Positions 1 through 64,000 of a stretch of DNA of 64,000 nucleotides are shown here, piece after piece (the stretch's first letter is position 1; every line of letters starts with the position of its first letter). The notes beneath the pieces are model-generated. The model saw only the letters and a list, made by a program, of their open reading frames with translations, made no database searches and was not told where the DNA came from. A program made the position numbers and the translations under genes. The DNA is from Bhargavaea cecembensis (lineage in GTDB: Bacteria > Bacillota > Bacilli > Bacillales_A > Planococcaceae). Where the stretch lies: contig NZ_LN651372.1 of assembly GCF_000826125.2 (NCBI RefSeq), positions 489,547 to 553,546 on the forward strand, given 5' to 3'.

Positions 1-606
1 GCGCGCCGCCAGTTCTTCCGTCCGGGCGAGATCGACCCGGAATGTCTTCAAGTCGCGATTGTTGATGCCGATGAACGGGGCGCCGAGTGCGAGTGCGCGG
101 TCCATTTCCTGTGCGTCGTGGACTTCCAGGAGCACATCGAGGCCTGCGTCCGACGCATACCGGTACAGCTCGGCGAGCCGGCCTTCCGGCAAGGCGGCGG
201 CGATCAGGAGGACGACCGACGCGCCCGCCTGGAGGGCCCGGTCGATCTGCAGTTCATCGATGATGAAGTCCTTGCAGAGGACCGGGATCCGGACCGCCTC
301 CGCGACGGCTGCCAGGTCTTCGAGCGACCCCTTGAAAAATTTCTCTTCCGTCAGGACCGAGATGCAGGCCGCACCCGCACGCTCGTAGGCCGCCGCCTGC
401 ACGGCCGGGTCGGCTCCCCCGTTGATGAGCCCTTTTGAAGGCGAAGCCCGCTTCACTTCCGCGATGACGGCCAGGCCGTTCGCTTGTGCAAACATTTCCG
501 CCAGGCGCGGCCGTTCCCGCCGGATCGCCGGGCATGCCGGCACTTCACTTCGCAGGGACTCGAGCCGCCTGCGCTTTTCTTCGAGAATCTCGTCCAGGAT
601 CGTCAT
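1..606 (-). CDS. trpC: Indole-3-glycerol-phosphate synthase TrpC (3' end outside window)
   Basis: This is the N-terminal two thirds (202 residues) of indole-3-glycerol-phosphate synthase, which closes the indole ring from CdRP in tryptophan synthesis in the cytoplasm. The start MTILDEILEEKRRR, the substrate and catalytic lysine motif EVKRASPSKG (residues 50-59), CKDFIIDE and the late GINNRDLKTF are all family hallmarks of this TIM barrel. The ATG at 604-606 overlaps the trpD stop codon as ATGA, so translation is probably coupled. The frame runs off the left edge of the window, where the rest of trpC and probably trpF, trpB and trpA would follow. Confidence 0.97.
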   Translation of the reverse strand, partial: MTILDEILEEKRRRLESLRSEVPACPAIRRERPRLAEMFAQANGLAVIAEVKRASPSKGLINGGADPAVQAAAYERAGAACISVLTEEKFFKGSLEDLAAVAEAVRIPVLCKDFIIDELQIDRALQAGASVVLLIAAALPEGRLAELYRYASDAGLDVLLEVHDAQEMDRALALGAPFIGINNRDLKTFRVDLARTEELAAR

Positions 607-1634
607 CGCGCAATTGCCTCCTTTTCCGTCCGGCTGTGGAACGCCGCCACCGCCTCCAGCTTTTCCATCGCCTTGCCCGACAAGATCGTCTCGATCGCGA
701 GCCTGACGCCTTCTCTCGCCGTATCCGCAACGCCTGCCGCAAACAGGCCGATTCCCGCGTTGAATGCGACAGTATCAAAATGAGGGCCTCTTTCCCCGTT
801 GAGGAGTCTCCGGATGATCGCCGCGTTTTCCTCCCCGTCCCCGCCGCGGATGGCCTCGGGCGGTGCGGACGTCAGCCCGACGTCTTCCGCATCGAGCGTG
901 AACGGAATGAGGTCGCCCTGATCGAGGAGCACGAAATCGTTCGGCCCGGCGAGCGACGCCTCATCCATCCCGCCGGCGCCGCAGACGACGATCGCCCGCT
1001 TGCGCCCCTGCATGCGGAGGACCGACGCATATGCCATCGTGAAATCGCTCCGGCTGATCCCGGTGAACTGGGTGACGAGCGGCGCCGGGTTCGTGAGCGG
1101 CCCGGTCAGGTTGAAGATCGTCCGCCTGCCGAGCTGCCGGCGGATGCGGCCGATCCGCTTGAGCTTCGGATGGTACCCCGGGGCGAACAGGAACGCGATC
1201 CCTTCCCGGCGGAGCTGCTCGGCCGCCTCTTCCGCGTCCTGCCCGAGCCTGATGCCGAGCGCCTCCAGCACGTCCGAACTGCCCGCACGGCTCGAGATCT
1301 TCCGGTTGCCGTGCTTGGCGACCGGCACCCCCGCGGCCGCGAGGACGAACGACGAAGCCGTGCTGATGTTGAAGGAGCCGGAACCGTCGCCGCCCGTCCC
1401 GCAGTTGTCGGTATAGGGCGCTTCCGGGAAGTCCGGAACGAGCGCAAAGCTCCGGGCCACTTCGGCGAGCGCCGCCACTTCATAGGCCGTTTCTCCCTTG
1501 TCGGCAAGCGCGCCGAGAAACTCCGCGATCTCCCCTTCCGGCGTCCGCTCGTCGAACACAAACAGCGCCGCCTCCGTCATTTCCTCGTAGTTCAGATCCA
1601 GTCCGTTCCGCACTTTCTTCGTGAATTCTCTCAT
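603..1634 (-). CDS. trpD: Anthranilate phosphoribosyltransferase TrpD
   Basis: TrpD transfers phosphoribose from PRPP to anthranilate, the second step of tryptophan synthesis. At 343 residues it has the normal family length. The PRPP and magnesium loop GTGGDGSGSFNIST is at residues 79-92 and the anthranilate-site motif KHGNR at 107-111. It overlaps trpC by four bases. It is separated from trpG by about 200 bp that hold a five-unit 21-bp repeat array, which is unusual because the other junctions in this operon are four-base overlaps. The ATG follows a GAGGAGAG ribosome binding site. Confidence 0.97.
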   Translation of the reverse strand: MREFTKKVRNGLDLNYEEMTEAALFVFDERTPEGEIAEFLGALADKGETAYEVAALAEVARSFALVPDFPEAPYTDNCGTGGDGSGSFNISTASSFVLAAAGVPVAKHGNRKISSRAGSSDVLEALGIRLGQDAEEAAEQLRREGIAFLFAPGYHPKLKRIGRIRRQLGRRTIFNLTGPLTNPAPLVTQFTGISRSDFTMAYASVLRMQGRKRAIVVCGAGGMDEASLAGPNDFVLLDQGDLIPFTLDAEDVGLTSAPPEAIRGGDGEENAAIIRRLLNGERGPHFDTVAFNAGIGLFAAGVADTAREGVRLAIETILSGKAMEKLEAVAAFHSRTEKEAIAR

Positions 1635-1728
1635 CTTTGCTCATCTCTCCTCTGCTATGCTCTTCGTCCCGGCAGCCTCTGCCGCCGGAACGTCTTTCCC
1701 GGGCGGGTTTGCCCGCTCCGGATCAATT

Positions 1729-1833
1729 GCGGCTCACTCGAAGTGGAAAGCGGCTCACTCGGGGTGGAAAGCGGCTCACTCGCGTAGAAAAGCGGCTCAC
1801 TCGCCCCTAAAAGCCACCCATTCACACTTTCTG
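1729..1833. repeat. 21-bp tandem array inside the trp operon (5 units)
   Basis: Units start at 1729, 1750, 1771, 1792 and 1813, exactly 21 bp apart. The conserved core reads GCGGCTCACTCG on the plus strand, followed by a variable 4-5 bp and an A-rich end; the last unit is degenerate. The array lies between the trpG stop and the trpD start, so it must be part of the trp transcript. It has no spacers, palindromes or protein-like features of its own. Confidence 0.9.
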
Positions 1834-1838
1834 CCCCG

Positions 1839-2453
1839 TCACCTTCGGCCGGACATGAATCCTCCGGCCTGTTTCATCGCCCGGAACCGCTCCGCTTCTT
1901 CCAGGAATGCGGCGAGGAGTCGTTCTCCCTGCCCGGTGCCGACTGATTCCGGGTGGAACTGGAGTCCGTACACCGGATGCGATTCGTGCCGGACGGCCAT
2001 GACGGCACCGTCTTCCATCGAAAAGGCATCCGCCCGGAGCGTGTCGGGCAGCCCTTCCCGGCCGAGCACCGCCGAGTGGCAGCACATCGCGCGGAACGGC
2101 TGCGGAATGTAGGCGAACAGCCCGCCGCGGTCATGCCGGACGGCGGATGCCTTTCCGTGGCGGATCGACCGGGTCCTCACAGCACCGTACGCCTCCCCGA
2201 TGATCAGCTGGCCGAGCGAGATGCCGAGGATCGGGATATCCTTCCCGAACTCACGGACGATCCCGACCGATGCCGGCCAGTCATCCGGCGAGCCGGCGCC
2301 GGATGACAGGATGATCGCGGACGGGCCAAAGCGCTCGACCGAGGCCAAATCCGCCGTCCGGCCGTCCAGAATGCCAACTTCCTCCCCGAGCACGGCCAGC
2401 GCGCCTGCCAGGTTATGGGTGAATGAATCGTCGTGATCGATCAGCAGGATCAT
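1839..2453 (-). CDS. trpG: Anthranilate synthase component II-like protein, catalytic Cys replaced by Ser
   Basis: By position between trpE and trpD and by overall fold signature (MILLIDHDDSFTHNL start, LQFHPES with the catalytic His and Glu) this is the glutamine amidotransferase partner of TrpE, which supplies ammonia from glutamine. The nucleophile elbow is abnormal: the family motif G-V/I-C-L-G-H-Q reads GISLGQL here, with Ser79 (codon 2217-2219) in place of the essential cysteine. The oxyanion-side motif PGPGTP reads SGAGSP. Glutaminase activity is therefore probably lost or very weak. At 204 residues the length is normal and the frame is intact. Its ATG overlaps the trpE stop as ATGA. 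It could be a structural partner for ammonia-dependent TrpE, with a PabA-type subunit elsewhere doing the glutamine chemistry (inference). Confidence 0.9.
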   Translation of the reverse strand: MILLIDHDDSFTHNLAGALAVLGEEVGILDGRTADLASVERFGPSAIILSSGAGSPDDWPASVGIVREFGKDIPILGISLGQLIIGEAYGAVRTRSIRHGKASAVRHDRGGLFAYIPQPFRAMCCHSAVLGREGLPDTLRADAFSMEDGAVMAVRHESHPVYGLQFHPESVGTGQGERLLAAFLEEAERFRAMKQAGGFMSGRR

Positions 2454-3805
2454 TTGACCACCTCCAGAAGTGAACGCGCCTTGTTCGCCGTTTCCAGGTA
2501 CTCGGCTTCCGGCTGTGAATCAAACACGATGCCGGCACCCGCCCGGACGGATGCGACGCCGTCCCGGATGAAGAATGTCCGGATGGCGAGTGCCATGTCC
2601 ATGTTGCCGTTGAAACCGATGAAACCGACCGAGCCGCCGTACAGGCCGCGGGGAGAGGGCTCAAGTTCGTCGATGAGCGCCATCGCCCGGCGCTTCGGCG
2701 CACCGGTGACCGTGCCCGCCGGCAGGCATGCCCGGATGGCGTCGAATGGATCGAAGCCTTTCCTCAGTATCCCTTCCACTTCGGAGACGAGGTGCATGAC
2801 GTGCTCATACCGCACGATCTCCTGGTAGGCCGTGACGCTGACGGTTCCCGGTTCGGCCGCCGCTGCAATGTCGTTCCGGCCGAGATCGACGAGCATGTCG
2901 TGCTCGGCCAGCTCTTTCGGATCCCGGCGAAGGTCCGCTTCCAGCGCCCGGTCCTCGTCCGGGTCCGAGCCGCGCGGCCGGGTTCCGGCAATCGGATTCA
3001 TTGAAAGCATGCCGTCCTTCACCTTCACGAGGCTTTCGGGGGATGTCCCGACGACGACCGTCTCCCCAAGATCGATAAAGTACATATACGGCGACGGGTT
3101 GCGCTTGCGCAGGCGCCGGTAGAGCGAGAACGGGTCGCCTTCGAATGCCGCCCGGAGTTCCCGCGACAGGACCGCCTGGTAAAGGGAGCCCCCGGCAATA
3201 TGCCGCTTCACCTGCCGGACTGCCTGCTCGAATGCCGGCCGGTCCGTTTCGGATGCGAACTCTCCGAGCGAGAAGCCGCCGTCCTGCTGCTCTTCGCCTT
3301 CCAGGATCTCTTTTTCCAGCTGTCGTGCCTCCTGTTCCGCCCCATCGCCGAGATCCGTCTGCACGATGGACACCGTGCCGAGCAGATGATCGAACACGAC
3401 CAGCCCGGCATACACATTCAGCAGCACGTCAGGCCCCGTCTTTTCATGCCGGCTGTCCAGGCCCGCCGCCCCGTAGCCGATCGCGCCGACCGCGCCGCCC
3501 GTGAACGGGAACTCCGCCGTCGCCGAGATTCTCGGCAGCAGCCGCTTCAGCAGCATGACCGGATCACCCTCGTGCCGGTAGGTTTTCCCGCTCCGGCAGT
3601 CGAGCTCTTCCAGCACGCCATCTTCGGCCCGGAACACCTTCGCCGGATTCTGCCCGATATATGAATACCGGCCGGATCCGTCACGGGCTCCGGAACTCTC
3701 CAGCAGGAACTTCCGCTTCCCCTTCAGGCGCCTGAACACCGACACCGGCGTCAGTCCGTCCCCTTCCAGCTTTCTCACCGTTACTCTCTGCTCCGCTGTT
3801 CTCAA
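2450..3805 (-). CDS. trpE: Anthranilate synthase component I TrpE
   Basis: TrpE converts chorismate and ammonia to anthranilate, the committed step of tryptophan synthesis. The 451-residue protein has the N-terminal LLES motif (residues 34-37), which binds tryptophan for feedback inhibition, and the C-terminal chorismate-binding block PAGTVTGAPKRRAM followed by GLYGGSVGF. The best start is TTG at 3803-3805, preceded by AGAGGAG at a suitable distance. It is the first gene of the operon, directly after a T-box leader, and its stop overlaps the trpG start. The partner TrpG looks catalytically impaired, so TrpE may rely on free ammonia or on a PabA-like subunit. Confidence 0.96.
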   Translation of the reverse strand: MRTAEQRVTVRKLEGDGLTPVSVFRRLKGKRKFLLESSGARDGSGRYSYIGQNPAKVFRAEDGVLEELDCRSGKTYRHEGDPVMLLKRLLPRISATAEFPFTGGAVGAIGYGAAGLDSRHEKTGPDVLLNVYAGLVVFDHLLGTVSIVQTDLGDGAEQEARQLEKEILEGEEQQDGGFSLGEFASETDRPAFEQAVRQVKRHIAGGSLYQAVLSRELRAAFEGDPFSLYRRLRKRNPSPYMYFIDLGETVVVGTSPESLVKVKDGMLSMNPIAGTRPRGSDPDEDRALEADLRRDPKELAEHDMLVDLGRNDIAAAAEPGTVSVTAYQEIVRYEHVMHLVSEVEGILRKGFDPFDAIRACLPAGTVTGAPKRRAMALIDELEPSPRGLYGGSVGFIGFNGNMDMALAIRTFFIRDGVASVRAGAGIVFDSQPEAEYLETANKARSLLEVVK

Positions 3806-3850
3806 CTCTGCTCAACTCCTCTTTGAAATGACTGCCGATGTCCGGAAAAT

Positions 3851-3889
3851 GAAAAATCCCCCGCAACAGGCACAGAAGTCCTGTTGCGG
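3851..3889 (-). terminator. T-box terminator hairpin
   Basis: On the minus strand a ten-base-pair stem CCGCAACAGG / CCTGTTGCGG with a short loop is followed by GGGATTTTTC. It overlaps the region just downstream of the T-box sequence, as expected for the competing terminator of a transcriptional T-box. Confidence 0.93.
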
Positions 3890-4130
3890 AGGACGGAATC
3901 AATTCCGCGTTGCCACCTCCGGTTGGGGTCATCGCCCCCGCTCGGCCATGTCCGGGAATCCGGGCATGCTCCCTTAACGCGGGAGGGACGTCCGCTGCGA
4001 TTTAGAATCGCGGCGGCTCTCACAGGTCCATTCACATGCGGGGCGGGCCGGCTTCCACCAGCCGCCGGCTCTCTGGGTCCGCCCGGCGCATGCTACTCTT
4101 CCTGCTCTGCAATTTCTCGGCTATGCTCAA
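3851..4130 (-). promoter_or_regulatory. tRNA-Trp T-box riboswitch leader of the trp operon
   Basis: Read on the minus strand, the leader shows a T-box stem I (GAAGAGTAGC, then CCAGAGAGCCGG and GCTGGTGGAAGCCGG), a specifier loop GTGAATGGACC whose UGG codon for Trp lies at 4028-4030, and the conserved T-box sequence AGGTGGCAACGCGG at 3905-3918. A terminator hairpin with arms CCGCAACAGG and CCTGTTGCGG and a T-run (3851-3889) follows. Uncharged tRNA-Trp should favour the antiterminator and allow trp transcription. Family assignment is by known T-box architecture; the specifier is read directly. Confidence 0.96.
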
Positions 4131-4206
4131 CTCTTCTCAGCTTTTGATCCAAGGGCGATGCCGCTCCCGGCACCTCCTGCCCCTCACGGACGAAAAGTTG
4201 TTTCTC

Positions 4207-4235
4207 ATCTTACAGTGTTTAGAAAATTAGGTCAA
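4207..4235 (-). promoter_or_regulatory. Sigma-A promoter of the trp operon
   Basis: On the minus strand TTGACC (4230-4235) and TAAGAT (4207-4212) are separated by 17 bp. Transcription would start near 4200, about 70 bases before the T-box stem I, giving a leader of roughly 400 bases. Confidence 0.88.
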
Positions 4236-4318
4236 CCTTTTTCAGAGAAAAACATAGAAGGCTTTTTCGGCCGCCCTGTCCATCCCCGTCCTTCAGTCTA
4301 TTCAGCCGCCCGCCGCTG

Positions 4319-5806
4319 TTATTCCTGTCCGGCGATGGCTTCGGCGATTTCGTCCTGGATCGGCGTGACGGAGCCGGCCAGGTAATTGTTGAAGAGGATG
4401 GAGAAGATGTATTCCTCTCCGTCCGCTCCGGTCACATAGCCGGACAGGGTCGAGACGCCGGTGAGCGAGCCGGTCTTGGCACGGACGTTCCCGGCCGCCG
4501 GACCTTCCTGCATCCGGTTGCGCAGCGTGCCGCCGGTCATGCGGTCGGAATCTCCCGCAACCGGCAGGGAATCAAGGAACACCGGGAACCACGGCCCGGC
4601 CTGGACGGCGTACAGCAGATCGGACAGCTGCTTTGCGGTCACGAGGTTTTTATGGGACATGCCCGATCCGTCGCGGAAGCGCATCCCCGCCGTGTCCAGC
4701 CCGTATCCGGCCAGGACGTCCGACATGACGTTCAGCCCCGCGTCCCAGGACCCTTCGCCCGCCGACTGCTTGCCGATTTCCTTCACGAGCACTTCGGCGT
4801 GGCCGTTGTTGCTCAGCTTCATGAACGGGATGAACAGGTCACGGAGCGGCATTGACTGCTTGGAGGCGAGAGTCGCAGCGCCGTCCGGCACGATGCCCTT
4901 CTTCATCCCGCCTGCAATGGAAATGCCCTCGGCCTCGAGCGCCTTCCTGAACAGATCCAGCGCATAGAGGGACGGGTCCCAGACGGCAGTCCAGGAGCGG
5001 GAGGCCGTCGCGCCGGCCGGGATGGTGCCGGTGATGACGATCGTATCCGTCCCGTGGGCCCGCTCGATCGAGACGCTCTTCCTGCCGTCTTTTGCCACGG
5101 TTTTGGCCCGATTGTCGATCTTTACCGCATCGGTCGCCGGGTCGAGTGTCACCTTTGCCGGGTCGCCGGCGGTTTTGCCCGGATTCACGTTCACGATCAC
5201 CGTGCCGGCATCGAAGTCGGTGTTCGGCGAGGCGGTGAGCGCAGAAACGGGAGCCCCCGTGTAATTCGACTCGTCGGACCAGTTCAGGTCTTCGGACAGC
5301 CGGATGTCGTCAAACCAGCTGGCATCGGCGATGAGGTCGCCCTTGATCTTCTTTACGCCTTTCGCCTTCACATCCTTGGCGAACCGCTCGAAGTCCTCCT
5401 TGAGAAGTGTCGGGTCCCCTTTGCCGCGCAGGTAGACGTCTCCGTGAAGAATGCCCCCGTTGTTCAGCCGCCCGTCATGGGAGACGTCGGTCGTGAACCG
5501 GTGGTCGGGTCCGAGAACCTCGAGTGCCGCGACGCCCGTCAGGATCTTCATGTTCGAGGCCGGATGGAGCAGCAGATCGTCGGTATGCGCGTAAACCGTT
5601 TCTCCGTCCGATGCCTTCGATACGTTCACCCCGATGGTCGCGCCTGCGAGACGGGGGTCGTTCAGGATTTCGTTCAGCGAATTGCCGAGCGCGGCATGCT
5701 CTTCTGTGGCGACGGCGGTATGCGGGCTTTCAACTGCAGCCGCAGGAACGAGCAGCAGGGCGGAGAGGGCAATGGCGGTGAACCATTTTTTCGGGGATGC
5801 CGGCAT
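4319..5806 (-). CDS. dacC: D-alanyl-D-alanine carboxypeptidase/endopeptidase, PBP4 (DacB/DacC) family
   Basis: This secreted class C low-molecular-weight penicillin-binding protein should trim D-Ala from peptidoglycan stem peptides or cut cross-bridges. It has a signal peptide (hydrophobic residues 9-25) and the three active-site motifs: SxxK as SNMK at 84-87, SNN at 332-334 and KTG at 444-446. The long insert between the first two motifs (about residues 100-290) is typical of PBP4. At 495 residues the length is normal. The gene is monocistronic and faces away from mgtE. The ATG is preceded by AGGAGG-like sequence. The dacC symbol follows the Bacillus family member and is not certain at the orthologue level. 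Confidence 0.93.
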   Translation of the reverse strand: MPASPKKWFTAIALSALLLVPAAAVESPHTAVATEEHAALGNSLNEILNDPRLAGATIGVNVSKASDGETVYAHTDDLLLHPASNMKILTGVAALEVLGPDHRFTTDVSHDGRLNNGGILHGDVYLRGKGDPTLLKEDFERFAKDVKAKGVKKIKGDLIADASWFDDIRLSEDLNWSDESNYTGAPVSALTASPNTDFDAGTVIVNVNPGKTAGDPAKVTLDPATDAVKIDNRAKTVAKDGRKSVSIERAHGTDTIVITGTIPAGATASRSWTAVWDPSLYALDLFRKALEAEGISIAGGMKKGIVPDGAATLASKQSMPLRDLFIPFMKLSNNGHAEVLVKEIGKQSAGEGSWDAGLNVMSDVLAGYGLDTAGMRFRDGSGMSHKNLVTAKQLSDLLYAVQAGPWFPVFLDSLPVAGDSDRMTGGTLRNRMQEGPAAGNVRAKTGSLTGVSTLSGYVTGADGEEYIFSILFNNYLAGSVTPIQDEIAEAIAGQE

Positions 5807-6002
5807 GGGTGTTCCTCCTTTGGTTTTTCATTCGTTTTGACCAGTTTAACAATGGAAGTCTGAATGTTCCATCATATGAAGGGCGCATTTTAGACTTGCC
5901 GATCCGGGAGGAAAGTCCCGGCCCGGTTGCCTGGCGACTAACGGTGGACAAAGAGGGTATATATGAAGCACAGTAGATAGAGATGGATTGGAGGCGAGGG
6001 AA

Positions 6003-7361
6003 TTGGTGGTCAAGGAAAACCGGGAAGAATTGACGATCGCCCTCAACCGGACACTGAAAGAGGGTGACCGGGAAGGGTTTGTGAAGTTACTGAAGGATCT
6101 GCGTCCGTATGACCAGGCGATCCAGTACATGAAGATTCCGCGCAAGCTGCACCCAATCTTTGTGGATTGCATGGATTTGTCAATGCTGACGGAGATGCTT
6201 CCGTACTTGAAGGCGAAAAATCAGGTCGAGCTCATCCAGTCGCTCGATCCGGACAAGGCGATCCCGATTCTCGACATGATGCAAAATGATGATCTGGCCG
6301 CCATGCTGACGGATCTGAAGCCGGAGGAGATCGACCGGCTCACGAACATGATGGTCCGCGAAGAAGCGGAGAACGTCCGGAAGATCCTTGATTACCCGGC
6401 GGATTCTGCAGGCCGCTCGATGACGAACCGGTTCGTTTGGGTGCATGAGAACTACTCGGTGGCCAAGACAACCGAGAAGCTCCGGTATTATAGTGGTTAT
6501 GCGACTTCCATGAACTATATATACGTCATCAATAATGACAAGCAGCTGATCGGCGTCGTCTCCTACCGGCAGCTGCTGCTCGCCGACCCGGATGCCAAGA
6601 TCACGGACATCATGTCCCGGCGGGTTATTTCCGTGGACGCCTTCACCGATCAGGAAGACGTGGCCAAGCAGTTCGCCCGCTATGATTTCGTGTCGGTTCC
6701 CGTGACGGACGAGGACGGCGTGCTTGTCGGGATCATCACTTTCGATGATGTCATCGATATCATTGTCCGGGAAGCCGACGAGGACATTGAGATGCTCATG
6801 GCGAGCGGCAAGCAGATCGATTTTCACACGAAGCCGCTCACCGCCGCCTACAAGCGGCTTCCTTGGCTGATTTTGCTGCTCTTCATCGGACTTGTCTCAG
6901 GCAGCATCATCAGCGGCTTCGAAGCGACACTCGAACAGGTCGTGGCGCTTGCCTTCTTCATGCCGCTCATCGCCGGGATGACGGGGAACACCGGAACACA
7001 GTCGCTCGCGGTTGTCGTCCGCGGCCTCGCCTCCGACGACATCGACTTGAAGCAGTCGCTGAAACTGATCGTCCGGGAACTGATCGTCGGCGTCATCATC
7101 GGGATCACATGCGGTGCGCTCATCGCCGTGATTGCATTCATCTGGCAGGGCAGCTTCATGCTCGGCATCGTCGTCGGCTCCTCGCTCGTCCTGACGCTGA
7201 TCATCGGGACGTTCGCCGGGACAATCATCCCGCTCATCCTGAGCCGGTTCAAGTTCGACCCGGCCGTTGCATCAGGTCCGCTCATCACGACGGTGAACGA
7301 CATTCTTTCCTTGTTGATATATTTTGGGATCGCAACGGCTTTCCTGTCGAAGCTGACTTGA
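6003..7361 (+). CDS. mgtE: Magnesium transporter MgtE
   Basis: MgtE is a magnesium-gated membrane channel for Mg2+ uptake. The 452-residue protein shows the N-terminal helical domain, a pair of CBS domains (ITDIMSRRVISV, then FVSVPVTDEDGVLVGIITFD) and a C-terminal part of five membrane helices starting near PWLILLLFIGLVSG, with GMTGNTGTQS in the pore region. I chose the TTG at 6003 because GGAGGCGAGGG ends eight bases before it; an in-frame TTG at 5988 has no such site. No convincing M-box riboswitch could be read in the roughly 190 bp upstream, so regulation is probably through the protein's own Mg2+ sensing. Confidence 0.95.
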   Translation: MVVKENREELTIALNRTLKEGDREGFVKLLKDLRPYDQAIQYMKIPRKLHPIFVDCMDLSMLTEMLPYLKAKNQVELIQSLDPDKAIPILDMMQNDDLAAMLTDLKPEEIDRLTNMMVREEAENVRKILDYPADSAGRSMTNRFVWVHENYSVAKTTEKLRYYSGYATSMNYIYVINNDKQLIGVVSYRQLLLADPDAKITDIMSRRVISVDAFTDQEDVAKQFARYDFVSVPVTDEDGVLVGIITFDDVIDIIVREADEDIEMLMASGKQIDFHTKPLTAAYKRLPWLILLLFIGLVSGSIISGFEATLEQVVALAFFMPLIAGMTGNTGTQSLAVVVRGLASDDIDLKQSLKLIVRELIVGVIIGITCGALIAVIAFIWQGSFMLGIVVGSSLVLTLIIGTFAGTIIPLILSRFKFDPAVASGPLITTVNDILSLLIYFGIATAFLSKLT

Positions 7362-7382
7362 TGCCATCCGGTGATCAAAAAC

Positions 7383-7425
7383 AAAGCAGCCGGCCTCCGA
7401 GTGAGGTGCGGCTGCTTTATTTTTC
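7383..7425 (+). terminator. Terminator after mgtE
   Basis: Arms AAAGCAGCCG and CGGCTGCTTT are followed by ATTTTTC on the plus strand. The convergent small gene ends inside it, so it may also serve the minus strand. Confidence 0.88.
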
Positions 7426-7746
7426 ATCGGCCTTTTGGTTTTCAACAATCTTTTCCAGCAAGGCCATGAGCCGGTCGTTGGTATCAGATGAGTGGTTCTG
7501 ATCCAGCCGTCCGTTCAGCTCGTCTATCTGTTTTTGGATCTGCTGAAACCTTTTCTGCAACTGTTCGTCGGCAATCCGGTCTTCTTCGATCGCGATCGCT
7601 GCTCCGACAACTTCCAGCGTGCCCCCGATCACTTCCAGAATTGCGCCGACCAAGCCGATGGCTGCACCCCGGCTTATACCGCTGCCCCCTCCGTTCTCCT
7701 GACTCCTGTTATTCTGACCAAACCGAAATTGGCCAGTCTCCCGCAT
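7417..7746 (-). CDS. Small hypothetical protein with glycine-rich and coiled-coil parts
   Basis: I do not recognise the family. From the ATG at 7744-7746 (GGGAAGTGA ribosome binding site upstream) it is 109 residues. Residues 1-25 are polar and Asn/Gly-rich, residues about 26-55 form a hydrophobic Gly/Ile/Val stretch (GAAIGLVGAILEVIGGTLEV) that could lie in or on a membrane, and the rest is a charged helix with heptad-like leucine and isoleucine spacing (QKQIDELNGRL). Longer upstream starts exist but lack a good ribosome binding site. The gene converges on mgtE and ends in its terminator. It may be a small membrane-associated coiled-coil protein; function unknown. Confidence 0.7.
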   Translation of the reverse strand: MRETGQFRFGQNNRSQENGGGSGISRGAAIGLVGAILEVIGGTLEVVGAAIAIEEDRIADEQLQKRFQQIQKQIDELNGRLDQNHSSDTNDRLMALLEKIVENQKADEK

Positions 7747-7816
7747 GGCTTCACTTCCCTGACACATGATCTTTCTGATCAGTATATGCCGGCATGCATG
7801 TAACGGGATCCAAGAG

Positions 7817-8503
7817 TCAGCGCTCGTATTGCACCTGCCAGTCCTCATCAGTCCGGATCAGTTCCGTGCCGCGCCAGCCGTCGGCGAGGAGCGCCTGCTG
7901 GCCGGCAATGTCTGCCATGGGGATGAGCTGCGACCGGGTCCGCGACTGTTCCGGTGCCGCGAGATCCTTCACGAATACATAACGGAGCTTGCCGCCGTAT
8001 TTGTCTTTCAGCGCCGCCACCTCAAGTCCCTGGGAAAACTTATCTTTCAGGCTCGGGATGTTGCCGGGCATGACGGTCGCGCACACGTAGCGGAACCGGT
8101 TCCGGTCCACGCGGTCCATGAGGACGCCCGCCATCATCTTCTGAAGGCCGTTTCCGCGAAAGCGCGGCGAGACGGCGGAGATTTCCTGATAGATGACTTT
8201 CGGGATGTCTTCCTCCGGCACGCCCACATCCCGGCCGAGGCCCTCATGGTCATTGTCCGGGATGAGCATCGCCCGCCAGGCGATCATCTCCTCCCCGTCA
8301 AAAACGCCGATCATGTCCCCGTTCCCTTCGAGGATGAACAGGAATTCCTCCTCGCTGAGCGGCTGAAGACGGGCCGGATCCTCGAGTGCATCGATCACTT
8401 CCTCCTGCAGGTAAAGGATCTCCGGCAGACTCGTCCTGCCGAGCGGGCGCATCGTGACGCGGAGGCCGTTCGGCAATTTTCCTTCGAATAGTATTTCAGT
8501 CAT
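7817..8503 (-). CDS. GNAT-family N-acetyltransferase
   Basis: The 228-residue protein has the GNAT acetyl-CoA binding motif A as SPRFRGNGLQKMM in its middle, preceded by a beta-strand pair (VFDGEEMIAWRAMLI) typical of the fold. The substrate cannot be read from sequence; the N-terminal part resembles acetyltransferases acting on small molecules or amino acids. It stands alone on the minus strand with its own start at 8503 and a poor but usable AAGGGATTG ribosome binding site. No operon partner. Confidence 0.85.
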   Translation of the reverse strand: MTEILFEGKLPNGLRVTMRPLGRTSLPEILYLQEEVIDALEDPARLQPLSEEEFLFILEGNGDMIGVFDGEEMIAWRAMLIPDNDHEGLGRDVGVPEEDIPKVIYQEISAVSPRFRGNGLQKMMAGVLMDRVDRNRFRYVCATVMPGNIPSLKDKFSQGLEVAALKDKYGGKLRYVFVKDLAAPEQSRTRSQLIPMADIAGQQALLADGWRGTELIRTDEDWQVQYER

Positions 8504-8700
8504 CGCAATCCCTTCTTTCTTTTTCCCATCGTACTTTATAGAAACGGTTCTGAAAAGTACCCTTAGGACAACCAGACTGGTTCTCAGCGGCAGGCGGTGT
8601 CATCGATGATCAGAACTTCCGACTGAGCAACGATGAGGTTTATACCCGATGTTTCCGATGCTAAAGTTGAATGACAACAGACGGATGGAGTGAACTACAG

Positions 8701-9063
8701 TTGGACGATATGGTTGATAAGGAGACGCAGATCAGGGTGCTGCTTTATGGGGATGCACTGCGTTTTGCTTGTGAAACGCTGGGTGTGGACAACATGACAA
8801 AGCATCGGTATTCCGATGTTTTTACAGTTACCGCAGATGAAGTATGTAAATATACGCTGATTCACGGCATTCCGCGAAGCGAACGCACAGGCAAGCATTC
8901 CCTAGCTGAAGGATTTCATTATTATGATGAAGCCGGCAAGTGGGTTACCTTTTTTAGGGAGAGAGGCCACGTCTACAGCGAGAAAAACTTTGATGATGAC
9001 GAACTTGGCAAAAGGTATATCGTTCGAACCTTGCTTCAATTGGCCGGCACCGGATTGTATTGA
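8701..9063 (+). CDS. Hypothetical protein, AT-richer than its surroundings
   Basis: No family recognised. The 120-residue protein is acidic and soluble with no signal peptide or membrane segment. I prefer the TTG start at 8701 because GGAGTGA sits seven bases before it; an ATG at 8671 in the same frame has no ribosome binding site. Its codons are visibly richer in A and T than the GC-rich neighbours (e.g. TTTGATGATGACGAA), which suggests recent acquisition. It ends just before a strong terminator. Small soluble acidic proteins of this type are often immunity or antitoxin proteins, but nothing here proves that. Confidence 0.7.
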   Translation: MDDMVDKETQIRVLLYGDALRFACETLGVDNMTKHRYSDVFTVTADEVCKYTLIHGIPRSERTGKHSLAEGFHYYDEAGKWVTFFRERGHVYSEKNFDDDELGKRYIVRTLLQLAGTGLY

Positions 9064-9080
9064 ACGATTCCACAAATATT

Positions 9081-9115
9081 AACCCCGGACCTGTTTGGAC
9101 GGTCCGGGGTTTTTG
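9081..9115 (+). terminator. Terminator after the 8701-9063 gene
   Basis: Arms CCCCGGACC and GGTCCGGGG are followed by TTTTTGCTG on the plus strand. The stem reads equally on the minus strand, where it would follow the sortase gene. Confidence 0.9.
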
Positions 9116-9124
9116 CTGTTCAGT

Positions 9125-9721
9125 TCAGTCAAGGCGTTTTGCCTGGACGATCAGCCGCTGGGCATCAGAGTGTCTGGGCCAGCAGGTGACAAGCGACATG
9201 AGCGCAAGCCCGTCCTGCCGGTCCAGCACACTCACTTCGTGGGGATCCACGATGAGGCTTCGGAAGACTTCATACGTGTAGGTGCCGGATGCCGTCTCGT
9301 AGGTGATCCGGTCACCGGGTTCGAGTTCGTCGATCCGGCTGAAATATTCTCCGAACACATGGGTCTGATGACCGGCGATGGCGAGGCTGCCGCCGTCCGT
9401 CGCCGGGTCGTCCAGACCAGAAATCGTACCGAGCGAGAGATCCAGATTTTCCGGAGTCGCCCCGTCCAAGACGGCGCGCCGGAGATCGATTTCGGGTATC
9501 TCGAGAATGCCTTTCACCCCGTCCTTCAGATGAGCCGATTCCCCGTCGGGAACCGGACTCGCCTCCTCCGGGCCATGCGCTTCCGCACGGATTGACTCAA
9601 ACGAATCAATCAGGCGATCCTGCGCCTTCCGGTTCTCAAGGTGGCCTTCCCCGAGCCAGAACAGGAGGAGGATGCCGGCCAGGATGAACAGGCTTCCGAG
9701 CCGTTTGATCGATTTTCTCAT
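9125..9721 (-). CDS. Class D sortase
   Basis: This 198-residue membrane-anchored transpeptidase should cleave an LPXTG-type sorting signal and attach the protein to the cell wall. A single N-terminal membrane helix (residues 9-23) anchors it outside the cell. The catalytic triad is present: His118 in IAGHQTH, Cys180 in LVTC and Arg189 in QRLIV. Its start lies 17 bp after the stop of the LPXTG protein gene, which is almost certainly its substrate (LPKTG). The pairing of a single sortase with a single adjacent substrate is typical of dedicated class D or housekeeping-accessory sortases. Confidence 0.94.
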   Translation of the reverse strand: MRKSIKRLGSLFILAGILLLFWLGEGHLENRKAQDRLIDSFESIRAEAHGPEEASPVPDGESAHLKDGVKGILEIPEIDLRRAVLDGATPENLDLSLGTISGLDDPATDGGSLAIAGHQTHVFGEYFSRIDELEPGDRITYETASGTYTYEVFRSLIVDPHEVSVLDRQDGLALMSLVTCWPRHSDAQRLIVQAKRLD

Positions 9722-9738
9722 CTCATCACCTTCTCAGC

Positions 9739-11928
9739 TCAGACAAATTTCCTCATCCCGATGCCTCCGCCGATCAGCGTGAGGGCGATCAGGAGCAACA
9801 TCATGCTGTTCAGGAATCCGCCGGTTTTTGGCAGCGAAGCGCCGGTGATCATCCCGCTCATAGCAGGCGTTGGAGTCTTGCCGGATGCACCTGTATCGGA
9901 CATACCGTTTCCAAAGCCTGATCCATTGCCGTTCGAACCGGTCATGTTGTTGCCCGGAACAAACCCGGTCGCTTCGTCCGTGCTATCGTTGTCGAACTCT
10001 TCACCTTCCACCGCGTCATTCCAGCCGTCATCCGGGTTGCCCGCGTTACCGTTCGGGCCTGTACCCTCTTCCGGATCTGTGCCTTCATCCGGATTTATGC
10101 CTTCGTCTGGGTTCGTGCCTTCATCCGGATTTTCACCTTCGCCCGGATCTGTGCCTTCGCCTGGGTTTGTGCCTTCACCCGAGTTTTCGCCTTCATCTGG
10201 GTTCGTGCCTTCATCCGGGTTTGCGCCTTCGCCTGGGTTTGTGCCTTCACCTGGGTTCGTGCCTTCGCCTGGGTTTTCGCCTTCGCCCGGATTTGTGCCT
10301 TCGCCCGGGTTTGTGCCTTCACCTGGGTCTGTGCCTTCGCCTGGGTTTGTGCCTTCATCCGGATTTTCGCCTTCACCTGGATTTGTGCCTTCGTCCGGGT
10401 CTGTGCCTTCACCCGGATTCGTGCCTTCGCCCGGGTTTTCGCCTTCACCCGGATTCGTGCCTTCGCCCGGGTTTTCGCCTTCACCTGGGTTTGTGCCTTC
10501 GCCCGGGTTTGTACCTTCATCCGGATTTTCGCCTTCACCTGGGTCTGTGCCTTCGCCCGGCGGTGTCACCGGGGGAGTGACGGCAGCCGGGTTGAATTGC
10601 TCCTTGACGAGAATGTCCACATTGACCGGGATGATTGGAAGATCGGGCAAGCGGAGGGAGACTCCGCTTTTTTTGATATACGTCCCCTCTTCCGTGGTCA
10701 CTTCGTCTTTCGCCAGCACATCCAGGTCCACTTTCCCAAGCAGGTCGTTTATGATGTCTCCCTGCACAAGACCTGAAGAGCTGGACGTCGATTGTCCATC
10801 GGCCGCTTCGTGGCGGTCAATCACACCGACATGGGTCTGTTCGAGAATCGGCAGGTTCGATGCGTTCACTTCAACGATACCGCCGTCGAATGAAGAGCTG
10901 TCTTCCGTTTCGGACTTTTCGCCGCCGATTAAGTCAACTGCCACGTCATTCGGCAGCTTGTTGTCGAGATTGACGGATGCGACCGAACCTTTCTTCGATC
11001 CGTCCGCCGACTCGGACTGGCTCAGAACCCCGACTTCCACATCATCAAGGATTCCGCCGTCAAGTCCGATATTGATCAGCGAGCTGCTGCCGGATTCGCC
11101 GTCCTTCTCATGCTCAAGCAGACCGATGCGCACATTGCCGAGCAATGGGAGATTGTTCAGATTCAAACCGAGGCCGCCTTTTTGGGGATCTGCCGCTTCG
11201 TCGGCCGGTGCTTCTGAAGCCGCGTCTTCCTCTAGCGAAGCGGAAGAAGAACCGCCGGTCGAGACGTTCACCACGCCGGTTTCTTCTGACGCATCCGACT
11301 CGTCTTGAGCCGACTCTTCATAAAGAACATCCGCTTCCACGTCGCCGACCGGGCTGTCCTCGAGCGTTACGTTCGCCGCGCCGGATTTCTCCGAACTGCC
11401 GGATTCGTCCGCGGCTGACTCTTCGGACAGGACGTCGACCTGCGCGTCGCCGACCAGGCTGTCCTCAAGCGTCACGTTCGCCGCACCGGATTTCTCCGAA
11501 CTGCCGGTTTCTTCCGCGGCCGACTCTTCGGACAGGACGTCGACCTGCGCGTCGCCGACCGGGCTGTCTTCGAGCGTCACGTTCGCTACGCCGGATTTCT
11601 CCGAGCTGCCGGTTTCGTCCGAAGACGATTGTTCATAAAGAACGTCCGCATTGAGATTGCCGACCGCACTGTCTGCCACATTCGCATTGACGACTGCGTT
11701 TCCTTCTTCCGTCTCTGACGGGACTTCCACGCTCACTGAGCCGAGGACGGGCGCGTCTTCCACTTTCACATCCGCGATTTTGGCCGTGTCTTCCTTGTCC
11801 GTGAGCACGTTTACGTCCAGTTCCAGAAGGTTTCCGTCGCTTTCCGCTCCGGTTGCTGCCGGTGCGAAAGTGAGTGCGAGGCAGAGCCCGAAGCTGGTGC
11901 CTGCGATTTTCATCCATTTTGTTTTCAT
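9739..11928 (-). CDS. LPXTG cell-wall-anchored surface protein with hexapeptide repeats
   Basis: A 729-residue surface protein. Residues 1-28 are a signal peptide ending in ATGA. Next come acidic units, among them three near-identical blocks of about 40 residues (VTLEDSPVGDAQVDVLSEES type), then further DV-rich blocks ending near PVNVDILVKEQ. From about residue 455 there are 28 consecutive six-residue units of the type GEGTNP/GEGENP, followed by an Asn/Gly linker. The sorting signal LPKTG at 699-703 is followed by a hydrophobic segment and MRKFV. It sits between a secreted repeat protein and a class D sortase and shares their operon. The product is very acidic and is probably a wall-spanning stalk or matrix protein (inference). 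Confidence 0.92.
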   Translation of the reverse strand: MKTKWMKIAGTSFGLCLALTFAPAATGAESDGNLLELDVNVLTDKEDTAKIADVKVEDAPVLGSVSVEVPSETEEGNAVVNANVADSAVGNLNADVLYEQSSSDETGSSEKSGVANVTLEDSPVGDAQVDVLSEESAAEETGSSEKSGAANVTLEDSLVGDAQVDVLSEESAADESGSSEKSGAANVTLEDSPVGDVEADVLYEESAQDESDASEETGVVNVSTGGSSSASLEEDAASEAPADEAADPQKGGLGLNLNNLPLLGNVRIGLLEHEKDGESGSSSLINIGLDGGILDDVEVGVLSQSESADGSKKGSVASVNLDNKLPNDVAVDLIGGEKSETEDSSSFDGGIVEVNASNLPILEQTHVGVIDRHEAADGQSTSSSSGLVQGDIINDLLGKVDLDVLAKDEVTTEEGTYIKKSGVSLRLPDLPIIPVNVDILVKEQFNPAAVTPPVTPPGEGTDPGEGENPDEGTNPGEGTNPGEGENPGEGTNPGEGENPGEGTNPGEGTDPDEGTNPGEGENPDEGTNPGEGTDPGEGTNPGEGTNPGEGENPGEGTNPGEGTNPGEGANPDEGTNPDEGENSGEGTNPGEGTDPGEGENPDEGTNPDEGINPDEGTDPEEGTGPNGNAGNPDDGWNDAVEGEEFDNDSTDEATGFVPGNNMTGSNGNGSGFGNGMSDTGASGKTPTPAMSGMITGASLPKTGGFLNSMMLLLIALTLIGGGIGMRKFV
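10062..10565 (-). repeat. 18-bp coding minisatellite (about 28 units)
   Basis: Within the LPXTG protein gene, an 18-bp unit encoding (G/D)EG(T/E)NP repeats about 28 times without a break in frame. Because 18 is divisible by three, all frames on both strands stay largely open, which creates long false reading frames. Near-identical adjacent units suggest slippage or recombination and length variation between strains. Confidence 0.93.
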
Positions 11929-11936
11929 GTTATTCT

Positions 11937-11976
11937 CTCCTTTTTTTAATTGATCAGATCAAGTTAAAAAAAGGAG
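11937..11976 (-). promoter_or_regulatory. Stop-to-RBS hairpin linking the two surface-protein genes
   Basis: On the minus strand CTCCTTTTTTTAACTTGATC pairs with GATCAATTAAAAAAAGGAG across a one-base loop, with one bulged C: nineteen base pairs. The 5' arm encodes the last codons and abuts the stop (11954-11956) of the upstream gene; the 3' arm contains the AAGGAG ribosome binding site of the LPXTG gene. There is no T-run after it, so it does not look like a terminator. Ribosomes finishing the first gene could open it and expose the second start. Confidence 0.75.
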
Positions 11977-13813
11977 TGGTTTTGGGAGGTTGTCCCGGTG
12001 GAGCGTTCGTCCATTGACTCTTTCTCAAGTGATTCTCCGCAAGCCAGGCCGCGCCGGAATCCGAAAGCCCGGCTGAAGGAGTTCCGATCACTCCTTGCAG
12101 CACATCGCCGCTTCCGCCGGCAGGAGAAGAACTTGCGGACTGGGCAGACTGTCCGCCGGCATTTGCCTGACTGACTGTCGTCGTGCCGACGGGGCTTCGG
12201 CCGTCAAGAAACGGGGCCGGGGCAGGTTCTTCCGTGTCGTTTGACTCCGTTGTTTCTCCATCAATACTGCGCGGCGTCGCCTTTTCGCTCCGCTCGTCTT
12301 CAGGGAGTCCGGTTGCCGCCGCGGCTGTTTCCGGTTCGGCGGCAAATGGGGCTTCCGCAGACTCCGGCCCTGATCCAGCCGGGCCGGCTGCCGATTCGGA
12401 CTCCGGAGCTCCGGTTGACGGATCATCTGAAACATCCATCGGCCCTGCTGCCTGCTGCTGTTCTGATTCCGCTTCAGGCAGGACAGGCTTTGCCGACGGA
12501 CGGTCCGCCTCCGGGGAAGGGGCCTCCGGTCCTGCCGGAGTCGGTCCCGGCTGTGGTGCCGGACGGTCCGTTTCCGGGTTCATGCCGCCGATTGACGGAC
12601 TTTCGGGAGCCGGTGTTTTGTCAGCTGCCGGACGGTCAGGTTTGGTCACGGGAAGCATCGGCTTTTCTGCCGGTGTGTTCTTTTCCGGCACCCGTACGAT
12701 CGGATCGGTCACTCCGGAAACGATCTCATCGACTGTTCCGGTCACCGTACCGACGGTTTCGTCCACTGTCCCGGTCACCGCCTCCGTCGTGCCGCCGACC
12801 GTTTCGGCCGTCTTGCCGAGCACAGTGTCGACGGTTCCGGTCAAGTTTCCGACGAGGCCGTCAACCGTTCCAGCCGCTTCCGAAACGACAGGCACGTCCT
12901 GGACGGCTCCGCTGACGGCACCGGTCGTCTGCCGGACGGTTTCCGTGACGCCTTTTGCCGTGTCCTGCACGAGGCCTACAGTGTCGTCCACTGCATTTTC
13001 TGCAACGGGCAGCGTATTTCCAACTACCTCATCGACAAGGCCGGTCGTGTTGTTCACGATCGCGGAAACCGGGCGGCTTTTGGCCGGGTTCCGGTAAGTT
13101 TCGGGATCGGTCACGGTCTCTACCGTATTTTCTGTAAAGTCTGCGACAGATCCGACCGTCTCCGTCACGCTTCCGGTCGCCCCGCTGACGGTATCCGTCA
13201 CGGTGCCGGCTGTGTTGCTGACCGTGTCATCGGCCAGTTCCAGTGCCGCTCCGGCCGTCTTGTCGACTGCTTCAACCGCGTTGGATACGACTGGCACGTC
13301 TTTTGCGGCTTCGTTTACGGCACCCGTCGTCTCGCGCACCGTCTCCGTTGCGCCTTTTGCCGTGTCCGCCACGAGACCCGCCGTATCACCGACTGCATTT
13401 TCCGCAGCCGGCAGCGTGTTGTCGACGGTTTCCTTGACGAGGCCGGTCGTGTTGTTCACGATGCTTGACACCGGCTTGCTCTCTGACGGATTTTTATATG
13501 TTTCCGGGTCGGCGACCGTCTTCACCGTGTTTTCCGTGAAGTCGGCGACAGATCCGACGGTGTCGGCCACGCCCTTGACCGTCCCTTCCACGGTGGATCC
13601 GACAGTCTCCAGTGTACCGCCGACCGTATCGCCCGCGAGATCCGTGACACCTTTGACCGTATCTCCGACTGCTCCGAGGACGCCGCCGACGAGGCCCTGC
13701 CTCTTCTCCGCAGTTCCGTCACCGTCACCGTCTTCGGCGGCCAGGGCAACGCCTGCCGGCAGGGCGGCAATCAGCATCCCGAAAAGAAAGGCGCCGGTCA
13801 CAAATCGCTTCAT
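11954..13813 (-). CDS. Secreted repeat protein with TVGxV repeats and a Pro-rich C-terminal tail
   Basis: No named family recognised. From the ATG at 13811-13813 (GGGGGTGA upstream) it is 619 residues. Residues 1-25 form a signal peptide (MLIAALPAGVALA). Two long copies of about 115 residues follow, each with GSVADFTENTV, NNTTGLV, LPxAENAV, TAKG and DVPVVS. They are embedded in a background of short TVxGTV-type repeats that predict amphipathic helices. Residues from about 375 on are Pro/Ala/Glu-rich and disordered. There is no LPXTG; the last residues are QWTNAPPGQPPKTTPFFNLI. A start 37 codons upstream is possible but would bury the signal peptide. It is the first gene of the surface locus. 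Confidence 0.85.
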   Translation of the reverse strand: MKRFVTGAFLFGMLIAALPAGVALAAEDGDGDGTAEKRQGLVGGVLGAVGDTVKGVTDLAGDTVGGTLETVGSTVEGTVKGVADTVGSVADFTENTVKTVADPETYKNPSESKPVSSIVNNTTGLVKETVDNTLPAAENAVGDTAGLVADTAKGATETVRETTGAVNEAAKDVPVVSNAVEAVDKTAGAALELADDTVSNTAGTVTDTVSGATGSVTETVGSVADFTENTVETVTDPETYRNPAKSRPVSAIVNNTTGLVDEVVGNTLPVAENAVDDTVGLVQDTAKGVTETVRQTTGAVSGAVQDVPVVSEAAGTVDGLVGNLTGTVDTVLGKTAETVGGTTEAVTGTVDETVGTVTGTVDEIVSGVTDPIVRVPEKNTPAEKPMLPVTKPDRPAADKTPAPESPSIGGMNPETDRPAPQPGPTPAGPEAPSPEADRPSAKPVLPEAESEQQQAAGPMDVSDDPSTGAPESESAAGPAGSGPESAEAPFAAEPETAAAATGLPEDERSEKATPRSIDGETTESNDTEEPAPAPFLDGRSPVGTTTVSQANAGGQSAQSASSSPAGGSGDVLQGVIGTPSAGLSDSGAAWLAENHLRKSQWTNAPPGQPPKTTPFFNLI

Positions 13814-13879
13814 CTGTTCACCCCCTCTCAATATGTATTCTGGTTCAGCTTTTCTCTTCCCCGAATCTGTCGGCAATAA

Positions 13880-13914
13880 CAAAAAAATCAGAGGAAAGAG
13901 TCTCCTTTCCCCTG
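13880..13914 (-). terminator. Terminator after pncA
   Basis: On the minus strand CAGGGGAAAG pairs with CTTTCCTCTG (one G-U pair) and is followed by ATTTTTTTG. It separates the nicotinamidase gene from the surface-protein operon downstream, so that operon needs its own promoter. Confidence 0.87.
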
Positions 13915-13940
13915 AAACAGGCATTTGATCCTATTTTAAC

Positions 13941-14489
13941 TTAAACCACTTTTGCGCCGAGTGTATTCGAGAAGTGACCAAGGGCCCACTCGTGTCCTGC
14001 CGGGTTGAAGCTCGCCACGGCATTTTTGTGGATGACGATGGCAAAGCCTTTATTGTACGCGTCAACAGCGGTATGAAGCACGCAAATATCCGTACAGACC
14101 CCAACCAGATGAATCTCCGTAATGCTCCGCTCCCTCAGCTTGATTTCCAGATCTGTTCCCGCAAACGCACTGTACCGGGTCTTGTTCATGTAATGGACGT
14201 TCGGGTCCTCCCGGTGCGCTTCGAAAACTTTGCGGAGGTCTCCGTACAGCTCCATGCCCGGCGTCCCGGCGAGGTTATGGGGAGGGAACAGCTTGTTCTC
14301 CGGATGAAAGGAGTCCCCTTCCTCGTGCCGGTCGATGGCAAACACGACGTAGTCTCCTGCGGCAATGAATTCCTCCGTCAGCCTGACGATCTCCCCTTCG
14401 ATTGCCCGGCCCGGCTCCCCGCATGTGAGCTTGCCGTCCTCCGCGACGAAATCAACCGTATAATCCACATTGATCAGCGCTTTTTTCAT
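13941..14489 (-). CDS. pncA: Nicotinamidase / isochorismatase-fold cysteine hydrolase
   Basis: PncA deamidates nicotinamide to nicotinate for NAD salvage. The 182-residue protein has the catalytic triad Asp9 (NVDYTVDF), Lys103 (NKTRYSAF) and Cys136 (GVCTDICVLHTA), and the metal ligands Asp53, His55 and His71 (AIDRH, PPHNLAGTPG). I chose the ATG at 14487-14489, which follows GGAGG at about nine bases, over an upstream start nine codons earlier. Family membership is firm; other isochorismatase-like hydrolases share much of this pattern, but the metal-binding DxH...H supports nicotinamidase. Confidence 0.9.
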   Translation of the reverse strand: MKKALINVDYTVDFVAEDGKLTCGEPGRAIEGEIVRLTEEFIAAGDYVVFAIDRHEEGDSFHPENKLFPPHNLAGTPGMELYGDLRKVFEAHREDPNVHYMNKTRYSAFAGTDLEIKLRERSITEIHLVGVCTDICVLHTAVDAYNKGFAIVIHKNAVASFNPAGHEWALGHFSNTLGAKVV

Positions 14490-14521
14490 CTTCCGATCCC
14501 TCCGTGTCTTTATCATCTCCC

Positions 14522-14530
14522 ATTATACCA
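14522..14530 (-). promoter_or_regulatory. Extended -10 promoter of pncA
   Basis: On the minus strand TTGGTATAAT gives a perfect -10 with the TGn extension, about 33 bases before the pncA start codon. No clear -35 hexamer is seen, which is common for extended -10 promoters. Confidence 0.6.
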
Positions 14531-14570
14531 ATGAGTCTGTCACGTGTCTTTACACTTTTGCCTTGCCATG

Positions 14571-14609
14571 AAAAAAGGCCCGGCTCCCACCATGGGAAAT
14601 CGGGTCCTT
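14571..14609 (-). terminator. Terminator after the CoA-transferase gene
   Basis: On the minus strand a GGACCCG...CGGGCC stem with inner TCCCA/TGGGA pairing is followed by TTTTTTCATG. Confidence 0.85.
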
Positions 14610-14615
14610 CCACGG

Positions 14616-16136
14616 TCAGCGCACGGCTGCCGTGTTCTTTTCAAGTTTCATCGTACCGTTTTGGGCAAGATTTTGGTGCCAGGAGAAGGCTTTTTCCAGA
14701 ACGTGCGGGGTCTGCCCGCCGCGCTCGAGCGCTTCCTGGTAATACGCCCACAGCTGTTCCTTATAGTCCGGATGTGCACAGTTCTCGATGATGAGCGGCA
14801 CACGCTCGCGCGGCGCGAGTCCGCGGAGATCCGCATAGCCCTGCTCGGTCACGACGACATCGACATCATGCTCGGTGTGATCGATATGCGTGGCGAACGG
14901 CACGATGCTCGAGATGTTGCCGCCTTTCGCCGTTGATTTCGTGACGAAGATCGCCAGGCGCGCGTTGCGGGCGAAGTCGCCGGAACCGCCGATCCCGTTC
15001 ATCATCTTCATTCCGGAGACGTGCGTCGAGTTGACGTTTCCGTAAATGTCGAATTCAAGCGCCGTGTTGACCGAGATGAGGCCGAGTCTGCGGATGATTT
15101 CCGGATGGTTCGAGATTTCCTGAGGACGCATGATCAGTTTATCGCGATACTGTTCAAAGCTGCCGAACACTTTCTTCATCTTCTCGTCTGACAGCGTGAT
15201 CGAGCAGCATGAAGCAAAGTCGACCTTGCCCGCATCGATCAGGTCGAACACTGCATCCTGGAGCACTTCCGAGTACACCTCGAGATGCTCGAACTCGGAA
15301 TCAATCATGCCGTGCAGGACGGCGTTCGCCACGCTGCCGATCCCCGACTGGAGCGGTGCGAGCGTTTCGTCGAAGCGGCCCGCTTTGATTTCATTGCGCA
15401 GGAAGTCGAGCAGGTGGCCCGCCATGACCTGGGTCTCGTCATCCGGCTGGACGATCGTCGACGGGGAGTCCTCCTGTTCCGTGAAGACGATGCCGCGGAT
15501 CTTCTCCGGGTCGACCTGGATGCCGGCCGTGCCGATCCGGTCTCTTGCCGTCGTCAGCGGAATCGGACCGCGCTCGCCCTGTCTGCCCGTGTCGTAGATA
15601 TCATGGACCCCTTCAAGGAGCGGGGTCTGCGCCATGTTGATCTCGACGATGATGTTGTCCGCGTGCATGGCGAACAGGGAAGAGTTGCCGACGGACGTGG
15701 TCGGGATGATCATGCCGTCTTCCTTCACGGCGATCGCCTCGACGATCGCAAAATCGATCGGTCCCATGACGCCTGCCCGGACCAGTTCGGCCGTATGGGA
15801 AAGATGCTGGTCAACGAAGAACATGTCCCCGTTGTTGATGCTCTTTCGCATCGTCGGATCCGCCTGGAACGGGAGGCGCTTGTGAACGATCCCCGCTTCC
15901 GCGAACAAGGCGTCGATGTCGGAGCCGAGGGAGGCGCCGGTGAACACGTTCACTTTAAATTCTTCTTCCTTCGCCCGTTCGACAAGCGCAAACGGAACCG
16001 CTTTCACGTCGCCTGCGCGGGTGAAGCCGCTCAGGCCGAGCGTCATGCCGTCTTCAATCCAGGAAGCGGCCTGTTCAGGAGAAACGACACGGCTTTGCAG
16101 AGACTGGTTCTGAATCCGATCATTTTGTACTGTCAT
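14616..16136 (-). CDS. Succinyl-CoA:acetate CoA-transferase / acetyl-CoA hydrolase family
   Basis: The 506-residue cytoplasmic enzyme belongs to the AarC/Cat1 family, which moves CoA between succinyl-CoA and acetate or hydrolyses acetyl-CoA. It starts with SRVVSPEQAASWIEDGMTLG and has the catalytic glutamate context EVYSEVLQDAV, the GIGSVANAV loop and the C-terminal motifs GMKMMNGIGGSGDFARNA and GLAPRERVPLIIENCAHP. The role would be acetate activation or a bypass of succinyl-CoA synthetase. A cre-like CcpA site lies upstream of its promoter and a LytTR regulator gene lies directly upstream on the same strand. Exact substrate choice cannot be told from sequence. Confidence 0.92.
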   Translation of the reverse strand: MTVQNDRIQNQSLQSRVVSPEQAASWIEDGMTLGLSGFTRAGDVKAVPFALVERAKEEEFKVNVFTGASLGSDIDALFAEAGIVHKRLPFQADPTMRKSINNGDMFFVDQHLSHTAELVRAGVMGPIDFAIVEAIAVKEDGMIIPTTSVGNSSLFAMHADNIIVEINMAQTPLLEGVHDIYDTGRQGERGPIPLTTARDRIGTAGIQVDPEKIRGIVFTEQEDSPSTIVQPDDETQVMAGHLLDFLRNEIKAGRFDETLAPLQSGIGSVANAVLHGMIDSEFEHLEVYSEVLQDAVFDLIDAGKVDFASCCSITLSDEKMKKVFGSFEQYRDKLIMRPQEISNHPEIIRRLGLISVNTALEFDIYGNVNSTHVSGMKMMNGIGGSGDFARNARLAIFVTKSTAKGGNISSIVPFATHIDHTEHDVDVVVTEQGYADLRGLAPRERVPLIIENCAHPDYKEQLWAYYQEALERGGQTPHVLEKAFSWHQNLAQNGTMKLEKNTAAVR

Positions 16137-16156
16137 ATGAAATCAACCTCTTCTGA

Positions 16157-16184
16157 ATATAGTTTTGGGTAATAACGTTGCAAG
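16157..16184 (-). promoter_or_regulatory. Promoter of the CoA-transferase gene
   Basis: On the minus strand TTGCAA (16179-16184) and TATATT (16157-16162) are 16 bp apart, about 20 bp before the start codon region. Confidence 0.75.
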
Positions 16185-16211
16185 TCTAAATTCTCTTGCT
16201 ATCATTATTCC

Positions 16212-16225
16212 CTAAAACGCTTTCA
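16212..16225 (-). promoter_or_regulatory. cre-like CcpA site upstream of the CoA-transferase promoter
   Basis: On the minus strand TGAAAGCGTTTTAG fits the cre consensus TGWAANCGNTNWCA at all but the last positions. Its centre is about 68 bp upstream of the likely transcription start, the position from which CcpA activates overflow genes such as ackA in Bacillus (established), so activation is more likely than repression here (inference). Confidence 0.65.
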
Positions 16226-16299
16226 TGAGAGAGGATTTCGGACAGGAAAGCCGGTTTCATGGCCGGGACACAGAAAAGTTTGTCTAAAACCGTACAATT

Positions 16300-16944
16300 T
16301 CAGAAGCCTAGGATCTTCCTGAAATAGCTTGAGTATGACTGGCTCACCGGCACCCGCTCGCCCGAGTCCATCTCCAGCAGGAATGTTGAGTGGGAATCGG
16401 GAAAGATTTCCCGGATATGATGGACGTTGACGATGAATGATCGGTGGCAGCGGACGAACATGTCCCTCGGGAGAATGTATTCGAACTCCTGCAGGGTGTT
16501 TTTGTGCGTGCCCGTCACTTTGCCGGCGATGACATGGGTCTTCCGCTCCTTCACTTCGAAATACTCCACATCCGGGAACGGGACCGGCTTCCATCCATCT
16601 TCCGTCCGGATCGTTACAACTGATTTCCCTTCCGTATAGGTCGGATAAATCGCCAGGACGCACCCTTCGAGTTCGCCGTCCCGGTGGAACGGGACCGCCA
16701 TCCCGTGATACGGCACGCCAAAGACGGACCGGTCGATGAACTCGGATGATTTCTGCCCGGATGAGAGCGCCTGGTGGGCGATCGTGCCTTCTTTCACCGG
16801 ATCGCCTGGCCGGATCTTCAGGTCGACCCGCTTGCTCGGACGGTAGTAGACGTACTGTTCCCTGTCGGTCACGGCGATCGAGACTTCGTCCGAGAACAGC
16901 TCGCCCATGACGTCCAGCAGTTCCTTTTCCGTGAATGGCTCCAT
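16300..16944 (-). CDS. LytTR-family transcriptional regulator with N-terminal sensor-like domain
   Basis: A 214-residue DNA-binding protein. Residues about 105-214 form a LytTR domain (VEYFEVKERKTHVI, then MFVRCHRSFIVNVHHIREI, then VPVSQSY). The N-terminal 100 residues look like a compact sensory domain (VSIAVTDREQYVYYRPSK, PYHGMAVPF), not a response-regulator receiver: there is no phosphorylatable Asp motif. The ATG at 16942-16944 has AGGTG upstream. It lies directly upstream of, and on the same strand as, the CoA-transferase gene, so it probably controls that gene or senses a related metabolite (inference). LytTR half-sites could not be identified with confidence. Confidence 0.88.
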   Translation of the reverse strand: MEPFTEKELLDVMGELFSDEVSIAVTDREQYVYYRPSKRVDLKIRPGDPVKEGTIAHQALSSGQKSSEFIDRSVFGVPYHGMAVPFHRDGELEGCVLAIYPTYTEGKSVVTIRTEDGWKPVPFPDVEYFEVKERKTHVIAGKVTGTHKNTLQEFEYILPRDMFVRCHRSFIVNVHHIREIFPDSHSTFLLEMDSGERVPVSQSYSSYFRKILGF

Positions 16945-17050
16945 TAGAAAACACCTGCTTTCGGATTCCTTTTCTTCATTATACAATGAATGCCGGCTCG
17001 GACGGCCACCCGGTCAACACTCGCCCAGAGCCGGGTTCCAGATCGCCGAA

Positions 17051-17079
17051 TAAAAAGAAAGCACCGCCTGGACGGTGCT
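17051..17079 (-). terminator. Terminator after the flavin reductase gene
   Basis: On the minus strand AGCACCG...CGGTGCT is followed by TTCTTTTTATTC. Confidence 0.87.
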
Positions 17080-17094
17080 CCGTGTGCGGCCGGC

Positions 17095-17589
17095 TCATTC
17101 ATGGAAGGAGTCGGGAATCGCATCAAATTTCCGGCGATGATACAGAAGCGGATCTTTCCGGTGATTATCAATCTCTTTCACTTCACCGATGATGATGCGG
17201 TGATCCCCTCCGCCGATCGTCGAATGCGTGTCACAGTGGAGAACGCCCGTAGCCCCTTCAATGATCGGCACTCCGTCAGCGGACATTTCCCACTCGCAGT
17301 TTTCAAACCGGTCGATGCCCCGGCTTGCAAAGAGGGCGCAAAGCTCGCCCTGATCCCCTGCCAGCACGTGGACGGCGAACTTTTTTGCATTCGTGAAAAT
17401 ATCATAAAGCGATACCCGCTTGTCGATTGACCAGAGGATGAGCGTCGGGTCCAGCGACACCGATGCGAACGAATTCACCGTCATGCCGACCGGTGTTCCG
17501 TCCGGAGCGGTCGTCGTGATGACCGTCACCCCTGTCGGATAATTCCCCATCACTTCTTTGAAGTGGGCGATTTTTTGATCGTCCATCAT
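17095..17589 (-). CDS. Flavin reductase family protein (HpaC-like)
   Basis: The 164-residue protein matches the flavin reductase split-barrel family: it starts FKEVMGNYPTGVTVITTT, then MTVNSFASVSLDPTLILWSI (FMN contact region), FAVHVLAGDQGELCALFA and the conserved GGGDHRIIIGEV near the C terminus. Such enzymes reduce FMN or FAD with NAD(P)H, often for a partner monooxygenase; no partner gene is adjacent. I chose the ATG at 17587-17589, preceded by GAGGTGA at the right spacing, over a GTG three codons earlier. Confidence 0.9.
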   Translation of the reverse strand: MMDDQKIAHFKEVMGNYPTGVTVITTTAPDGTPVGMTVNSFASVSLDPTLILWSIDKRVSLYDIFTNAKKFAVHVLAGDQGELCALFASRGIDRFENCEWEMSADGVPIIEGATGVLHCDTHSTIGGGDHRIIIGEVKEIDNHRKDPLLYHRRKFDAIPDSFHE

Positions 17590-17731
17590 TAATTTCACCT
17601 CATTTCCCCCTCATATACGGAAGGGCTGCTCCATAAGAGAGCCCTTTTCTATTCAGATAGAGCGCATGATTGCATCCCAACTATATCAGAACAATCACAC
17701 GTTTTTCGACCTGTTTGCTCAATGTCCTTTT

Positions 17732-18352
17732 TCACGTGGAACAATCCGCTATTTTCCAGATTGAAAAGCGTTCGTTCGGATTGTTTTCCGACAATCCCGG
17801 AATCGGCAGGTCGAGCGCGTGGACGAACGGCGTGTGATGTTCCATGAAGCTGAGGTAATCGAGCGTCGGGTAATACAGAAGCACGGAAACGGGCCTCGGA
17901 CGTTCTTCCGCGGACTGCAGAATCCGGCTGATCGTCTTGGCGAACAGGCTGACGGAAAACGGATTGAAATAAAAGAACACCGTGTCCAGCCCCTTGACGC
18001 GGTAGTCTTCCGCCCTGCAGTTCAGGAAAGAGACCGAGCCTTTCAGCCGGGTCTTCTTCTTTATCATATACGCGTCCCGGTTCCCAAGTGACTGGAGATA
18101 GAGCGAGCCGTCCATCTCGATGCCCGTCACCGATGCCCCGGTCCGGTGGTTCAGGTAAAATGCCACCCGTCCCTTGCCGCTCCCGTAGTCGACGATTCCG
18201 TCCCTCCGGCCGATCGGGCAGTTGTCGAGCAATGCATCGAGCGCTTCGTAGGGCGTCGCCTCATACCGGTTGTCGTGGATCGACCGGACGCCCCAGTCCT
18301 GCACGCCCGCCGTCCGGATGCCGAGCAGGCGGTCCATGTCGTGTTCATTCAT
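17732..18352 (-). CDS. Class I SAM-dependent methyltransferase
   Basis: A 206-residue cytoplasmic protein with the SAM-binding motif I VDYGSGKGRVAF near residue 55, then an acidic end of strand two (VTGIEMD) and FFYFNPF as the motif IV region. The FNPF form resembles small methyltransferases of unknown substrate rather than rRNA enzymes. It stands alone on the minus strand, with a perfect inverted repeat (18429-18461) upstream. Substrate unknown. Confidence 0.85.
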   Translation of the reverse strand: MNEHDMDRLLGIRTAGVQDWGVRSIHDNRYEATPYEALDALLDNCPIGRRDGIVDYGSGKGRVAFYLNHRTGASVTGIEMDGSLYLQSLGNRDAYMIKKKTRLKGSVSFLNCRAEDYRVKGLDTVFFYFNPFSVSLFAKTISRILQSAEERPRPVSVLLYYPTLDYLSFMEHHTPFVHALDLPIPGLSENNPNERFSIWKIADCST

Positions 18353-18462
18353 CAGAAACCCCTCCGGTTAATGAAAGATCCTCCGCGCAAAAAAAGGCCG
18401 GATGACTTCATTGTAGCGCAATGAACGGATGGAAGCCGTATGGGGGCCGTACGGCTTCCATC

Positions 18463-18508
18463 AAAAAAGCACCCGCCTCCCGGCCGCAGCCGGGTGAATG
18501 GGTGCTTT
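18463..18508 (-). terminator. Terminator after the secreted two-repeat protein gene
   Basis: On the minus strand AAAGCACCC...GGGTGCTTTTTTG encloses an inner CCCGGC/GCCGGG stem. A separate 15-bp perfect inverted repeat (ATGGAAGCCGTA.../...TACGGCTTCCAT) lies just beyond it at 18429-18461. Confidence 0.88.
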
Positions 18509-18555
18509 CTGTGTGTGGGTTTTTCAGGTCCGGCGAACCGGGGAGGTTCAACGCC

Positions 18556-19212
18556 TCAGCGGATGCTTCCGTAGAAGATCTGGCCGCCGTCGAGGTCGAT
18601 CACTTTCAGCATGTTCGTGCGTTTGATGAAGATTGATTTAAATTCGCCGTGGCCATTTGCGCCTTTGAGGACGATGACGCGTTTGTTGTAGTTGTCTTCT
18701 GCGATGGCCGGCGTGAGGCCGTCGAGGCTCACGACGGAAGCGAGCTTATGATATTCAGGAAGCGAGGAAATGCCGTCCGTTGCTGGTGTGTCCGGCTTTA
18801 CGACATCCTGATCCGGTGCTTGCGGAGTTTCGGCCTTCAGTGCTCCGTAGTAGAGCTGTCCGCCACGGAAGTCGATCACTTTGACGGTGTTTTGCTTTTT
18901 CATGAAGATCGATTTGTACTGCGGCTGTCCGTATGCGTTCGTGTACTGGACCGTCCGTTTGTAGCTGCTGTTTTCCACGATGCGGCCGTTCAGGTCTTGG
19001 CCGATCACCGATGTGACTGTCGCATATTCGGCAAGGTCTTTGACCGATTGGCCGAACGAGAAGTTGTTGTAGGCGTTGTGGTAGTTCGAGTGGGAAGAGT
19101 ACGCTGCCGGTGCGGCCGCCTCGGCCTTGTCTGCGTGGAAGGTGCCTGCTGCGCCTGCCCCTGCGGATGCGATCATGGCGATGCTCATTGCGGCTGTGAT
19201 TACTTTTTTCAT
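18556..19212 (-). CDS. Secreted protein with two copies of a KSIFxKxxNxxKVIDxxGGQ module
   Basis: No named family recognised. The 218-residue protein has a signal peptide (MKKVITAAMSIAMIASAGAGAAG) with cleavage probably near the ADKAEAA stretch. The mature part has two copies of one module: KSIFMKKQNTVKVIDF with RGGQLYYGALK (about residues 97-125) and KSIFIKRTNMLKVIDL with DGGQIFYGSIR at the very C terminus, joined by a Pro/Asp linker. The repeats look like short beta-hairpin units. It has a good AAGGAGAGG ribosome binding site. Three 11-bp-phased heptamers upstream suggest response-regulator control, so it may belong to an envelope stress response (inference). Confidence 0.85.
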   Translation of the reverse strand: MKKVITAAMSIAMIASAGAGAAGTFHADKAEAAAPAAYSSHSNYHNAYNNFSFGQSVKDLAEYATVTSVIGQDLNGRIVENSSYKRTVQYTNAYGQPQYKSIFMKKQNTVKVIDFRGGQLYYGALKAETPQAPDQDVVKPDTPATDGISSLPEYHKLASVVSLDGLTPAIAEDNYNKRVIVLKGANGHGEFKSIFIKRTNMLKVIDLDGGQIFYGSIR

Positions 19213-19241
19213 GTAAATCCTCTCCTTCGTTGTTTGGGATG

Positions 19242-19291
19242 CTTATAATTTAACCCCGGCAAATGAGAGGGTGATGAGAGCGCCATGAGAG
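19242..19291 (-). promoter_or_regulatory. Promoter with three 11-bp-phased CTCTCAT operator repeats
   Basis: On the minus strand CTCTCAT occurs three times, at 19285-19291, 19274-19280 and 19263-19269, each separated by exactly four bases. A -10 like sequence TATAAG follows at 19242-19247, so the last heptamer takes the place of a -35 element. This is the layout of OmpR/PhoB-type activator sites. The rest of the 376-bp gap (19292-19588) contains no gene I can support and only weak promoter candidates for the LysE gene. Confidence 0.65.
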
Positions 19292-19588
19292 TTGGCAAAG
19301 AAAATCCTTGCCGATTTTTAAGGAAATAAATACCACGACAAAGTTTAGGTGACACCCTAATAGGGAAGGGAATCCGTTTTACTTTGCCGTCCATTATTAT
19401 TTCCGTGCGTCTTTTGTGCGGAAGCTGCCGGGAGCGTTCGACATGAAATGCGATATTCTGCATATTAATCGTATCATTATACATGAAAACCCTTTCAAAC
19501 TCGTCTGAAAATACTTTTAACCGAGGAATTCAAGGATTGTGCTTTATAATTATTCACATACCACATTCCGGAAAGAAGGTTATATCAG

Positions 19589-20215
19589 ATGGACGGACTC
19601 CTCGGTTACATCCCGATCGCCATGATGATGGTCGTCATGCCCGGCGCGGACACAATCCTGCTCGTGCGCAACACACTCAGCCACGGGACGAAGGCCGGGC
19701 GCTATTCCACGCTCGGAATGGCGACGGGTCTCCTGTTCTGGACGCTGATCGCCGTGCTCGGACTTGCCGTCGTCATTGCGAAGTCGGTCGTGCTCTTCAA
19801 CGTCATCAAGTACCTCGGGGCCGCCTATCTGATCTTTCTCGGCATCAAGAGCCTGTTCTCGAAAAGCTTCTTCTCGATGGACACGGTGAATGAAACGGCC
19901 GGCGATGAGTCCAAAAAAGGCAGCGCCCACAAGGAATCTTACTGCCAGGGCATGCTGAGCAATATCTTCAATCCGAAGACCGTTCTCCTCTATGTGACGA
20001 TCATGCCGCAGTTTCTCGACCTCGGCGGCAACGTCAACGAACAGCTCATCATTCTCGGACTGATCTTGACGGGACTCGCGGTCGGCTGGTTCTTCCTGCT
20101 CGTCTTTATCATGGACCATGCCAAACGCTGGCTGAACAACACCCGCTTCCAAAACATCTTCCAAAAATCCGCCGGTGCCCTGCTCGTCGGATTCGGGATC
20201 AAGACGGCGCTTTGA
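19589..20215 (+). CDS. LysE/RhtB-family amino acid exporter
   Basis: A 208-residue integral membrane protein with about six hydrophobic segments. The N-terminal signature MVVMPGADTILLVRNTLSHG and the G-x-x-NP motif MLSNIFNPKTVLLYVTIMPQF are typical of LysE/RhtB exporters, which remove excess amino acids or analogues by proton antiport. It is followed by a strong terminator. No regulator gene is adjacent, so the substrate cannot be inferred from context. Confidence 0.92.
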   Translation: MDGLLGYIPIAMMMVVMPGADTILLVRNTLSHGTKAGRYSTLGMATGLLFWTLIAVLGLAVVIAKSVVLFNVIKYLGAAYLIFLGIKSLFSKSFFSMDTVNETAGDESKKGSAHKESYCQGMLSNIFNPKTVLLYVTIMPQFLDLGGNVNEQLIILGLILTGLAVGWFFLLVFIMDHAKRWLNNTRFQNIFQKSAGALLVGFGIKTAL

Positions 20216-20223
20216 TCGTCAAA

Positions 20224-20270
20224 TAAAACGCGGTGCATGCTTAAGAACCTTCTGCATGCGCCGCGTTTCC
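20224..20270 (+). terminator. Terminator after the LysE-family gene
   Basis: Arms AAACGCGGTGCATGC and GCATGCGCCGCGTTT pair across a 13-base loop, with one mismatch. The T-run is short (TTTCC). Confidence 0.8.
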
Positions 20271-20351
20271 GTATATGGGCAGTTTTCAAGATATCTTCAT
20301 AAATGATAAAATGGGAGTCAGAACGTTCAGACATCCATGGGGGATGGTTGT

Positions 20352-20633
20352 TTGGAATTTGGTATAGCGGATTTTCTCATGATTTTGTGCGTCGCCCTGA
20401 TCAACGGCACATTGGCCATGATCTTGTTCATGATGTTCTACCGCCGGAAAAGACGGACCGGCCTGATTGTATTGTCGGCCTTTGGTGTATATGGGCTGTA
20501 TCAACTGGCTCGTCTGTATGCCTTGTCTCCTTTGCTCGGTACCTGCGTGCTATTCATTTATTTAGCCCTTTTGTTCTTCGCCTTCCAAACTCTCAAGAGA
20601 AAAAATGCCAAAGGACTTTCCGGCCATGCATGA
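20352..20633 (+). CDS. Small two- to three-helix membrane protein, unknown
   Basis: No family recognised. From the TTG at 20352 (GGGGGATGG just upstream) it encodes 93 residues with three hydrophobic helices: FLMILCVALINGTLAMILFMM, LIVLSAFGVYGLYQLARL and LLGTCVLFIYLALLFFAF, separated by an RRKRR cluster that should lie inside by the positive-inside rule. An ATG at 20337 in the same frame is the alternative. It overlaps the next gene by about 28 bases, so the two are probably co-expressed and may work together. Codon use is less GC-rich than in housekeeping neighbours. Confidence 0.72.
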   Translation: MEFGIADFLMILCVALINGTLAMILFMMFYRRKRRTGLIVLSAFGVYGLYQLARLYALSPLLGTCVLFIYLALLFFAFQTLKRKNAKGLSGHA

Positions 20634-21066
20634 GCTGCTTTCTGAGATCGGCCGCTTCCGGGAATGGGCCAAAGCGACAGCAGGTCCGTTTGGGGAATGG
20701 GAGTTTTATTATCCAGACTGGGCGCGCATTTACCGGGAAGCGGAAAAGGCGCTCAAGCAGATGCCCGCGGGCAGCCTGGATTCTTCTTTGGCGGAAGAAT
20801 GGCTCTACATTCTGGCGAGGGACAACGAGGGGGAAAACATTCTGGATCTGCTCGTGGAAAACCCGGCCCACCTCCTCTTCCTTGCCGGACAGGCGGTTGA
20901 GTTTCCCGATCCGGATGCCCGCGGGCAAATCGCCCACGGCCTCGGCGAGGTGGATGGAGATCCCCAAGAAATCCGGCGTCTGCTCGATCTGTTCATGAAC
21001 GATCCGGATGAGTATGTGAGGAGAAGGGCCTCGTTTGCCTCTATTAAGAAAGGGTTCATCAAATAA
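20605..21066 (+). CDS. Helical, possibly HEAT-like small protein, unknown
   Basis: No named family recognised with confidence. The 153-residue acidic protein consists almost entirely of predicted amphipathic helices. Its last part (GQIAHGLGEVDGDPQEIRRL, then NDPDEYVRRRASFASI) resembles a single HEAT or PBS-lyase repeat, where R-R-A-x-x-A is common. It overlaps the preceding small membrane protein gene in another frame and ends at a bidirectional terminator shared with bioB. A membrane protein plus a small HEAT-like protein could be an immunity or accessory pair, but no toxin is nearby. Confidence 0.75.
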   Translation: MPKDFPAMHELLSEIGRFREWAKATAGPFGEWEFYYPDWARIYREAEKALKQMPAGSLDSSLAEEWLYILARDNEGENILDLLVENPAHLLFLAGQAVEFPDPDARGQIAHGLGEVDGDPQEIRRLLDLFMNDPDEYVRRRASFASIKKGFIK

Positions 21067-21106
21067 AGGCTTGCGGAAACCGTCAGCGGTTCCTGCAAGC
21101 CTTTTC
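21065..21106. terminator. Bidirectional terminator between the HEAT-like gene and bioB
   Basis: AAAGGCTTGCGGAAACC pairs with GGTTCCTGCAAGCCTTTT (one mismatch); A-rich and T-rich flanks let it work on both strands. Confidence 0.9.
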
Positions 21107-21111
21107 TCATT

Positions 21112-22113
21112 TCAGACGAGTTCCGCCTGTTTTTCGGTGAGTTCGATTTCAAATCCGAGGTCTTCGAGCATCCGGAAGTCACTGTTGTCCTCCTGGCCCT
21201 CGGTCGTGAGGTAGTCGCCGACGAAGATGCTGTTGGCGGCGTACAGGCCGAGCGGCTGGAGCGAGCGGAGGTTCACTTCGCGCCCGCCCGAAATCCGGAT
21301 TTCCTTCGTCGGGTTAATGTAGCGGAACAGCGCTAGCACTTTCAGGCAGTAGCGCGGGTTCAGCTCGTTCGTCCCTTCGAGTTTTGTACCGTCGATGGCA
21401 TGGAGGAAGTTCACGGGAATCGAGTCCGCGTCGAGCACGCGCAGCGAGCGGGCGATGTCGATCACGTCCTCCTTCGTCTCCTTCATGCCGACGATGGCGC
21501 CGGAGCACGGGGACAGGCCATTGCGCTTTGCCGTTTCCACCGTGCCCACCCGGTCGTCGTATGTATGTGACGTCGTGATGAAGTCATGATGGCGCTCGGA
21601 CGTGTTCAGGTTGTGGTTGTACCGGTCGACGCCGGCCGCCTTCAGCTTCGCCGCCTGCTCTTCCTTCAGGATGCCGAGGCAGGCGCACACTTTCAGGCCG
21701 TATTTTTCCTTGATCTCCTCGACGGCTTCGCTCACGACGCGGACGTCTTTCGTCGTCGGGCCGCGGCCGCTTGCAACGATGCAGTATGTGCCGATTTTGT
21801 TTTCGTGGGCACGTCTTGCGCCTTCGAGGATCTGTTCTTTCGTGATGAACGGATACTTGTCGATCGGCGCTGTGGAATCGCGGGACTGCGCACAGTAGCC
21901 GCAGTTTTCCGGGCAGTAGCCGCTTTTCGCATTGATGATCATGTTGAGCTTCACTTTCCGGCCGAAGTAATGCCGGCGGATGGTAAACGCCCCGTCGAGG
22001 AGCGGAAGCAGCTCGTCGTCGTCCGACTCGAGGACCGCCATCGCCTCCGCGTCCGTCAGTTCCTTTCCTTCGATCACTTCCTGTGCAAGTGCCTGCCAGT
22101 TCATCTCGATCAT
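21112..22113 (-). CDS. bioB: Biotin synthase BioB
   Basis: BioB is the radical-SAM enzyme that inserts sulfur into dethiobiotin. At 333 residues it has the expected length. The radical-SAM cluster motif is CPENCGYCAQS (CxxxCxxC) near residue 65, and the second cluster residues are in the usual Cys/Arg contexts (CSGAIVGM, VNFLHAIDGT, RISGGREV). It overlaps bioY as ATGA, so both are translated from one transcript controlled by BirA operators. Other biotin genes are not in the window, so de novo synthesis may be encoded elsewhere or the cell may only complete dethiobiotin. Confidence 0.97.
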   Translation of the reverse strand: MIEMNWQALAQEVIEGKELTDAEAMAVLESDDDELLPLLDGAFTIRRHYFGRKVKLNMIINAKSGYCPENCGYCAQSRDSTAPIDKYPFITKEQILEGARRAHENKIGTYCIVASGRGPTTKDVRVVSEAVEEIKEKYGLKVCACLGILKEEQAAKLKAAGVDRYNHNLNTSERHHDFITTSHTYDDRVGTVETAKRNGLSPCSGAIVGMKETKEDVIDIARSLRVLDADSIPVNFLHAIDGTKLEGTNELNPRYCLKVLALFRYINPTKEIRISGGREVNLRSLQPLGLYAANSIFVGDYLTTEGQEDNSDFRMLEDLGFEIELTEKQAELV

Positions 22114-22715
22114 CCTTTCGTTTGTATGGTCGGGAGCAGTTTCAGGACTCTCTGCATCCTGTGGGCGAAAAAGCCCGCCAGGACGGCCAGCGCGATGTCT
22201 TTCGGGAGCGGCGGCAGCATCCAGATCCAGGCGAGTTCATAGGAGAAGCCGTCCGGCGCCCCCGCCCACAGCATGTACGCCGCGTACATCCAGTTTGTGC
22301 CGAACAGGTAGTTGATCGCCGTCGCGACAAGTGCCGCGATGACGAACGCGATGACCGACCGGCGGCGCTCGATGATCTTGCCCGCCGCCCATGCGGCGAA
22401 AATGAACGACACGATGAACCCGAACGTCGGAGACACGAGTGACGAAGCCCCGCCGCTGAAACGGGCGAACACCGGCGCTCCGGCAAGCCCGATGAGCATG
22501 TAGACCGCACAGGCCGCCGCCCCTTTCCGGCTGCCGAGCATCAGGCCCGCCAGGACGGCGAAGAAAGTCTGAAGCGTGATCGGCACGCCTCCAAACACGA
22601 GGAACGGGGCAAATGATGTGATGTTGGCGCCGATCATCATGAGCGTGGCGAACAGCGCACAGTGGACCATGTCGATCGCCTGCCACCTCGGATAGGACCG
22701 TGAGACTGTTTCCAT
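22110..22715 (-). CDS. bioY: Biotin ECF transporter substrate-binding subunit BioY
   Basis: BioY is the S component that binds biotin for the ECF transporter. The 201-residue protein has six hydrophobic segments and the BioY signature (GGVPITLQTFFAVLAGLMLG, then GRLGxxVF-like region AGAPVFARFSGGAS and LVSPTFGFIVSF). The general EcfAA'T module is not in the window. It is the first gene of a bioY-bioB operon with a TTGACA/TAAGAT promoter covered by BirA-type sites, so uptake and final synthesis of biotin are repressed together. Confidence 0.95.
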   Translation of the reverse strand: METVSRSYPRWQAIDMVHCALFATLMMIGANITSFAPFLVFGGVPITLQTFFAVLAGLMLGSRKGAAACAVYMLIGLAGAPVFARFSGGASSLVSPTFGFIVSFIFAAWAAGKIIERRRSVIAFVIAALVATAINYLFGTNWMYAAYMLWAGAPDGFSYELAWIWMLPPLPKDIALAVLAGFFAHRMQRVLKLLPTIQTKG

Positions 22716-22738
22716 GGAAATTTCCCTCTCTCTCTAAA

Positions 22739-22771
22739 TGGGTAAACTAAAATAAATAAAGTGTTAACAAT
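22739..22771 (-). promoter_or_regulatory. BirA operator 1 (downstream of the bioY promoter)
   Basis: On the minus strand TTGTTAAC, 15 bases, then GTTTACC: the inverted GTTAAC-type half-sites and spacing of Bacillus BirA operators. It lies between the -10 and the start codon. Confidence 0.75.
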
Positions 22772-22775
22772 GAAA

Positions 22776-22804
22776 ATCTTAATAAAGCCGAATCCTTGTG
22801 TCAA
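22776..22804 (-). promoter_or_regulatory. Sigma-A promoter of bioY-bioB
   Basis: On the minus strand a perfect TTGACA (22799-22804) and TAAGAT (22776-22781) are 17 bp apart. Confidence 0.9.
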
Positions 22805-22830
22805 CACTATTTTATTAAACAGTTAACCCA
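22799..22830 (-). promoter_or_regulatory. BirA-type operator 2 overlapping the -35 element
   Basis: On the minus strand GGTTAAC, 16 bases, then GTTGACA: a second pair of BirA-like half-sites whose downstream half is the -35 hexamer itself, so a bound repressor would block RNA polymerase directly. Confidence 0.65.
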
Positions 22831-22893
22831 TTTTCTCATTCCGCCGTGTACAGCCGGGGGCGGATCCGATAAGATAAAAGCAGGTGATGGCAT

Positions 22894-23652
22894 ATGAAAA
22901 TGAAGATCTATCAAGACGACAGCCGGATGATGGCCGGGATGACGATGAAAGACGCAGCACGTCCGGAAGAGAACCATATGGGTCTCCATTCGTGCAAAAG
23001 GACGGAGGACGTGCTGGAAAACCGCCGGGCCCTGGCGGACAAACTCGGTGCTCCGCTCGACACGTTCGTCTTCGGCCGTCAGACACACAGCGCCAACTTT
23101 CGCCGGGTCTCAAAGGAAGATGCAGGCAGCGGCGCAGACGGCGCACGGGACGCGTTTCCCAATACCGATGCGCTTTACACGACCGAGCCGGGCATCGTGC
23201 TCTGCACCCTGACCGCCGACTGCGTGCCGGTGCTGTTCTGGAATGAACGAGACGGCGTCATCGGCGTGATCCATTCAGGCTGGCAGGGGACTGTGAAGGA
23301 AATCACGCCGAAGCTGTTCGACCGCTTGGCGGAGGAAGGATTCGACCCGCGGAACTTCCGGGTGCAGATCGGCGCCGCGCTCAGCCAGGAGAAATTCGAG
23401 GTCGACCGGGACGTCTTTGATCGGTTCCAGGCGCTCGGTTACGCAGACGACTTCATCCGCTTTAACGAAGAGACCGGCAAGTGGCATATCGACAACCAGA
23501 AGACGGTCGAACGGCAGCTGATCCGGGCCGGTGTTCCCGCGGAGCGGATCTCGGCAGACCGGACGTGCACGTTCGAAAGCCCCGACGGCTTCTCGTACCG
23601 CGAGGACAAGAAGGCAGGGCGACATTTGAGCTTTATTCAGATGAAAAATTGA
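22894..23652 (+). CDS. pgeF: Purine nucleoside phosphorylase / laccase-domain protein PgeF (YfiH/YlmD type)
   Basis: A 252-residue cytoplasmic zinc or copper protein of the multicopper polyphenol-oxidoreductase-like family (DUF152). The metal-site motifs are QTHSANF (about residue 64), TADCVPVLF (about 108) and IHSGWQGT (about 128), with Cys in ADRTCTF near the end. Members act on purine nucleosides and some are linked to cell-wall editing. AGGTGATGGCAT precedes the ATG. It is monocistronic and ends at a terminator shared with the convergent TPR gene. Confidence 0.92.
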   Translation: MKMKIYQDDSRMMAGMTMKDAARPEENHMGLHSCKRTEDVLENRRALADKLGAPLDTFVFGRQTHSANFRRVSKEDAGSGADGARDAFPNTDALYTTEPGIVLCTLTADCVPVLFWNERDGVIGVIHSGWQGTVKEITPKLFDRLAEEGFDPRNFRVQIGAALSQEKFEVDRDVFDRFQALGYADDFIRFNEETGKWHIDNQKTVERQLIRAGVPAERISADRTCTFESPDGFSYREDKKAGRHLSFIQMKN

Positions 23653-23696
23653 AAAGCGAACGGGGCCGGCGGTGACCGGTTCCGTTCGCTTTATTT
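23652..23696. terminator. Bidirectional terminator between pgeF and the TPR gene
   Basis: AAAAGCGAACGG...CCGTTCGCTTTATTT with an inner CCGG/CCGG stem. A- and T-rich flanks on both sides. Confidence 0.87.
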
Positions 23697-24180
23697 ACTT
23701 CCAGATGGTGTCCAGCTTGTCCGAATAAAAGCGGATCGCCTGCCCATAACTGCGGATCCCCCCGTCCGACGTCGTGTCCGCGAGGTTGCGGAGCAGCAGC
23801 TCCATCGCGCGGGCATGCTCCCCGAGATTGTAGAGCGTCATCGCCCGGAACACCTGCAAGGCACGGTCTTCCGGAAAAACTTCCGCTCCCCTGTTGAAGA
23901 CGGCGGCGGATTTCTCATAGTCACCGAGCGACCGGTACGTGCTTCCGAGACCGAGCAGCGCGCGCTTCAAATCCTCATCCGGCAGTCCGGCCGCAATCGC
24001 CCGTTCATAATAAGGGACCGCGGCCGCTTCTTGCCCGAGCACGTCGAAGCTCCACGCGCACTGGAAGTTGATCCGGGCGTCATCCGGATGTTGCTCCGCC
24101 AGACGGACAAGCTGTTCATTGGACTCGTTCAGCCGGCCTTCCGACCTCAGCCGGACCGCTTGTTCCAGTTCCTTCTCCAT
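23695..24180 (-). CDS. Tetratricopeptide-repeat protein
   Basis: A 161-residue helical protein with three to four TPR units: LNESNEQLVRLAEQHPDD, AAAVPYYERAIAAGLPDED and DYEKSAAVFNRGAEVFPED are clear 34-residue repeat ends. Such short TPR proteins serve as adaptors; partner unknown. The ATG at 24178-24180 follows GGCGGGAGAAC; upstream in-frame starts lack a site. It lies 25 bp downstream of the aspartate dehydrogenase gene on the same strand, so the two may be co-transcribed. Confidence 0.88.
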   Translation of the reverse strand: MEKELEQAVRLRSEGRLNESNEQLVRLAEQHPDDARINFQCAWSFDVLGQEAAAVPYYERAIAAGLPDEDLKRALLGLGSTYRSLGDYEKSAAVFNRGAEVFPEDRALQVFRAMTLYNLGEHARAMELLLRNLADTTSDGGIRSYGQAIRFYSDKLDTIWK

Positions 24181-24205
24181 GTTCTCCCGCCTTTCCGTAA
24201 TCCTG

Positions 24206-24985
24206 TCAGCCGATGACGACCGGGTCTCCTTTGCCCTGCAGAACCGACAGAATGCTGAGCGCCGCAAGATAGCTCGTTTTCGGATTGGCCGGCATCGGTG
24301 TATTCTCGATCGTCAGTTCCATCTTGCCGAAGTCGCCGCTTGCCCGGATTTGGTGGGTGTTCCGGTCTGCATCCGGATCCGCGATCACCCGAACTCTCGT
24401 TTTTTCGGTCCCGATCCCGGCGATCGACAGCACGAGCGCGACGTTGACGTTTTTCGGGAACTTGCCGATCGCTTCCCCGGACGGTCCGTCGAACAGCACC
24501 GTCTCTTCCGTGATTCCTTCCAGGCCGAGCGAAGCGGGTGATTTTCTCGTCGTGATGCTGACTTCCTTCAGCCCCTGCATGGAGTTCGCCGATTTCAGAA
24601 GATCCAGTCCGCCGATCGCGCCGGACGGAAGATGGACGAGGCAGCCGTTCGCCCGGGCGGCCTGCCGCACCTCCTCCAGGAAAGCCGCATCCTTGAATGC
24701 CCCGATGCTGCCGATGATGATGTCTTTTTTGCTTTCCAGCACGGCTTTCACATTATCCACGGCAACGTCGAGCGTCGCCGCCTCGACAATAATATCCAGC
24801 GGCTCGCGCAGGAATGCACCAAGATCCGTAAAAAAACCGATTCCATACTCTTCCGCAAGCCCTTCCCCCACTTTCCGGTTCCGTCCGAACACCGCGGTGA
24901 TTTTCCCGTCGGCCTGTCTTCCATTATTGATGCTGTCCAGCAAGTACTGTGCAATATTCCCCGTTCCCATCACACCGATTTTCAT
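24206..24985 (-). CDS. nadX: L-aspartate dehydrogenase
   Basis: The 259-residue enzyme has an N-terminal Rossmann fold (MKIGVMGTGNIAQYLL) and the aspartate dehydrogenase C-terminal part: GSIGAFKDAAFLEEVRQAA, HLPSGAIGGLDLLK and the ITTRKSPASLGLEG block, then KNVNVALVLSIAGIG. It oxidises L-aspartate to iminoaspartate or oxaloacetate with NAD(P), which can feed NAD synthesis; no nadA or nadC is nearby, so a role in aspartate catabolism is equally possible. The ATG at 24983-24985 gives a normal N terminus. Confidence 0.9.
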   Translation of the reverse strand: MKIGVMGTGNIAQYLLDSINNGRQADGKITAVFGRNRKVGEGLAEEYGIGFFTDLGAFLREPLDIIVEAATLDVAVDNVKAVLESKKDIIIGSIGAFKDAAFLEEVRQAARANGCLVHLPSGAIGGLDLLKSANSMQGLKEVSITTRKSPASLGLEGITEETVLFDGPSGEAIGKFPKNVNVALVLSIAGIGTEKTRVRVIADPDADRNTHQIRASGDFGKMELTIENTPMPANPKTSYLAALSILSVLQGKGDPVVIG

Positions 24986-25023
24986 TGGTTCCCGCCCCTT
25001 TCCGCTCCGGTTCCCGACCGTTC

Positions 25024-25040
25024 TTGAAAAGCCACCCACT
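25024..25040. repeat. Solo copy related to the 1729-1833 array unit
   Basis: The plus strand reads AAAAGCCACCCACTCAC, which differs by one base from the last, degenerate unit of the trp-operon array (AAAAGCCACCCATTCAC at 1809-1825). It lies upstream of the nadX start codon, about 23 kb away from the array. It may be chance, but 16 of 17 bases match. Confidence 0.45.
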
Positions 25041-25172
25041 CACCCGCCGGGAGCCGTCTCCCTTCAGCGTATCAACCGCGGAAACCGCTTGCAAGCCGCT
25101 CCCCTCCCGTTTAGTCTTCCTTGAAAAAGGAAGAGACAGAGTAGAACCTCACCAAGAACAGGAGGAACTCAG

Positions 25173-26690
25173 ATGGAAGAGAAACTGCAAGGGACGAACC
25201 GGTCTTATTGGCGGGCGAGCTCGGAGGGTGCCGGCTATCCGAAGCTTCCGGAAGATGCCGAAGCGGATGTCGCGGTAGTCGGCGGAGGCATTTCGGGCGT
25301 GCTGGCCGCTTATTTTCTTGCCAAGAAAGGAAAGTCGGTCGTCTTGATCGAAGCGCGTGAAATGGGGGCCGGGACGACCGGCGGGACAACCGGGAAGCTG
25401 ACCGCCCAGCATCAGCTCGTCTATGATGAACTGATCCAACAGGACGGCGAGCATGTGGCGAAGCAGTATTACGAGGCGAACGAGGACGGGCGCCGGCTCA
25501 TCGGCTCGATCGCCCGCGAACACGGGATCGACTGTGATTTCAAAGAGGCGGATGCCTATGTCCTCTCCCGCTCGGAAGACGGGATGGACGCCTTGGAGAA
25601 GGAGGCGGAGGCGTACCGCCGGCTCGGCATTCCGGGTAGCCTGTCGGATTCGCTTCCTAAAGGGTTTGAGACCGGGAAGGCGCTCGTCATGGAGGATCAG
25701 GCGGAGTTTCACTCGATGAAGTTCCTGCACGGCGTCCTGCGGGAACTGGAAGCGATGGGCGTGCAGCTTTACGAGCAGACGAGGTACATGAGTTCCAGGC
25801 GGGACGGGGACCGGCTGGTCATCGAGACCGATGCGTCTCATGCGGTTATATGCAAACAGATTGTGCTCGCCACTTTGTTCCCCGTCGAGGATCCCGAGTC
25901 GTTTTACTCGGATACGCTGAAGCCGTTCACTTCCCATCTGACGGCCTTCACGGGCGGCCGGGCGTTCGGTGACGGCATGTTTATCAGCGCGGATGCGCCG
26001 GCCAGGACGTTCCGGGAGACTCCGTCCGGGGACGGCGGGCCGGTGTGGATCATCGGAGGCGAGACCCATCCGACCGGAGACGGTTCGTCAATCGCCGGAC
26101 GCTATGAGAAAATCCGTGAATTTGCCGAAGAGGCGTTCGGCCTGACGGACATGAACGATTACTGGTCGGAGCATGACCTCGTATCGCCGGACAGGCGGCC
26201 ATATATCGGCCCGCTTGAAAAAGGCGGCAGTTCCATCTATGTCATGACCGGCTACGGCAAATGGGGGCTCGCCGCTTCGGCAACAGGCGCCCGACTGATC
26301 ACCGATCTGATCATGGGGGCCGAGAACCCGTATGAGGAATTGTTCAATCCGCACCGCAGTCTGCCCGGCAACGAACAGGAAAGCCGGCTGGAGCAGGAGG
26401 AGGAACAGGTCAGCAAGCCGGAGAAGGAGGCTGTGGCCGCCACGGACGAAGAACTCAGACCAGGCGAGGCCCGGCGGACCGAAGAAGACGGAACGCCGGT
26501 CGGCATTTATAAGGATGAAGACGGCAATACGCACCGCCTGGATCTCACCTGCACGCACCTCGGCTGTGAAGTGGCCTGGAATGACGGCGATCAAACATGG
26601 GACTGCCCGTGCCACGGCTCGGTCTTCGACAGCACAGGCAATGTCCTCATGGGGCCGGCGAAGAAACCGCTGAAAAAATTGGATTCGTGA
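25173..26690 (+). CDS. FAD-dependent oxidoreductase with C-terminal Rieske [2Fe-2S] domain
   Basis: A 505-residue fusion. Residues about 30-370 are a DAO-type FAD domain: the dinucleotide motif [17 protein letters not shown] starts at residue 32, [17 protein letters not shown] follows, and [14 protein letters not shown] closes it. After a charged linker a Rieske domain binds a 2Fe-2S cluster through CTHLGC (460-465) and CPCH (478-481). This architecture is common in Bacillales stress genes (YhfW type), but the substrate is unknown. It has an AGGAGGAACTC ribosome binding site and is followed by a terminator. Confidence 0.92.
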
Positions 26691-26702
26691 GCCGGAAGGC
26701 GG

Positions 26703-26739
26703 CAGGCAGCTGCAGATTTCTTTGCGGCTGCCTGTTTTT
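26703..26739 (+). terminator. Terminator after the FAD/Rieske gene
   Basis: CAGGCAGCTGCA pairs with TGCGGCTGCCTG (one bulge) and is followed by TTTTTC. Confidence 0.85.
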
Positions 26740-26764
26740 CATGCGAGCTTCTCAATCTTTCCAT

Positions 26765-26792
26765 TTGCCTCTCCTTTTCATTTCGATATACT
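26765..26792 (+). promoter_or_regulatory. Promoter of the nucleobase permease gene
   Basis: TTGCCT (26765-26770) and TATACT (26787-26792) are 16 bp apart. No purine riboswitch aptamer was seen in the short leader. Confidence 0.75.
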
Positions 26793-26842
26793 AAAGAATA
26801 GGCTTTTTTAACGCTCCAGAAAACGGAAAGAAGAGGTTCCCC

Positions 26843-28168
26843 ATGAAACACATCTTCCCCGCCCTTCAGTGGGCGTTGTTCATATTGATGAGCAGTGTCG
26901 TCATCCCCGTCACGATCGCGGCTTCCTTCGGCCTGGATCCGGGCGGAACGGTGGAGTTCGTCCAGCGCTCGCTGTTCGTGCTCGGCGTGGCAGGACTGCT
27001 CCAGACGTTCTTCGGCCACCGGCTGCCGATCCAGGAAGGGCCGGCCGGTCTCTGGTGGGGCGTGTTCTCGCTCTACGCCGGCCTCGGAACGGTGCTGTTC
27101 GGCTCTCATTCCGAAACGCTCCGGGTGCTTGAATTCGCCTTCATCCTGAGCGGGTTGATCTTCATCCTGCTCAGCGTGTTCGGGCTCGTCGAGAAGCTGT
27201 CGAAGCTGTTCACCCCGGCCGTCACGGGGATTTACCTCATTCTCATGGTCGTGCAGCTGAGCAGTTCATTCCTGAAAGGGATGTTCGGGCTCAGCGGAGA
27301 GCATCCGGTCGTCAACCCGGAGATCCTGCTGCTGTCGGCGCTGATCATCATCTTCTCCTATGCGTTCCGCCGGGTCCCGAAAGTCGGCCACTACTCGGTC
27401 CTCGCGAGCATCGTCTTCGGCTGGGCGGCGTTCGCCGTGCTCGGACTCGCCGATCGGCCGATGCACGCGGCCCACTTGTTCAAGCTCCCTGCGCTGTTCG
27501 CGTTCGGACTGCCTCGGATCGAGGCGGAGCTCGTGTTCATGGTACTGTTCATCACGCTGCTCCTGCTCGCCAACATGCTCGCCACGGTGAAAGTTGTACA
27601 AGGGGTGCTCGAGCGCCAGGGAATCCCCGTCGAGCATTCCCGGATGCGGCAGACCGGCATCGTGTCGGGCATCAACCAGCTCCTCGCCGGTTCGTTCTCG
27701 GCGATCGGGCCGGTGCCGATTTCGGGCTCTGCCGGATTCATTTCCACGACCCGCATCACCGGGCGCCTGCCGTTCATCATCGGCTCGCTCGTCATCATCG
27801 GCATCAGCCTGTTCCCTCCGTTCACGGCGTTCGTCTCGGCGATTCCGGTAGCGGTCGGCTATGCCGCCGTCTTTCCGGTGTTTGCCAGCACGATCAGCCT
27901 CGCCTTCCAGGAGTTCGAGTCGCTCGAGGACAAGTCAAACCTGTTCCAGGTGGCAGGAATCTCGCTGTTCGCCGGCATCGGCACGATGTTCATTCCGACC
28001 GAGGCCTTTTCCTCGATGTCGCCCGTGCTCACCTCCATCCTGAGCAACGGCCTCGTCTTCGGCGCGATCATCGCCGTCGTGGCGGAGCGGATTCTCATGA
28101 ACCGGTCGGGCAAAGCCGGGGAAACAGAAAAGGAAAAGGCGGTCCGCGAGGCGCATCACCGCGCATAA
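26843..28168 (+). CDS. Uracil/xanthine permease family transporter
   Basis: A 441-residue membrane protein of the NCS2 family with about 12-14 hydrophobic segments. The family signature regions are FFGHRLPIQEGPAGLWWG early and the discontinuous-helix segment SAIGPVPISGSAGFISTTRITGR (read in two parts around residue 290). NCS2 members import xanthine, uric acid or uracil with protons. The substrate cannot be settled from sequence, and the absence of a purine riboswitch gives no hint. It is monocistronic. Confidence 0.88.
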   Translation: MKHIFPALQWALFILMSSVVIPVTIAASFGLDPGGTVEFVQRSLFVLGVAGLLQTFFGHRLPIQEGPAGLWWGVFSLYAGLGTVLFGSHSETLRVLEFAFILSGLIFILLSVFGLVEKLSKLFTPAVTGIYLILMVVQLSSSFLKGMFGLSGEHPVVNPEILLLSALIIIFSYAFRRVPKVGHYSVLASIVFGWAAFAVLGLADRPMHAAHLFKLPALFAFGLPRIEAELVFMVLFITLLLLANMLATVKVVQGVLERQGIPVEHSRMRQTGIVSGINQLLAGSFSAIGPVPISGSAGFISTTRITGRLPFIIGSLVIIGISLFPPFTAFVSAIPVAVGYAAVFPVFASTISLAFQEFESLEDKSNLFQVAGISLFAGIGTMFIPTEAFSSMSPVLTSILSNGLVFGAIIAVVAERILMNRSGKAGETEKEKAVREAHHRA

Positions 28169-28224
28169 AGGCAGGAACGGCCGGAAGGGATCAGCGTGAT
28201 CCCGCCCGCCGTCCTGCTTTTTTC
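28166..28224 (+). terminator. Terminator after the permease gene
   Basis: AAGGCAGGAACGGC pairs with GCCGTCCTGCTT with an inner GGATCA/TGATCC stem, followed by TTTTTT. Confidence 0.85.
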
Positions 28225-28291
28225 GGATGGTCCGCTGACGAAACTTTCTGTATGATGGTCTGTATAAAGCCCAGACAAAGGAGTCCGTTCC

Positions 28292-29896
28292 ATGAAAAAC
28301 CGCAACCGCCAGTCCGGGCTCAGCTTCAATATGAGGATGATCGGGCTCATCAGCCTGCTCGTCATCATCATCTGCCTCGCATTCGGACTGTTCCTCCGTC
28401 ACTTCCTCTCACAAAGCATCGAAGACCAGGTCGGAAAGCGGGCGCTCAACCTGGCACAGAGCGTGGCGCTCATCCCCGAGCTCCGGGCGGCATTCAGCCT
28501 CGACGACCCGGCGTCCGCCATCCAGAGCATCGTGGAACCGATCCGCGAGGAAACCGGCGCCGAATTCATCGTCGTCGGCAACCGGGAAGGCGTCCGGTAC
28601 GCCCATCCCGACCCGGCCAAGATCGGCAAACAGATGGTCGGCGGTGACAACGACCGGGCGCTGCAGTCCGGCGAATCCTATGTATCCAAAAAAGAAGGCT
28701 CGCTCGGCCTGTCCGTCCGCGGCAAAGTGCCCGTCTACTCGGACGGCCGGGTGGTCGGCGTCGTGTCCGTCGGTTTCCTGAACGAAGATATTCAGCAGAT
28801 CGCCAGAAACGAAGACCGGGCCATCTGGCTGACGCTCGCGTTTATCGCGCTGGCCGGCCTGACCGGCGCCTTCGTCATTTCCCGTTACATCAAATCCCTC
28901 CTCCACGACATGGAGCCAGAAGAGATCTCCCGTCTATACGCACAAAAAGAGGCGATCCTTCAATCGACACGGGAGGGGATCATCGCCGTCGACGGGGAAG
29001 GGAAGATCACCGCGGTCAACTCGGCCGCCGACGAAATCCTGGCGGAAGAACCGGCAGACGGAAAAGTCCATGCCGGCGGCAGGCCGGTCCGTGAATTCCT
29101 GCCGGCTGTCGGCGATCTTGCGGAAACCCTCCGCGACCGAGAAATGCTGCTCGGCCGGCAGGTTGTCCTCGTGAGCCAGGTTCCGATGGCGGGCGGGGAG
29201 TCCGGAGCGGTCATCACGTTCCGAAAAAAGAGCGACATCCAGAAAATAACGGAAGAGTTGTCCAGGATCCGCCAGTATGCCGACGTCCAGCGGGCGCAGA
29301 CCCATGAGCACTCCAACAAGCTGCACGTCATTCTCGGTCTCCTCGTCCACGGCCAGACGGACGAAGCCATCCGGTTCATCAAGAAAGAGGAAAACATCCG
29401 CGGCAGCCGGCTTGAGTTCCTTTCCCGGAACGTGGCCGATCCGCTCATCCACGCGCTGCTTCAGGGAAAGTTCGCGCAGGCCCGGGAACTCGGGATCGAG
29501 CTGGCCATCGATCCGTACAGCCGGCTCACCCACGAACTGACCGAGGACGGACAGGATGCCCTCCTGACCGCGCTCGGCAACGTGATCGAGAACGCCTTCG
29601 ACGCCGTCAAAGCCAACAGGGACGGGGAGCGCACCGTCTCTGTCTACTTCACGGACATCGGGGAGGACCTGCTGTTTGAGGTCGAGGATTCCGGAAGCGG
29701 CATCCGGGAAGAGGACCTCCCCCGCCTGTTCGATGCCGGATTCTCCACGAAGAAAGGCGATTACCGGGGCACCGGGCTTGCGCTGGCAAGAGAAGCCGTA
29801 CAGAAGGCCGGCGGAGAGATCCTCACCGAAGAAGGGGAATCGGGCGGCGCCTGTTTCATCATCAGCATTCCGAAAAATCCGGAGGGACGCAAATGA
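28292..29896 (+). CDS. citS: Sensor histidine kinase CitS (DcuS/CitA family)
   Basis: This membrane kinase should sense external citrate or another di/tricarboxylate. The 534-residue protein has membrane helices at about 14-34 and 180-200 enclosing an extracytoplasmic PAS-like sensor (VGNREGVRYAHPDPAKIG), then a cytoplasmic PAS domain, a phospho-acceptor region AQTHEHSNKLHVILGLL and a HATPase domain with NVIENAFDAV, DSGSGI and GTGLAL. Its stop overlaps the citT start (ATGA). The pair lies directly upstream of a CitMHS transporter, as in the Bacillus citST-citM system. Confidence 0.92.
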   Translation: MKNRNRQSGLSFNMRMIGLISLLVIIICLAFGLFLRHFLSQSIEDQVGKRALNLAQSVALIPELRAAFSLDDPASAIQSIVEPIREETGAEFIVVGNREGVRYAHPDPAKIGKQMVGGDNDRALQSGESYVSKKEGSLGLSVRGKVPVYSDGRVVGVVSVGFLNEDIQQIARNEDRAIWLTLAFIALAGLTGAFVISRYIKSLLHDMEPEEISRLYAQKEAILQSTREGIIAVDGEGKITAVNSAADEILAEEPADGKVHAGGRPVREFLPAVGDLAETLRDREMLLGRQVVLVSQVPMAGGESGAVITFRKKSDIQKITEELSRIRQYADVQRAQTHEHSNKLHVILGLLVHGQTDEAIRFIKKEENIRGSRLEFLSRNVADPLIHALLQGKFAQARELGIELAIDPYSRLTHELTEDGQDALLTALGNVIENAFDAVKANRDGERTVSVYFTDIGEDLLFEVEDSGSGIREEDLPRLFDAGFSTKKGDYRGTGLALAREAVQKAGGEILTEEGESGGACFIISIPKNPEGRK

Positions 29897-30579
29897 GCAA
29901 GGAATATACCGTATTGATCATAGAAGATGATTTCAGGGTGGCGGAAGTGAACCGCAAGTACGTGGAGCAGGTCGACGGGTTCCGGGTGTCCGGCACGGCG
30001 CGCAGCGGCAAGGAGGCGCTCGGGCTTCTCGGGAAGACCGTTCCTGACCTCATCCTGCTCGACTTCTACATTCCCGACGTGGAAGGGCCCGGTCTGTTCC
30101 GCGAGATCCGCAGCCGGTTCCCGGAAGCGGATCTCATCGCGGTGACTGCGGCAAAAGAGGCGGAAACGGTGCGGGAGCTGCTCAGGGGCGGGATTTTCGA
30201 CTTGATCATCAAGCCGTTCGACGGCGAGCGCTTCGAGCAGACACTGAGAAATTACAGGCATTACCGGGAACGCCTCGGAGGAAACGGCGAACTCAGCCAG
30301 GAAGAGATCGACCTTCTGACGGGCCACCGGGAACGCAGCGAACCGGCTGCGGCCGGGCTGCCGAAAGGGATCGACCCCATCACGCTGAATGAAATCAACC
30401 GCCTGTTCCGGGAAGAACAGACGGACGGGATCACCGCAGCCGAACTGAGCAAGCGCATCGGCACGAGCCGCTCCACGGCCCGCCGGTACTTGGAATATCT
30501 TGTGTCCGCCGGCCTGCTGACGACCAAGTCGATCTACGGGACCGTCGGACGCCCTGAACGGAAATACCTTCCAAAGTGA
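29893..30579 (+). CDS. citT: Response regulator CitT (DcuR/CitB family)
   Basis: A 228-residue response regulator. The receiver domain (1-120) has the acidic pair DD at 12-13 (IIEDDFRVAEVN), phospho-Asp57 in LILLDFYIPD and Lys in IIKPFDG. The C-terminal part (about 165-228) is a DcuR-type winged helix: ITAAELSKRIGTSRSTARRY followed by LVSAGLLTTKSIYGTVGRP. It is expected to activate citM when citrate is present. It is translationally coupled to citS. Confidence 0.93.
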   Translation: MSKEYTVLIIEDDFRVAEVNRKYVEQVDGFRVSGTARSGKEALGLLGKTVPDLILLDFYIPDVEGPGLFREIRSRFPEADLIAVTAAKEAETVRELLRGGIFDLIIKPFDGERFEQTLRNYRHYRERLGGNGELSQEEIDLLTGHRERSEPAAAGLPKGIDPITLNEINRLFREEQTDGITAAELSKRIGTSRSTARRYLEYLVSAGLLTTKSIYGTVGRPERKYLPK

Positions 30580-30669
30580 AACTTATGAACTTTATACGTC
30601 TTATGCGGAATATCCGATTTATCGATACAACATTCATTTCCTCCTCGTTTATGTGTTATTTTCAGCCTA

Positions 30670-30684
30670 TTGAAAACGCATACA
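30670..30684 (+). promoter_or_regulatory. cre site in the citM leader
   Basis: TTGAAAACGCATACA matches WTGNAANCGNWNNCW at every position and lies immediately before the citM ribosome binding site (GGAGG at 30691). A CcpA complex here would act as a roadblock, giving glucose repression as known for Bacillus citM. CitT sites were not resolved in the AT-rich part at 30580-30660. Confidence 0.75.
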
Positions 30685-30703
30685 ACCACAGGAGGTTTTT
30701 ATT

Positions 30704-32041
30704 ATGAGTCTTAGTCTTATCGGCTTTCTGATCATTCTCGTGATCGTCGCGCTGCTCATCAGCGGCCGGGTGACGCCGATCGTCGCCATGGTGCTGCCGC
30801 CGATCATCGGTGCGCTCATCGCCGGATTCGCATTCGCCGAAATCGGCGATTTCTTCAATGACGGCGTGAAGTCCGTCATTTCGGTCGCCGTCATGTTCAT
30901 CTTCGCCATCATCTTCTTCGGCATCTTGCAGGATGTCGGCCTGTTCGAGCCGCTCATCAACAAGATGGTCGCCTTCTCCCGCGGGAATGTCATCATCGTC
31001 AGCCTCGTGACGGTCCTGATCGCCATGGTCGCCCATCTGGACGGGTCCGGGGCGTCGACTTTCCTGATCACGGTTCCGGCCCTGCTTCCGGTGTACAAGC
31101 GGCTCAAGATGAATCCGTACCTCCTGCTGCTGCTCGTCGGCGGAGCCGCCAGCATCATGAACATGCTGCCATGGGCCGGCCCGCTCGGACGCGTCGCCTC
31201 CGTGCTGGAAATGGACGTCACTGAGTTGTGGCGCCCGCTCATCCCGGTCCAGCTCATCGGCATTGTCATCATGATTATCATCGCCGTCCTGCTCGGACTC
31301 CGGGAACAGCGCCGGATCACGAAGGCATACGGATCGCTTGAAGCGGCCGCGGCGATCGATGTCCCCGCGGATGATCCGTTCTCGGGCGGCGTGGAAACCG
31401 ACTCGGAAGCCCGGTCGCTGGCACGTCCGAAGCTGATCTGGTTCAACGCAGTTCTCGCGGTCGCCGTCATCGGCCTGCTCGTCTGGGGAATCGTCCCCGC
31501 CGGACTCGCCTTCATGATCGGGGTCAGCATCGCGCTTCCCGTCAACTACCCGAAAGTCAACGACCAGATGGCACGCATCCGGGCGCATGCACCGAGCGCA
31601 CTCACGATGGCGTCCATCATCCTGGCGGCCGGCCTGTTCCTCGGCATCCTGAACGGCACCGGCATGCTCGATGCGATCGCCGGAGATGTGGTCACCGTCA
31701 TGCCTGGAGCCATTGCCCCGTATCTGCATATCATCATCGGCGTGCTCGGCCTGCCGTTTGATCTGATTCTCAGCACCGACGCCTACTACTTCGGCCTGTT
31801 CCCGGTCGTCGAGCAGATCGCCGCCGGCTTCGGGATCGATTCTCTGTCGACCGCCTACTCGATGATCGTCGGGAACATCGTCGGCACATTCGTCTCCCCG
31901 CTCGCGCCGGGCGTCTGGCTCGCTCTCGGCCTGTCGGGGCTCGAAATGGGCAAGCATCTGCGCTACTCGTTCTTCTGGATGTGGGGCATCGCCCTCATCC
32001 TGCTGTTCGCCTCTGTATTGATCGGCGTCATTGCCGTCTGA
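30704..32041 (+). CDS. citM: CitMHS-family metal-citrate transporter
   Basis: A 445-residue membrane protein with about 11-12 helices, of the CitMHS family that imports citrate complexed with Mg2+ or Ca2+. Recognisable segments are VTPIVAMVLPPIIGALIAG, AVMFIFAIIFFGILQDVGLF, VAHLDGSGASTFLITVPALL and MNMLPWAGPLGRVASVLEMD. It follows citS-citT in the same direction with a 120-bp regulatory gap and ends at a bidirectional terminator. Which metal-citrate complex it prefers (CitM or CitH type) cannot be told. Confidence 0.92.
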   Translation: MSLSLIGFLIILVIVALLISGRVTPIVAMVLPPIIGALIAGFAFAEIGDFFNDGVKSVISVAVMFIFAIIFFGILQDVGLFEPLINKMVAFSRGNVIIVSLVTVLIAMVAHLDGSGASTFLITVPALLPVYKRLKMNPYLLLLLVGGAASIMNMLPWAGPLGRVASVLEMDVTELWRPLIPVQLIGIVIMIIIAVLLGLREQRRITKAYGSLEAAAAIDVPADDPFSGGVETDSEARSLARPKLIWFNAVLAVAVIGLLVWGIVPAGLAFMIGVSIALPVNYPKVNDQMARIRAHAPSALTMASIILAAGLFLGILNGTGMLDAIAGDVVTVMPGAIAPYLHIIIGVLGLPFDLILSTDAYYFGLFPVVEQIAAGFGIDSLSTAYSMIVGNIVGTFVSPLAPGVWLALGLSGLEMGKHLRYSFFWMWGIALILLFASVLIGVIAV

Positions 32042-32047
32042 AAGCAC

Positions 32048-32086
32048 GAAAAACTCCTCCGGAACGGATATCCGGAGGAGTTTTTC
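32048..32086. terminator. Bidirectional terminator between citM and the MFS gene
   Basis: GAAAAACTCCTCCGGA pairs perfectly with TCCGGAGGAGTTTTTC. Confidence 0.92.
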
Positions 32087-32094
32087 ATTTTCGT

Positions 32095-33723
32095 TTATTT
32101 TCCATTCTGCACGGAAGCCGTTTCGGCTTTGACATTTCCCTTTTCCCCGGGGGATGCCGCCGGCTTTCCGGCGCTCATCGCCGAGACAAGCGGGATTGCC
32201 CGCAGGAAGACGGCGACGATGATGGCGACGACCATGATGATCGCCCCGGCCAGGAACGTCGTCGTCAGGGCATCGCTGAACACCTCGCGCACCGAGGCAA
32301 CAAGCTGTTCGGCGACCGGTCTCAGATCGGCCGGCATGCCGCCGATCATTTCGTCGAGGCGGGGCTGGTCAAGCAGATTTTCCGGATTCATGAGCGATCC
32401 GAACTGCTTTGCCTGTTCAGGCGGCAGCTCTGCCATCCCGCCGGCACCGCCCGAAGCGAATGATTCCTGCATTTTTGAAGCCATCCTGGAACTCATGACC
32501 GCGCCGAGGATCCCGATGCCCATCGTGTTGCCGAGCGAGCGGAACAGCTGGGACGATGCGGACGCGACGCCGAGTTCGCGGAAGCTGACCGCGTTTTGGA
32601 CCGTCAGGGAAAAGACCGGCATGCTTGCCCCGAGCCCGATTCCGATGATGCACAGATAGCTGACGAGCACGTAGACAGGCGTGGCCGGGCCAATCGAAGA
32701 CAAGAGGAAGATGCCGAGTGCCGTGATGCTCAGTCCCATAATGGCGAGGCCTTTGTATTTCCCTGTTTTCGTCATGAAGTTGCCGGCGAACGTCGTGGCG
32801 AACACCATGACGATCGACATCGGCATCATGATATAGCCCGATCCGCTCGGGGAAATTCCCTTGACGCCCTGAATGAAGAACGGCGCATAGATCATGACGC
32901 CCATCATGCCCATCCCGAGCAGGAAACCGGCGATGTTGGAAACCGTGACGATGTCATTTTTGAACAGCGAGAGCGGCAGCACCGGCGTCTTCACCTTCGA
33001 CTCGACGAAGACGAAGACTGCGAGCGCGACCGCGGTCAGGCCGAACAGCCCGAGGATCTGCCAGGACGACCAGGCGTATTTGCCCGGGCCTTCCCCCGCC
33101 AGGCTGAAGGCGAGGAGAAGCGACACGATGGTGACCGTCAGGAAAAGCGAACCGATATAGTCAATCGATTCCCCTTCGCGCTTCGCGGTTTTCGGGAACA
33201 GCTTGAAAATCATCGCGAACGCCACGATTCCGAGCGGCAGGAACACCCAGAACACCCAGTGCCAGTCGAAATGGTCGACGAGGAATCCGCCCATGAGCGG
33301 TCCGAGCACACTGGAGATGCCGAAAATACCGCTCATCAAGCCGGTCCAGCGCGCCCGCTCCCTCGGCAGATACAGGTCGCCGACCGCGGTGAATGCCGTC
33401 GACATGATCATCCCGCCGCCGATGCCGGTGATGCCCCGGAAGATGATGAGCTGAAAGATGTCCGCGGACAGGCCCGACAAGAAGGCGCCGACCATGAAGA
33501 TCCCGATTCCTCCAAGCAGGAACGGCTTCCGTCCGTAAATGTCCGACAGCTTGCCGACGAGGATCGTCGCAACCGCCATCGTGAGCAGGTAGGTCGTGAT
33601 CACCCAAGTATAATAGTCCATGCCGCCGAGACTGGCGATGATGCGCGGCATCGCCACTCCGATGATCGTCTGGTTGATCGCCGAGAAGAACATCGCGACC
33701 ATGATGGCGATCATGATCGTCAC
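32095..33723 (-). CDS. DHA2-family (EmrB/QacA) multidrug MFS exporter
   Basis: A 542-residue, roughly 14-helix drug:proton antiporter. Motif A reads GKLSDIYGRKPFL after helix two, motif C is in the GPLMGGFLVDHFDWHWVFWV region and the family motif D1 reads AINQTIIGVAMPRI in helix one. A large extracellular loop before the last helix is rich in Met, Ala and Gln. The start is GTG at 33721-33723 with GGAG nine bases upstream. It follows the MarR regulator gene at 26 bp in the same operon, so it is probably induced by the compound it exports. Confidence 0.92.
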   Translation of the reverse strand: MTIMIAIMVAMFFSAINQTIIGVAMPRIIASLGGMDYYTWVITTYLLTMAVATILVGKLSDIYGRKPFLLGGIGIFMVGAFLSGLSADIFQLIIFRGITGIGGGMIMSTAFTAVGDLYLPRERARWTGLMSGIFGISSVLGPLMGGFLVDHFDWHWVFWVFLPLGIVAFAMIFKLFPKTAKREGESIDYIGSLFLTVTIVSLLLAFSLAGEGPGKYAWSSWQILGLFGLTAVALAVFVFVESKVKTPVLPLSLFKNDIVTVSNIAGFLLGMGMMGVMIYAPFFIQGVKGISPSGSGYIMMPMSIVMVFATTFAGNFMTKTGKYKGLAIMGLSITALGIFLLSSIGPATPVYVLVSYLCIIGIGLGASMPVFSLTVQNAVSFRELGVASASSQLFRSLGNTMGIGILGAVMSSRMASKMQESFASGGAGGMAELPPEQAKQFGSLMNPENLLDQPRLDEMIGGMPADLRPVAEQLVASVREVFSDALTTTFLAGAIIMVVAIIVAVFLRAIPLVSAMSAGKPAASPGEKGNVKAETASVQNGK

Positions 33724-33749
33724 TTTCTGTTTCTCCGTTAAATGATGGT

Positions 33750-34205
33750 TTATCCGTTTTCCCCCTCGTCTTTCATCGCCCGGAGTGCGTGCCGGGCTTC
33801 GTCGAACACATCAACGAATTTCTCCAGGTCCTCTCCTTCCAGATGGCCGAATACTTGCTTCATCGCAGCGTGGCCCTGCTCCCGCAGTCCTTTGAGCACA
33901 TGCCGTCCTTCATCGGTCAGTTCCAGGTAGACGACCCGCCGGTCTTCCGCGTCCCGCGTCCTGGTAACAAATCCGCGCTCCAGCAATTTATCCGAAGCAC
34001 TCGTCACCGCCCCGCCCGTCAGCTGCAGCGACTCGGCGAGCCGGGACATGCGCACCCGCCCTTCCTTTTCGAGCAAGGAGACGAGATAAGCCTGCGAACC
34101 CGGCAGTTCCGATGCAAAGACACGGGCCCATAGATTCCCCATTCCCCTCGTCACTTCCCAGTACAGCTCTTCGAACCGGGTGAAACGATCCCGTTCATCA
34201 TTCAT
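33750..34205 (-). CDS. MarR-family transcriptional regulator
   Basis: A 151-residue winged-helix repressor: VRMSRLAESLQLTGGAVTSASDKLLERGFVTR (helix-turn-helix) is followed by the wing RDAEDRRVVYLELTDEG, then a helical dimer end. It is the first gene of a two-gene operon with a DHA2 exporter and has a strong promoter with an AT-rich operator-like region behind it, so it is most likely an autorepressor relieved by a drug or phenolic ligand. Confidence 0.93.
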   Translation of the reverse strand: MNDERDRFTRFEELYWEVTRGMGNLWARVFASELPGSQAYLVSLLEKEGRVRMSRLAESLQLTGGAVTSASDKLLERGFVTRTRDAEDRRVVYLELTDEGRHVLKGLREQGHAAMKQVFGHLEGEDLEKFVDVFDEARHALRAMKDEGENG

Positions 34206-34237
34206 GTCAGGCCCTCCTTTTCTTCATCGCATAAATA

Positions 34238-34261
34238 GTTTAATCGTTGAATCATTTAATC
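34238..34261 (-). promoter_or_regulatory. Candidate MarR operator
   Basis: On the minus strand GATTAAATGATTCAACGATTAAAC lies directly downstream of the -10. It contains two GATTAAA copies and a partial dyad, the right place for a repressor site. Assignment is by position and AT-rich dyad only. Confidence 0.5.
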
Positions 34262-34290
34262 AGTATAAGGAGTGGCTGCCGGAATGTCAA
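34262..34290 (-). promoter_or_regulatory. Sigma-A promoter of the marR-MFS operon
   Basis: On the minus strand a perfect TTGACA (34285-34290) and TATACT (34262-34267) are 17 bp apart. Confidence 0.9.
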
Positions 34291-34325
34291 TCGTGTTGTT
34301 TTGGAGGAATAGAGGGAATCGAAGA

Positions 34326-34356
34326 AACCTCTCCCCGGGCGAATCTGGGGAGAGGT
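34326..34356 (-). terminator. Terminator after the ABC ATPase gene
   Basis: On the minus strand AACCTCTCCCC pairs with GGGGAGAGGTT and is followed by TCTTCG, a weak T-run. Confidence 0.75.
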
Positions 34357-34372
34357 TGTTGGATTGACTGAT

Positions 34373-35170
34373 TCAGCTGGTTGTCCGGACCATCGTTCCC
34401 TTAGACAGAGACGGCCGCCCGCCGAGCCAGGAGACATTCACCGGCATGCCGAAAAAGGCGGAGAGCTGCGGGCCGCTGATCAGGTCGGCGGTATTTCCGG
34501 CTGCGAACACGCTGCCCTCTTTCAAAAGAAGGGTTTTATTGAATTCGGGGAGGATCTCTTCAACGTGATGGGTCACGTACAGGATGGTCGGTCCGTCCGG
34601 CCGCCGGGCGATGCGGGCGACCGACTCGAGCAGTTCTTCGCGTGCAATGAAATCCAGGCCGTTCGTCGGCTCGTCGAGGATCAGGAGCGCCGGGTCGGCC
34701 ATGAGCGCGCGGCCGATGAGGACCCGCTGCTTCTCCCCCTGCGAGAGTGTGCCGAAATTCCGGTTGGCGTATTCCAGGCAGCCGAGTTCCTTCAGGATGT
34801 CCACGCCTTTCCGGTCGGTTTCGGCATTCGTTTCCTCATACAGGCCGATTGACGCGAACGCGCCGCTCAGCACGACTTCATAGGCATTCTCGTCCGGCCG
34901 GATCTTCTGGCCGACCGACGAAGAGACGAAGCCGATCTGCTTTCTCAGCCGCTCCGCGAGGTACGTCTTGCCGAATTCCAATCCGAGCACGCGGACCGTT
35001 CCTTCGGTCGGGAACAGGTAGGCATTGATGAGCTCAAGCAGCGACGTCTTCCCCGAGCCGTTCAGCCCGTACAGCACCCAGTGATCCCCTTTTTCCACCC
35101 GCCAGTCGATCTCTTTCAGCACCCACCGGCCGTCCCGCTTTCGGGACACGTTCTCCATCTCCAGAATCAT
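34373..35170 (-). CDS. ABC transporter ATP-binding protein, YlmA type
   Basis: A 265-residue ATPase with Walker A GLNGSGKT (35-42), signature LSQGEKQR, Walker B LLILDEPTNGLD and the switch His in YVTHHVEE. It has no membrane partner in the vicinity. Single ATPases of this type (YlmA/ModF-like) are widespread in Bacillales and their transporter role is unclear. It stands alone, with a four-unit 21-bp repeat array between its start and phoU. Confidence 0.88.
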   Translation of the reverse strand: MILEMENVSRKRDGRWVLKEIDWRVEKGDHWVLYGLNGSGKTSLLELINAYLFPTEGTVRVLGLEFGKTYLAERLRKQIGFVSSSVGQKIRPDENAYEVVLSGAFASIGLYEETNAETDRKGVDILKELGCLEYANRNFGTLSQGEKQRVLIGRALMADPALLILDEPTNGLDFIAREELLESVARIARRPDGPTILYVTHHVEEILPEFNKTLLLKEGSVFAAGNTADLISGPQLSAFFGMPVNVSWLGGRPSLSKGTMVRTTS

Positions 35171-35258
35171 CGCGTTCCCCTTCTCACTTTTCTGACTTTC
35201 ACCGATTGTACACCAAGCCCCGCGAATACGAAAAGCCCTCCCGGCACGGGAAGGCCAT

Positions 35259-35342
35259 TCTTAACATTCAAAGCGATTTGCTTAACATTCGGGACGTCTT
35301 TCTTAACATACAGACCGTTTTGCTTAACATTCGCCGTTCCGC
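35259..35342. repeat. 21-bp tandem array next to phoU (4 units)
   Basis: TTAACATTC (one unit TTAACATAC) occurs at 35261, 35282, 35303 and 35324, exactly 21 bp apart, with variable sequence between. The array ends within a few bases of the phoU stop codon and occupies the gap before the ABC ATPase gene. The cores resemble PhoP half-sites (TTAACA), but the 21-bp spacing and position behind phoU do not fit a promoter. Confidence 0.88.
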
Positions 35343-35344
35343 CG

Positions 35345-36013
35345 TCAATTCAAGTGATAATGTTCGCCCTTCGTCAGGTAGAGGATGCTTTCCGCCATGT
35401 TCGTCGTGTGGTCGCCGACGCGCTCGAGGTCACGGCAGATGAAGGCGAGCTGGGTGATCTGGTTGATCCGGCGGGGCGTGACGGTCATGAGCTGCATGAG
35501 CTCGCGGATCTGTTCGCCGTACATCCGGTCGACCCGGTCGTCGACTTCGGCGAGCTCGAGTGCGAGTTTCGGGTTTTCCAGGTCGTAGGCTTCGAAGGCA
35601 TGCCGGAGCATCTCCTGCACGATGGCCGCCATTTTGGGGATGTCGACGATCGGCTTGATGAGCGGTTCTGTGCCGATCCGGATCGTGCACTTGGCGATGT
35701 TCACCGCAAGGTCCCCGATCCGCTCGACGTCCGTCGAGATCTTCAGCGCCGTGATGATGCGCCGGAGATCGGTCGCGACGGGCTGCTGGTGGGCGATGAG
35801 CTGGATGACCCGGTTGTTGATCTCCTCGTCCATTCGGTTGATCTCCCCGTCGCCGTCGATGACGACCTGGGCGAGCAGCTGGTTCTGCTCCCTTAGGGCG
35901 ATCATCGAATCGTCGAGCGCCCGTCCGGCGAGATCCGTCATGCGGAGCAGTGTCTGCTTCAATGCCTGGAGTTCCTGATCGAATGTTTTTCTCACACTCT
36001 TCATCTCTCTCAT
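35345..36013 (-). CDS. phoU: Phosphate signalling/transport regulator PhoU
   Basis: A 222-residue all-helical protein made of two PhoU repeats, with metal-binding ExxxDxxxD-type motifs in DGDGEINRMDEEINNRV and ELAEVDDRVDRMYGEQI. Repeat ends DVERIGDLAVNIAK and DLERVGDHTTNMAES are diagnostic. It couples Pst transport state to the phosphate sensor kinase. It is the last gene of the pst operon. A start three codons in is equally plausible. Confidence 0.96.
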   Translation of the reverse strand: MREMKSVRKTFDQELQALKQTLLRMTDLAGRALDDSMIALREQNQLLAQVVIDGDGEINRMDEEINNRVIQLIAHQQPVATDLRRIITALKISTDVERIGDLAVNIAKCTIRIGTEPLIKPIVDIPKMAAIVQEMLRHAFEAYDLENPKLALELAEVDDRVDRMYGEQIRELMQLMTVTPRRINQITQLAFICRDLERVGDHTTNMAESILYLTKGEHYHLN

Positions 36014-36025
36014 CTGACGCCCTCC

Positions 36026-36862
36026 TCAGCCGAATCGGCCTGAAATATAGTCTTCCGTCCGCCGGTCGTCCGGGTTGGAGAAGATGCGGTCCGTCTCGCC
36101 GGATTCGACGACTTCCCCGTTCAGGAAGAACGCGGTCCTGTCGGAGATCCGGGCGGCCTGCTGCATGTTGTGCGTGACGATGACGATCGAGTAGCCGGCC
36201 CGCAGTTCCTGGACGAGCTCTTCCACTTTCAGCGTGGAGATCGGATCAAGCGCGGACGTCGGTTCATCCATGAGGATCACATCCGGTTCGATGGCGAGCG
36301 CGCGGGCGATGCAGATCCGCTGCTGCTGTCCGCCCGAGAGCGAGTAGGCGTTCGTCCCGAGACGGTCCTTCACTTCTTCCCAGATGGCTGCGCCCCGGAG
36401 GCTTTTCTCGACGATCTCATCGAGGATCTTCCGGTTCCGGATGCCGTGGATGCGCGGACCGTAGGCGATATTGTCATAGATCGACTTCGGGAACGGATTC
36501 GGTTTCTGGAACACCATCCCAACCTTCGTCCGGAGTTCCTCGACCGGAAATCCGCGCCCGAAGATGTCCCGGCCCCTGTACTGGATTTCGCCGGAAATCC
36601 TCACCCCGTCGGTGAGCTCCACCATCCGGTTGAGCGTTTTCAGATAGGTCGACTTGCCGCAGCCGGACGGTCCGATGATCGCGGTCACTTCATTTTCCCG
36701 GATCGGGAGGTCGATGTTCTTCAGCGCATGGCGGGTGCCGTACCAGAGGTTGAGCCCCTTCGCATCAAACACGGGCGGCGCGGAAGCCGCACCGATTGCC
36801 GGATGCCGCTCTGCAGGCCTCAATCCCGCCCGCTCGCGGGTCCGTTCCATCACTTGCACCAT
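36026..36862 (-). CDS. pstB: Phosphate ABC transporter ATPase PstB
   Basis: A 278-residue ATPase with Walker [10 protein letters not shown], signature LSGGQQQR and Walker [14 protein letters not shown]. PstB-specific stretches are [33 protein letters not shown] and [21 protein letters not shown]. It energises phosphate uptake by PstCA. The N terminus has about 25 extra polar residues before the conserved core. It follows pstA by 19 bp. Confidence 0.96.
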
Positions 36863-36881
36863 TTTCGTTTCCTCCTAATCG

Positions 36882-37787
36882 TCAATAGCGTTTCTGGAAT
36901 CTGTTCCGGATGAGCACGGCGACGGAATTCATGAGCAGCAGCAGTCCCAATAGAACGATGATGCCGGCGGCCGCGATTCCTTGGAAGTCCGGCTGCGGCC
37001 GCTTCGCCCAGTCATAGATCTGCATCGGCAGGGCCGTGAAGGTGTCCATCACGCCAGCAGGCAGGAACTGGATGATGACCGGCACGCCGATCACGATGAG
37101 CGGCGCCGTCTCGCCGATCGCCCGGGACAGCGCCAGGATGCTTCCTGTCAGGATGCCCGGGACAGCTCCCGGCAGCACGACCCGCAGGATCGTCTGCCAC
37201 TTGGTCGCCCCCATTGCGTACGAGGCTTCGCGCACATCGCGCGGCACTGCGCGGATCGCTTCCTGAGAGGCGACGATGATGACCGGCAGGATGAGCAGGC
37301 TCATCGTGAATCCGGCGGCGAGGATGCTGTTGCCGAGGGCGAGCGTCCGGACGAAGATCGTCAGGCCGAGAAGTCCGAACACGACGGACGGGACGCCGGC
37401 GAGGTTGGAGATGTTCATCCGGATGAAATCGGTGATCCGGTTCTTCCTCGCATACTCTTCCAGGTAGACAGCTGTGCCGACGCCGAGGAACATCGACAGC
37501 GGAGCGACGACCCCCATCAGCCAGAGCGTGCCGGTGATCGCCGCCCGGATGCCCGCCTTTTCCGGAATCCGGGAAGCGAAGTTCTCAAAGAAAGCGGGCG
37601 ACAGATGGCCGAGGCCCTGCGACAGGATCCGGTAGAACAGGATGCCGAGCACGAGCAGAGCGAGCAGCGTCGCGCCGAGGAACAGGATGCGGAAGACGGC
37701 ATTGACCGCTTTCCTCACGCCGATCCGCCCCGTGACGGCCTCCCGGTCGACAAGTGCCCGGGCAGGCGGCCTTTCGGTGATTCTCAT
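36882..37787 (-). CDS. pstA: Phosphate ABC transporter permease PstA
   Basis: A 301-residue permease with six membrane helices and the EAA-type cytoplasmic loop VPRDVREASYAMGATKWQTI. ISNLAGVPSVVFGLLGLTIFV and AIGETAPLIVIGVP are conserved PstA segments. It pairs with PstC to form the channel. It begins two bases after the pstC stop region. Confidence 0.96.
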   Translation of the reverse strand: MRITERPPARALVDREAVTGRIGVRKAVNAVFRILFLGATLLALLVLGILFYRILSQGLGHLSPAFFENFASRIPEKAGIRAAITGTLWLMGVVAPLSMFLGVGTAVYLEEYARKNRITDFIRMNISNLAGVPSVVFGLLGLTIFVRTLALGNSILAAGFTMSLLILPVIIVASQEAIRAVPRDVREASYAMGATKWQTILRVVLPGAVPGILTGSILALSRAIGETAPLIVIGVPVIIQFLPAGVMDTFTALPMQIYDWAKRPQPDFQGIAAAGIIVLLGLLLLMNSVAVLIRNRFQKRY

Positions 37788-37788
37788 C

Positions 37789-38739
37789 TCAGTAAGCCTC
37801 CCTGAAGCGTTTCGTGATGCGGTGGGCGGCCCAGTTCATGAGCAGCGTGAACAGGAACAGCGTGAATCCGACCGCATAGATCGAGTAGTAGATCGGCGTG
37901 CCGTAGCCGGCGTCGCCCGTCGAGACCTGGACGATGTAGGCGGTCATCGTCTGGATCGAGTCCGTCAAGTCGAGATCGAGCCTCGGCGTCGACCCGCCGG
38001 CAAGCGACACGATCATCGTCTCCCCGATCGCCCGGGACGCGGCGAGCACGACCGAGGCGAGGATGCCGGACAAGGCGGCCGGAAGCACGACCTTTATCGC
38101 CACTTCCAGCCGGGTCGCCCCCATCGCGAGCGCCCCTTCCCGGATCGGGTTCGGGACTGCGGACATCGCTTCTTCCGAAAGCGAGGCGATCATCGGAATG
38201 ATCATGATTCCGACGACGATGCCGGGGCTCAGCGCATTGAAGATCTTCAGGTCCGGAATCACAGACTGGAGAAGAGGCGTCACGAACGTCAGCGCGAAAA
38301 ATCCGTAGACGATCGTCGGAACGCCGGCCAGCACTTCAAGGACCGGCTTGATCAATTTCCTTGTCCGCTCCGACGCATATTCGCTCAAATAAATGGCTGC
38401 AGACAGCCCGATCGGCACTGCGGTCGCGACGGCGATGAGCGTCACCTTCAGCGTCCCGGCGATCAGCGGCAGGATGCCGAACTGTGCGTCCTTGTTGGAG
38501 AACGGCATCCACTCCGTCCCGGCCACGAACGACCAGAACGGCACTTTCGAAAAGAACGTCACCGTCTCCGTGATCAGCGTGGCGACAATTCCGACGGTGG
38601 TCAGCACGGACACTGCGGCGATCAGGAACAGGACGACCGGAACCGCGCGTTCCGCCGCCTGTTTTCGTTTGCTTCCCGAAGACTGTGCAATCATCTCCCG
38701 TACAGAGGACCGTTTCGTCGCTGCCGGATTTCCCATCAT
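37789..38739 (-). CDS. pstC: Phosphate ABC transporter permease PstC
   Basis: A 316-residue permease with six membrane helices: FLIAAVSVLTTVGIVATLI first, then LSAAIYLSEYASERTRKLIK, VLAGVPTIVYGFFALTFV and AIGETMIVSLAGGS. The coupling loop is VPNPIREGALAMGATRLEV. It lies between pstS and pstA in the usual order. Confidence 0.96.
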   Translation of the reverse strand: MMGNPAATKRSSVREMIAQSSGSKRKQAAERAVPVVLFLIAAVSVLTTVGIVATLITETVTFFSKVPFWSFVAGTEWMPFSNKDAQFGILPLIAGTLKVTLIAVATAVPIGLSAAIYLSEYASERTRKLIKPVLEVLAGVPTIVYGFFALTFVTPLLQSVIPDLKIFNALSPGIVVGIMIIPMIASLSEEAMSAVPNPIREGALAMGATRLEVAIKVVLPAALSGILASVVLAASRAIGETMIVSLAGGSTPRLDLDLTDSIQTMTAYIVQVSTGDAGYGTPIYYSIYAVGFTLFLFTLLMNWAAHRITKRFREAY

Positions 38740-38763
38740 TGAACCTCCTGTTCCCGCGGCCGG

Positions 38764-39735
38764 TTATTTGGTGAATTCCGCGAGTTTCGCTTTGCCTTCT
38801 TCATATTGCTCTTCCGGAAGGGAGACATAGCCGACCGATTCAGCCAGGTCGCCTGCATGGTCGAGAACATAGCCGAAGAAGTCCCGCGTCGCCGCATCTT
38901 CCGAGAGTGCCTGGTTGCTCACATATGTGAAGAGCGGACGGGACAGCGGGGCGTATTCGCCGGATTCGATCGTGTCGCTGTCCGGCTCGACTCCTTCAAC
39001 CGATACGGCCTTCACCGTGCCTTCATTGGCCACGTAGTACGCATAGCCGAAGAAGCCGATCGCGTTCTTGTCCGCCTGCACGCCCTGGACGAGCACATTG
39101 TCATCTTCCGAGAGCATCGCGTCCTTCACCATGTTCTCTTCTTCAAGGATCACTTCATTGAAGTAGTCATACGTTCCGGAATCGGTACCCGGCGCGTAGA
39201 AGACGATTTTCTCATCCGGCCACTCCGGGTTGATGTCGGACCATTTCTTTTCCGTTCCGTCCTCCACCCAGATTTTCTTTAGGTCTTCGACGGTGAGGTC
39301 CGTCGCCCAGTCGTTTTCGGGATTCACCACGACCGTGAGTCCGTCATAGGCGAGCAACAACTCCGTATAATCAATGCCCGCTTCCTCGAGCTTCTGCTTT
39401 TCCTCGTCCTTGATCGGGCGGGAGGCGTTTGAGAACTGCGTTTCCCCGGCACTGAACTTCTCGAAGCCGCCGCCGGTTCCCGATACCCCGACCGTGACCC
39501 GGACATCCGTGCCTGTTGCGGAATACTCCTCGACGAGCGCCTCCATGATCGGCGCGACCGTACTGGAGCCGTCTCCCGCCACCGTGCCTTCGACCGGCGC
39601 TTCATCTGAAGAAGATTCCGCGGCAGTGCCCGTCTCTGCAGAAGCCCCGCCCTCCGCCGTATTTCCGCCGCATGCCCCGAGCAGCAGAGCCGACCCGACC
39701 GCCGTCAAACCGAGATAGTATTTCCAGCTTTTCAT
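38764..39735 (-). CDS. pstS: Phosphate-binding lipoprotein PstS
   Basis: A 323-residue extracytoplasmic lipoprotein. The lipobox LLLGAC places the lipidated cysteine at residue 22. Phosphate-binding motifs are AGDGSSTVAPIMEAL, VGVSGTGGGFEKF and FNEVILEEEN with GTDSGTYDYF before it. The ATG at 39733-39735 follows GGGGGAACGAACT; upstream in-frame starts would hide the signal peptide. It is the first gene of the operon, behind a Pho box. Confidence 0.96.
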   Translation of the reverse strand: MKSWKYYLGLTAVGSALLLGACGGNTAEGGASAETGTAAESSSDEAPVEGTVAGDGSSTVAPIMEALVEEYSATGTDVRVTVGVSGTGGGFEKFSAGETQFSNASRPIKDEEKQKLEEAGIDYTELLLAYDGLTVVVNPENDWATDLTVEDLKKIWVEDGTEKKWSDINPEWPDEKIVFYAPGTDSGTYDYFNEVILEEENMVKDAMLSEDDNVLVQGVQADKNAIGFFGYAYYVANEGTVKAVSVEGVEPDSDTIESGEYAPLSRPLFTYVSNQALSEDAATRDFFGYVLDHAGDLAESVGYVSLPEEQYEEGKAKLAEFTK

Positions 39736-39801
39736 GAGTTCGTTCCCCCTGGGATTCGTATTGTTTGCAGTTCCAACTTTAACTGCGGCATGTTGAGAGA
39801 G

Positions 39802-39829
39802 AATGAACAACGTGTAAAAGGATTGTAAA
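39802..39829 (-). promoter_or_regulatory. Pho box upstream of pstS
   Basis: On the minus strand TTTACA, five bases, TTTACA, five bases, TTCATT at 39824-39829, 39813-39818 and 39802-39807, i.e. 11-bp phased TTAACA-type repeats. This is the known PhoP-box architecture of Bacillus pst promoters, about 70-95 bp from the start codon. Confidence 0.8.
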
Positions 39830-39932
39830 TACGAAGAGTTGGGAATTAACAGCAGTTTGGTAGAAGGGAGGGAGCCGGCTGTGATAAGGTTGGAATGTAT
39901 GCGTTTTCACTTAACGGAAGGGGGAAATTTCG

Positions 39933-41087
39933 GTGAAAAACTTCGGCAATCAAGTTCAGTTCACGGTCTACCAGCAACTGGAGGAGAACATCATCCCGGT
40001 TTCGTATGAGAAGCTGGAGGCCAAGGCGAAGGAGGAACTGGACGCCAAGCCTTACGACTACGTGGCGGCCTCCGCCGGCATCGAAGACACCGCAAAGGAG
40101 AACAACCTCGCGTTCAGGAAATGGAAGATCGTGCCCCGGATGCTCCGCGACACATCGGAACGGGATCTCAGCATCGAACTGTTCGGCCGGAAACTGAACG
40201 TGCCGATCCTGCTTGCGCCGATCGGAGTCCAGTCGATCGTCCACCCGCAGGGCGAGCTGGCATCGGCACGCGCCGCCGCCTCGATGGGCGTCCCGTTCGT
40301 GGCGAGCACGGCATCCACGTTCAGCCTCGAGAAGATCTCGGCCGAAACAGAAGGCGCCGAAAAGTGGTTCCAGCTTTATTGGAGCGCCGACCATGAACTC
40401 GCCGGAAGCATGGTAGAGCGGGCGGAGGCGACCGGCTACGGGGCGATCGTCGTTACGCTCGACACCCCGATGATGGGCTGGCGCGAAAAGGATATTCATC
40501 ACGCCTACCTGCCGTTCCTCGAAGCGAAAGGGATCGGCAATTATCTCGAGGACCCGGTGTTCTGCTCAAGGCTTGAACGTTCGCCTCAGGAAGACATCCG
40601 CTCCGCGATCATGCACTGGGCGAAGGTGTTCGGAAACCCGTCACTCACATGGCGCGACCTCGAGTTCCTCCGCTCCCGGACAAGGCTGCCGATCCTCCTG
40701 AAAGGCGTCTTGCACCCAGATGACGCCAAACTCGCCCTCGACAGCGGCATCGACGGCCTCATCGTCAGCAATCACGGCGGGCGCCAGGTGGACGGGGCCA
40801 TCACGGCGATCGACGCGCTTCCGGACATCGTCGACACCGTCCAGGGGGACATCCCCGTGCTCATGGACAGCGGCATCCGGCGCGGCGCCGACATCGTGAA
40901 AGCCATCGCCCTCGGTGCAAACGCCGTCCTCCTCGGCCGCCCGTACATGTACGGTCTCGCCCTCGCCGGCGAAGACGGCGTCCGCCAGGTGCTCCGCAAC
41001 CTCATCGCCGACTTCGACCTGACAATGGCCCTGTCCGGGAACCGGTCGGTGTCGGAGTTGGGGCGGGGGTTGCTGAAGAGGTTGTGA
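39933..41087 (+). CDS. FMN-dependent alpha-hydroxy-acid oxidase (lactate oxidase/2-monooxygenase-like)
   Basis: A 384-residue TIM-barrel flavoenzyme. It has the FMN and active-site motifs of the family: LLAPIGVQSIVHPQGELA, the catalytic His/Arg in SNHGGRQVDGA and the phosphate-binding DSGIRRGADIVKAIALGA and VLLGRPYMYGLA. YVAASAGIEDTAKENN near residue 45 is the early signature. It oxidises L-lactate or a related 2-hydroxy acid. The extended N terminus and RMLRDTSERDL suit lactate 2-monooxygenase-like members. The start is GTG at 39933. The gene is divergent from pstS. Confidence 0.9.
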   Translation: MKNFGNQVQFTVYQQLEENIIPVSYEKLEAKAKEELDAKPYDYVAASAGIEDTAKENNLAFRKWKIVPRMLRDTSERDLSIELFGRKLNVPILLAPIGVQSIVHPQGELASARAAASMGVPFVASTASTFSLEKISAETEGAEKWFQLYWSADHELAGSMVERAEATGYGAIVVTLDTPMMGWREKDIHHAYLPFLEAKGIGNYLEDPVFCSRLERSPQEDIRSAIMHWAKVFGNPSLTWRDLEFLRSRTRLPILLKGVLHPDDAKLALDSGIDGLIVSNHGGRQVDGAITAIDALPDIVDTVQGDIPVLMDSGIRRGADIVKAIALGANAVLLGRPYMYGLALAGEDGVRQVLRNLIADFDLTMALSGNRSVSELGRGLLKRL

Positions 41088-41115
41088 ACCTCGAAAAAGG
41101 ATCTGCTAACTCGGG

Positions 41116-41166
41116 AAGAGAAAAGACGAGATTGCGCCGGGGAACCAGGCTGCATTCTCGTCTCTT
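41116..41166 (+). terminator. Possible terminator after the lactate-oxidase-like gene
   Basis: AAAAGACGAGA pairs with TCTCGTCTCTTTT across a long loop; T-run weak. Confidence 0.55.
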
Positions 41167-41206
41167 TTGGATGGAGCGAAATTCAGGCCGCTTTCCTTGG
41201 GATCTC

Positions 41207-41316
41207 TATAAAAGCAATGCTTCTGAGGATAAAGATAACGCTCGCTCTGATAAAAGCAACGCTTCGCCGGATAAAGATAACGCTATTGCGGATAAAGGCA
41301 ACGCTTCGCTCTGGTG
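41207..41316. repeat. 21-bp tandem array (5 units) before the ECF gene
   Basis: ATAAA cores start at 41208, 41229, 41250, 41271 and 41292, exactly 21 bp apart. Odd units read ATAAAAGCAACGCTTCGC-like and even units ATAAAGATAACGCT-like, so there is a weak two-unit pattern. In one frame it reads as heptapeptides (DKSNASP DKDNAIA), an effect of the period being divisible by three. Confidence 0.9.
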
Positions 41317-41341
41317 AGGGGACGGATGGCTGTAAGGCGAT

Positions 41342-41447
41342 TCAGAACGCGGCCGTCCAGCCGCCGTCTGCCACGATGACCGTCCCGTTCACAAAGCTGG
41401 AGTCATCCGAGGCGAGGAACAGGGCAACTGACCCGGATGATTTCATC
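41342..41447 (-). pseudogene. 3' remnant of a short-chain dehydrogenase/reductase gene
   Basis: On the minus strand the sequence ends in SVALFLASDDSSFVNGTVIV then ADGGWTAAF and a stop at 41342-41344: the C-terminal strand and tail of an SDR enzyme. Just upstream LDEII fits the usual PDEIA of SDRs but in another frame, so there is also a frameshift. The rest of the gene is absent, replaced on the left by the 21-bp array and on the right by the ECF gene's upstream region. Confidence 0.8.
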
Positions 41448-41526
41448 CAAACTGAACCTTTTCAACTGCCAGTCCGCTGTATATGATTTTACCATTCAAA
41501 AAATTACAGCAGGGAAGGTATCCATC

Positions 41527-42069
41527 ATGCAGAAAGCTCAAAGCATCCCGTCTTCTCCACGGGTGAAGACGCTCGACCTCATCATCTCCGCCATGCTCGT
41601 TGCCCTTGTCTTCGTGGCAACCATTTTCCTGAACATCAAGCTGCCGATCACCGCAAACGGCGGGCTTGTCCATCTCGGCACGGCGATGCTGTTCATCTCG
41701 TCCATGCTGTTCGGACCGAAGAAGGGTGCCATCGCCGGTGCGGTCGGAATGGGACTGTTCGATCTCATTTCAGGATGGACTTTGTGGGCGCCGTTCACTC
41801 TCCTCACACGCGGGCTCCAGGGATACATCGTCGGCAAGATCGCCTGGTCGGGCGGCCGAAAAGGCAGCAGTCCGGTGTTCAACCTGATCGCCGCCGTCGT
41901 GTCTGTTCCGTTCATGCTGGGCGGCTATTATCTTTGCGAAGGCATCCTGTTCAGCAACTGGATCATCCCGGCGGCCTCGATCCCGGGGAATATCACCCAA
42001 AACGTCGTCGGCCTCATCGTCGCGATCCCAGTCTGCATTGCCCTGAAGAAAACGCCGCTGTTCAAGTGA
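41527..42069 (+). CDS. ECF transporter S component, substrate unknown
   Basis: A 180-residue membrane protein with five to six helices. After a short polar N terminus it reads VKTLDLIISAMLVALVFVAT, then GGLVHLGTAMLFISSMLFGP and KKGAIAGAVGMGLFDLISGW, typical of vitamin-specific S components of energy-coupling factor transporters. The shared EcfAA'T energising module is not in the window. I chose the ATG at 41527 with AAGG nine bases upstream; a longer frame starts inside the SDR remnant. The gene is bracketed by two repeat arrays. No riboswitch was seen to tell the vitamin. Confidence 0.87.
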   Translation: MQKAQSIPSSPRVKTLDLIISAMLVALVFVATIFLNIKLPITANGGLVHLGTAMLFISSMLFGPKKGAIAGAVGMGLFDLISGWTLWAPFTLLTRGLQGYIVGKIAWSGGRKGSSPVFNLIAAVVSVPFMLGGYYLCEGILFSNWIIPAASIPGNITQNVVGLIVAIPVCIALKKTPLFK

Positions 42070-42073
42070 AAAC

Positions 42074-42120
42074 AGGCGCTCCGGAGAGCAGGCGAAAACC
42101 GCACTCCGGAACGCCTTTTT
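42074..42120 (+). terminator. Terminator after the ECF S component gene
   Basis: AGGCGCTCCGGAG pairs with CTCCGGAACGCCT (one mismatch) and is followed by TTTTTG. Confidence 0.87.
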
Positions 42121-42133
42121 GATTAAATTGCAA

Positions 42134-42566
42134 CATAGGGCACCGATTTAAAGTATGGAGGCCGGAATTACAATATGGAGCTCCGATTTAAAATATAGAA
42201 CCTAGAATTACAATATGGACCTCTGATTTAAAATATGGAAGCCGGATTTACAATATGGAACACCGATTTAAAATATAGAACCTAAAATTACAATATGGAA
42301 CTCCGATTTAAAGTATGGAACCTAGAATTGCAATATGGAGCTCCGATTTAAAATATGGAACCTAGAATTACAATATGGAGCTCCGATTTAAAATATAGAA
42401 CTTAGAATTGCAATATGGAGCTCCGATTTAAAGTATGGAACCTAAAATTACAATATGGAGCTCCGATTTAAAATATGGAACTTAGAATTACAATATGGAG
42501 CTCCGATTTAAAATATGGAGCTTAAAATTCCAACATGGAGCTTCAATTTGAAATATGGAACTGCCC
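42134..42566. repeat. 20-bp tandem array, two alternating unit types (about 21 units)
   Basis: TATGGA or TATAGA recurs every 20 bp from 42154 to 42554 without a single phase slip. Two unit types mostly alternate, giving a 40-bp higher period: type A TATGGAGCTCCGATTTAAAA, which contains the palindrome GGAGCTCC, and type B TATGGAACCTAGAATTACAA. Units differ at only a few positions. It fills the gap between two facing terminators (ECF gene and mqo), is strikingly AT-rich for this genome, and contains no gene. Confidence 0.95.
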
Positions 42567-42616
42567 TTGGCTGCTTGCATCGCAGAATCCGCCCACTAAA
42601 TCACCCTCAATCACTA

Positions 42617-42657
42617 AAAAAAGGAGAAAGGCCCCCAAAACGGGCCTTTCTCCTTTT
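42617..42657. terminator. Terminator at the 3' end of mqo
   Basis: AAAAAGGAGAAAGGCCC pairs perfectly with GGGCCTTTCTCCTTTT; symmetrical, so active on both strands. Confidence 0.92.
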
Positions 42658-42665
42658 ACTTTTAA

Positions 42666-44174
42666 TTAATTATGCACGGCTTCGTCGTTTTTCTTGTTGA
42701 GTTCAAGCGACTCGGAGGTGGCGGCGAAGATTTCGCGGAAGAGGTCCGGGTTGTCGGCGAGCGAAATGCCGTAGGACGGAACCATTTCCTTGATCTTCGG
42801 CTCCCACTCTTCCATGCGTTCAGGGAAGCACTTGTTGAAGATTTCGAGCATGACGTGAACGGCCGTGGAGGCACCCGGCGATGCGCCGAGGAGGGCCGCG
42901 ACCGATCCGTTGGCGCCGGTGACGATTTCCGTGCCGAATTGGAGCGTGCCCTTGCCACCGGCTTCGGTGTCCTTAATGACCTGGACGCGCTGGCCTGCAA
43001 CGACGACGCTCCAGTCTTCGAGCTTCGCGGTCGGGATGAATTCGCGCATCTCTTCAACGCGTTTTTCATTCGACAGCATGAGCTGTTCGACCAGGTACTT
43101 CGTGAGCTTCATTTCCTTCGCGCCCGCCGCGAGCATCGTGAAGACGTTGTTCGGCTTCACGGACGTGATGAGGTCCATGTAGGAGCCCGTCTTCAGGAAC
43201 TTCGGCGAGAAGCCCGCAAACGGACCGAACAGGAGCGATTTCTTGCCGTCGATAAAGCGGGTGTCGAGGTGAGGCACCGACATCGGCGGAGCGCCGACCT
43301 TCGCCTTGCCGTATACTTTGGCGTTATGCTCCTCGATCACATTCGGATCGTTGCAGACGAGGAACAGGCCGCTGACCGGGAATCCGCCGATATGCTTCGA
43401 CTCCGGAATGCCGGTCTTCTGGAGCAGGTGGAGACTTCCGCCGCCGGCTCCGATGAACACGAACTTCGCCGTATGTGTTTCGAGCCTGTTGCCGTCGAGG
43501 TCCCGGACCTTCACTTCCCAGGAACCTTCAGGCGTCTGCTTCAGGTCATCGACGGAGTGGCGGTAGTTCAGCTCCACTCCCTCGTTTTCCAAGTGGTCAA
43601 ACAGAATCCTCGTAAGAGCGCCGAAGTTGACGTCCGTTCCGGAATCAATCTTCGTTGCCGCAATCGGCTCGTCCGGATTCCGGCCTTCCATCATGAGGGG
43701 AATCCATTGCTTGAGCTGCTCCGGATCTTCGGAGAACTCCATGCCTTCAAAGAGCGGATGATCTTTCAGGACCTCATGGCGCTTCTTCAGGAAGTTGATA
43801 TCATCCCGGCCCTCGACAAAGCTCATGTGGGGGAGGGGCATGATGAACTCATGCGGGTTCTGGATCAGGTTCCGGTCGACCAAGTACGACCAGAACTGGC
43901 GGGACAGCTGGAACTGCTCGTTGACCTTGACGGCCTTTGTGATGTCGAGCGTGCCGTCCGCCTTTTCAGGTGTATAGTTCAGTTCGCACAGGGCGGAGTG
44001 GCCCGTGCCCGCGTTGTTCCATTCATTCGAGCTTTCTACGCCCGGCTCCGCCAGCTTCTCGAACACTTTGATTTCCCATTCGGGTGCCAGTTCCTTCAGC
44101 ATCGAACCCAGCGTGGCACTCATGATTCCTGCACCGATTAAGATCACATCTGTCTTCTTGTTTATGCTGCTCAT
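42666..44174 (-). CDS. mqo: Malate:quinone oxidoreductase
   Basis: A 502-residue peripheral membrane FAD enzyme that oxidises malate and passes electrons to menaquinone. It has the FAD motif [18 protein letters not shown] at residue 9, the Mqo signature [20 protein letters not shown] and [20 protein letters not shown], and the C-terminal [18 protein letters not shown]. Length and start are normal. It converges on the ECF S component gene across the 20-bp array. Confidence 0.96.
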
Positions 44175-44455
44175 GACAACCTTCCTTATCCCTTATATTT
44201 GCAAAAGAGTGTATCCAACTGTTTCGGTGCCAGAACTTGAGACACCACCGAAAAAACATTCCATCCTATATTATAACAAGCCGGTGCCGAGAATGATTGA
44301 TTTTTGTCTGAAATAGCGATATTAGAATTATATCCTGTTTTCAGCAGGCAAAAAAGCGAGAAGTCTTTCCTGCTGTTCCCATTATAGAGCCTGGTAAACA
44401 GCCTGTCCTGTCATCAAACAGAACCGGCAATCTTGACAGGAACGGGTCCAGAATA
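44175..44455. other. Intergenic region upstream of mqo, no gene seen
   Basis: On the minus strand TTGTTATAAT gives an extended -10 (44270-44278), about 96 bases before the mqo start, with no clear -35. Two further TATAAT-like hexamers occur at 44330-44400 without good partners. No cre site or RNA structure could be identified with confidence. Confidence 0.5.
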
Positions 44456-44498
44456 GAAAAAGCAATGCCGCCGGAGAATTCCGGACCCGGCATTGCTC
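44456..44498 (-). terminator. Terminator after rlmH
   Basis: On the minus strand AGCAATGCCG...CGGCATTGCT with an inner TCCGG/CCGGA stem is followed by TTTTTC. Confidence 0.88.
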
Positions 44499-44514
44499 GG
44501 CATTGGATTTATCG

Positions 44515-44994
44515 TCACTTATGATACGGCTCATGCTTCAGGATTTTGAACGCCCGGTACACCTGCTCGAGCAGGATCAGCTTCATGAGCTGATGGGGGA
44601 AGGTCATGCGTGAAAAGCTCAGCTGCTCATCGGCACGGCGCAATACATCCTCTTGAAGGCCGAGCGAGCCGCCGATCACAAAGACGATTTTGCTTTTCCC
44701 GTAGGTCATGAGAGACTCCAGCCGATCAGCCAGCTCTTCGGAGGATTTCTGCTTCCCGTTGATCGTCAGTGCGATCACATGGGCATCCGGCGGGAGTTTC
44801 GACAAAATCCGTTCCGCTTCCTTCTTCTTCACCATTTCCATCTCGGCCCCGCTCAGCTGCTCGGGCGCTTTTTCGTCCGCTACTTCCACCAAATCGATTT
44901 TAGTATACGGCCGCAACCGTTTTTCGTACTCCTCGATGCCTGATTTCAGATATTTTTCCTTGAGCTTTCCGACTGTCACAATTGTAATACTCAC
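44515..44994 (-). CDS. rlmH: 23S rRNA pseudouridine-1915 N3-methyltransferase RlmH
   Basis: A 159-residue SPOUT methyltransferase that modifies pseudouridine 1915 of 23S rRNA in assembled ribosomes. Diagnostic segments are [21 protein letters not shown] at the start (read from residue 3), [20 protein letters not shown] (SAM knot) and the C-terminal [20 protein letters not shown] with [15 protein letters not shown]. The start is GTG at 44992-44994 with AGGTGG upstream. It lies at the end of the wal-htrA neighbourhood as in Bacillus (yydA). Confidence 0.97.
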
Positions 44995-45074
44995 AGCTTG
45001 TCCACCTTCATGTTTAAGGTTATTCACAGCATTTATGCACATATCCACAGGAGTAAACAACATATGGTGTCCGA

Positions 45075-45248
45075 CTATGCGTTCGCCACAACATATATAG
45101 CGGGCTGTGAACAATACTCGCAAGGTGTGGATAACTCTTCTCCTCCGGGGATTTCCTCCATCACCGGAAAGCTCTCCGTCCGGGCGGTGACTTCGTCCAA
45201 AGCCCGGTATATATGGGTTTCACAGCTGTTGACCTTCAAGGTTTCCAT
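45075..45248 (-). CDS. yyzF: CxxH/CxxC small protein YyzF
   Basis: A 57-residue protein with an N-terminal CxxH ([13 protein letters not shown]) and a C-terminal CxxC ([16 protein letters not shown]), likely a zinc-binding pair. It matches the small family named after these motifs that lies between htrA and rlmH in Bacillales; function unknown. The ATG at 45246-45248 follows AGGAGG. It carries DnaA-box-like sequences within and on both sides. Confidence 0.9.
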
Positions 45249-45334
45249 CTTGTCATGCCTCCTTTTTCGATATAAAGTTATGAACATTCACACTGACTTA
45301 TCCACAATGTGCATATTGCAACGATCAAACTGAA

Positions 45335-45375
45335 AAGAATGGGCAGCCGGTCGACTTATCCCCCGGTCTGCCCTT
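45335..45375 (-). terminator. Terminator after htrA
   Basis: On the minus strand GGGCAGACCGG pairs with CCGGCTGCCC (bulge) and is followed by ATTCTTTTC. Confidence 0.75.
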
Positions 45376-45433
45376 TGTGGATATTAATATTTGTAACATT
45401 CGATGAAAAGTTCAGTCTATTAGTTGCAGAATG

Positions 45434-46609
45434 CTACAATGTCAGTTCGACTTCCTCATGTTTGCCGTTCCGGTAGAGCCCGACCTTCATCTTGTCGCCC
45501 GGCTTCTTTTCATTATACAAGTGTTTGCGGAGTTCGATCATATCCGCCACATTTTTTCCGTCCAGCTCCGTAATGACATCGAAGCGCTGCAGGCCGGCCT
45601 TGGCTGCAGGCGATCCCTGCGAGATCTCATCCACAACGACTCCTGCGGTCACGTCTTCGGGCAGTTTCAATGTTTCCCTCTGATGAACGGCCGGAACATC
45701 GATCAAGTCGATCAGCGTGACCCCCATCTGTGCCCGGCGGACTTCCCCGTGCTCTTCCAGATCTTTGATGATCGGCTCCGCCGAGTTGATCGGGATGGCC
45801 AGACCGATCCCTTCCACCGTCTCTTCCGATATTTTCATCGAGTTGATGCCGACAAGCTGGCCGGCGAGGTTGACGAGCGCACCGCCGGAGTTGCCCGGAT
45901 TGATCGCCGCATCGGTCTGGAGGACCTCGGCGTTCCAGTCCACCCGGTTATCGCCGTTCAGGTCAATCGGAATCGAGCGGTTCGTTCCGGAAATGACGCC
46001 CACTGTGACCGAGCCCGAGAATCCGAGGCCGAGCGGATTGCCGATTGCAATCACGGTCTCCCCGCGCTTCAGGGCGTCGGAATCGCCGAATTCGATGACG
46101 TCCTTCACATCCGCATCATCCATCTCAACGACGGCGAGGTCTGTCCAGATGTCTGTGCCGAGCAGTTTCCCCTCGGCCTTTGTCCCGTCGTCCAGCGTGA
46201 TTTCAAGCTGGGTCGCTTTTTCGACGACGTGATTGTTCGTCACGAGATAGGCCTTGCCGTCCTTCTTCTTGTAGATGACCCCGGAACCCACTCCGACCGG
46301 CACCGGCTCCGTCGCATTGTTCGTCCAGTAATCACCGGACGTCTGGAGGTTCGTCACCCCGACGACCGCAGATGATGTCTCTTCCACCGCTTCGGTGATT
46401 CCGGTGTTGATATCCATCGAGACGGACTTTGTTTTCTTGCCGGAGGCCGCGGTTTCGGTGGCCTCGGCCTGCTTGCCGTCCGCCTCTTCGTTGCTATCCG
46501 GCCCATCGGCCGTGCTGTCCGGCATAAGGCAGCCCTGCAGCAGCATGGCCGTCAGGACGGCGCCCGCCGCTCCTGTCATCCGCCGCACATTTCCATTCGG
46601 TTTCTGCAT
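45434..46609 (-). CDS. htrA: HtrA-type serine protease with PDZ domain, lipobox-like N terminus
   Basis: A 391-residue envelope quality-control protease. The catalytic triad is His127 (TNNHVV), Asp157 (WTDLAVVEM) and Ser241 (GNSGGALVN), followed by one PDZ domain (about 295-385). Where Bacillus HtrA has a plain membrane anchor, this N terminus reads AVLTAMLLQGCLMPDS, a credible lipobox with Cys27. The ATG at 46607-46609 follows AAGGAAGG; longer frames upstream have no site. It lies downstream of walJ but after a terminator, so it is probably transcribed on its own. Confidence 0.93.
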   Translation of the reverse strand: MQKPNGNVRRMTGAAGAVLTAMLLQGCLMPDSTADGPDSNEEADGKQAEATETAASGKKTKSVSMDINTGITEAVEETSSAVVGVTNLQTSGDYWTNNATEPVPVGVGSGVIYKKKDGKAYLVTNNHVVEKATQLEITLDDGTKAEGKLLGTDIWTDLAVVEMDDADVKDVIEFGDSDALKRGETVIAIGNPLGLGFSGSVTVGVISGTNRSIPIDLNGDNRVDWNAEVLQTDAAINPGNSGGALVNLAGQLVGINSMKISEETVEGIGLAIPINSAEPIIKDLEEHGEVRRAQMGVTLIDLIDVPAVHQRETLKLPEDVTAGVVVDEISQGSPAAKAGLQRFDVITELDGKNVADMIELRKHLYNEKKPGDKMKVGLYRNGKHEEVELTL

Positions 46610-46722
46610 CGCAATCCTTCCTTCCATTGGTCTGACTGCCATTAGATTACCCGAATCGGCCGGTTCGAACACAACGGACCGGGAGCAAAACAGGCCGGGC
46701 GCCGGAAAAGGAAGCGCAGTAC

Positions 46723-46757
46723 CGAAAAAAAGCCCGCCCCCGCGAAAGGGACAGGCC
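46723..46757 (-). terminator. Terminator after walJ
   Basis: On the minus strand GCCTGTCCC pairs with GGGGGCGGGC (two G-U pairs) and is followed by TTTTTTTCGG. It separates the wal operon from htrA. Confidence 0.83.
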
Positions 46758-46763
46758 TCATTC

Positions 46764-47552
46764 TCAGACCGGGACGAGCTCGGTCGGCTGTTCGGCATCC
46801 GTATCAAACAGATTGACGAATTCCCCGACCCGGATTCCGCATGTCTCTAATGTCTGGGCGACGCTCAGCCTCGCCAGGTCCTTCATATTGTTGTCTTTCG
46901 AAAGGTGGGAAAGATAGATGCTCGTCTCTTTCTGCCCCACGACCTCGCTCATCGCGACCGCCGCGTCCTCGTTGGACACGTGGCCGACATCGCTCAGGAT
47001 CCTGCGCTTGATGTTCCATGGATACCGGCCCATCTGAAGCATGCTGACGTCATGGTTGCTTTCGAATACGTAGGCATCCGCTCCGCTGATCCAGCCCTTC
47101 ATGCGGTCACTGACGTAGCCGGTGTCCGTGATGAGGACGAGCTTGCGGCCGCCTTCGTGGAAAATATAGAACATCGGGTCCGCCGCATCATGGGAGACGG
47201 CAAACGACTGGATATCGAAGCTGCCGATCGTCTTCACCGTCTCCATGTCGAAGATGAATTTCTGGTCCGTCGGAATCTCACCGACGAGGCCGTCCATCGC
47301 CTTCCACGTCTTTTCATTGGCATAGACCGGCACGCCGTACTTCCGTGCCGCCACGCCAAGTCCCCGAATATGGTCGCTATGTTCATGGGTGACGAAAATG
47401 CCGTCAATCTTCTTCATATCGCGTCCGGCCTGGCCGAGAAGCTTTTCGAGCTTCCGGTTGCTCAGGCCCGCGTCGACGAGAAAGGCATGTTCGTCGTTCT
47501 CGATGTAAATGGAATTGCCCGTGCTGCCACTGGCCAATACACTGAAACGCAT
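46764..47552 (-). CDS. walJ: Metallo-beta-lactamase-fold protein WalJ (YycJ)
   Basis: A 262-residue metal hydrolase with the MBL signature [14 protein letters not shown] near residue 55 and an early [20 protein letters not shown]. WalJ is encoded in the wal operon of Firmicutes and has been linked to cell-wall metabolism, cell division and DNA processing. It ends at a terminator. It follows walI by about 14 bp. Confidence 0.95.
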
Positions 47553-47566
47553 GTCCGGCCTGCCTC

Positions 47567-48379
47567 CTAACCGTCTTCCCCGCTGATCTGCTCAGGAAGC
47601 TTATCCAGGATCTTACCGTCGACTGCGTTGACAAAGTAGTCTTCGGTAGCCCCGTCATTCAATTTTACATGAATATGCCAGGTCGGGGCAAACACTTGCG
47701 TCTGGGTGAGCATCACAAGCGGAGAATAGCCCATCTCGACCTTCGTAATCTCGGAATCCGTTTTCAGCATCCCTTTGGAATAAAGGGCATTGATCGCCTG
47801 GATCGGCGGGAACAGGTCCTTCTCCTCGTTGGACGGGACGAGCTCGTCCATCATCTTCTGGACATAATCCGTCACTTCCAGATCCTCGTTCCAGTTCACG
47901 ACGAGCGTCGAATTGGCATTGAAGTAGATCGGGTAGGGCCCGATCTGCTGAAAGAAAACGGCTTCCCTTTTTTTCTCGTTGGATTTCCAGAGCGTATAAG
48001 ACGTCCCGCCCTTCACATGCTTCCCGAGGAATTCCGAGAAATCGAGGGAGTCGCCTTCACCTTTGATACTCACCGGTTTCTTGAGTTCGGCTTCCACGAC
48101 GCTGCCGTCCTCCAGGAGCCGGATTTCCTGGTCGTTCAGATCCTTCTGGAGCTCTGGGCCGAATATCCGGCCCTCTCCGGAAACGTAGGAGGCATTGGCA
48201 ATCTCGGGAAGCTTCTGGTAGGTGATGCCGTCGTTCTTCAGACGATCTTCGATCTTCGTCTCGCCGAGCACTTCCAGCCGCTGGAGCTCCGTGAAGCGGT
48301 TTACGTAGAGTGAATAGAGGAAGACGTTCAGGACGGCGAACACGATGATGAAAATCGTCTTCGTCTTACTCCAGTCCAT
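47567..48379 (-). CDS. walI: WalI (YycI), membrane regulator of WalK
   Basis: A 270-residue protein with one N-terminal membrane helix ([19 protein letters not shown]) and a large extracytoplasmic domain of the YycI/YycH fold. Together with WalH it binds WalK in the membrane and tunes its activity. I chose the ATG at 48377-48379, eight bases after GGGGGG. It overlaps the walH end by 14 bases. Confidence 0.93.
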
Positions 48380-49691
48380 TCGCCGCACCCCCCTCTTCCG
48401 GCTTCACTTGCTTCCACGTGCCATTCTCCTTGTAATACCAGGCGGGCTCGAGCAGGTACAGGTTCGCCTGCTCGCCCTGCCGCATCGTATAACCCTGCAT
48501 GATTTCGCCGATTTCCGAGAAGTCATCACCTTTTTTGGCGCGGAGCCATTCCGCCGCATCGGTCCCGGCCTCCAGGATGCTCTGACCCTTGCCCGGAAAC
48601 GGTCCGTCCAACGAGTAATACGGGCGCATGTACCGGAAAATCCGCCCGTCCCCCCATACTTGGGTGATGTGTGTCCAGGTTGTATTGCTGAACACCGGAT
48701 AACCGCGCAGCTGGAGACGGAACTCGACCTGTCTTTTGATCGGATCCATTGCGGCGAATACGAAATCATTCGTCCAGCCGCCGTGCTGGTTGATGAAGTC
48801 GAGACTCCCCAGCAGCAACTCAGACGGAATCGACACTTCCTTGTTCTCGGCGTTCGTATGTGGATAGACGTACGAGAGCGTCTTCATGCAAGTGTCGACC
48901 GACATGATGGCGGCGTTGTCCGAATACTCTTCCCTGCATGATCCGCCCTGCTCGCGTTTCACCGTATTTTTGTCCCCGAACAATGCACGCCGGAACTGGG
49001 AGGGGCTCACTTCTTCCATCAGGTAGTTGAGCTCGTCAACCGATGCCGGTTCGTCCGGAAGGTAAAGCGAACGGGCGCCCTGCCGCTTCACTACGGCATA
49101 AGAAGGAAATGTTTCTGCCCGGGTCAAGAATTCATTCAATTTCGCCTGCTCGACGCCACGGGCCATGGCCGTGAACATCCGGCCGCCTTCTCCTCCGGCA
49201 AAATGAACCGCGATGCGCCCCGATGCATCCGGCTTTTCGATGATGATGCGCTCAAATGACGATTCGTTGGACACCGAATCGGTGAACTTGAACAGATTGT
49301 CGATGACGCCGAACGGAATCGGAGCCGGGAAGAACAGGACGAGCCTTCCCGGCTTGCCGACGATTTCGTTCAGGTCGGCGGCCGTCACTTCCGGATCGGA
49401 GAGAGTCAGGTCCTGGAAGGTCCATGTTTTCACATTATCCACGAACTCCCCGAGCACTTTCTGGTCGGTCGTCCCCTTTAGCCCTTCTTCCGAATTGGCC
49501 AAAAGCTTGTACGGCTTGATGATGTCTTCGATTTTTCTCTTGTCCGCAATGGAGACGTCCGCGGTCGGCGCTTTTTCAATCGGCTCGTAGTTGGGCTTGT
49601 ACGTCCAGATCGAGAACGTCAGCGTGACGCTCAGGACGATCAGAAGGATCAGCACGGCCGATTTGACTTGTTCGACGTATTTCAATCCCAC
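48366..49691 (-). CDS. walH: WalH (YycH), membrane regulator of WalK
   Basis: A 441-residue protein with an N-terminal membrane helix (AVLILLIVLSVTLTFSIW) and a long extracytoplasmic domain. It partners WalI in controlling WalK. The start is GTG at 49689-49691, inside the walK 3' end; a TTG two codons later is also possible because of the AGGTGA just before it. Confidence 0.93.
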   Translation of the reverse strand: MGLKYVEQVKSAVLILLIVLSVTLTFSIWTYKPNYEPIEKAPTADVSIADKRKIEDIIKPYKLLANSEEGLKGTTDQKVLGEFVDNVKTWTFQDLTLSDPEVTAADLNEIVGKPGRLVLFFPAPIPFGVIDNLFKFTDSVSNESSFERIIIEKPDASGRIAVHFAGGEGGRMFTAMARGVEQAKLNEFLTRAETFPSYAVVKRQGARSLYLPDEPASVDELNYLMEEVSPSQFRRALFGDKNTVKREQGGSCREEYSDNAAIMSVDTCMKTLSYVYPHTNAENKEVSIPSELLLGSLDFINQHGGWTNDFVFAAMDPIKRQVEFRLQLRGYPVFSNTTWTHITQVWGDGRIFRYMRPYYSLDGPFPGKGQSILEAGTDAAEWLRAKKGDDFSEIGEIMQGYTMRQGEQANLYLLEPAWYYKENGTWKQVKPEEGGAANGLE

Positions 49692-51502
49692 TCACCTGCC
49701 TCTTCCAGCTCGAACGGCAGGGTGAAGAAGACCGTCGTCCCTCTGCCTTCCTCGCTCTCGGCCCATATATCCCCGCCGTGCGCATTGATCATTTCCTTGG
49801 CGATGGCAAGTCCCAGGCCCGTGCCGCCCATCGCGCGGGAGCGGGCCTTGTCGGCGCGGTAGAACCGCTCGAAGATCCGCTTGACGTTCGCTTCCGGGAT
49901 GCCCATCCCGTCATCGGAGACGGACACCTTCAGACGTTCTTCTTCCACGAGGACGGAAAACTGGACATTCCCGCCGTCCGGTGAGTATTTCAGGGCATTC
50001 GAAATGATGTTGTCGATGACCTGCGTCATTTTATCCATGTCGATTTCCGTGTAAAGCGGCCCCGGCGGAATCAGCCGGATGAACTGGACATCCTTCGACT
50101 TCATCAGTTCGAACCGGTCGATGATCCGGTGGAAGAACTTCACGAAGTCGACGATATCGATATTGAGTTCATATTCGCGGCTGTCCATGCGGGACAACTG
50201 CAGAAGGTCGGAAACGAGCCGGATCATCCGCTCCGTCTCGGTCTGTGTCACATGCAGGAAGGAAGGGGCGATCTCCTCATCCTTCCACGCTCCGTCCGCA
50301 AGCGCCTCGAGATAGCTTCTCATCGACGTGAGCGGGGTCCGGAGTTCATGGGAGACGTTGGAGACGAACTCCCGCCGCTCGATCTCGATTTTCTCCTGCT
50401 CGGTGATGTCGTGAAGCACGACGATCAGGCCGTTCACAAATCCGGTCTCTTTCTGGATGACCGAGAAGTTCGCCCGGAGGATGTACGGCTGATCGTCTGT
50501 GCTGAAGTCTATCGTCACCGGCTCTTTCTGATCGACCAGATCCTCGAATGTATACTCTTGTTCCAGGCCGAGCACAGCGGGGGCCGGCCGGTTCAGCACA
50601 TGCTCCCTCGGAACGCCGAGCATGCCGAGCGCCGTATCATTGATCAGGATGATGCGGCCTTTCCGGTCGGTCGAAATCACTCCGTCCGTCATGTTCGAAA
50701 GGACGGACGCCAGTTTGCGGCGCTCGGACTCGGTGGAAGACTGGGCTTCCTGGAGACCCGTCGTCAGGTGGTTGAACGCCTTCGCCAGTTCCCCGATCTC
50801 ATCCTGACCGTACACCCTGACCTTCCGGGCGAAGTTCCCTTTCGCCATGGCTGTCGCCTGCTTCGTCATGTCGGCGATCGGCCGGGTGATCGTCTGGGCG
50901 ATCAGGATCCCGAGGACGATCGTGATGCCGAGGGAGAATGCCGTCCCGCCGGCCAGAATCTGGTTGATCTCATTGATCTGGCCGAATACCTTTTCGATGT
51001 TTGATTGAATGTAAAGGGAGGCGATCACTTCGCCGTCTGCAATGATCGGCTCCGCGAGCACCCATACGCGCTTGTTCGTCTTGTCGAGCACCGTGTTCTC
51101 GAATTCAGATTCTGCATTGATCGAGTTCCGGATCAGGTCAACGTTCGTCCGCTGCCCGACGAGCGTCTGGTTATCAAGCTCTGAAGTGGCGAGGATCCGG
51201 TATTTCGAGTCGATGACCCGCACTTCATTGATGTCATCGGAAGAAAAGCCCGACAGCACCGTCCGCAGGCTTTGTTCAAGCGTCGGGTCTTCCTCGGTCC
51301 GCTGTCTCAGCATTTCTTCCCTCACGCTGAATTCAAGCAGGTTCACCCGGTCTATGATGGAATTCTTGAAATTGTCATTGAGCGTCTGCTCCAGTTCCTT
51401 CGCGAAGTAGATGCCGATGATCTGCATGGCGATGAGAATGAGCAGGACGTATATAATGACGAACTTCACATGGATGGACCTGAAAAAACCGACTTTCTGC
51501 AT
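49682..51502 (-). CDS. walK: Essential sensor histidine kinase WalK (YycG)
   Basis: A 606-residue kinase: membrane helix at 12-33, extracytoplasmic PAS-like domain, second helix at about 184-203, HAMP (TRPIADMTKQA), PAS (about 260-370), HisKA with His385 in SNVSHELRTPL and a HATPase with NIISNALKYS, DDGMGI and GTGLGL. It senses cell-wall state, notably Lipid II or hydrolysis products, and phosphorylates WalR. It lies six bases downstream of walR. Confidence 0.97.
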   Translation of the reverse strand: MQKVGFFRSIHVKFVIIYVLLILIAMQIIGIYFAKELEQTLNDNFKNSIIDRVNLLEFSVREEMLRQRTEEDPTLEQSLRTVLSGFSSDDINEVRVIDSKYRILATSELDNQTLVGQRTNVDLIRNSINAESEFENTVLDKTNKRVWVLAEPIIADGEVIASLYIQSNIEKVFGQINEINQILAGGTAFSLGITIVLGILIAQTITRPIADMTKQATAMAKGNFARKVRVYGQDEIGELAKAFNHLTTGLQEAQSSTESERRKLASVLSNMTDGVISTDRKGRIILINDTALGMLGVPREHVLNRPAPAVLGLEQEYTFEDLVDQKEPVTIDFSTDDQPYILRANFSVIQKETGFVNGLIVVLHDITEQEKIEIERREFVSNVSHELRTPLTSMRSYLEALADGAWKDEEIAPSFLHVTQTETERMIRLVSDLLQLSRMDSREYELNIDIVDFVKFFHRIIDRFELMKSKDVQFIRLIPPGPLYTEIDMDKMTQVIDNIISNALKYSPDGGNVQFSVLVEEERLKVSVSDDGMGIPEANVKRIFERFYRADKARSRAMGGTGLGLAIAKEMINAHGGDIWAESEEGRGTTVFFTLPFELEEAGEWD

Positions 51503-51507
51503 CCTGG

Positions 51508-52215
51508 TTACTCCTGTTCAGGATTGCGCAAATAGTACCCCACTCCGCGGCGCGTCACGATCCAGGCCGGATGGCTCGGGTTGTCCTCGATCTTTTCGCG
51601 CAGCCGCCTGATGGTGACGTCGACTGTCCGCACATCTCCGAAATAGTCATAGCCCCAAACGGTCTGGAGCAGGTGTTCACGGGTCATCACCTGGCCGATA
51701 TGCTTCGCCAGGTAATGAAGCAGTTCGAACTCGCGGTGGGTGAGCTCGATCTGGTCCCCCCGCTTGAGGACGAGGTAGGCATCCGGCTGGATCGTCAGGC
51801 TGCCGACGACGATATCGTTCGACGTTTCGCCTTCCTCTTCCGCCGGAGCGGCCTGATGCCGCCGCATGTTCGCCTTCACGCGGGCAATGAGTTCCCGTGT
51901 GCTGAACGGCTTCGTCACATAGTCGTCCGCACCGAGCTCAAGTCCGAGCACCTTGTCGATCTCCGAGTCTTTCGCCGTCAGCATGATGATCGGAAAATCG
52001 TATTTTTTTCTCAGTTCGCGACACACTTCCATGCCGTCCTTTTTCGGCAGCATAATATCAAGAAGAACGAGATCCGGCTGGACTTCTTCCGCCTTCTCGA
52101 TCGCTTCTTCCCCGTCATAGGCCGTGACAACTGTATAGCCTTCTTTTTTAAGATTGAATTGGAGAATGTCCGCAATCGGTTTTTCATCGTCCACTACAAG
52201 AATCGTCTTATTCAT
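51508..52215 (-). CDS. walR: Essential response regulator WalR (YycF)
   Basis: A 235-residue OmpR/PhoB-type regulator: receiver with phospho-Asp53 ([16 protein letters not shown]) and a winged helix ending [20 protein letters not shown]. It controls autolysins and wall-turnover genes in low-GC Gram-positives. It is the first gene of walRKHIJ. About 280 bp separate it from a 21-bp array upstream; its promoter could not be placed with confidence. Confidence 0.97.
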
Positions 52216-52499
52216 GTAATTTTACTTCCCTTCTCCACATGGGATCGTTCTACGAATCCTTTATTCTTCCTATGCTATCATGACTTGCCCTGTTCCGCAC
52301 CTGCCCGCCGTCACGAAGAAGACAGGGAAATATCCCCGCTGTTTATTTCCCGGGCAATATTCATCATTTCCCGCCTTATTTCCCGGTATTTCTGCATGGA
52401 AGAGCGGGATTTCCCGACAGGAACTGCGGAGTGATTAGAGAGGGTTGCAGAGAGGGGATTGCAGTTTCGAGTCTGTGCTGTGTCTTTTTGTGGAGATCA

Positions 52500-52685
52500 T
52501 TAACGTTTCGGCTAAGTAAATTAACGTTTTGCCTTAGCAAATTAACGTTTCAACTTAGCAAATTAACGTTTCACCTTAGCAAATTAACGTCTCAGCTTAG
52601 CAAATTAACGTTTCACCTTAGATACACAACGTTTCAGCCCAGATAAACAACGTTCCGCTTCAGATACGCAACGTTTCGCCCCTCA
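52500..52685. repeat. 21-bp tandem array between walR and the M23 hydrolase gene (9 units)
   Basis: AACG(T/C) cores start at 52502, 52523, 52544, 52565, 52586, 52607, 52628, 52649 and 52670, exactly 21 bp apart. The first six units read TTAACGTTTCACCTTAGCAAA with small changes; the last three switch to an ACAACGTTTC type with GATA in place of TTAG. The array starts next to the M23 gene terminator and ends well upstream of walR. The remaining part of the gap (52216-52499) shows nothing I can assign. Confidence 0.93.
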
Positions 52686-52688
52686 AGA

Positions 52689-52727
52689 GAAAAGCACCCG
52701 TCTCTCTTCGAGAGACCGGGTGCTTCT
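52689..52727 (-). terminator. Terminator after the M23 hydrolase gene
   Basis: AAGCACCCG/CGGGTGCTT outer and TCTCTC/GAGAGA inner stems with a TTCG loop. On the minus strand the following T-run is TTTTCTC. Confidence 0.85.
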
Positions 52728-52739
52728 TCGGTGCGCCGT

Positions 52740-54206
52740 TCATTGGCTGACGACGCTCAGTGGATTGATGAGGGCTCCGTTTTTCCTCACTTCGAAGTGA
52801 AGGTGCAGGCCGGTGGAGTGGCCGGTGGATCCCATGACGCCGATCTGGGTGCCCTGGGCGAGTTTCTGGCCCGGTTTGACATTGATTGAAGCGAGATGGG
52901 CATAGAGGGTCGTGTACCCGTTGCCGTGGTCGATCTCGATCCGGTTGCCGAATCCGCCGAGCGGCCCTGCGGCTTTCACGGTTCCGCCGTCTGCGGCCTG
53001 GATCGAGCGCCCGGATGGCCGGGCGATGTCGATGCCGTTGTGCTGGCGTCCCCATCGCGCGCCCATTTGGCTGGAGATGTAGCCGCCCTGTGCCGGCCAG
53101 ATGAAACGTCCGGATCCTTTGCCGACGAGGACTTTCGTTCCTTTTCGGATGATCTCGTCAACCGGTTCGGCCAACACCTTTTCTTCCGTCACCTTGTCTT
53201 CGGTTTTGTCTCCGTTCATATAAAGCTTGACGGTCGTGACTTCTTTTTTCCCGTCGGTTCCCTGTTGTTTGACCTCAGTCTCCCCCTTGAGGAGGCTGGC
53301 GTCTTCTTCAGTCACCGTCCGGTGGGGAAGAGCTGCGGATTCTTTTGTCTCCCGGGTGACCGCCACCTGGACATACGGCTCGGTGCCCGGCACCTTCAGC
53401 ACATCCCCCGGATGGATGAGGGAATTCGCGGTCATGCCCGAATTCAGCTCAAGCAGCCGGTCTGTCCTGATGCCGTGCTTTTTGGCGATGGTTTCCGGGG
53501 CGTCCCCCTGCAGGACGGTGTAGTCCTTTTCGACCGGCTTGCCGGCGAGGAGCTTTGCGGCCGCTTGTTCCGGATCCAGCACCCGTTCGGGAGCCGTGAA
53601 TACGTCATCCGCCTGCAGATCGCCGAGCAGATTGATCCCGATCACGCGGGTTTCCCCTTCCGACAGAGGGGCGGGGGCCGCCTCGTCTTTCTGCATCAGC
53701 TCGTATGCCGCAAGCTCCTCTTTCGTCACGTGGGCCAGTTTCAGCTGTTTCAGGAGTTCGTCGAATGCGGCCCGGTCTTTGACGTGGACTGCCGTTTCGC
53801 CCCCGGTCACGACGGCAACCGCTTCCGTTTCCACGGCGACCCTGTTCTCGAGCTCCCTCTGGACGGTTTCCTCGTCATCCGCGGTTTTCTGTCCAAATAC
53901 CTTTTCCTGGACCATGGACACGTCGCGCCCTGCCACCAGGTCCAGATCTGCATGCTCTTGCTTGACGGTCTGCAGCTTCTCATCTTTTACTTGTTCGATC
54001 ATCCCGGGATCCGTCACAGTCCCGATGTATGTATCGCCTTGATAGACGTGATACTGATCGTGCAGGCTCTCCTTCGCAAAGCCGGTGCCGGTGAAGAGCA
54101 TCAGGCCGAGGATGACCGCCATCCCCGTCCGTTTCGCTTTGAATGAAGTCTTTTTCCTGCCGTTTATCTGGTTATATGATGGTCGTTCTCTCTCTTTGTC
54201 GTTCAT
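52740..54206 (-). CDS. M23-family peptidoglycan endopeptidase with LysM and G5 domains
   Basis: A 488-residue secreted or membrane-anchored wall hydrolase. A basic N terminus is followed by a membrane helix or signal (MAVILGLMLFTGTGFA, about 29-44), a helical region, LysM (KDYTVLQGDAPETIAKKHGI, about 227-273), G5 (about 275-355) and a C-terminal LytM/M23 domain with zinc ligands in RQHNGIDIA and LHLHFEV. It should cut cross-bridge peptides during growth. It lies immediately upstream of walRK in the same direction but has its own terminator. A WalR box is found in its upstream region, suggesting it is a WalR target. Confidence 0.93.
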   Translation of the reverse strand: MNDKERERPSYNQINGRKKTSFKAKRTGMAVILGLMLFTGTGFAKESLHDQYHVYQGDTYIGTVTDPGMIEQVKDEKLQTVKQEHADLDLVAGRDVSMVQEKVFGQKTADDEETVQRELENRVAVETEAVAVVTGGETAVHVKDRAAFDELLKQLKLAHVTKEELAAYELMQKDEAAPAPLSEGETRVIGINLLGDLQADDVFTAPERVLDPEQAAAKLLAGKPVEKDYTVLQGDAPETIAKKHGIRTDRLLELNSGMTANSLIHPGDVLKVPGTEPYVQVAVTRETKESAALPHRTVTEEDASLLKGETEVKQQGTDGKKEVTTVKLYMNGDKTEDKVTEEKVLAEPVDEIIRKGTKVLVGKGSGRFIWPAQGGYISSQMGARWGRQHNGIDIARPSGRSIQAADGGTVKAAGPLGGFGNRIEIDHGNGYTTLYAHLASINVKPGQKLAQGTQIGVMGSTGHSTGLHLHFEVRKNGALINPLSVVSQ

Positions 54207-54316
54207 CTCATTCCCGTTTCCCTTTCTGTCTTCTCTCTATCTGTGGTTTTATATCTTGAAATCAACTTTCCCACCTTAACAGTTAATTAGGAAGGAAACA
54301 ATGCACGTAAACAACT

Positions 54317-54333
54317 TGTAATCTAACTGTAAA
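54317..54333 (+). promoter_or_regulatory. WalR box upstream of the M23 hydrolase gene
   Basis: TGTAATCTAACTGTAAA matches the WalR consensus TGTWAH-N5-TGTWAH in full. It lies about 110 bp upstream of the M23 gene, on the strand opposite to the gene. Orientation relative to the promoter decides activation or repression in Bacillus; the promoter itself is unclear here. Confidence 0.75.
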
Positions 54334-54382
54334 TCGTGCACCAATACTTATTTTTCTTTACTTTTATTTGCATCCGAAGAAA

Positions 54383-54421
54383 ACAGAAAAGCCGCCCTTC
54401 CGCAATGGGGAAGGGCGGCTG
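54383..54421 (-). terminator. Terminator after purA
   Basis: AGCCGCCCTTCC pairs perfectly with GGAAGGGCGGCT; on the minus strand TTTTCTG follows. Confidence 0.9.
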
Positions 54422-54431
54422 CCTGAAAGGC

Positions 54432-55718
54432 TCAGCGCCAAACGCTTTTGATGATGTTCGTCTGGGTCCGGTCCGGCCCGACGGAGAAGATGGAGATCTG
54501 GACCCCGGTGAGCTGGGAAATGCGCTCCAGGTAATGGCGTGCGGTCTCCGGAAGCTCATCGAGGGAACGGCATCCCGTGATATCCTCGCTCCAGCCCGGC
54601 ATCTCTTCATAGACCGGTTCGCACTGATCCAGGACCCGGAGATTTGCCGGATATTCCGTCAGCAGTTCGCCGTTGTACCGGTAGGCGGTGCAGATCTTCA
54701 CCGTTTCAAGTCCGGTGAGCACGTCGATCGAGTTGACCGTGAGATCGGTCAGGCCGCTCACCCGGCGCGCATGCCGGACGACGACCGTGTCGAACCAGCC
54801 GATGCGGCGCGGACGGCCGGTCGTCGTGCCGTATTCCTTGCCGACTTCGCGGATGCGGTTGCCGGTCTCGTCAAACAGCTCCGTCGGGAACGGTCCGTCG
54901 CCGACACGGGAAGTGTAGGCTTTGCAGACGCCGACGACATGGTCGATCTTCGTCGGGCCGACGCCTGCACCGATCGTGACGCCGCCGGCAACCGGGTTGG
55001 ACGATGTGACGAACGGGTACGTCCCCTGGTCGATGTCGAGCATGACGCCCTGGGCGCCCTCGAACAGGACGCGGCGCCCCTCGTCGAGCGCGTCGTTGAG
55101 CACTTTCGATGTATCCGTCACGTACTGGGCGATTTTCTGTCCGTAGCCGTAGTATTCCTCGAGAATGTCTTCGACACGGAAGCCGTCTGTTTCGTACATC
55201 TTTTCAAGCAGGCGGTTTTTCTCGGCGAGGTTGCGCGTGAGTTTCTCCTCGAACACTTCCTTGTCGAGCAGGTCGGCCATCCGAATGCCGATCCGTCCGG
55301 CCTTATCCATGTAGGCGGGCCCGATGCCTTTGCCTGTCGTTCCGATCTTGTTTGCGCCCTTGCGGAGTTCTTCCACTTCATCCAGCTTGATATGGTAAGG
55401 CAGAATGACGTGTGCGCGGTTCGAGATACGCAGGTTGTCGGTCTGGACGCCCCGGGCCTGGAGGCCTTCCAGCTCGTGAACAAGCGCCTTCGGGTCAACG
55501 ACCATTCCGTTTCCGATGACCGATGTCTTGTCCTGATAGAAGATTCCGGACGGGATCAGGTGGAGCTTGTACGTCTCACCGCCGAAAATGATCGTATGGC
55601 CTGCGTTGTTCCCGCCTTGATAACGCGAGATGACTTCCGCGTGCTCCGACAGGAAATCGGTGATTTTCCCTTTTCCTTCGTCTCCCCACTGCGTTCCGAC
55701 TACCACCACTGATGGCAT
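54432..55718 (-). CDS. purA: Adenylosuccinate synthetase PurA
   Basis: A 428-residue enzyme that joins IMP and aspartate with GTP in AMP synthesis. [18 protein letters not shown] at the start carries the P-loop, followed by [25 protein letters not shown], the [19 protein letters not shown] block and [10 protein letters not shown]. Normal length and ATG start. It lies in the expected place between dnaC and the wal region. Confidence 0.98.
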
Positions 55719-55799
55719 AGATCTGCACCTCCGATGGACGGCTTTTCACGTCCGATTTCAAACAGGTTCATTTTATCAGTGTTCCCCGGAGAGGTCAAG

Positions 55800-55848
55800 A
55801 AAAAACACGAACGCCTGGATGCCTCTTCGCATCCAACGTTCGTGTTTA
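55800..55848 (-). terminator. Terminator after dnaC
   Basis: AAACACGAACG pairs with CGTTCGTGTTT, with inner GGATG/CATCC; on the minus strand TTTTTTCTTG follows. Confidence 0.9.
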
Positions 55849-57195
55849 AGCCGGCGGAGCTTCGTGCTGGCTCCAGTCGACATTGACGAATTTATTGTAC
55901 TCCTTCACGAAGGCGAGCTTCACGGTGCCGGTCGGGCCGTTCCGCTGTTTGGCGACGATGATCTCGATCATGTTCTGATCTTCGGTCTCTTTGTCGTAGT
56001 AGTCTTCCCGGTAGAGGAACGACACGATGTCGGCATCCTGCTCGATGGAACCCGATTCCCGCAGGTCGGACATCATCGGACGTTTGTCCTGGCGCTGTTC
56101 GACGCCCCGGGAAAGCTGGGACAGGGCGATGACCGGGACTTCGAGTTCCCGGGCGAGCCCTTTGAGCGATCGGGAGATCTCGGACACTTCCTGCTGGCGG
56201 TTGTCCCGGGAGCCGCCGCTGCCCTGGATGAGCTGCAGGTAGTCGATCATGATCATCCCGAGGCCGTATTCCTGCTTGAGCCGGCGGCATTTCGAGCGGA
56301 TTTCGCTCACCCGGATTCCCGGGGTGTCATCGATGAAGATGCCGGCGTTCGACAGGCTGCCCATCGCCATCGTCAGTTTCCGCCAGTCCTCCGCCTCAAG
56401 CGCCCCGGTCCGGAGCACCTGCGCGTCGATGTTCCCTTCGGCGCAGAGCATCCGCATGACGAGCTGGTCGGCGCCCATCTCAAGGCTGAATATCGCCACG
56501 TTCTCCCCGGCCTTGGTCGCGACGTTCTGCGACACGTTCAGCGCGAAGGCGGTTTTCCCGACGGATGGCCGGGCGGCGACGATGATCAGGTCATTCCGCT
56601 GGAAGCCTGCCGTAATCTTGTCGAGGTCACGGAAGCCGGTCGCAATCCCCGTCACTTCGCCTTTCCTCGTGTGAAGCAGTTCGATGTTGTCGTAAGTCTG
56701 GACGAGAACGTCCTTGATATGTTTGAAATCGCCCGCGTTTTTGCGGCTGGCGACTTCCATCATCTTCTTCTCCGCTTCGGCGAGGACCGTGTCCACTTCA
56801 TCCTCGCGGGTGAAGCCGTCCTCGACGATGCCCGTCGCCGTCCGGATGAGGCGCCGCAGCAGCGCCTTCTCCTCAACGATCCGGGCATAATAGGAAACGT
56901 TCGCAGCCGTCGGAACGGCGTTTGCAAGCTCAGTCAGGTAGGAGATGCCGCCTACGTCCTCGAGTTCTTTCTTCGCCGACAGCTCCTCGGTGACCGTGAC
57001 GACATCGATCGCCTCTCCGCGGTCGCTGAGCACCACCATCGTCCGGAAGATCTTCTGGTGGGAGACCCGGTAGAAGTCTTCCGGAACAAGTGTCTCGGCA
57101 GCGGAAATGAGCGCCTGGGGTTCCAGGAAGATCGCGCCGATGACCGACTGTTCGGCTTCGTTGTTATGCGGCGGAATCCGGTCGAATGTTTCCAT
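55846..57195 (-). CDS. dnaC: Replicative DNA helicase (DnaB family; dnaC in Bacillus)
   Basis: A 449-residue hexameric 5'-3' helicase. The N-terminal DnaB domain starts DRIPPHNNEAEQSVIGAIFL; the RecA-like domain has Walker A ARPSVGKTAFALN, Walker B MIMIDYLQLIQG and the arginine-finger context RDNRQQEVSEISRSLKGLA. It loads at oriC and drives the fork. It follows rplI by 12 bp in the gdpP-rplI-dnaC group. Confidence 0.98.
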   Translation of the reverse strand: METFDRIPPHNNEAEQSVIGAIFLEPQALISAAETLVPEDFYRVSHQKIFRTMVVLSDRGEAIDVVTVTEELSAKKELEDVGGISYLTELANAVPTAANVSYYARIVEEKALLRRLIRTATGIVEDGFTREDEVDTVLAEAEKKMMEVASRKNAGDFKHIKDVLVQTYDNIELLHTRKGEVTGIATGFRDLDKITAGFQRNDLIIVAARPSVGKTAFALNVSQNVATKAGENVAIFSLEMGADQLVMRMLCAEGNIDAQVLRTGALEAEDWRKLTMAMGSLSNAGIFIDDTPGIRVSEIRSKCRRLKQEYGLGMIMIDYLQLIQGSGGSRDNRQQEVSEISRSLKGLARELEVPVIALSQLSRGVEQRQDKRPMMSDLRESGSIEQDADIVSFLYREDYYDKETEDQNMIEIIVAKQRNGPTGTVKLAFVKEYNKFVNVDWSQHEAPPA

Positions 57196-57207
57196 TTCGT
57201 TCTCCCC

Positions 57208-57654
57208 TTATTCTTCCGTCACGTGCACCTTGAGCGTCGCCGTGACGTCGGTGTGGAGCTTGACCGGCACATTCGAGTAGCCGAGCGCACGGATGGCGTC
57301 GGGCAGCTCCATCTTCCGCTTGTCGATCTTGATGCCCTGCTGTTTCTCAAGCGCAGCGGCAATCTGCTTTGAGGTGATCGAGCCGAACAGGCGGCCGCCT
57401 TCGCCGGACTTGGCCTTCAGCTCGACCGTGACGGCCTCGAGCTTCTCCTTCAGGCGTTTCGCTTCCGCAAGTTCCTCGGCCGCGTCTTTTTCCTCGCGCT
57501 TTTTCTGGCCCTCCAGCTTGCTCAGGTTTGCCGGCGTCGCTTCGACCGCCATCTTGTTCTTGAACAGGAAGTTCTGGGCATATCCCACGGAGACGTCCTT
57601 GATTTCTCCTTTTTTCGCTGTTCCTTTAATGTCTTTCAGGAAAATCACTTTCAT
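57208..57654 (-). CDS. rplI: 50S ribosomal protein L9
   Basis: A 148-residue L9: [20 protein letters not shown] and [17 protein letters not shown] form the rRNA-binding N domain, the long helix follows, and the C domain has [18 protein letters not shown]. Its ATG overlaps the gdpP stop as ATGA. Confidence 0.98.
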
Positions 57655-59627
57655 GATTCGGTTCCCCCTTCTGTTGTTTCTTTTATGGCTTCCGTCAGCA
57701 TGCCGATCGCTTCATCGACCGAGCCTGCCTCAATCTGGGCGGCGGCATTGGTCAGGTGACCGCCGCCGCCGAGCCTTTCGGTGATGACCTGGACGTTCAG
57801 GTCGCCGAGAGACCGGGCACTGATCCCGATCCGCCCGTCCGGCCGTTCCGCCACGACGAATGAGGCGACGACCCCTTTCATCGAGAGCAGTGAATCGGCC
57901 GTCTGGGCGACGAGGACGGGGCTGTGCGGCTCTCCGTCCTGTCCATGGGCGATGACGATGCCCTCCCCGAAAAATTCGGCGGTCCGGATGATGTCCGCCC
58001 GGGCCAGGTACGTTCCGATATCTTCCCGCATGAGCCGCTGGATCAGCACCGTATCGGCACCGTTCGAGCGGAGGTACGAAGCGGCCTCGAATGTTCTGGA
58101 GCCCGTCCGCAGCGTGAAGCTCTTCGTATCGACGATGATGCCGGCGAGCATGGCGGTCGCTTCAAGCATGGAAAGCTTGTCGCCCTTCGGCTGATACTCA
58201 AGCAGTTCAGTGATGAGTTCCGCAGTCGACGAAGCGTACGGCTCCATATACACGAGAAGCGTGTCGGCGATGAATTCCTCGCCCCGCCGGTGGTGGTCGA
58301 TGACGACCGTCTTCTCCGCCTTCTGGAGCAGGCGCTCCTCGATGACGAAGCTCGGCTTGTGCGTGTCGACGATGACGAGCAGCGTCCGTTCGGTCATGAT
58401 CGCCTGCGCCTCATCAGGCGTGAGGAAATGGCGGAACAGGTCGGGCTCCGAGCGGATTTCGTCCATGAGCCGGATGACGCTCGAGTCCAGCTCGTCAAAG
58501 TCGATGACGACATAGCCCTCGACGTTGTTCATCTGGGCCATGCGGCGGACGCCGACGGACGCCCCGATCGCATCCATGTCCGGAAGCTTGTGGCCCATGA
58601 CGATGACCTTGTCGCTTTCCTGGATGAGGTCCCGCAGCGCATGCGAGATGACCCTCGCCCGGACGCGGGTCCGCTTCTCGACCGGATTGGTCTTGCCGCC
58701 GTAGAACTTCACACGGCCGCTCGGCTGCTTGATCGCCACCTGGTCGCCTCCGCGGCCGAGGACGAGGTCGAGCCCCGACTGCGCCAGTTCCCCGAGTTCG
58801 GGAAGCGAGCCGGAGTCCGCCCCGATGCCGATGCTGAGCGTGAGCGCGGAGCTCTCCCTGGCCGTCTCTTCGCGGATGGCGTCCAGGATCCGGAACTTGT
58901 CCTTCTCCAGTTCGTGGAGGATCGATTCATTCAGCACGGCAAGGAAGCGGTCCGAACTGAACCGTTTCACGTAAATGCCGTACTCCGTGCCCCAGTTGTT
59001 GACGATCGTCGTGACGAGGCTGTTCAGCCGGCTCTTTGTCTGGTCGTCCATGCCAGATGCCAGCTCATCATAATTATCGACGAGGATCATGCCGAGCACG
59101 GTCCGGTCCGCATAGTAGAGCGTCTCGATCTCGAGCTGCTCGGTGATGTCGAACAGATAGAAGAGCTTTTCTTCCGGCTTGTGGACGACCTTGTATTTCC
59201 GGTTTCCGAGAGAGACGACACCTTCATGTTCGGCGTCTTCCTTCATGAAGCTCCGGAAATCTTCGGACAGGCCGGTCAGGTCTTCGCCGATGAGCGTATC
59301 GTACTCGAGGAGCTGGGCCATGAATGGATTGGACCACTCGATCGTGTACCGGTCATCGACAAGCAAGATCCCGATCGGCATTTCGAGCAGCGCCTCTTCG
59401 CCGACCTTCTTCATCCGGTAGGAGAGGTTCTCGATATGCTTTTCGGTCTCTGCGTAGGTCTTCGCCTCGGTCCGCCAGGCAACGGCCAGAGCGGCCGCTG
59501 CGGCAATGGCGAACAGGATGCCCGCCCATTCCCGGTACAGCGTGACCGGCACCACGGCAATGGCCGCGATGACCGTCAGAGCCAGAAGCGGGATCCGTAT
59601 CGGTCGTTGTCTGAAAAAAGTTCCCAT
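57651..59627 (-). CDS. gdpP: Cyclic-di-AMP phosphodiesterase GdpP
   Basis: A 658-residue membrane enzyme that cleaves c-di-AMP. Two membrane helices (about 12-50) are followed by a PAS domain (about 75-170), a degenerate GGDEF domain, and a DHH-DHHA1 phosphodiesterase with metal motifs [27 protein letters not shown] and VVIDHHRRG. The C-terminal [12 protein letters not shown] is the DHHA1 substrate loop. c-di-AMP level controls potassium, turgor and beta-lactam tolerance. It sits between yybS and rplI as in Bacillus. Confidence 0.97.
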
Positions 59628-59638
59628 TCGTCAGCCAC

Positions 59639-60580
59639 TCACTTTCCTTTGCTTCCCGTGATGAATCCCCTGAGATTGAATCCGGTATCGATGATGCCGA
59701 GCAGAACGACAATCGCCGACAGCGGAAAAGCGAACAGGACGGCGATCACGAGCACCCACTTCGGGTAGCCGGTGGCATGCACGGCGTACGCCAGGAGCGA
59801 GAGGCCCTGGATGAAGAACAGCACCCTCAGGACAAACATGGCGTTGTTGATGATCAGGTGCATCATCGTTCCGGGCTCCGGCGTCGAGACGAGCGACAGG
59901 ATCAGCACAAGCGCGTAATAAACGAGCAGGATGGCCGGAAGTTTCATGCTCCGGAACTTCCCGAATTTCGGAATGTCCGCACCGAGCCGCTTCATGAGCG
60001 GAAGGATAATCGATATCATGATGAACGCCGTCAAGTACGAACCGAGGATGAACACGGACGGGACGAGGGTTTGCATGAGAAGGATCATCTGGTTCACCAT
60101 TTCGTCGTATCCGTCCGGCAGCCGGCCGAATCGTTCCATGATCTCGCCTGTCTGCGCGTAGTACGCCCGGAGCGTGTCCATCAGCTCGGCGATGATATTC
60201 ATGTCGAGGAAGGCGACGGCCGCTGCGTACTGCAGGACGCCGGTGATGAGAATGGCCAGTCCTGCAGCCATGAAAATGTAAAGCTTGGTTTTGCCGGTCC
60301 GGACGCCGTCCCCGATGACAAAGCCGATCGGTGCGTTCAGGAGGGCGAGCAGAAGCCCGCCCGGCCCGGCAATGAGGAATGAAAGGACAACCCCTGCAAC
60401 CGCGACCAGCAGAGACGGTCCGCGGCTGTACCTGGCACCGTAGAGTGCGAGGGGGAGCGGGATGGCAAACACGGTGACCGCGCCGATGATCGGCACATAA
60501 TAAGTGAGTGCCGCCAACAGGGCGAACAGGGCGGCCATCATGGCTCCGAAGGTCGTCCTTCTCGCTTGATCTGTACCCAT
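59639..60580 (-). CDS. yybS: YybS-family membrane protein (DUF2232)
   Basis: A 313-residue integral membrane protein with about eight helices and the DUF2232 pattern: LAALTYYVPIIGAVTVFAIP, then LYGARYSRGPSLLVAVAG near the start and ILVYYALVLILSL late. Function unknown, though it resembles S-component-like membrane folds. It lies 11 bp before gdpP on the same strand and is co-transcribed with it. Confidence 0.93.
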   Translation of the reverse strand: MGTDQARRTTFGAMMAALFALLAALTYYVPIIGAVTVFAIPLPLALYGARYSRGPSLLVAVAGVVLSFLIAGPGGLLLALLNAPIGFVIGDGVRTGKTKLYIFMAAGLAILITGVLQYAAAVAFLDMNIIAELMDTLRAYYAQTGEIMERFGRLPDGYDEMVNQMILLMQTLVPSVFILGSYLTAFIMISIILPLMKRLGADIPKFGKFRSMKLPAILLVYYALVLILSLVSTPEPGTMMHLIINNAMFVLRVLFFIQGLSLLAYAVHATGYPKWVLVIAVLFAFPLSAIVVLLGIIDTGFNLRGFITGSKGK

Positions 60581-60663
60581 TGTCAGCCTTCTTTCAAATT
60601 AGGATTCCCATCAGAATCACAATGGAATCTTCCTATCATTGTATCATGTTTCGGGGGAGGGAC

Positions 60664-60706
60664 CAAAAAAGGGACGGGTGTCCGCATCGGCTGCGGAGCC
60701 CGTCCG
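60664..60706 (-). terminator. Second of two tandem terminators after rpsR
   Basis: On the minus strand ACGGGCTCCGCAGCC...GGACACCCGT is followed by CCCTTTTTTGG. Confidence 0.82.
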
Positions 60707-60714
60707 TAAAATGG

Positions 60715-60745
60715 AAAAGAAGCCCCGGACCGGCCGGGGCTTCCT
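60715..60745 (-). terminator. First terminator after rpsR
   Basis: On the minus strand GAAGCCCCGG pairs with CCGGGGCTTC and is followed by TTTTCC. Confidence 0.87.
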
Positions 60746-60752
60746 TGATAAA

Positions 60753-60986
60753 TCAGCGTTCTTCCGAAGTGAATGGGAGAAGACCCATGATCCGGGCGCG
60801 CTTGATTGCGAGCGTAAGTTTACGCTGCCATTTCGCGCTTGTTCCTGTTACACGGCGAGGGAGGATTTTCCCGCGCTCGGAGATGAACTTTTTAAGCAGA
60901 TCGACGTCTTTGTAGTCGATGCGCGTAATGTTGTTGGAAGTAAAGTAGCAGACTTTGCGGCGTCTGCGTCCACGACGTGGTGCCAT
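60753..60986 (-). CDS. rpsR: 30S ribosomal protein S18
   Basis: A 77-residue S18: [35 protein letters not shown] and the diagnostic [20 protein letters not shown]. Third gene of rpsF-ssb-rpsR. S18 pairs with S6 on the 30S platform and probably also in autoregulation at the rpsF leader. Confidence 0.98.
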
Positions 60987-61025
60987 GCGTTTCGCCTCCT
61001 TTGCTCATAGATGCACGCATCCTGA

Positions 61026-61550
61026 TCAGAACGGCAGGTCGTCGTCCGATACTTCGATCGGGCCGCCGCCCGGCGTGAACGGATCCTCGTCGGTGCGTGT
61101 GTAGTTATTTTGATTCGGGGATTGCCCCTGATAATTCGGCTGCTGGTTCTGGTTCTGCTGGTTTCCGTAGGACGGAGCGGACTGCTGGTTCCCGTAGGAC
61201 GGTGAACCTTGCTGGCGGTCTGCCGTTGCACCCCGCGGTTCCAGGAATTGGACGCTGTCCGCCACAACTTCCGTCATGAAGACGCGTTTTCCGTCCTGGC
61301 CGTCGAAACTGCTCGTTTCAATCCGGCCGTCGACACCTGCGAGGCTTCCCTTGCGGAGGAAGTTGGCCACGTTCTCGGCCTGCTTTCTCCAGGTCACCAC
61401 GTTGATGAAGTCCGCTTCCCGCTCACCCCGCTGGTTCGTGAACGTCCGGTTCACGGCCAGTGTGAAGCGGGTCATGGCAATGCCCGACTGGGTGTATTTC
61501 AGTTCAGGATCCTTCGTTAACCTTCCGACTAGGACAACACGGTTGATCAT
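61026..61550 (-). CDS. ssb: Single-stranded DNA-binding protein Ssb
   Basis: A 174-residue SSB: OB fold [20 protein letters not shown] to about 105, a Gln/Asn-rich linker with four SYGNQQ-like units, and the acidic tip DDDLPF that binds partner proteins. The linker repeats are short and look normal for Bacillales. Middle gene of rpsF-ssb-rpsR. Confidence 0.98.
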
Positions 61551-61597
61551 CAGTAAACAACCCCCTTTGTAATAGTCTGGCTTATAACGTCAGCTCA

Positions 61598-61885
61598 TCA
61601 GTCTTCTTCGCGGATCGCGATGTGACGGATGATGTTCTCGTTGATGTTCGCGAGACGCGTGAACTCATCGATCGCTTCTGCAGGCGCATTGATCTTCACG
61701 ATCTGGTAGATACCTTCACGGAAGTCGTTGATCTCGTAAGCGAGACGGCGCTTGCCCCATTCCTTCGACTCGATGATCTCCGCGCCGTTCGAAGTGAGGA
61801 TTCCGTCAAAACGCTCAACAAGCGCTTTTTTCGCCTCGTCTTCGATCTTCGGCTGGATAATGTACATGATTTCGTACTTATTCAT
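61598..61885 (-). CDS. rpsF: 30S ribosomal protein S6
   Basis: A 95-residue S6: [20 protein letters not shown] and [20 protein letters not shown]. The ATG at 61883-61885 follows AAGGAGGTGA, which is held in a leader hairpin. First gene of the operon. Confidence 0.98.
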
Positions 61886-61895
61886 CAAGATGTCA

Positions 61896-61943
61896 CCTCC
61901 TTGTGGACGTATGGCCCGGCGCGTTTTGCGGCGGGCAAGGAGT
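61896..61943 (-). promoter_or_regulatory. S6:S18-type autoregulatory leader structure
   Basis: On the minus strand CTCCTTG (61936-61942) pairs with CAAGGAG (61897-61903), which is the rpsF ribosome binding site, and an inner CCCG/CGGG stem carries CCG-containing unpaired sequence. This resembles the known leader bound by the S6:S18 dimer, which would close the site when ribosomal protein is in excess. Confidence 0.65.
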
Positions 61944-61973
61944 AAAATAATCAATACTTACTCACATCGGTTT

Positions 61974-62002
61974 ATTCTACCACAGGGCTTGTCTGATTTC
62001 AA
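61974..62002 (-). promoter_or_regulatory. Sigma-A promoter of rpsF-ssb-rpsR
   Basis: On the minus strand TTGAAA (61997-62002) and TAGAAT (61974-61979) are 17 bp apart. Confidence 0.88.
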
Positions 62003-62207
62003 CCTGGAATTAAACAGGAGAATGGGCGATTTTGGGCGGGATTGATTTCCGCTCCGGAGACTCGCTTGCCGCGGTCGTCGCCTGATAAGATTTCCCGGGA
62101 AACGTCTTCCGGCGGATGTGAAGGTGGTGGGGGGGCTGTCCGGTGGAGTATGATTCAGGCAGAGGGTTGAGTTTCATCGTTATTTTTTCCAGAAAAGAGG
62201 ATCAATC

Positions 62208-62807
62208 ATGGATTTTTCACAGTTGGAGGGACGGGAGCCGGACCGGGTAGTGGAACTGGACCTGATGAAGGTGGCGAAGGAGAGCCTCTGGCTGACACTG
62301 CTGTCAACCGTCTTCCTCTTTTTGGGCAATGCACTGCTGCACAGCCTATTCCGCGGGGACGGATTCGAGTTCACCTTTTCGATCAAGGGGATCATCATCG
62401 GAACGCTTCTGTTCATCGCCGGGTACGTCGTCCTGATCGTCGTTCATGAGGCGTTCCATCTGCTCGGGTTCCGGCTGTTTGGCGGCGTTCCGTTCCGGGA
62501 AATGGCATTCGGCCTCAATCTCGAAGCCGGCATCGCCTATGCGACGACCAAAGTTCCGATCCATAACCGGGGCATGCGCAAGGCGCTGCTGCTGCCGCTC
62601 TGGATGACCGGCATCCTGCCGGCTGCGGTCGGCCTCTGGCTCGACAGCTATCTTCTTTTATTCCTGTCCGCCTGGCTGATCGGCGGGGCGGCGGGAGACC
62701 TGGCGATGGACCGGGAACTGAAGCGGCTGCCGGGGGACTGGCTCATCAAAGATGATCCTGAGAAGCCGAAGCTCTACGCCTACAGCCCGGGTCCGGACGG
62801 CGAATAA
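62208..62807 (+). CDS. DUF3267 membrane protein with HEXXH metalloprotease-like motif
   Basis: A 199-residue membrane protein with about four helices. IVVHEAFHLLGFRLFGG carries HEAFH (His80, Glu81, His84), as in DUF3267 proteins thought to be site-2-protease-like zinc proteases. The C-terminal GGAAGDLAMDRELKRLP could supply the third ligand (Asp). The ATG follows AAAAGAGG. It is the only plus-strand gene in the right-hand block and converges on ychF. Activity is unproven for the family. Confidence 0.88.
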   Translation: MDFSQLEGREPDRVVELDLMKVAKESLWLTLLSTVFLFLGNALLHSLFRGDGFEFTFSIKGIIIGTLLFIAGYVVLIVVHEAFHLLGFRLFGGVPFREMAFGLNLEAGIAYATTKVPIHNRGMRKALLLPLWMTGILPAAVGLWLDSYLLLFLSAWLIGGAAGDLAMDRELKRLPGDWLIKDDPEKPKLYAYSPGPDGE

Positions 62808-62849
62808 TAAAAACAGCTCCGCGGAGATAAACCCGCGGAGCTGTTTTTG
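62808..62849. terminator. Bidirectional terminator between the DUF3267 gene and ychF
   Basis: AAAAACAGCTCCGCGG pairs with CCGCGGAGCTGTTTTT. Confidence 0.92.
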
Positions 62850-62858
62850 GTTGTGTTC

Positions 62859-63959
62859 TTATACGTTAAAGCGGAACAGCATGACGTCGCCGTCCTGCAC
62901 GACGTATTCCTTACCTTCGAGGCGGACCTTGCCGGCTTCCTTCGCGGCCGCCATCGAACCGGCCGCGAGCAGGTCTTCATAGGAGACCGTCTCTGCGCGG
63001 ATGAATCCGCGTTCAAAGTCGGTATGGATGACGCCCGCACACTGCGGAGCCTTCATGCCTTTGCGGAACGTCCAGGCGCGCACTTCTTTTTCGCCCGCCG
63101 TGAAGTACGTGGCGAGGCCGAGCAGCCGGTAGGCCGCACGGATGAGCTGGTCGAGTCCGGCTTCCCGGATGCCGAGCTCTTCGAGGAACATCGCCTTCTC
63201 CTCGTCATCAAGTTCGGCCATTTCCTCTTCGATCTTCGCACAGACGACGATCACCTCGGCATTGTCTCCCTCGGCGAACTCGCGCACTTTCTGGACGTAC
63301 TCGTTGCCGTCCGGATCCGCGATGTCGTCTTCGGATACGTTGGCGACGTAGAGCATCGGCTTGATCGTCAGCAAGTTCATCCCTTTGATGACCTTCAGCT
63401 CGTCATCCGTGAAGTCGACCGAGCGGGCCGGCTTCTCGTTTTCGAACGCTTCCTTCAGCCGGACGAGGATCGGCTCTTCCAGCATCGCTTCCTTGTCTTT
63501 CGACTTGACCATCTTCGACACGCGGGTGAGGCGCTTGTCGACGCTTTCGAGGTCGGCCAGGATGAGTTCGAGGTTGATCACTTCGATATCCTCGATCGGA
63601 TCGACTTTTCCGGACACGTGCGTAATGTTCTCGTCGGCGAAGCAGCGGACGACCTCGCAGATCGCGTCCACTTCCCGGATATGGGAAAGGAACTTGTTTC
63701 CGAGGCCTTCGCCTTTGCTGGCCCCTTTGACGATCCCGGCGATGTCGGTGAATTCGAACGCGGTCGGGACCGTCTTCTTCGGCTTCACGAGCTCGGTCAG
63801 CTTATTGAGCCGCTCATCGGGCACTTCCACGATGCCGACGTTCGGGTCGATCGTGCAGAACGGATAGTTTGCCGCTTCCGCACCGGATTTGGTGATGGCG
63901 TTGAACAGGGTCGACTTCCCGACGTTCGGGAGACCGACGATTCCGGCAGTTAGTGCCAT
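62859..63959 (-). CDS. ychF: Redox/stress-related ATPase YchF (EngD)
   Basis: A 366-residue Obg-family P-loop NTPase that prefers ATP and binds ribosomes. G1 is GIVGLPNVGKSTLFNA, G3 is FTDIAGIVKGASKGEGLGNK, and the C-terminal TGS domain ends EYVVQDGDVMLFRFNV. Full length, with the ATG at 63957-63959; a frame start four codons earlier is less likely. It lies just right of rpsF as in Bacillus. Confidence 0.97.
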   Translation of the reverse strand: MALTAGIVGLPNVGKSTLFNAITKSGAEAANYPFCTIDPNVGIVEVPDERLNKLTELVKPKKTVPTAFEFTDIAGIVKGASKGEGLGNKFLSHIREVDAICEVVRCFADENITHVSGKVDPIEDIEVINLELILADLESVDKRLTRVSKMVKSKDKEAMLEEPILVRLKEAFENEKPARSVDFTDDELKVIKGMNLLTIKPMLYVANVSEDDIADPDGNEYVQKVREFAEGDNAEVIVVCAKIEEEMAELDDEEKAMFLEELGIREAGLDQLIRAAYRLLGLATYFTAGEKEVRAWTFRKGMKAPQCAGVIHTDFERGFIRAETVSYEDLLAAGSMAAAKEAGKVRLEGKEYVVQDGDVMLFRFNV

Positions 63960-64000
63960 GGTTTTCCACAACCTTTCGATCTATGCAAATCATTAAGGGG

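Follow-up and report, generated by a model that had tools for sequence, protein, structure and literature searches.

A 20-bp repeat array with two alternating cores, one of a dispersed family in Bhargavaea cecembensis

The array and its flanking genes

The window analysed here, a stretch of 64,000 nucleotides of the Bhargavaea cecembensis genome (G000), contains an array of 20-bp direct repeats in the gap between two convergent genes (Table 1). Each gene ends in an intrinsic terminator that faces the array, and none of comparable kind was found in shuffled gaps. This bears out the location between two facing terminators that had been described from the letters alone.

Table 1. Features at the array locus, in window coordinates
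Feature	Position	Strand	Remarks
Small membrane protein gene, ECF-transporter substrate-binding-like	41528..42069	+	Name from sequence; convergent on array
Intrinsic terminator of upstream gene	42076..42123	+	Faces array; hairpin -25.5 kcal/mol, then T run
20-bp direct-repeat array	~42130..42566	+	22 cores; types A and B alternate, which gives a higher-order unit of 40 bp
One 40-bp array period	42174..42213	+	TATGGAGCTCCGATTTAAAA + TATAGAACCTAGAATTACAA; partition from comparison of 22 loci
Intrinsic terminator of downstream gene	42619..42657	-	Faces array; -27.2 kcal/mol; terminator-like on both strands
Malate:quinone oxidoreductase-like (mqo-like) gene	42666..44174	-	Name from sequence; convergent on array

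The array unit consists of a core of ~13 nt (A, ATTTRAAATATGG; B, AWTTACAATATGG) and a linker of ~7 nt. The period given in Table 1 runs from the end of a B core through a linker, the A core ATTTAAAATATAG and a second linker to the start of the next B core (AATTACAATATGG). All 21 intervals between the 22 cores are exactly 20 bp, in agreement with the sequence-only reading, which had counted about 21 units in phase without a slip. Its alternation of two unit types with a 40-bp higher order is likewise seen, both in the order of the cores (bABABABABAbABAbABABA.A) and in the TRF call (42143-42561, period 40, 10.5 copies, 87% match, score 607). The array stands at the place that had been proposed, with a start a few bases earlier than 42134, and it is indeed far AT-richer than its surroundings (33.6% GC versus 58.0% for the window, whose lowest-GC 437-bp stretch starts at 42117). 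The palindrome GGAGCTCC, which had been taken as the mark of one unit type, is present but occurs in exactly six copies and so covers only part of that type. The types are better told apart by their cores (TTRAAATATGG versus TTACAATATGG) than by this linker, as other loci show the same difference between cores but not this linker. Promoter matches inside the array are produced by the 20-bp period, which pairs TTTACA-like with TAAAAT-like letters, and were rejected. Intrinsic curvature of the array gave no consistent signal (z -1.9 to 2.3).

Dispersal, constraint and turnover

A period of 20 or 21, or a multiple of it, is seen in 55 of the 65 unique intergenic arrays of an N-free 452-kb sample, which comprised the window and 20 stretches spaced evenly (~122 such arrays per Mb, 1.8% of the sequence). 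The G000 genome holds hundreds of such spacer arrays in several core families; the array had been seen as a single one, but it is a member of a dispersed family among these hundreds. Period-21 arrays fall mostly in a few core families with a similar split into core and linker, the largest cluster lumping several sub-cores. With N runs excluded, the autocorrelation of intergenic DNA has its peak at lag 21 rather than at 18 or 24, and this lag is the top or joint top in the intergenic DNA of G000, of one congener (G003), of pooled congeners and of pooled other genera. The window itself holds four more 21-bp arrays between genes, whose cores belong to other families (1729-1814, 35260-35332, 41204-41311 and 52499-52681).

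The family of the window array, F1, has 13 loci in G000 and 10 in G003. BLASTN with the array returned the further loci in G000, a second set in G003 and traces in G002 and G007, with short weak matches only in the other genomes. A scan for the 20-bp F1 pattern gave 186 unit pairs in G000, 52 in G003 and 3 in G002, and none in the remaining 118 of the 121 genomes of the bacterial family. F1 is restricted to the genus. Among the matches listed (100 of 127), no core is solitary and all sit in arrays. The two core types, joined in G003 by TTGCAATATGG, alternate at nearly all F1 loci of both genomes despite unrelated linkers, strict alternation being broken at L013, L020, L023 and L028. Linkers are locus-specific yet partly homogenised inside a locus, which points to local expansion of the arrays, most likely in steps of one 40-bp dimer; the proposal that expansion copied A-B pairs fits these data. 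At the composite loci L013, L014, L016, L019 and L020, a block with an AATATGG core adjoins a block with the core TTTGCAATTAG or its variants, both with a 20-bp period. In the draft G002 assembly, the arrays at L031, L032 and L038 coincide with contig ends or starts, and fragmented drafts therefore probably undercount arrays.

Gaps with 20/21-bp arrays are enriched for convergent gene pairs (14/39, versus 25/187 among other gaps; p=0.0018) and depleted of divergent ones (2/39 versus 40/187; p=0.02). Of the 32 gene ends that face an F1 array, 26 have a terminator ahead of it. Orientation is unbiased with respect to co-directional genes (13 same and 12 opposite when every family of the sample is counted; 6 same and 4 opposite for F1) and with respect to replication (7 same and 6 opposite over the 13 G000 F1 loci, tallied by hand). 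Terminators before the arrays, together with unbiased orientation, argue against RNA-level and polar functions. The idea of a polar transcription or replication barrier is thus not upheld by the counts, and those for replication speak against a polar replication-fork barrier.

The anatomy of the unit was compared over 474 intervals at 22 loci from G000 and G003. Spacing is exactly 20 in 458 of these intervals, with linkers freely variable. The ~13 first positions of the unit are nearly invariant between loci and the ~7 last are mostly near-random; most core positions are 95-100% conserved, three being lower, and most linker positions 33-77%. The variable core positions are the pair that separates A from B, position 7 in A and position 2 in B. 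Two orthologous pairs carry an array at the same place in both genomes, on the oppF side (L015/L021) and at serS-tadA (L020/L026). Their array consensuses are identical at 50 of 52 core positions and 13 of 28 linker positions (p=5e-7), and the four-fold degenerate sites of the flanking genes are 63% identical. Cores are far more conserved than silent sites and linkers are not. Since gene conversion between loci would have evened out the linkers as well, we read this as selection or as the mark of an enzyme that reads the core.

The ECF-like/mqo-like gene pair is syntenic in all seven congeners, and the window array is absent from the site in every one of them. Six have only a short gap there and G003 has an unrelated 21-bp array with the core GAATRGNNNGAAA, which sits before a terminator. 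An identical array in relatives, which the sequence-only reading had regarded as the sign of a fixed element, did not occur. The G003 counterparts of twelve G000 F1 loci were assessed, L018 from a single flank and with L019 left out; F1 or F1-like arrays stand at 4, unrelated arrays at 2 and no 20/21-bp array at 6. Arrays at these orthologous sites exceed those in random gaps (6/12 versus 7/95, p=0.0006), an excess that comes mostly from shared ancestry; the two unrelated arrays alone do not differ significantly from random gaps (p=0.14). Among the six without a 20/21-bp array, the G003 counterpart of L010 (L134, 338-799) has ~120-bp repeats in its place.

Competing explanations

The reading that we favour, with about even confidence, is that the array is a helically phased set of binding sites that acts at the DNA level, is read by a putative protein and turns over like a satellite. 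A core with a direction, a linker free to vary, a phase of two turns, the alternation of two cores and occurrence in arrays only together fit phased protein docking. The ~22 directly repeated candidate sites would share one face of the double helix and occupy an untranscribed spacer flanked by the two terminators, with the ~13-nt core read in sequence and the ~7-nt linker only setting the spacing of about two helical turns. As the two core variants alternate, the repeating and duplicating unit would be the 40-bp A-B pair. A putative DNA-binding protein may dock on successive cores and assemble side by side, in the manner of ParR at parC or Rep at iterons, and the docked assembly could form a local nucleoprotein block for nucleoid organisation or for insulation between convergent genes. 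Arrays would grow by duplication of A-B pairs, and would arise and vanish at gene 3' ends as satellites do. We infer the docking protein, docking on one face and any host benefit. Arrays are missing at about half of the orthologous G003 sites tested and therefore none is essential. Several points sit less easily with a binding array. The genome has several unrelated core families, which would call for more than one protein or for a reader with loose specificity; two turns of 10.5 bp do not come to exactly 20 bp; and the core itself is altered at two orthologous G003 sites. Core conservation between loci could also stem in part from dispersal later than the changes in the linkers, a possibility that the orthologous pairs speak against.

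The main rival is a satellite without host function, which arises by tandem duplication, spreads by ectopic recombination and survives where it is harmless, between terminators, with period and core as by-products of amplification. We consider it a serious explanation but a rather improbable one. It is in line with the rapid turnover, seen at the window site in all seven congeners and at five other G000 sites without an array in G003, with the avoidance of divergent (promoter) gaps, and with the existence of several core families, of which F1 is genus-restricted. It leaves unexplained, however, why conserved cores lie beside saturated linkers, why unrelated families in several genera keep to a period of 20/21, and why the spacing has changed so rarely when linkers have changed so often. 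Between the protein-binding element and the neutral satellite that had been offered side by side for this array, the binding element, with a putative protein, is therefore the better fit, since a plain satellite does not account for the core/linker contrast or the fixed period.

Constraint could also come from an enzyme dedicated to amplifying or dispersing the arrays, one that recognises the core and measures off 20-21 bp; the arrays would then be selfish rather than beneficial to the host. Such an enzyme would account for the constrained core, the fixed ruler, the dispersal, the species-specific families and the confinement of the listed cores to arrays. A search of G000 and G003 for a Y1 transposase, a Nop domain or a reverse transcriptase, however, returned no candidate, and we regard this explanation as unlikely. 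Dispersal by reverse transcriptase in particular was rejected on the absence of such a gene from both genomes.

More broadly, and tentatively, a dedicated chromosomal system may read the alternating pair of ~13-nt cores with a 20-bp ruler and build or spread two-part phased arrays between genes. It could be a nucleoid-organising, polymerising DNA-binding protein at gene ends or a new amplification enzyme, and the same principle with other cores could lie behind the hundreds of 20/21-bp arrays.

We find it very improbable that the arrays act as RNA, as small RNAs or protein sponges produced by read-through, which has been proposed for related Bacillus repeats. In its favour, B. coagulans has repeats of 52 nt that are found in RNA-seq (PMC8161180, PMC8625621), the fold of the window array is slightly better than that of shuffled sequences (z -2.1 and -2.5), and the unrelated G003 array at the orthologous site precedes its terminator. 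Against this stand the terminators ahead of most F1 arrays and the random orientation to genes. The fold, moreover, is partly due to the palindromic GGAGCTCC linker, from which the consensus linker of other loci differs, and an Rfam search with the array gave no match.

An assembly artefact is scarcely credible: the G000 assembly does have N runs and single-N joins with duplicated flanks, but the window is free of N, and F1 occurs at many loci of an independent assembly, that of a congener, whose stretches that were read contain no N. Elsewhere in the G000 assembly, duplicated segments of ~1 kb flank a single N at L051 (9112-11028, exact over 958 bp), L019 (near 4132), L052 (near 6269), L053 (near 1881) and L057 (near 15894), and longer N runs also occur. 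These are likely scaffold joins with unmerged overlaps, which possibly cause the 6.7% contamination value of the assembly. Exact duplications around some G000 arrays coincide with such joins.

Relation to known repeat systems

The window array matches a published class of bacterial tandem repeats of constant size, 20-21 nt. Such repeats with "constant size, variable sequence" were described in Bacillus (Subirana and Messeguer, 2021; PMC8161180), and the authors found no function and proposed either a protein that polymerises on DNA or a small RNA. As in that report, the period is constant at 20-21 nt, each genome has several sequence families, and the repeats are non-coding and species-specific, with a short conserved signal in their units. 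Here the period is 20/21 with family sequences that vary, and F1 is intergenic and restricted to the genus. Unlike the published repeats, the conserved part here is ~13 nt with a defined linker, and two cores alternate over 40 bp. The alternation, the location between terminators and the comparison of orthologous sites do not appear in the available text of that report.

STAR elements of Staphylococcus offer a second comparison. By the available text of PMC3532100, they share with the present arrays intergenic, species-specific locations, locus-specific spacers, expansion and contraction and the lack of an assigned function, and have a 14-bp motif. Their motifs, in contrast, are GC-rich and ~50 nt apart, and neither a two-turn phase nor two alternating cores appears in that text. 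The core here (AWTTNNAATATGG, at 20-bp spacing) differs from the STAR consensus given there, T(G/A/T)TGTTG(G/T)GGCCC(C/A), whose copies are separated by 40 bp or more, and membership was rejected. ParR of plasmid pSK41 binds 20-bp repeats (PMC9426499). The ParR-parC sites and replication iterons are direct repeats bound in series, an architecture with which the present arrays are compatible. Those systems occupy a single plasmid locus beside their own gene, whereas here there are many chromosomal arrays and no linked gene was found.

TIGR-Tas arrays combine two alternating repeat elements with variable spacers. The linkers here differ in their length of just ~7 nt and in their partial homogenisation inside each array, and the Nop domain PF01798, which a Tas protein would carry, is absent from all eight genus genomes, so that TIGR-Tas membership was rejected. 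The Y1 (TnpA_REP) transposase PF01797 is likewise absent from all eight, which speaks against REP/RAYT membership.

Constant-size 20-21-nt repeats have been described as enigmatic. Their density in G000, ~97/Mb for arrays of at least 80 bp, is far above that of the Bacillus species tabulated in PMC8161180 (29 per 4.36 Mb in the richest among the 21-nt-rich examples of its Table 4), under search criteria that differ. The core/linker split and the alternation across loci and species make the 40-bp A-B dimer a concrete bait, with core, linker and spacing mutants as clean controls, so that the function of these repeats becomes directly testable. Arrays with periods of 50, 71 (21+50) and 92 (42+50) occur at L057, L059, L060, L061, L063 and L069, and may represent a mixed unit akin to the 52-nt class already published.
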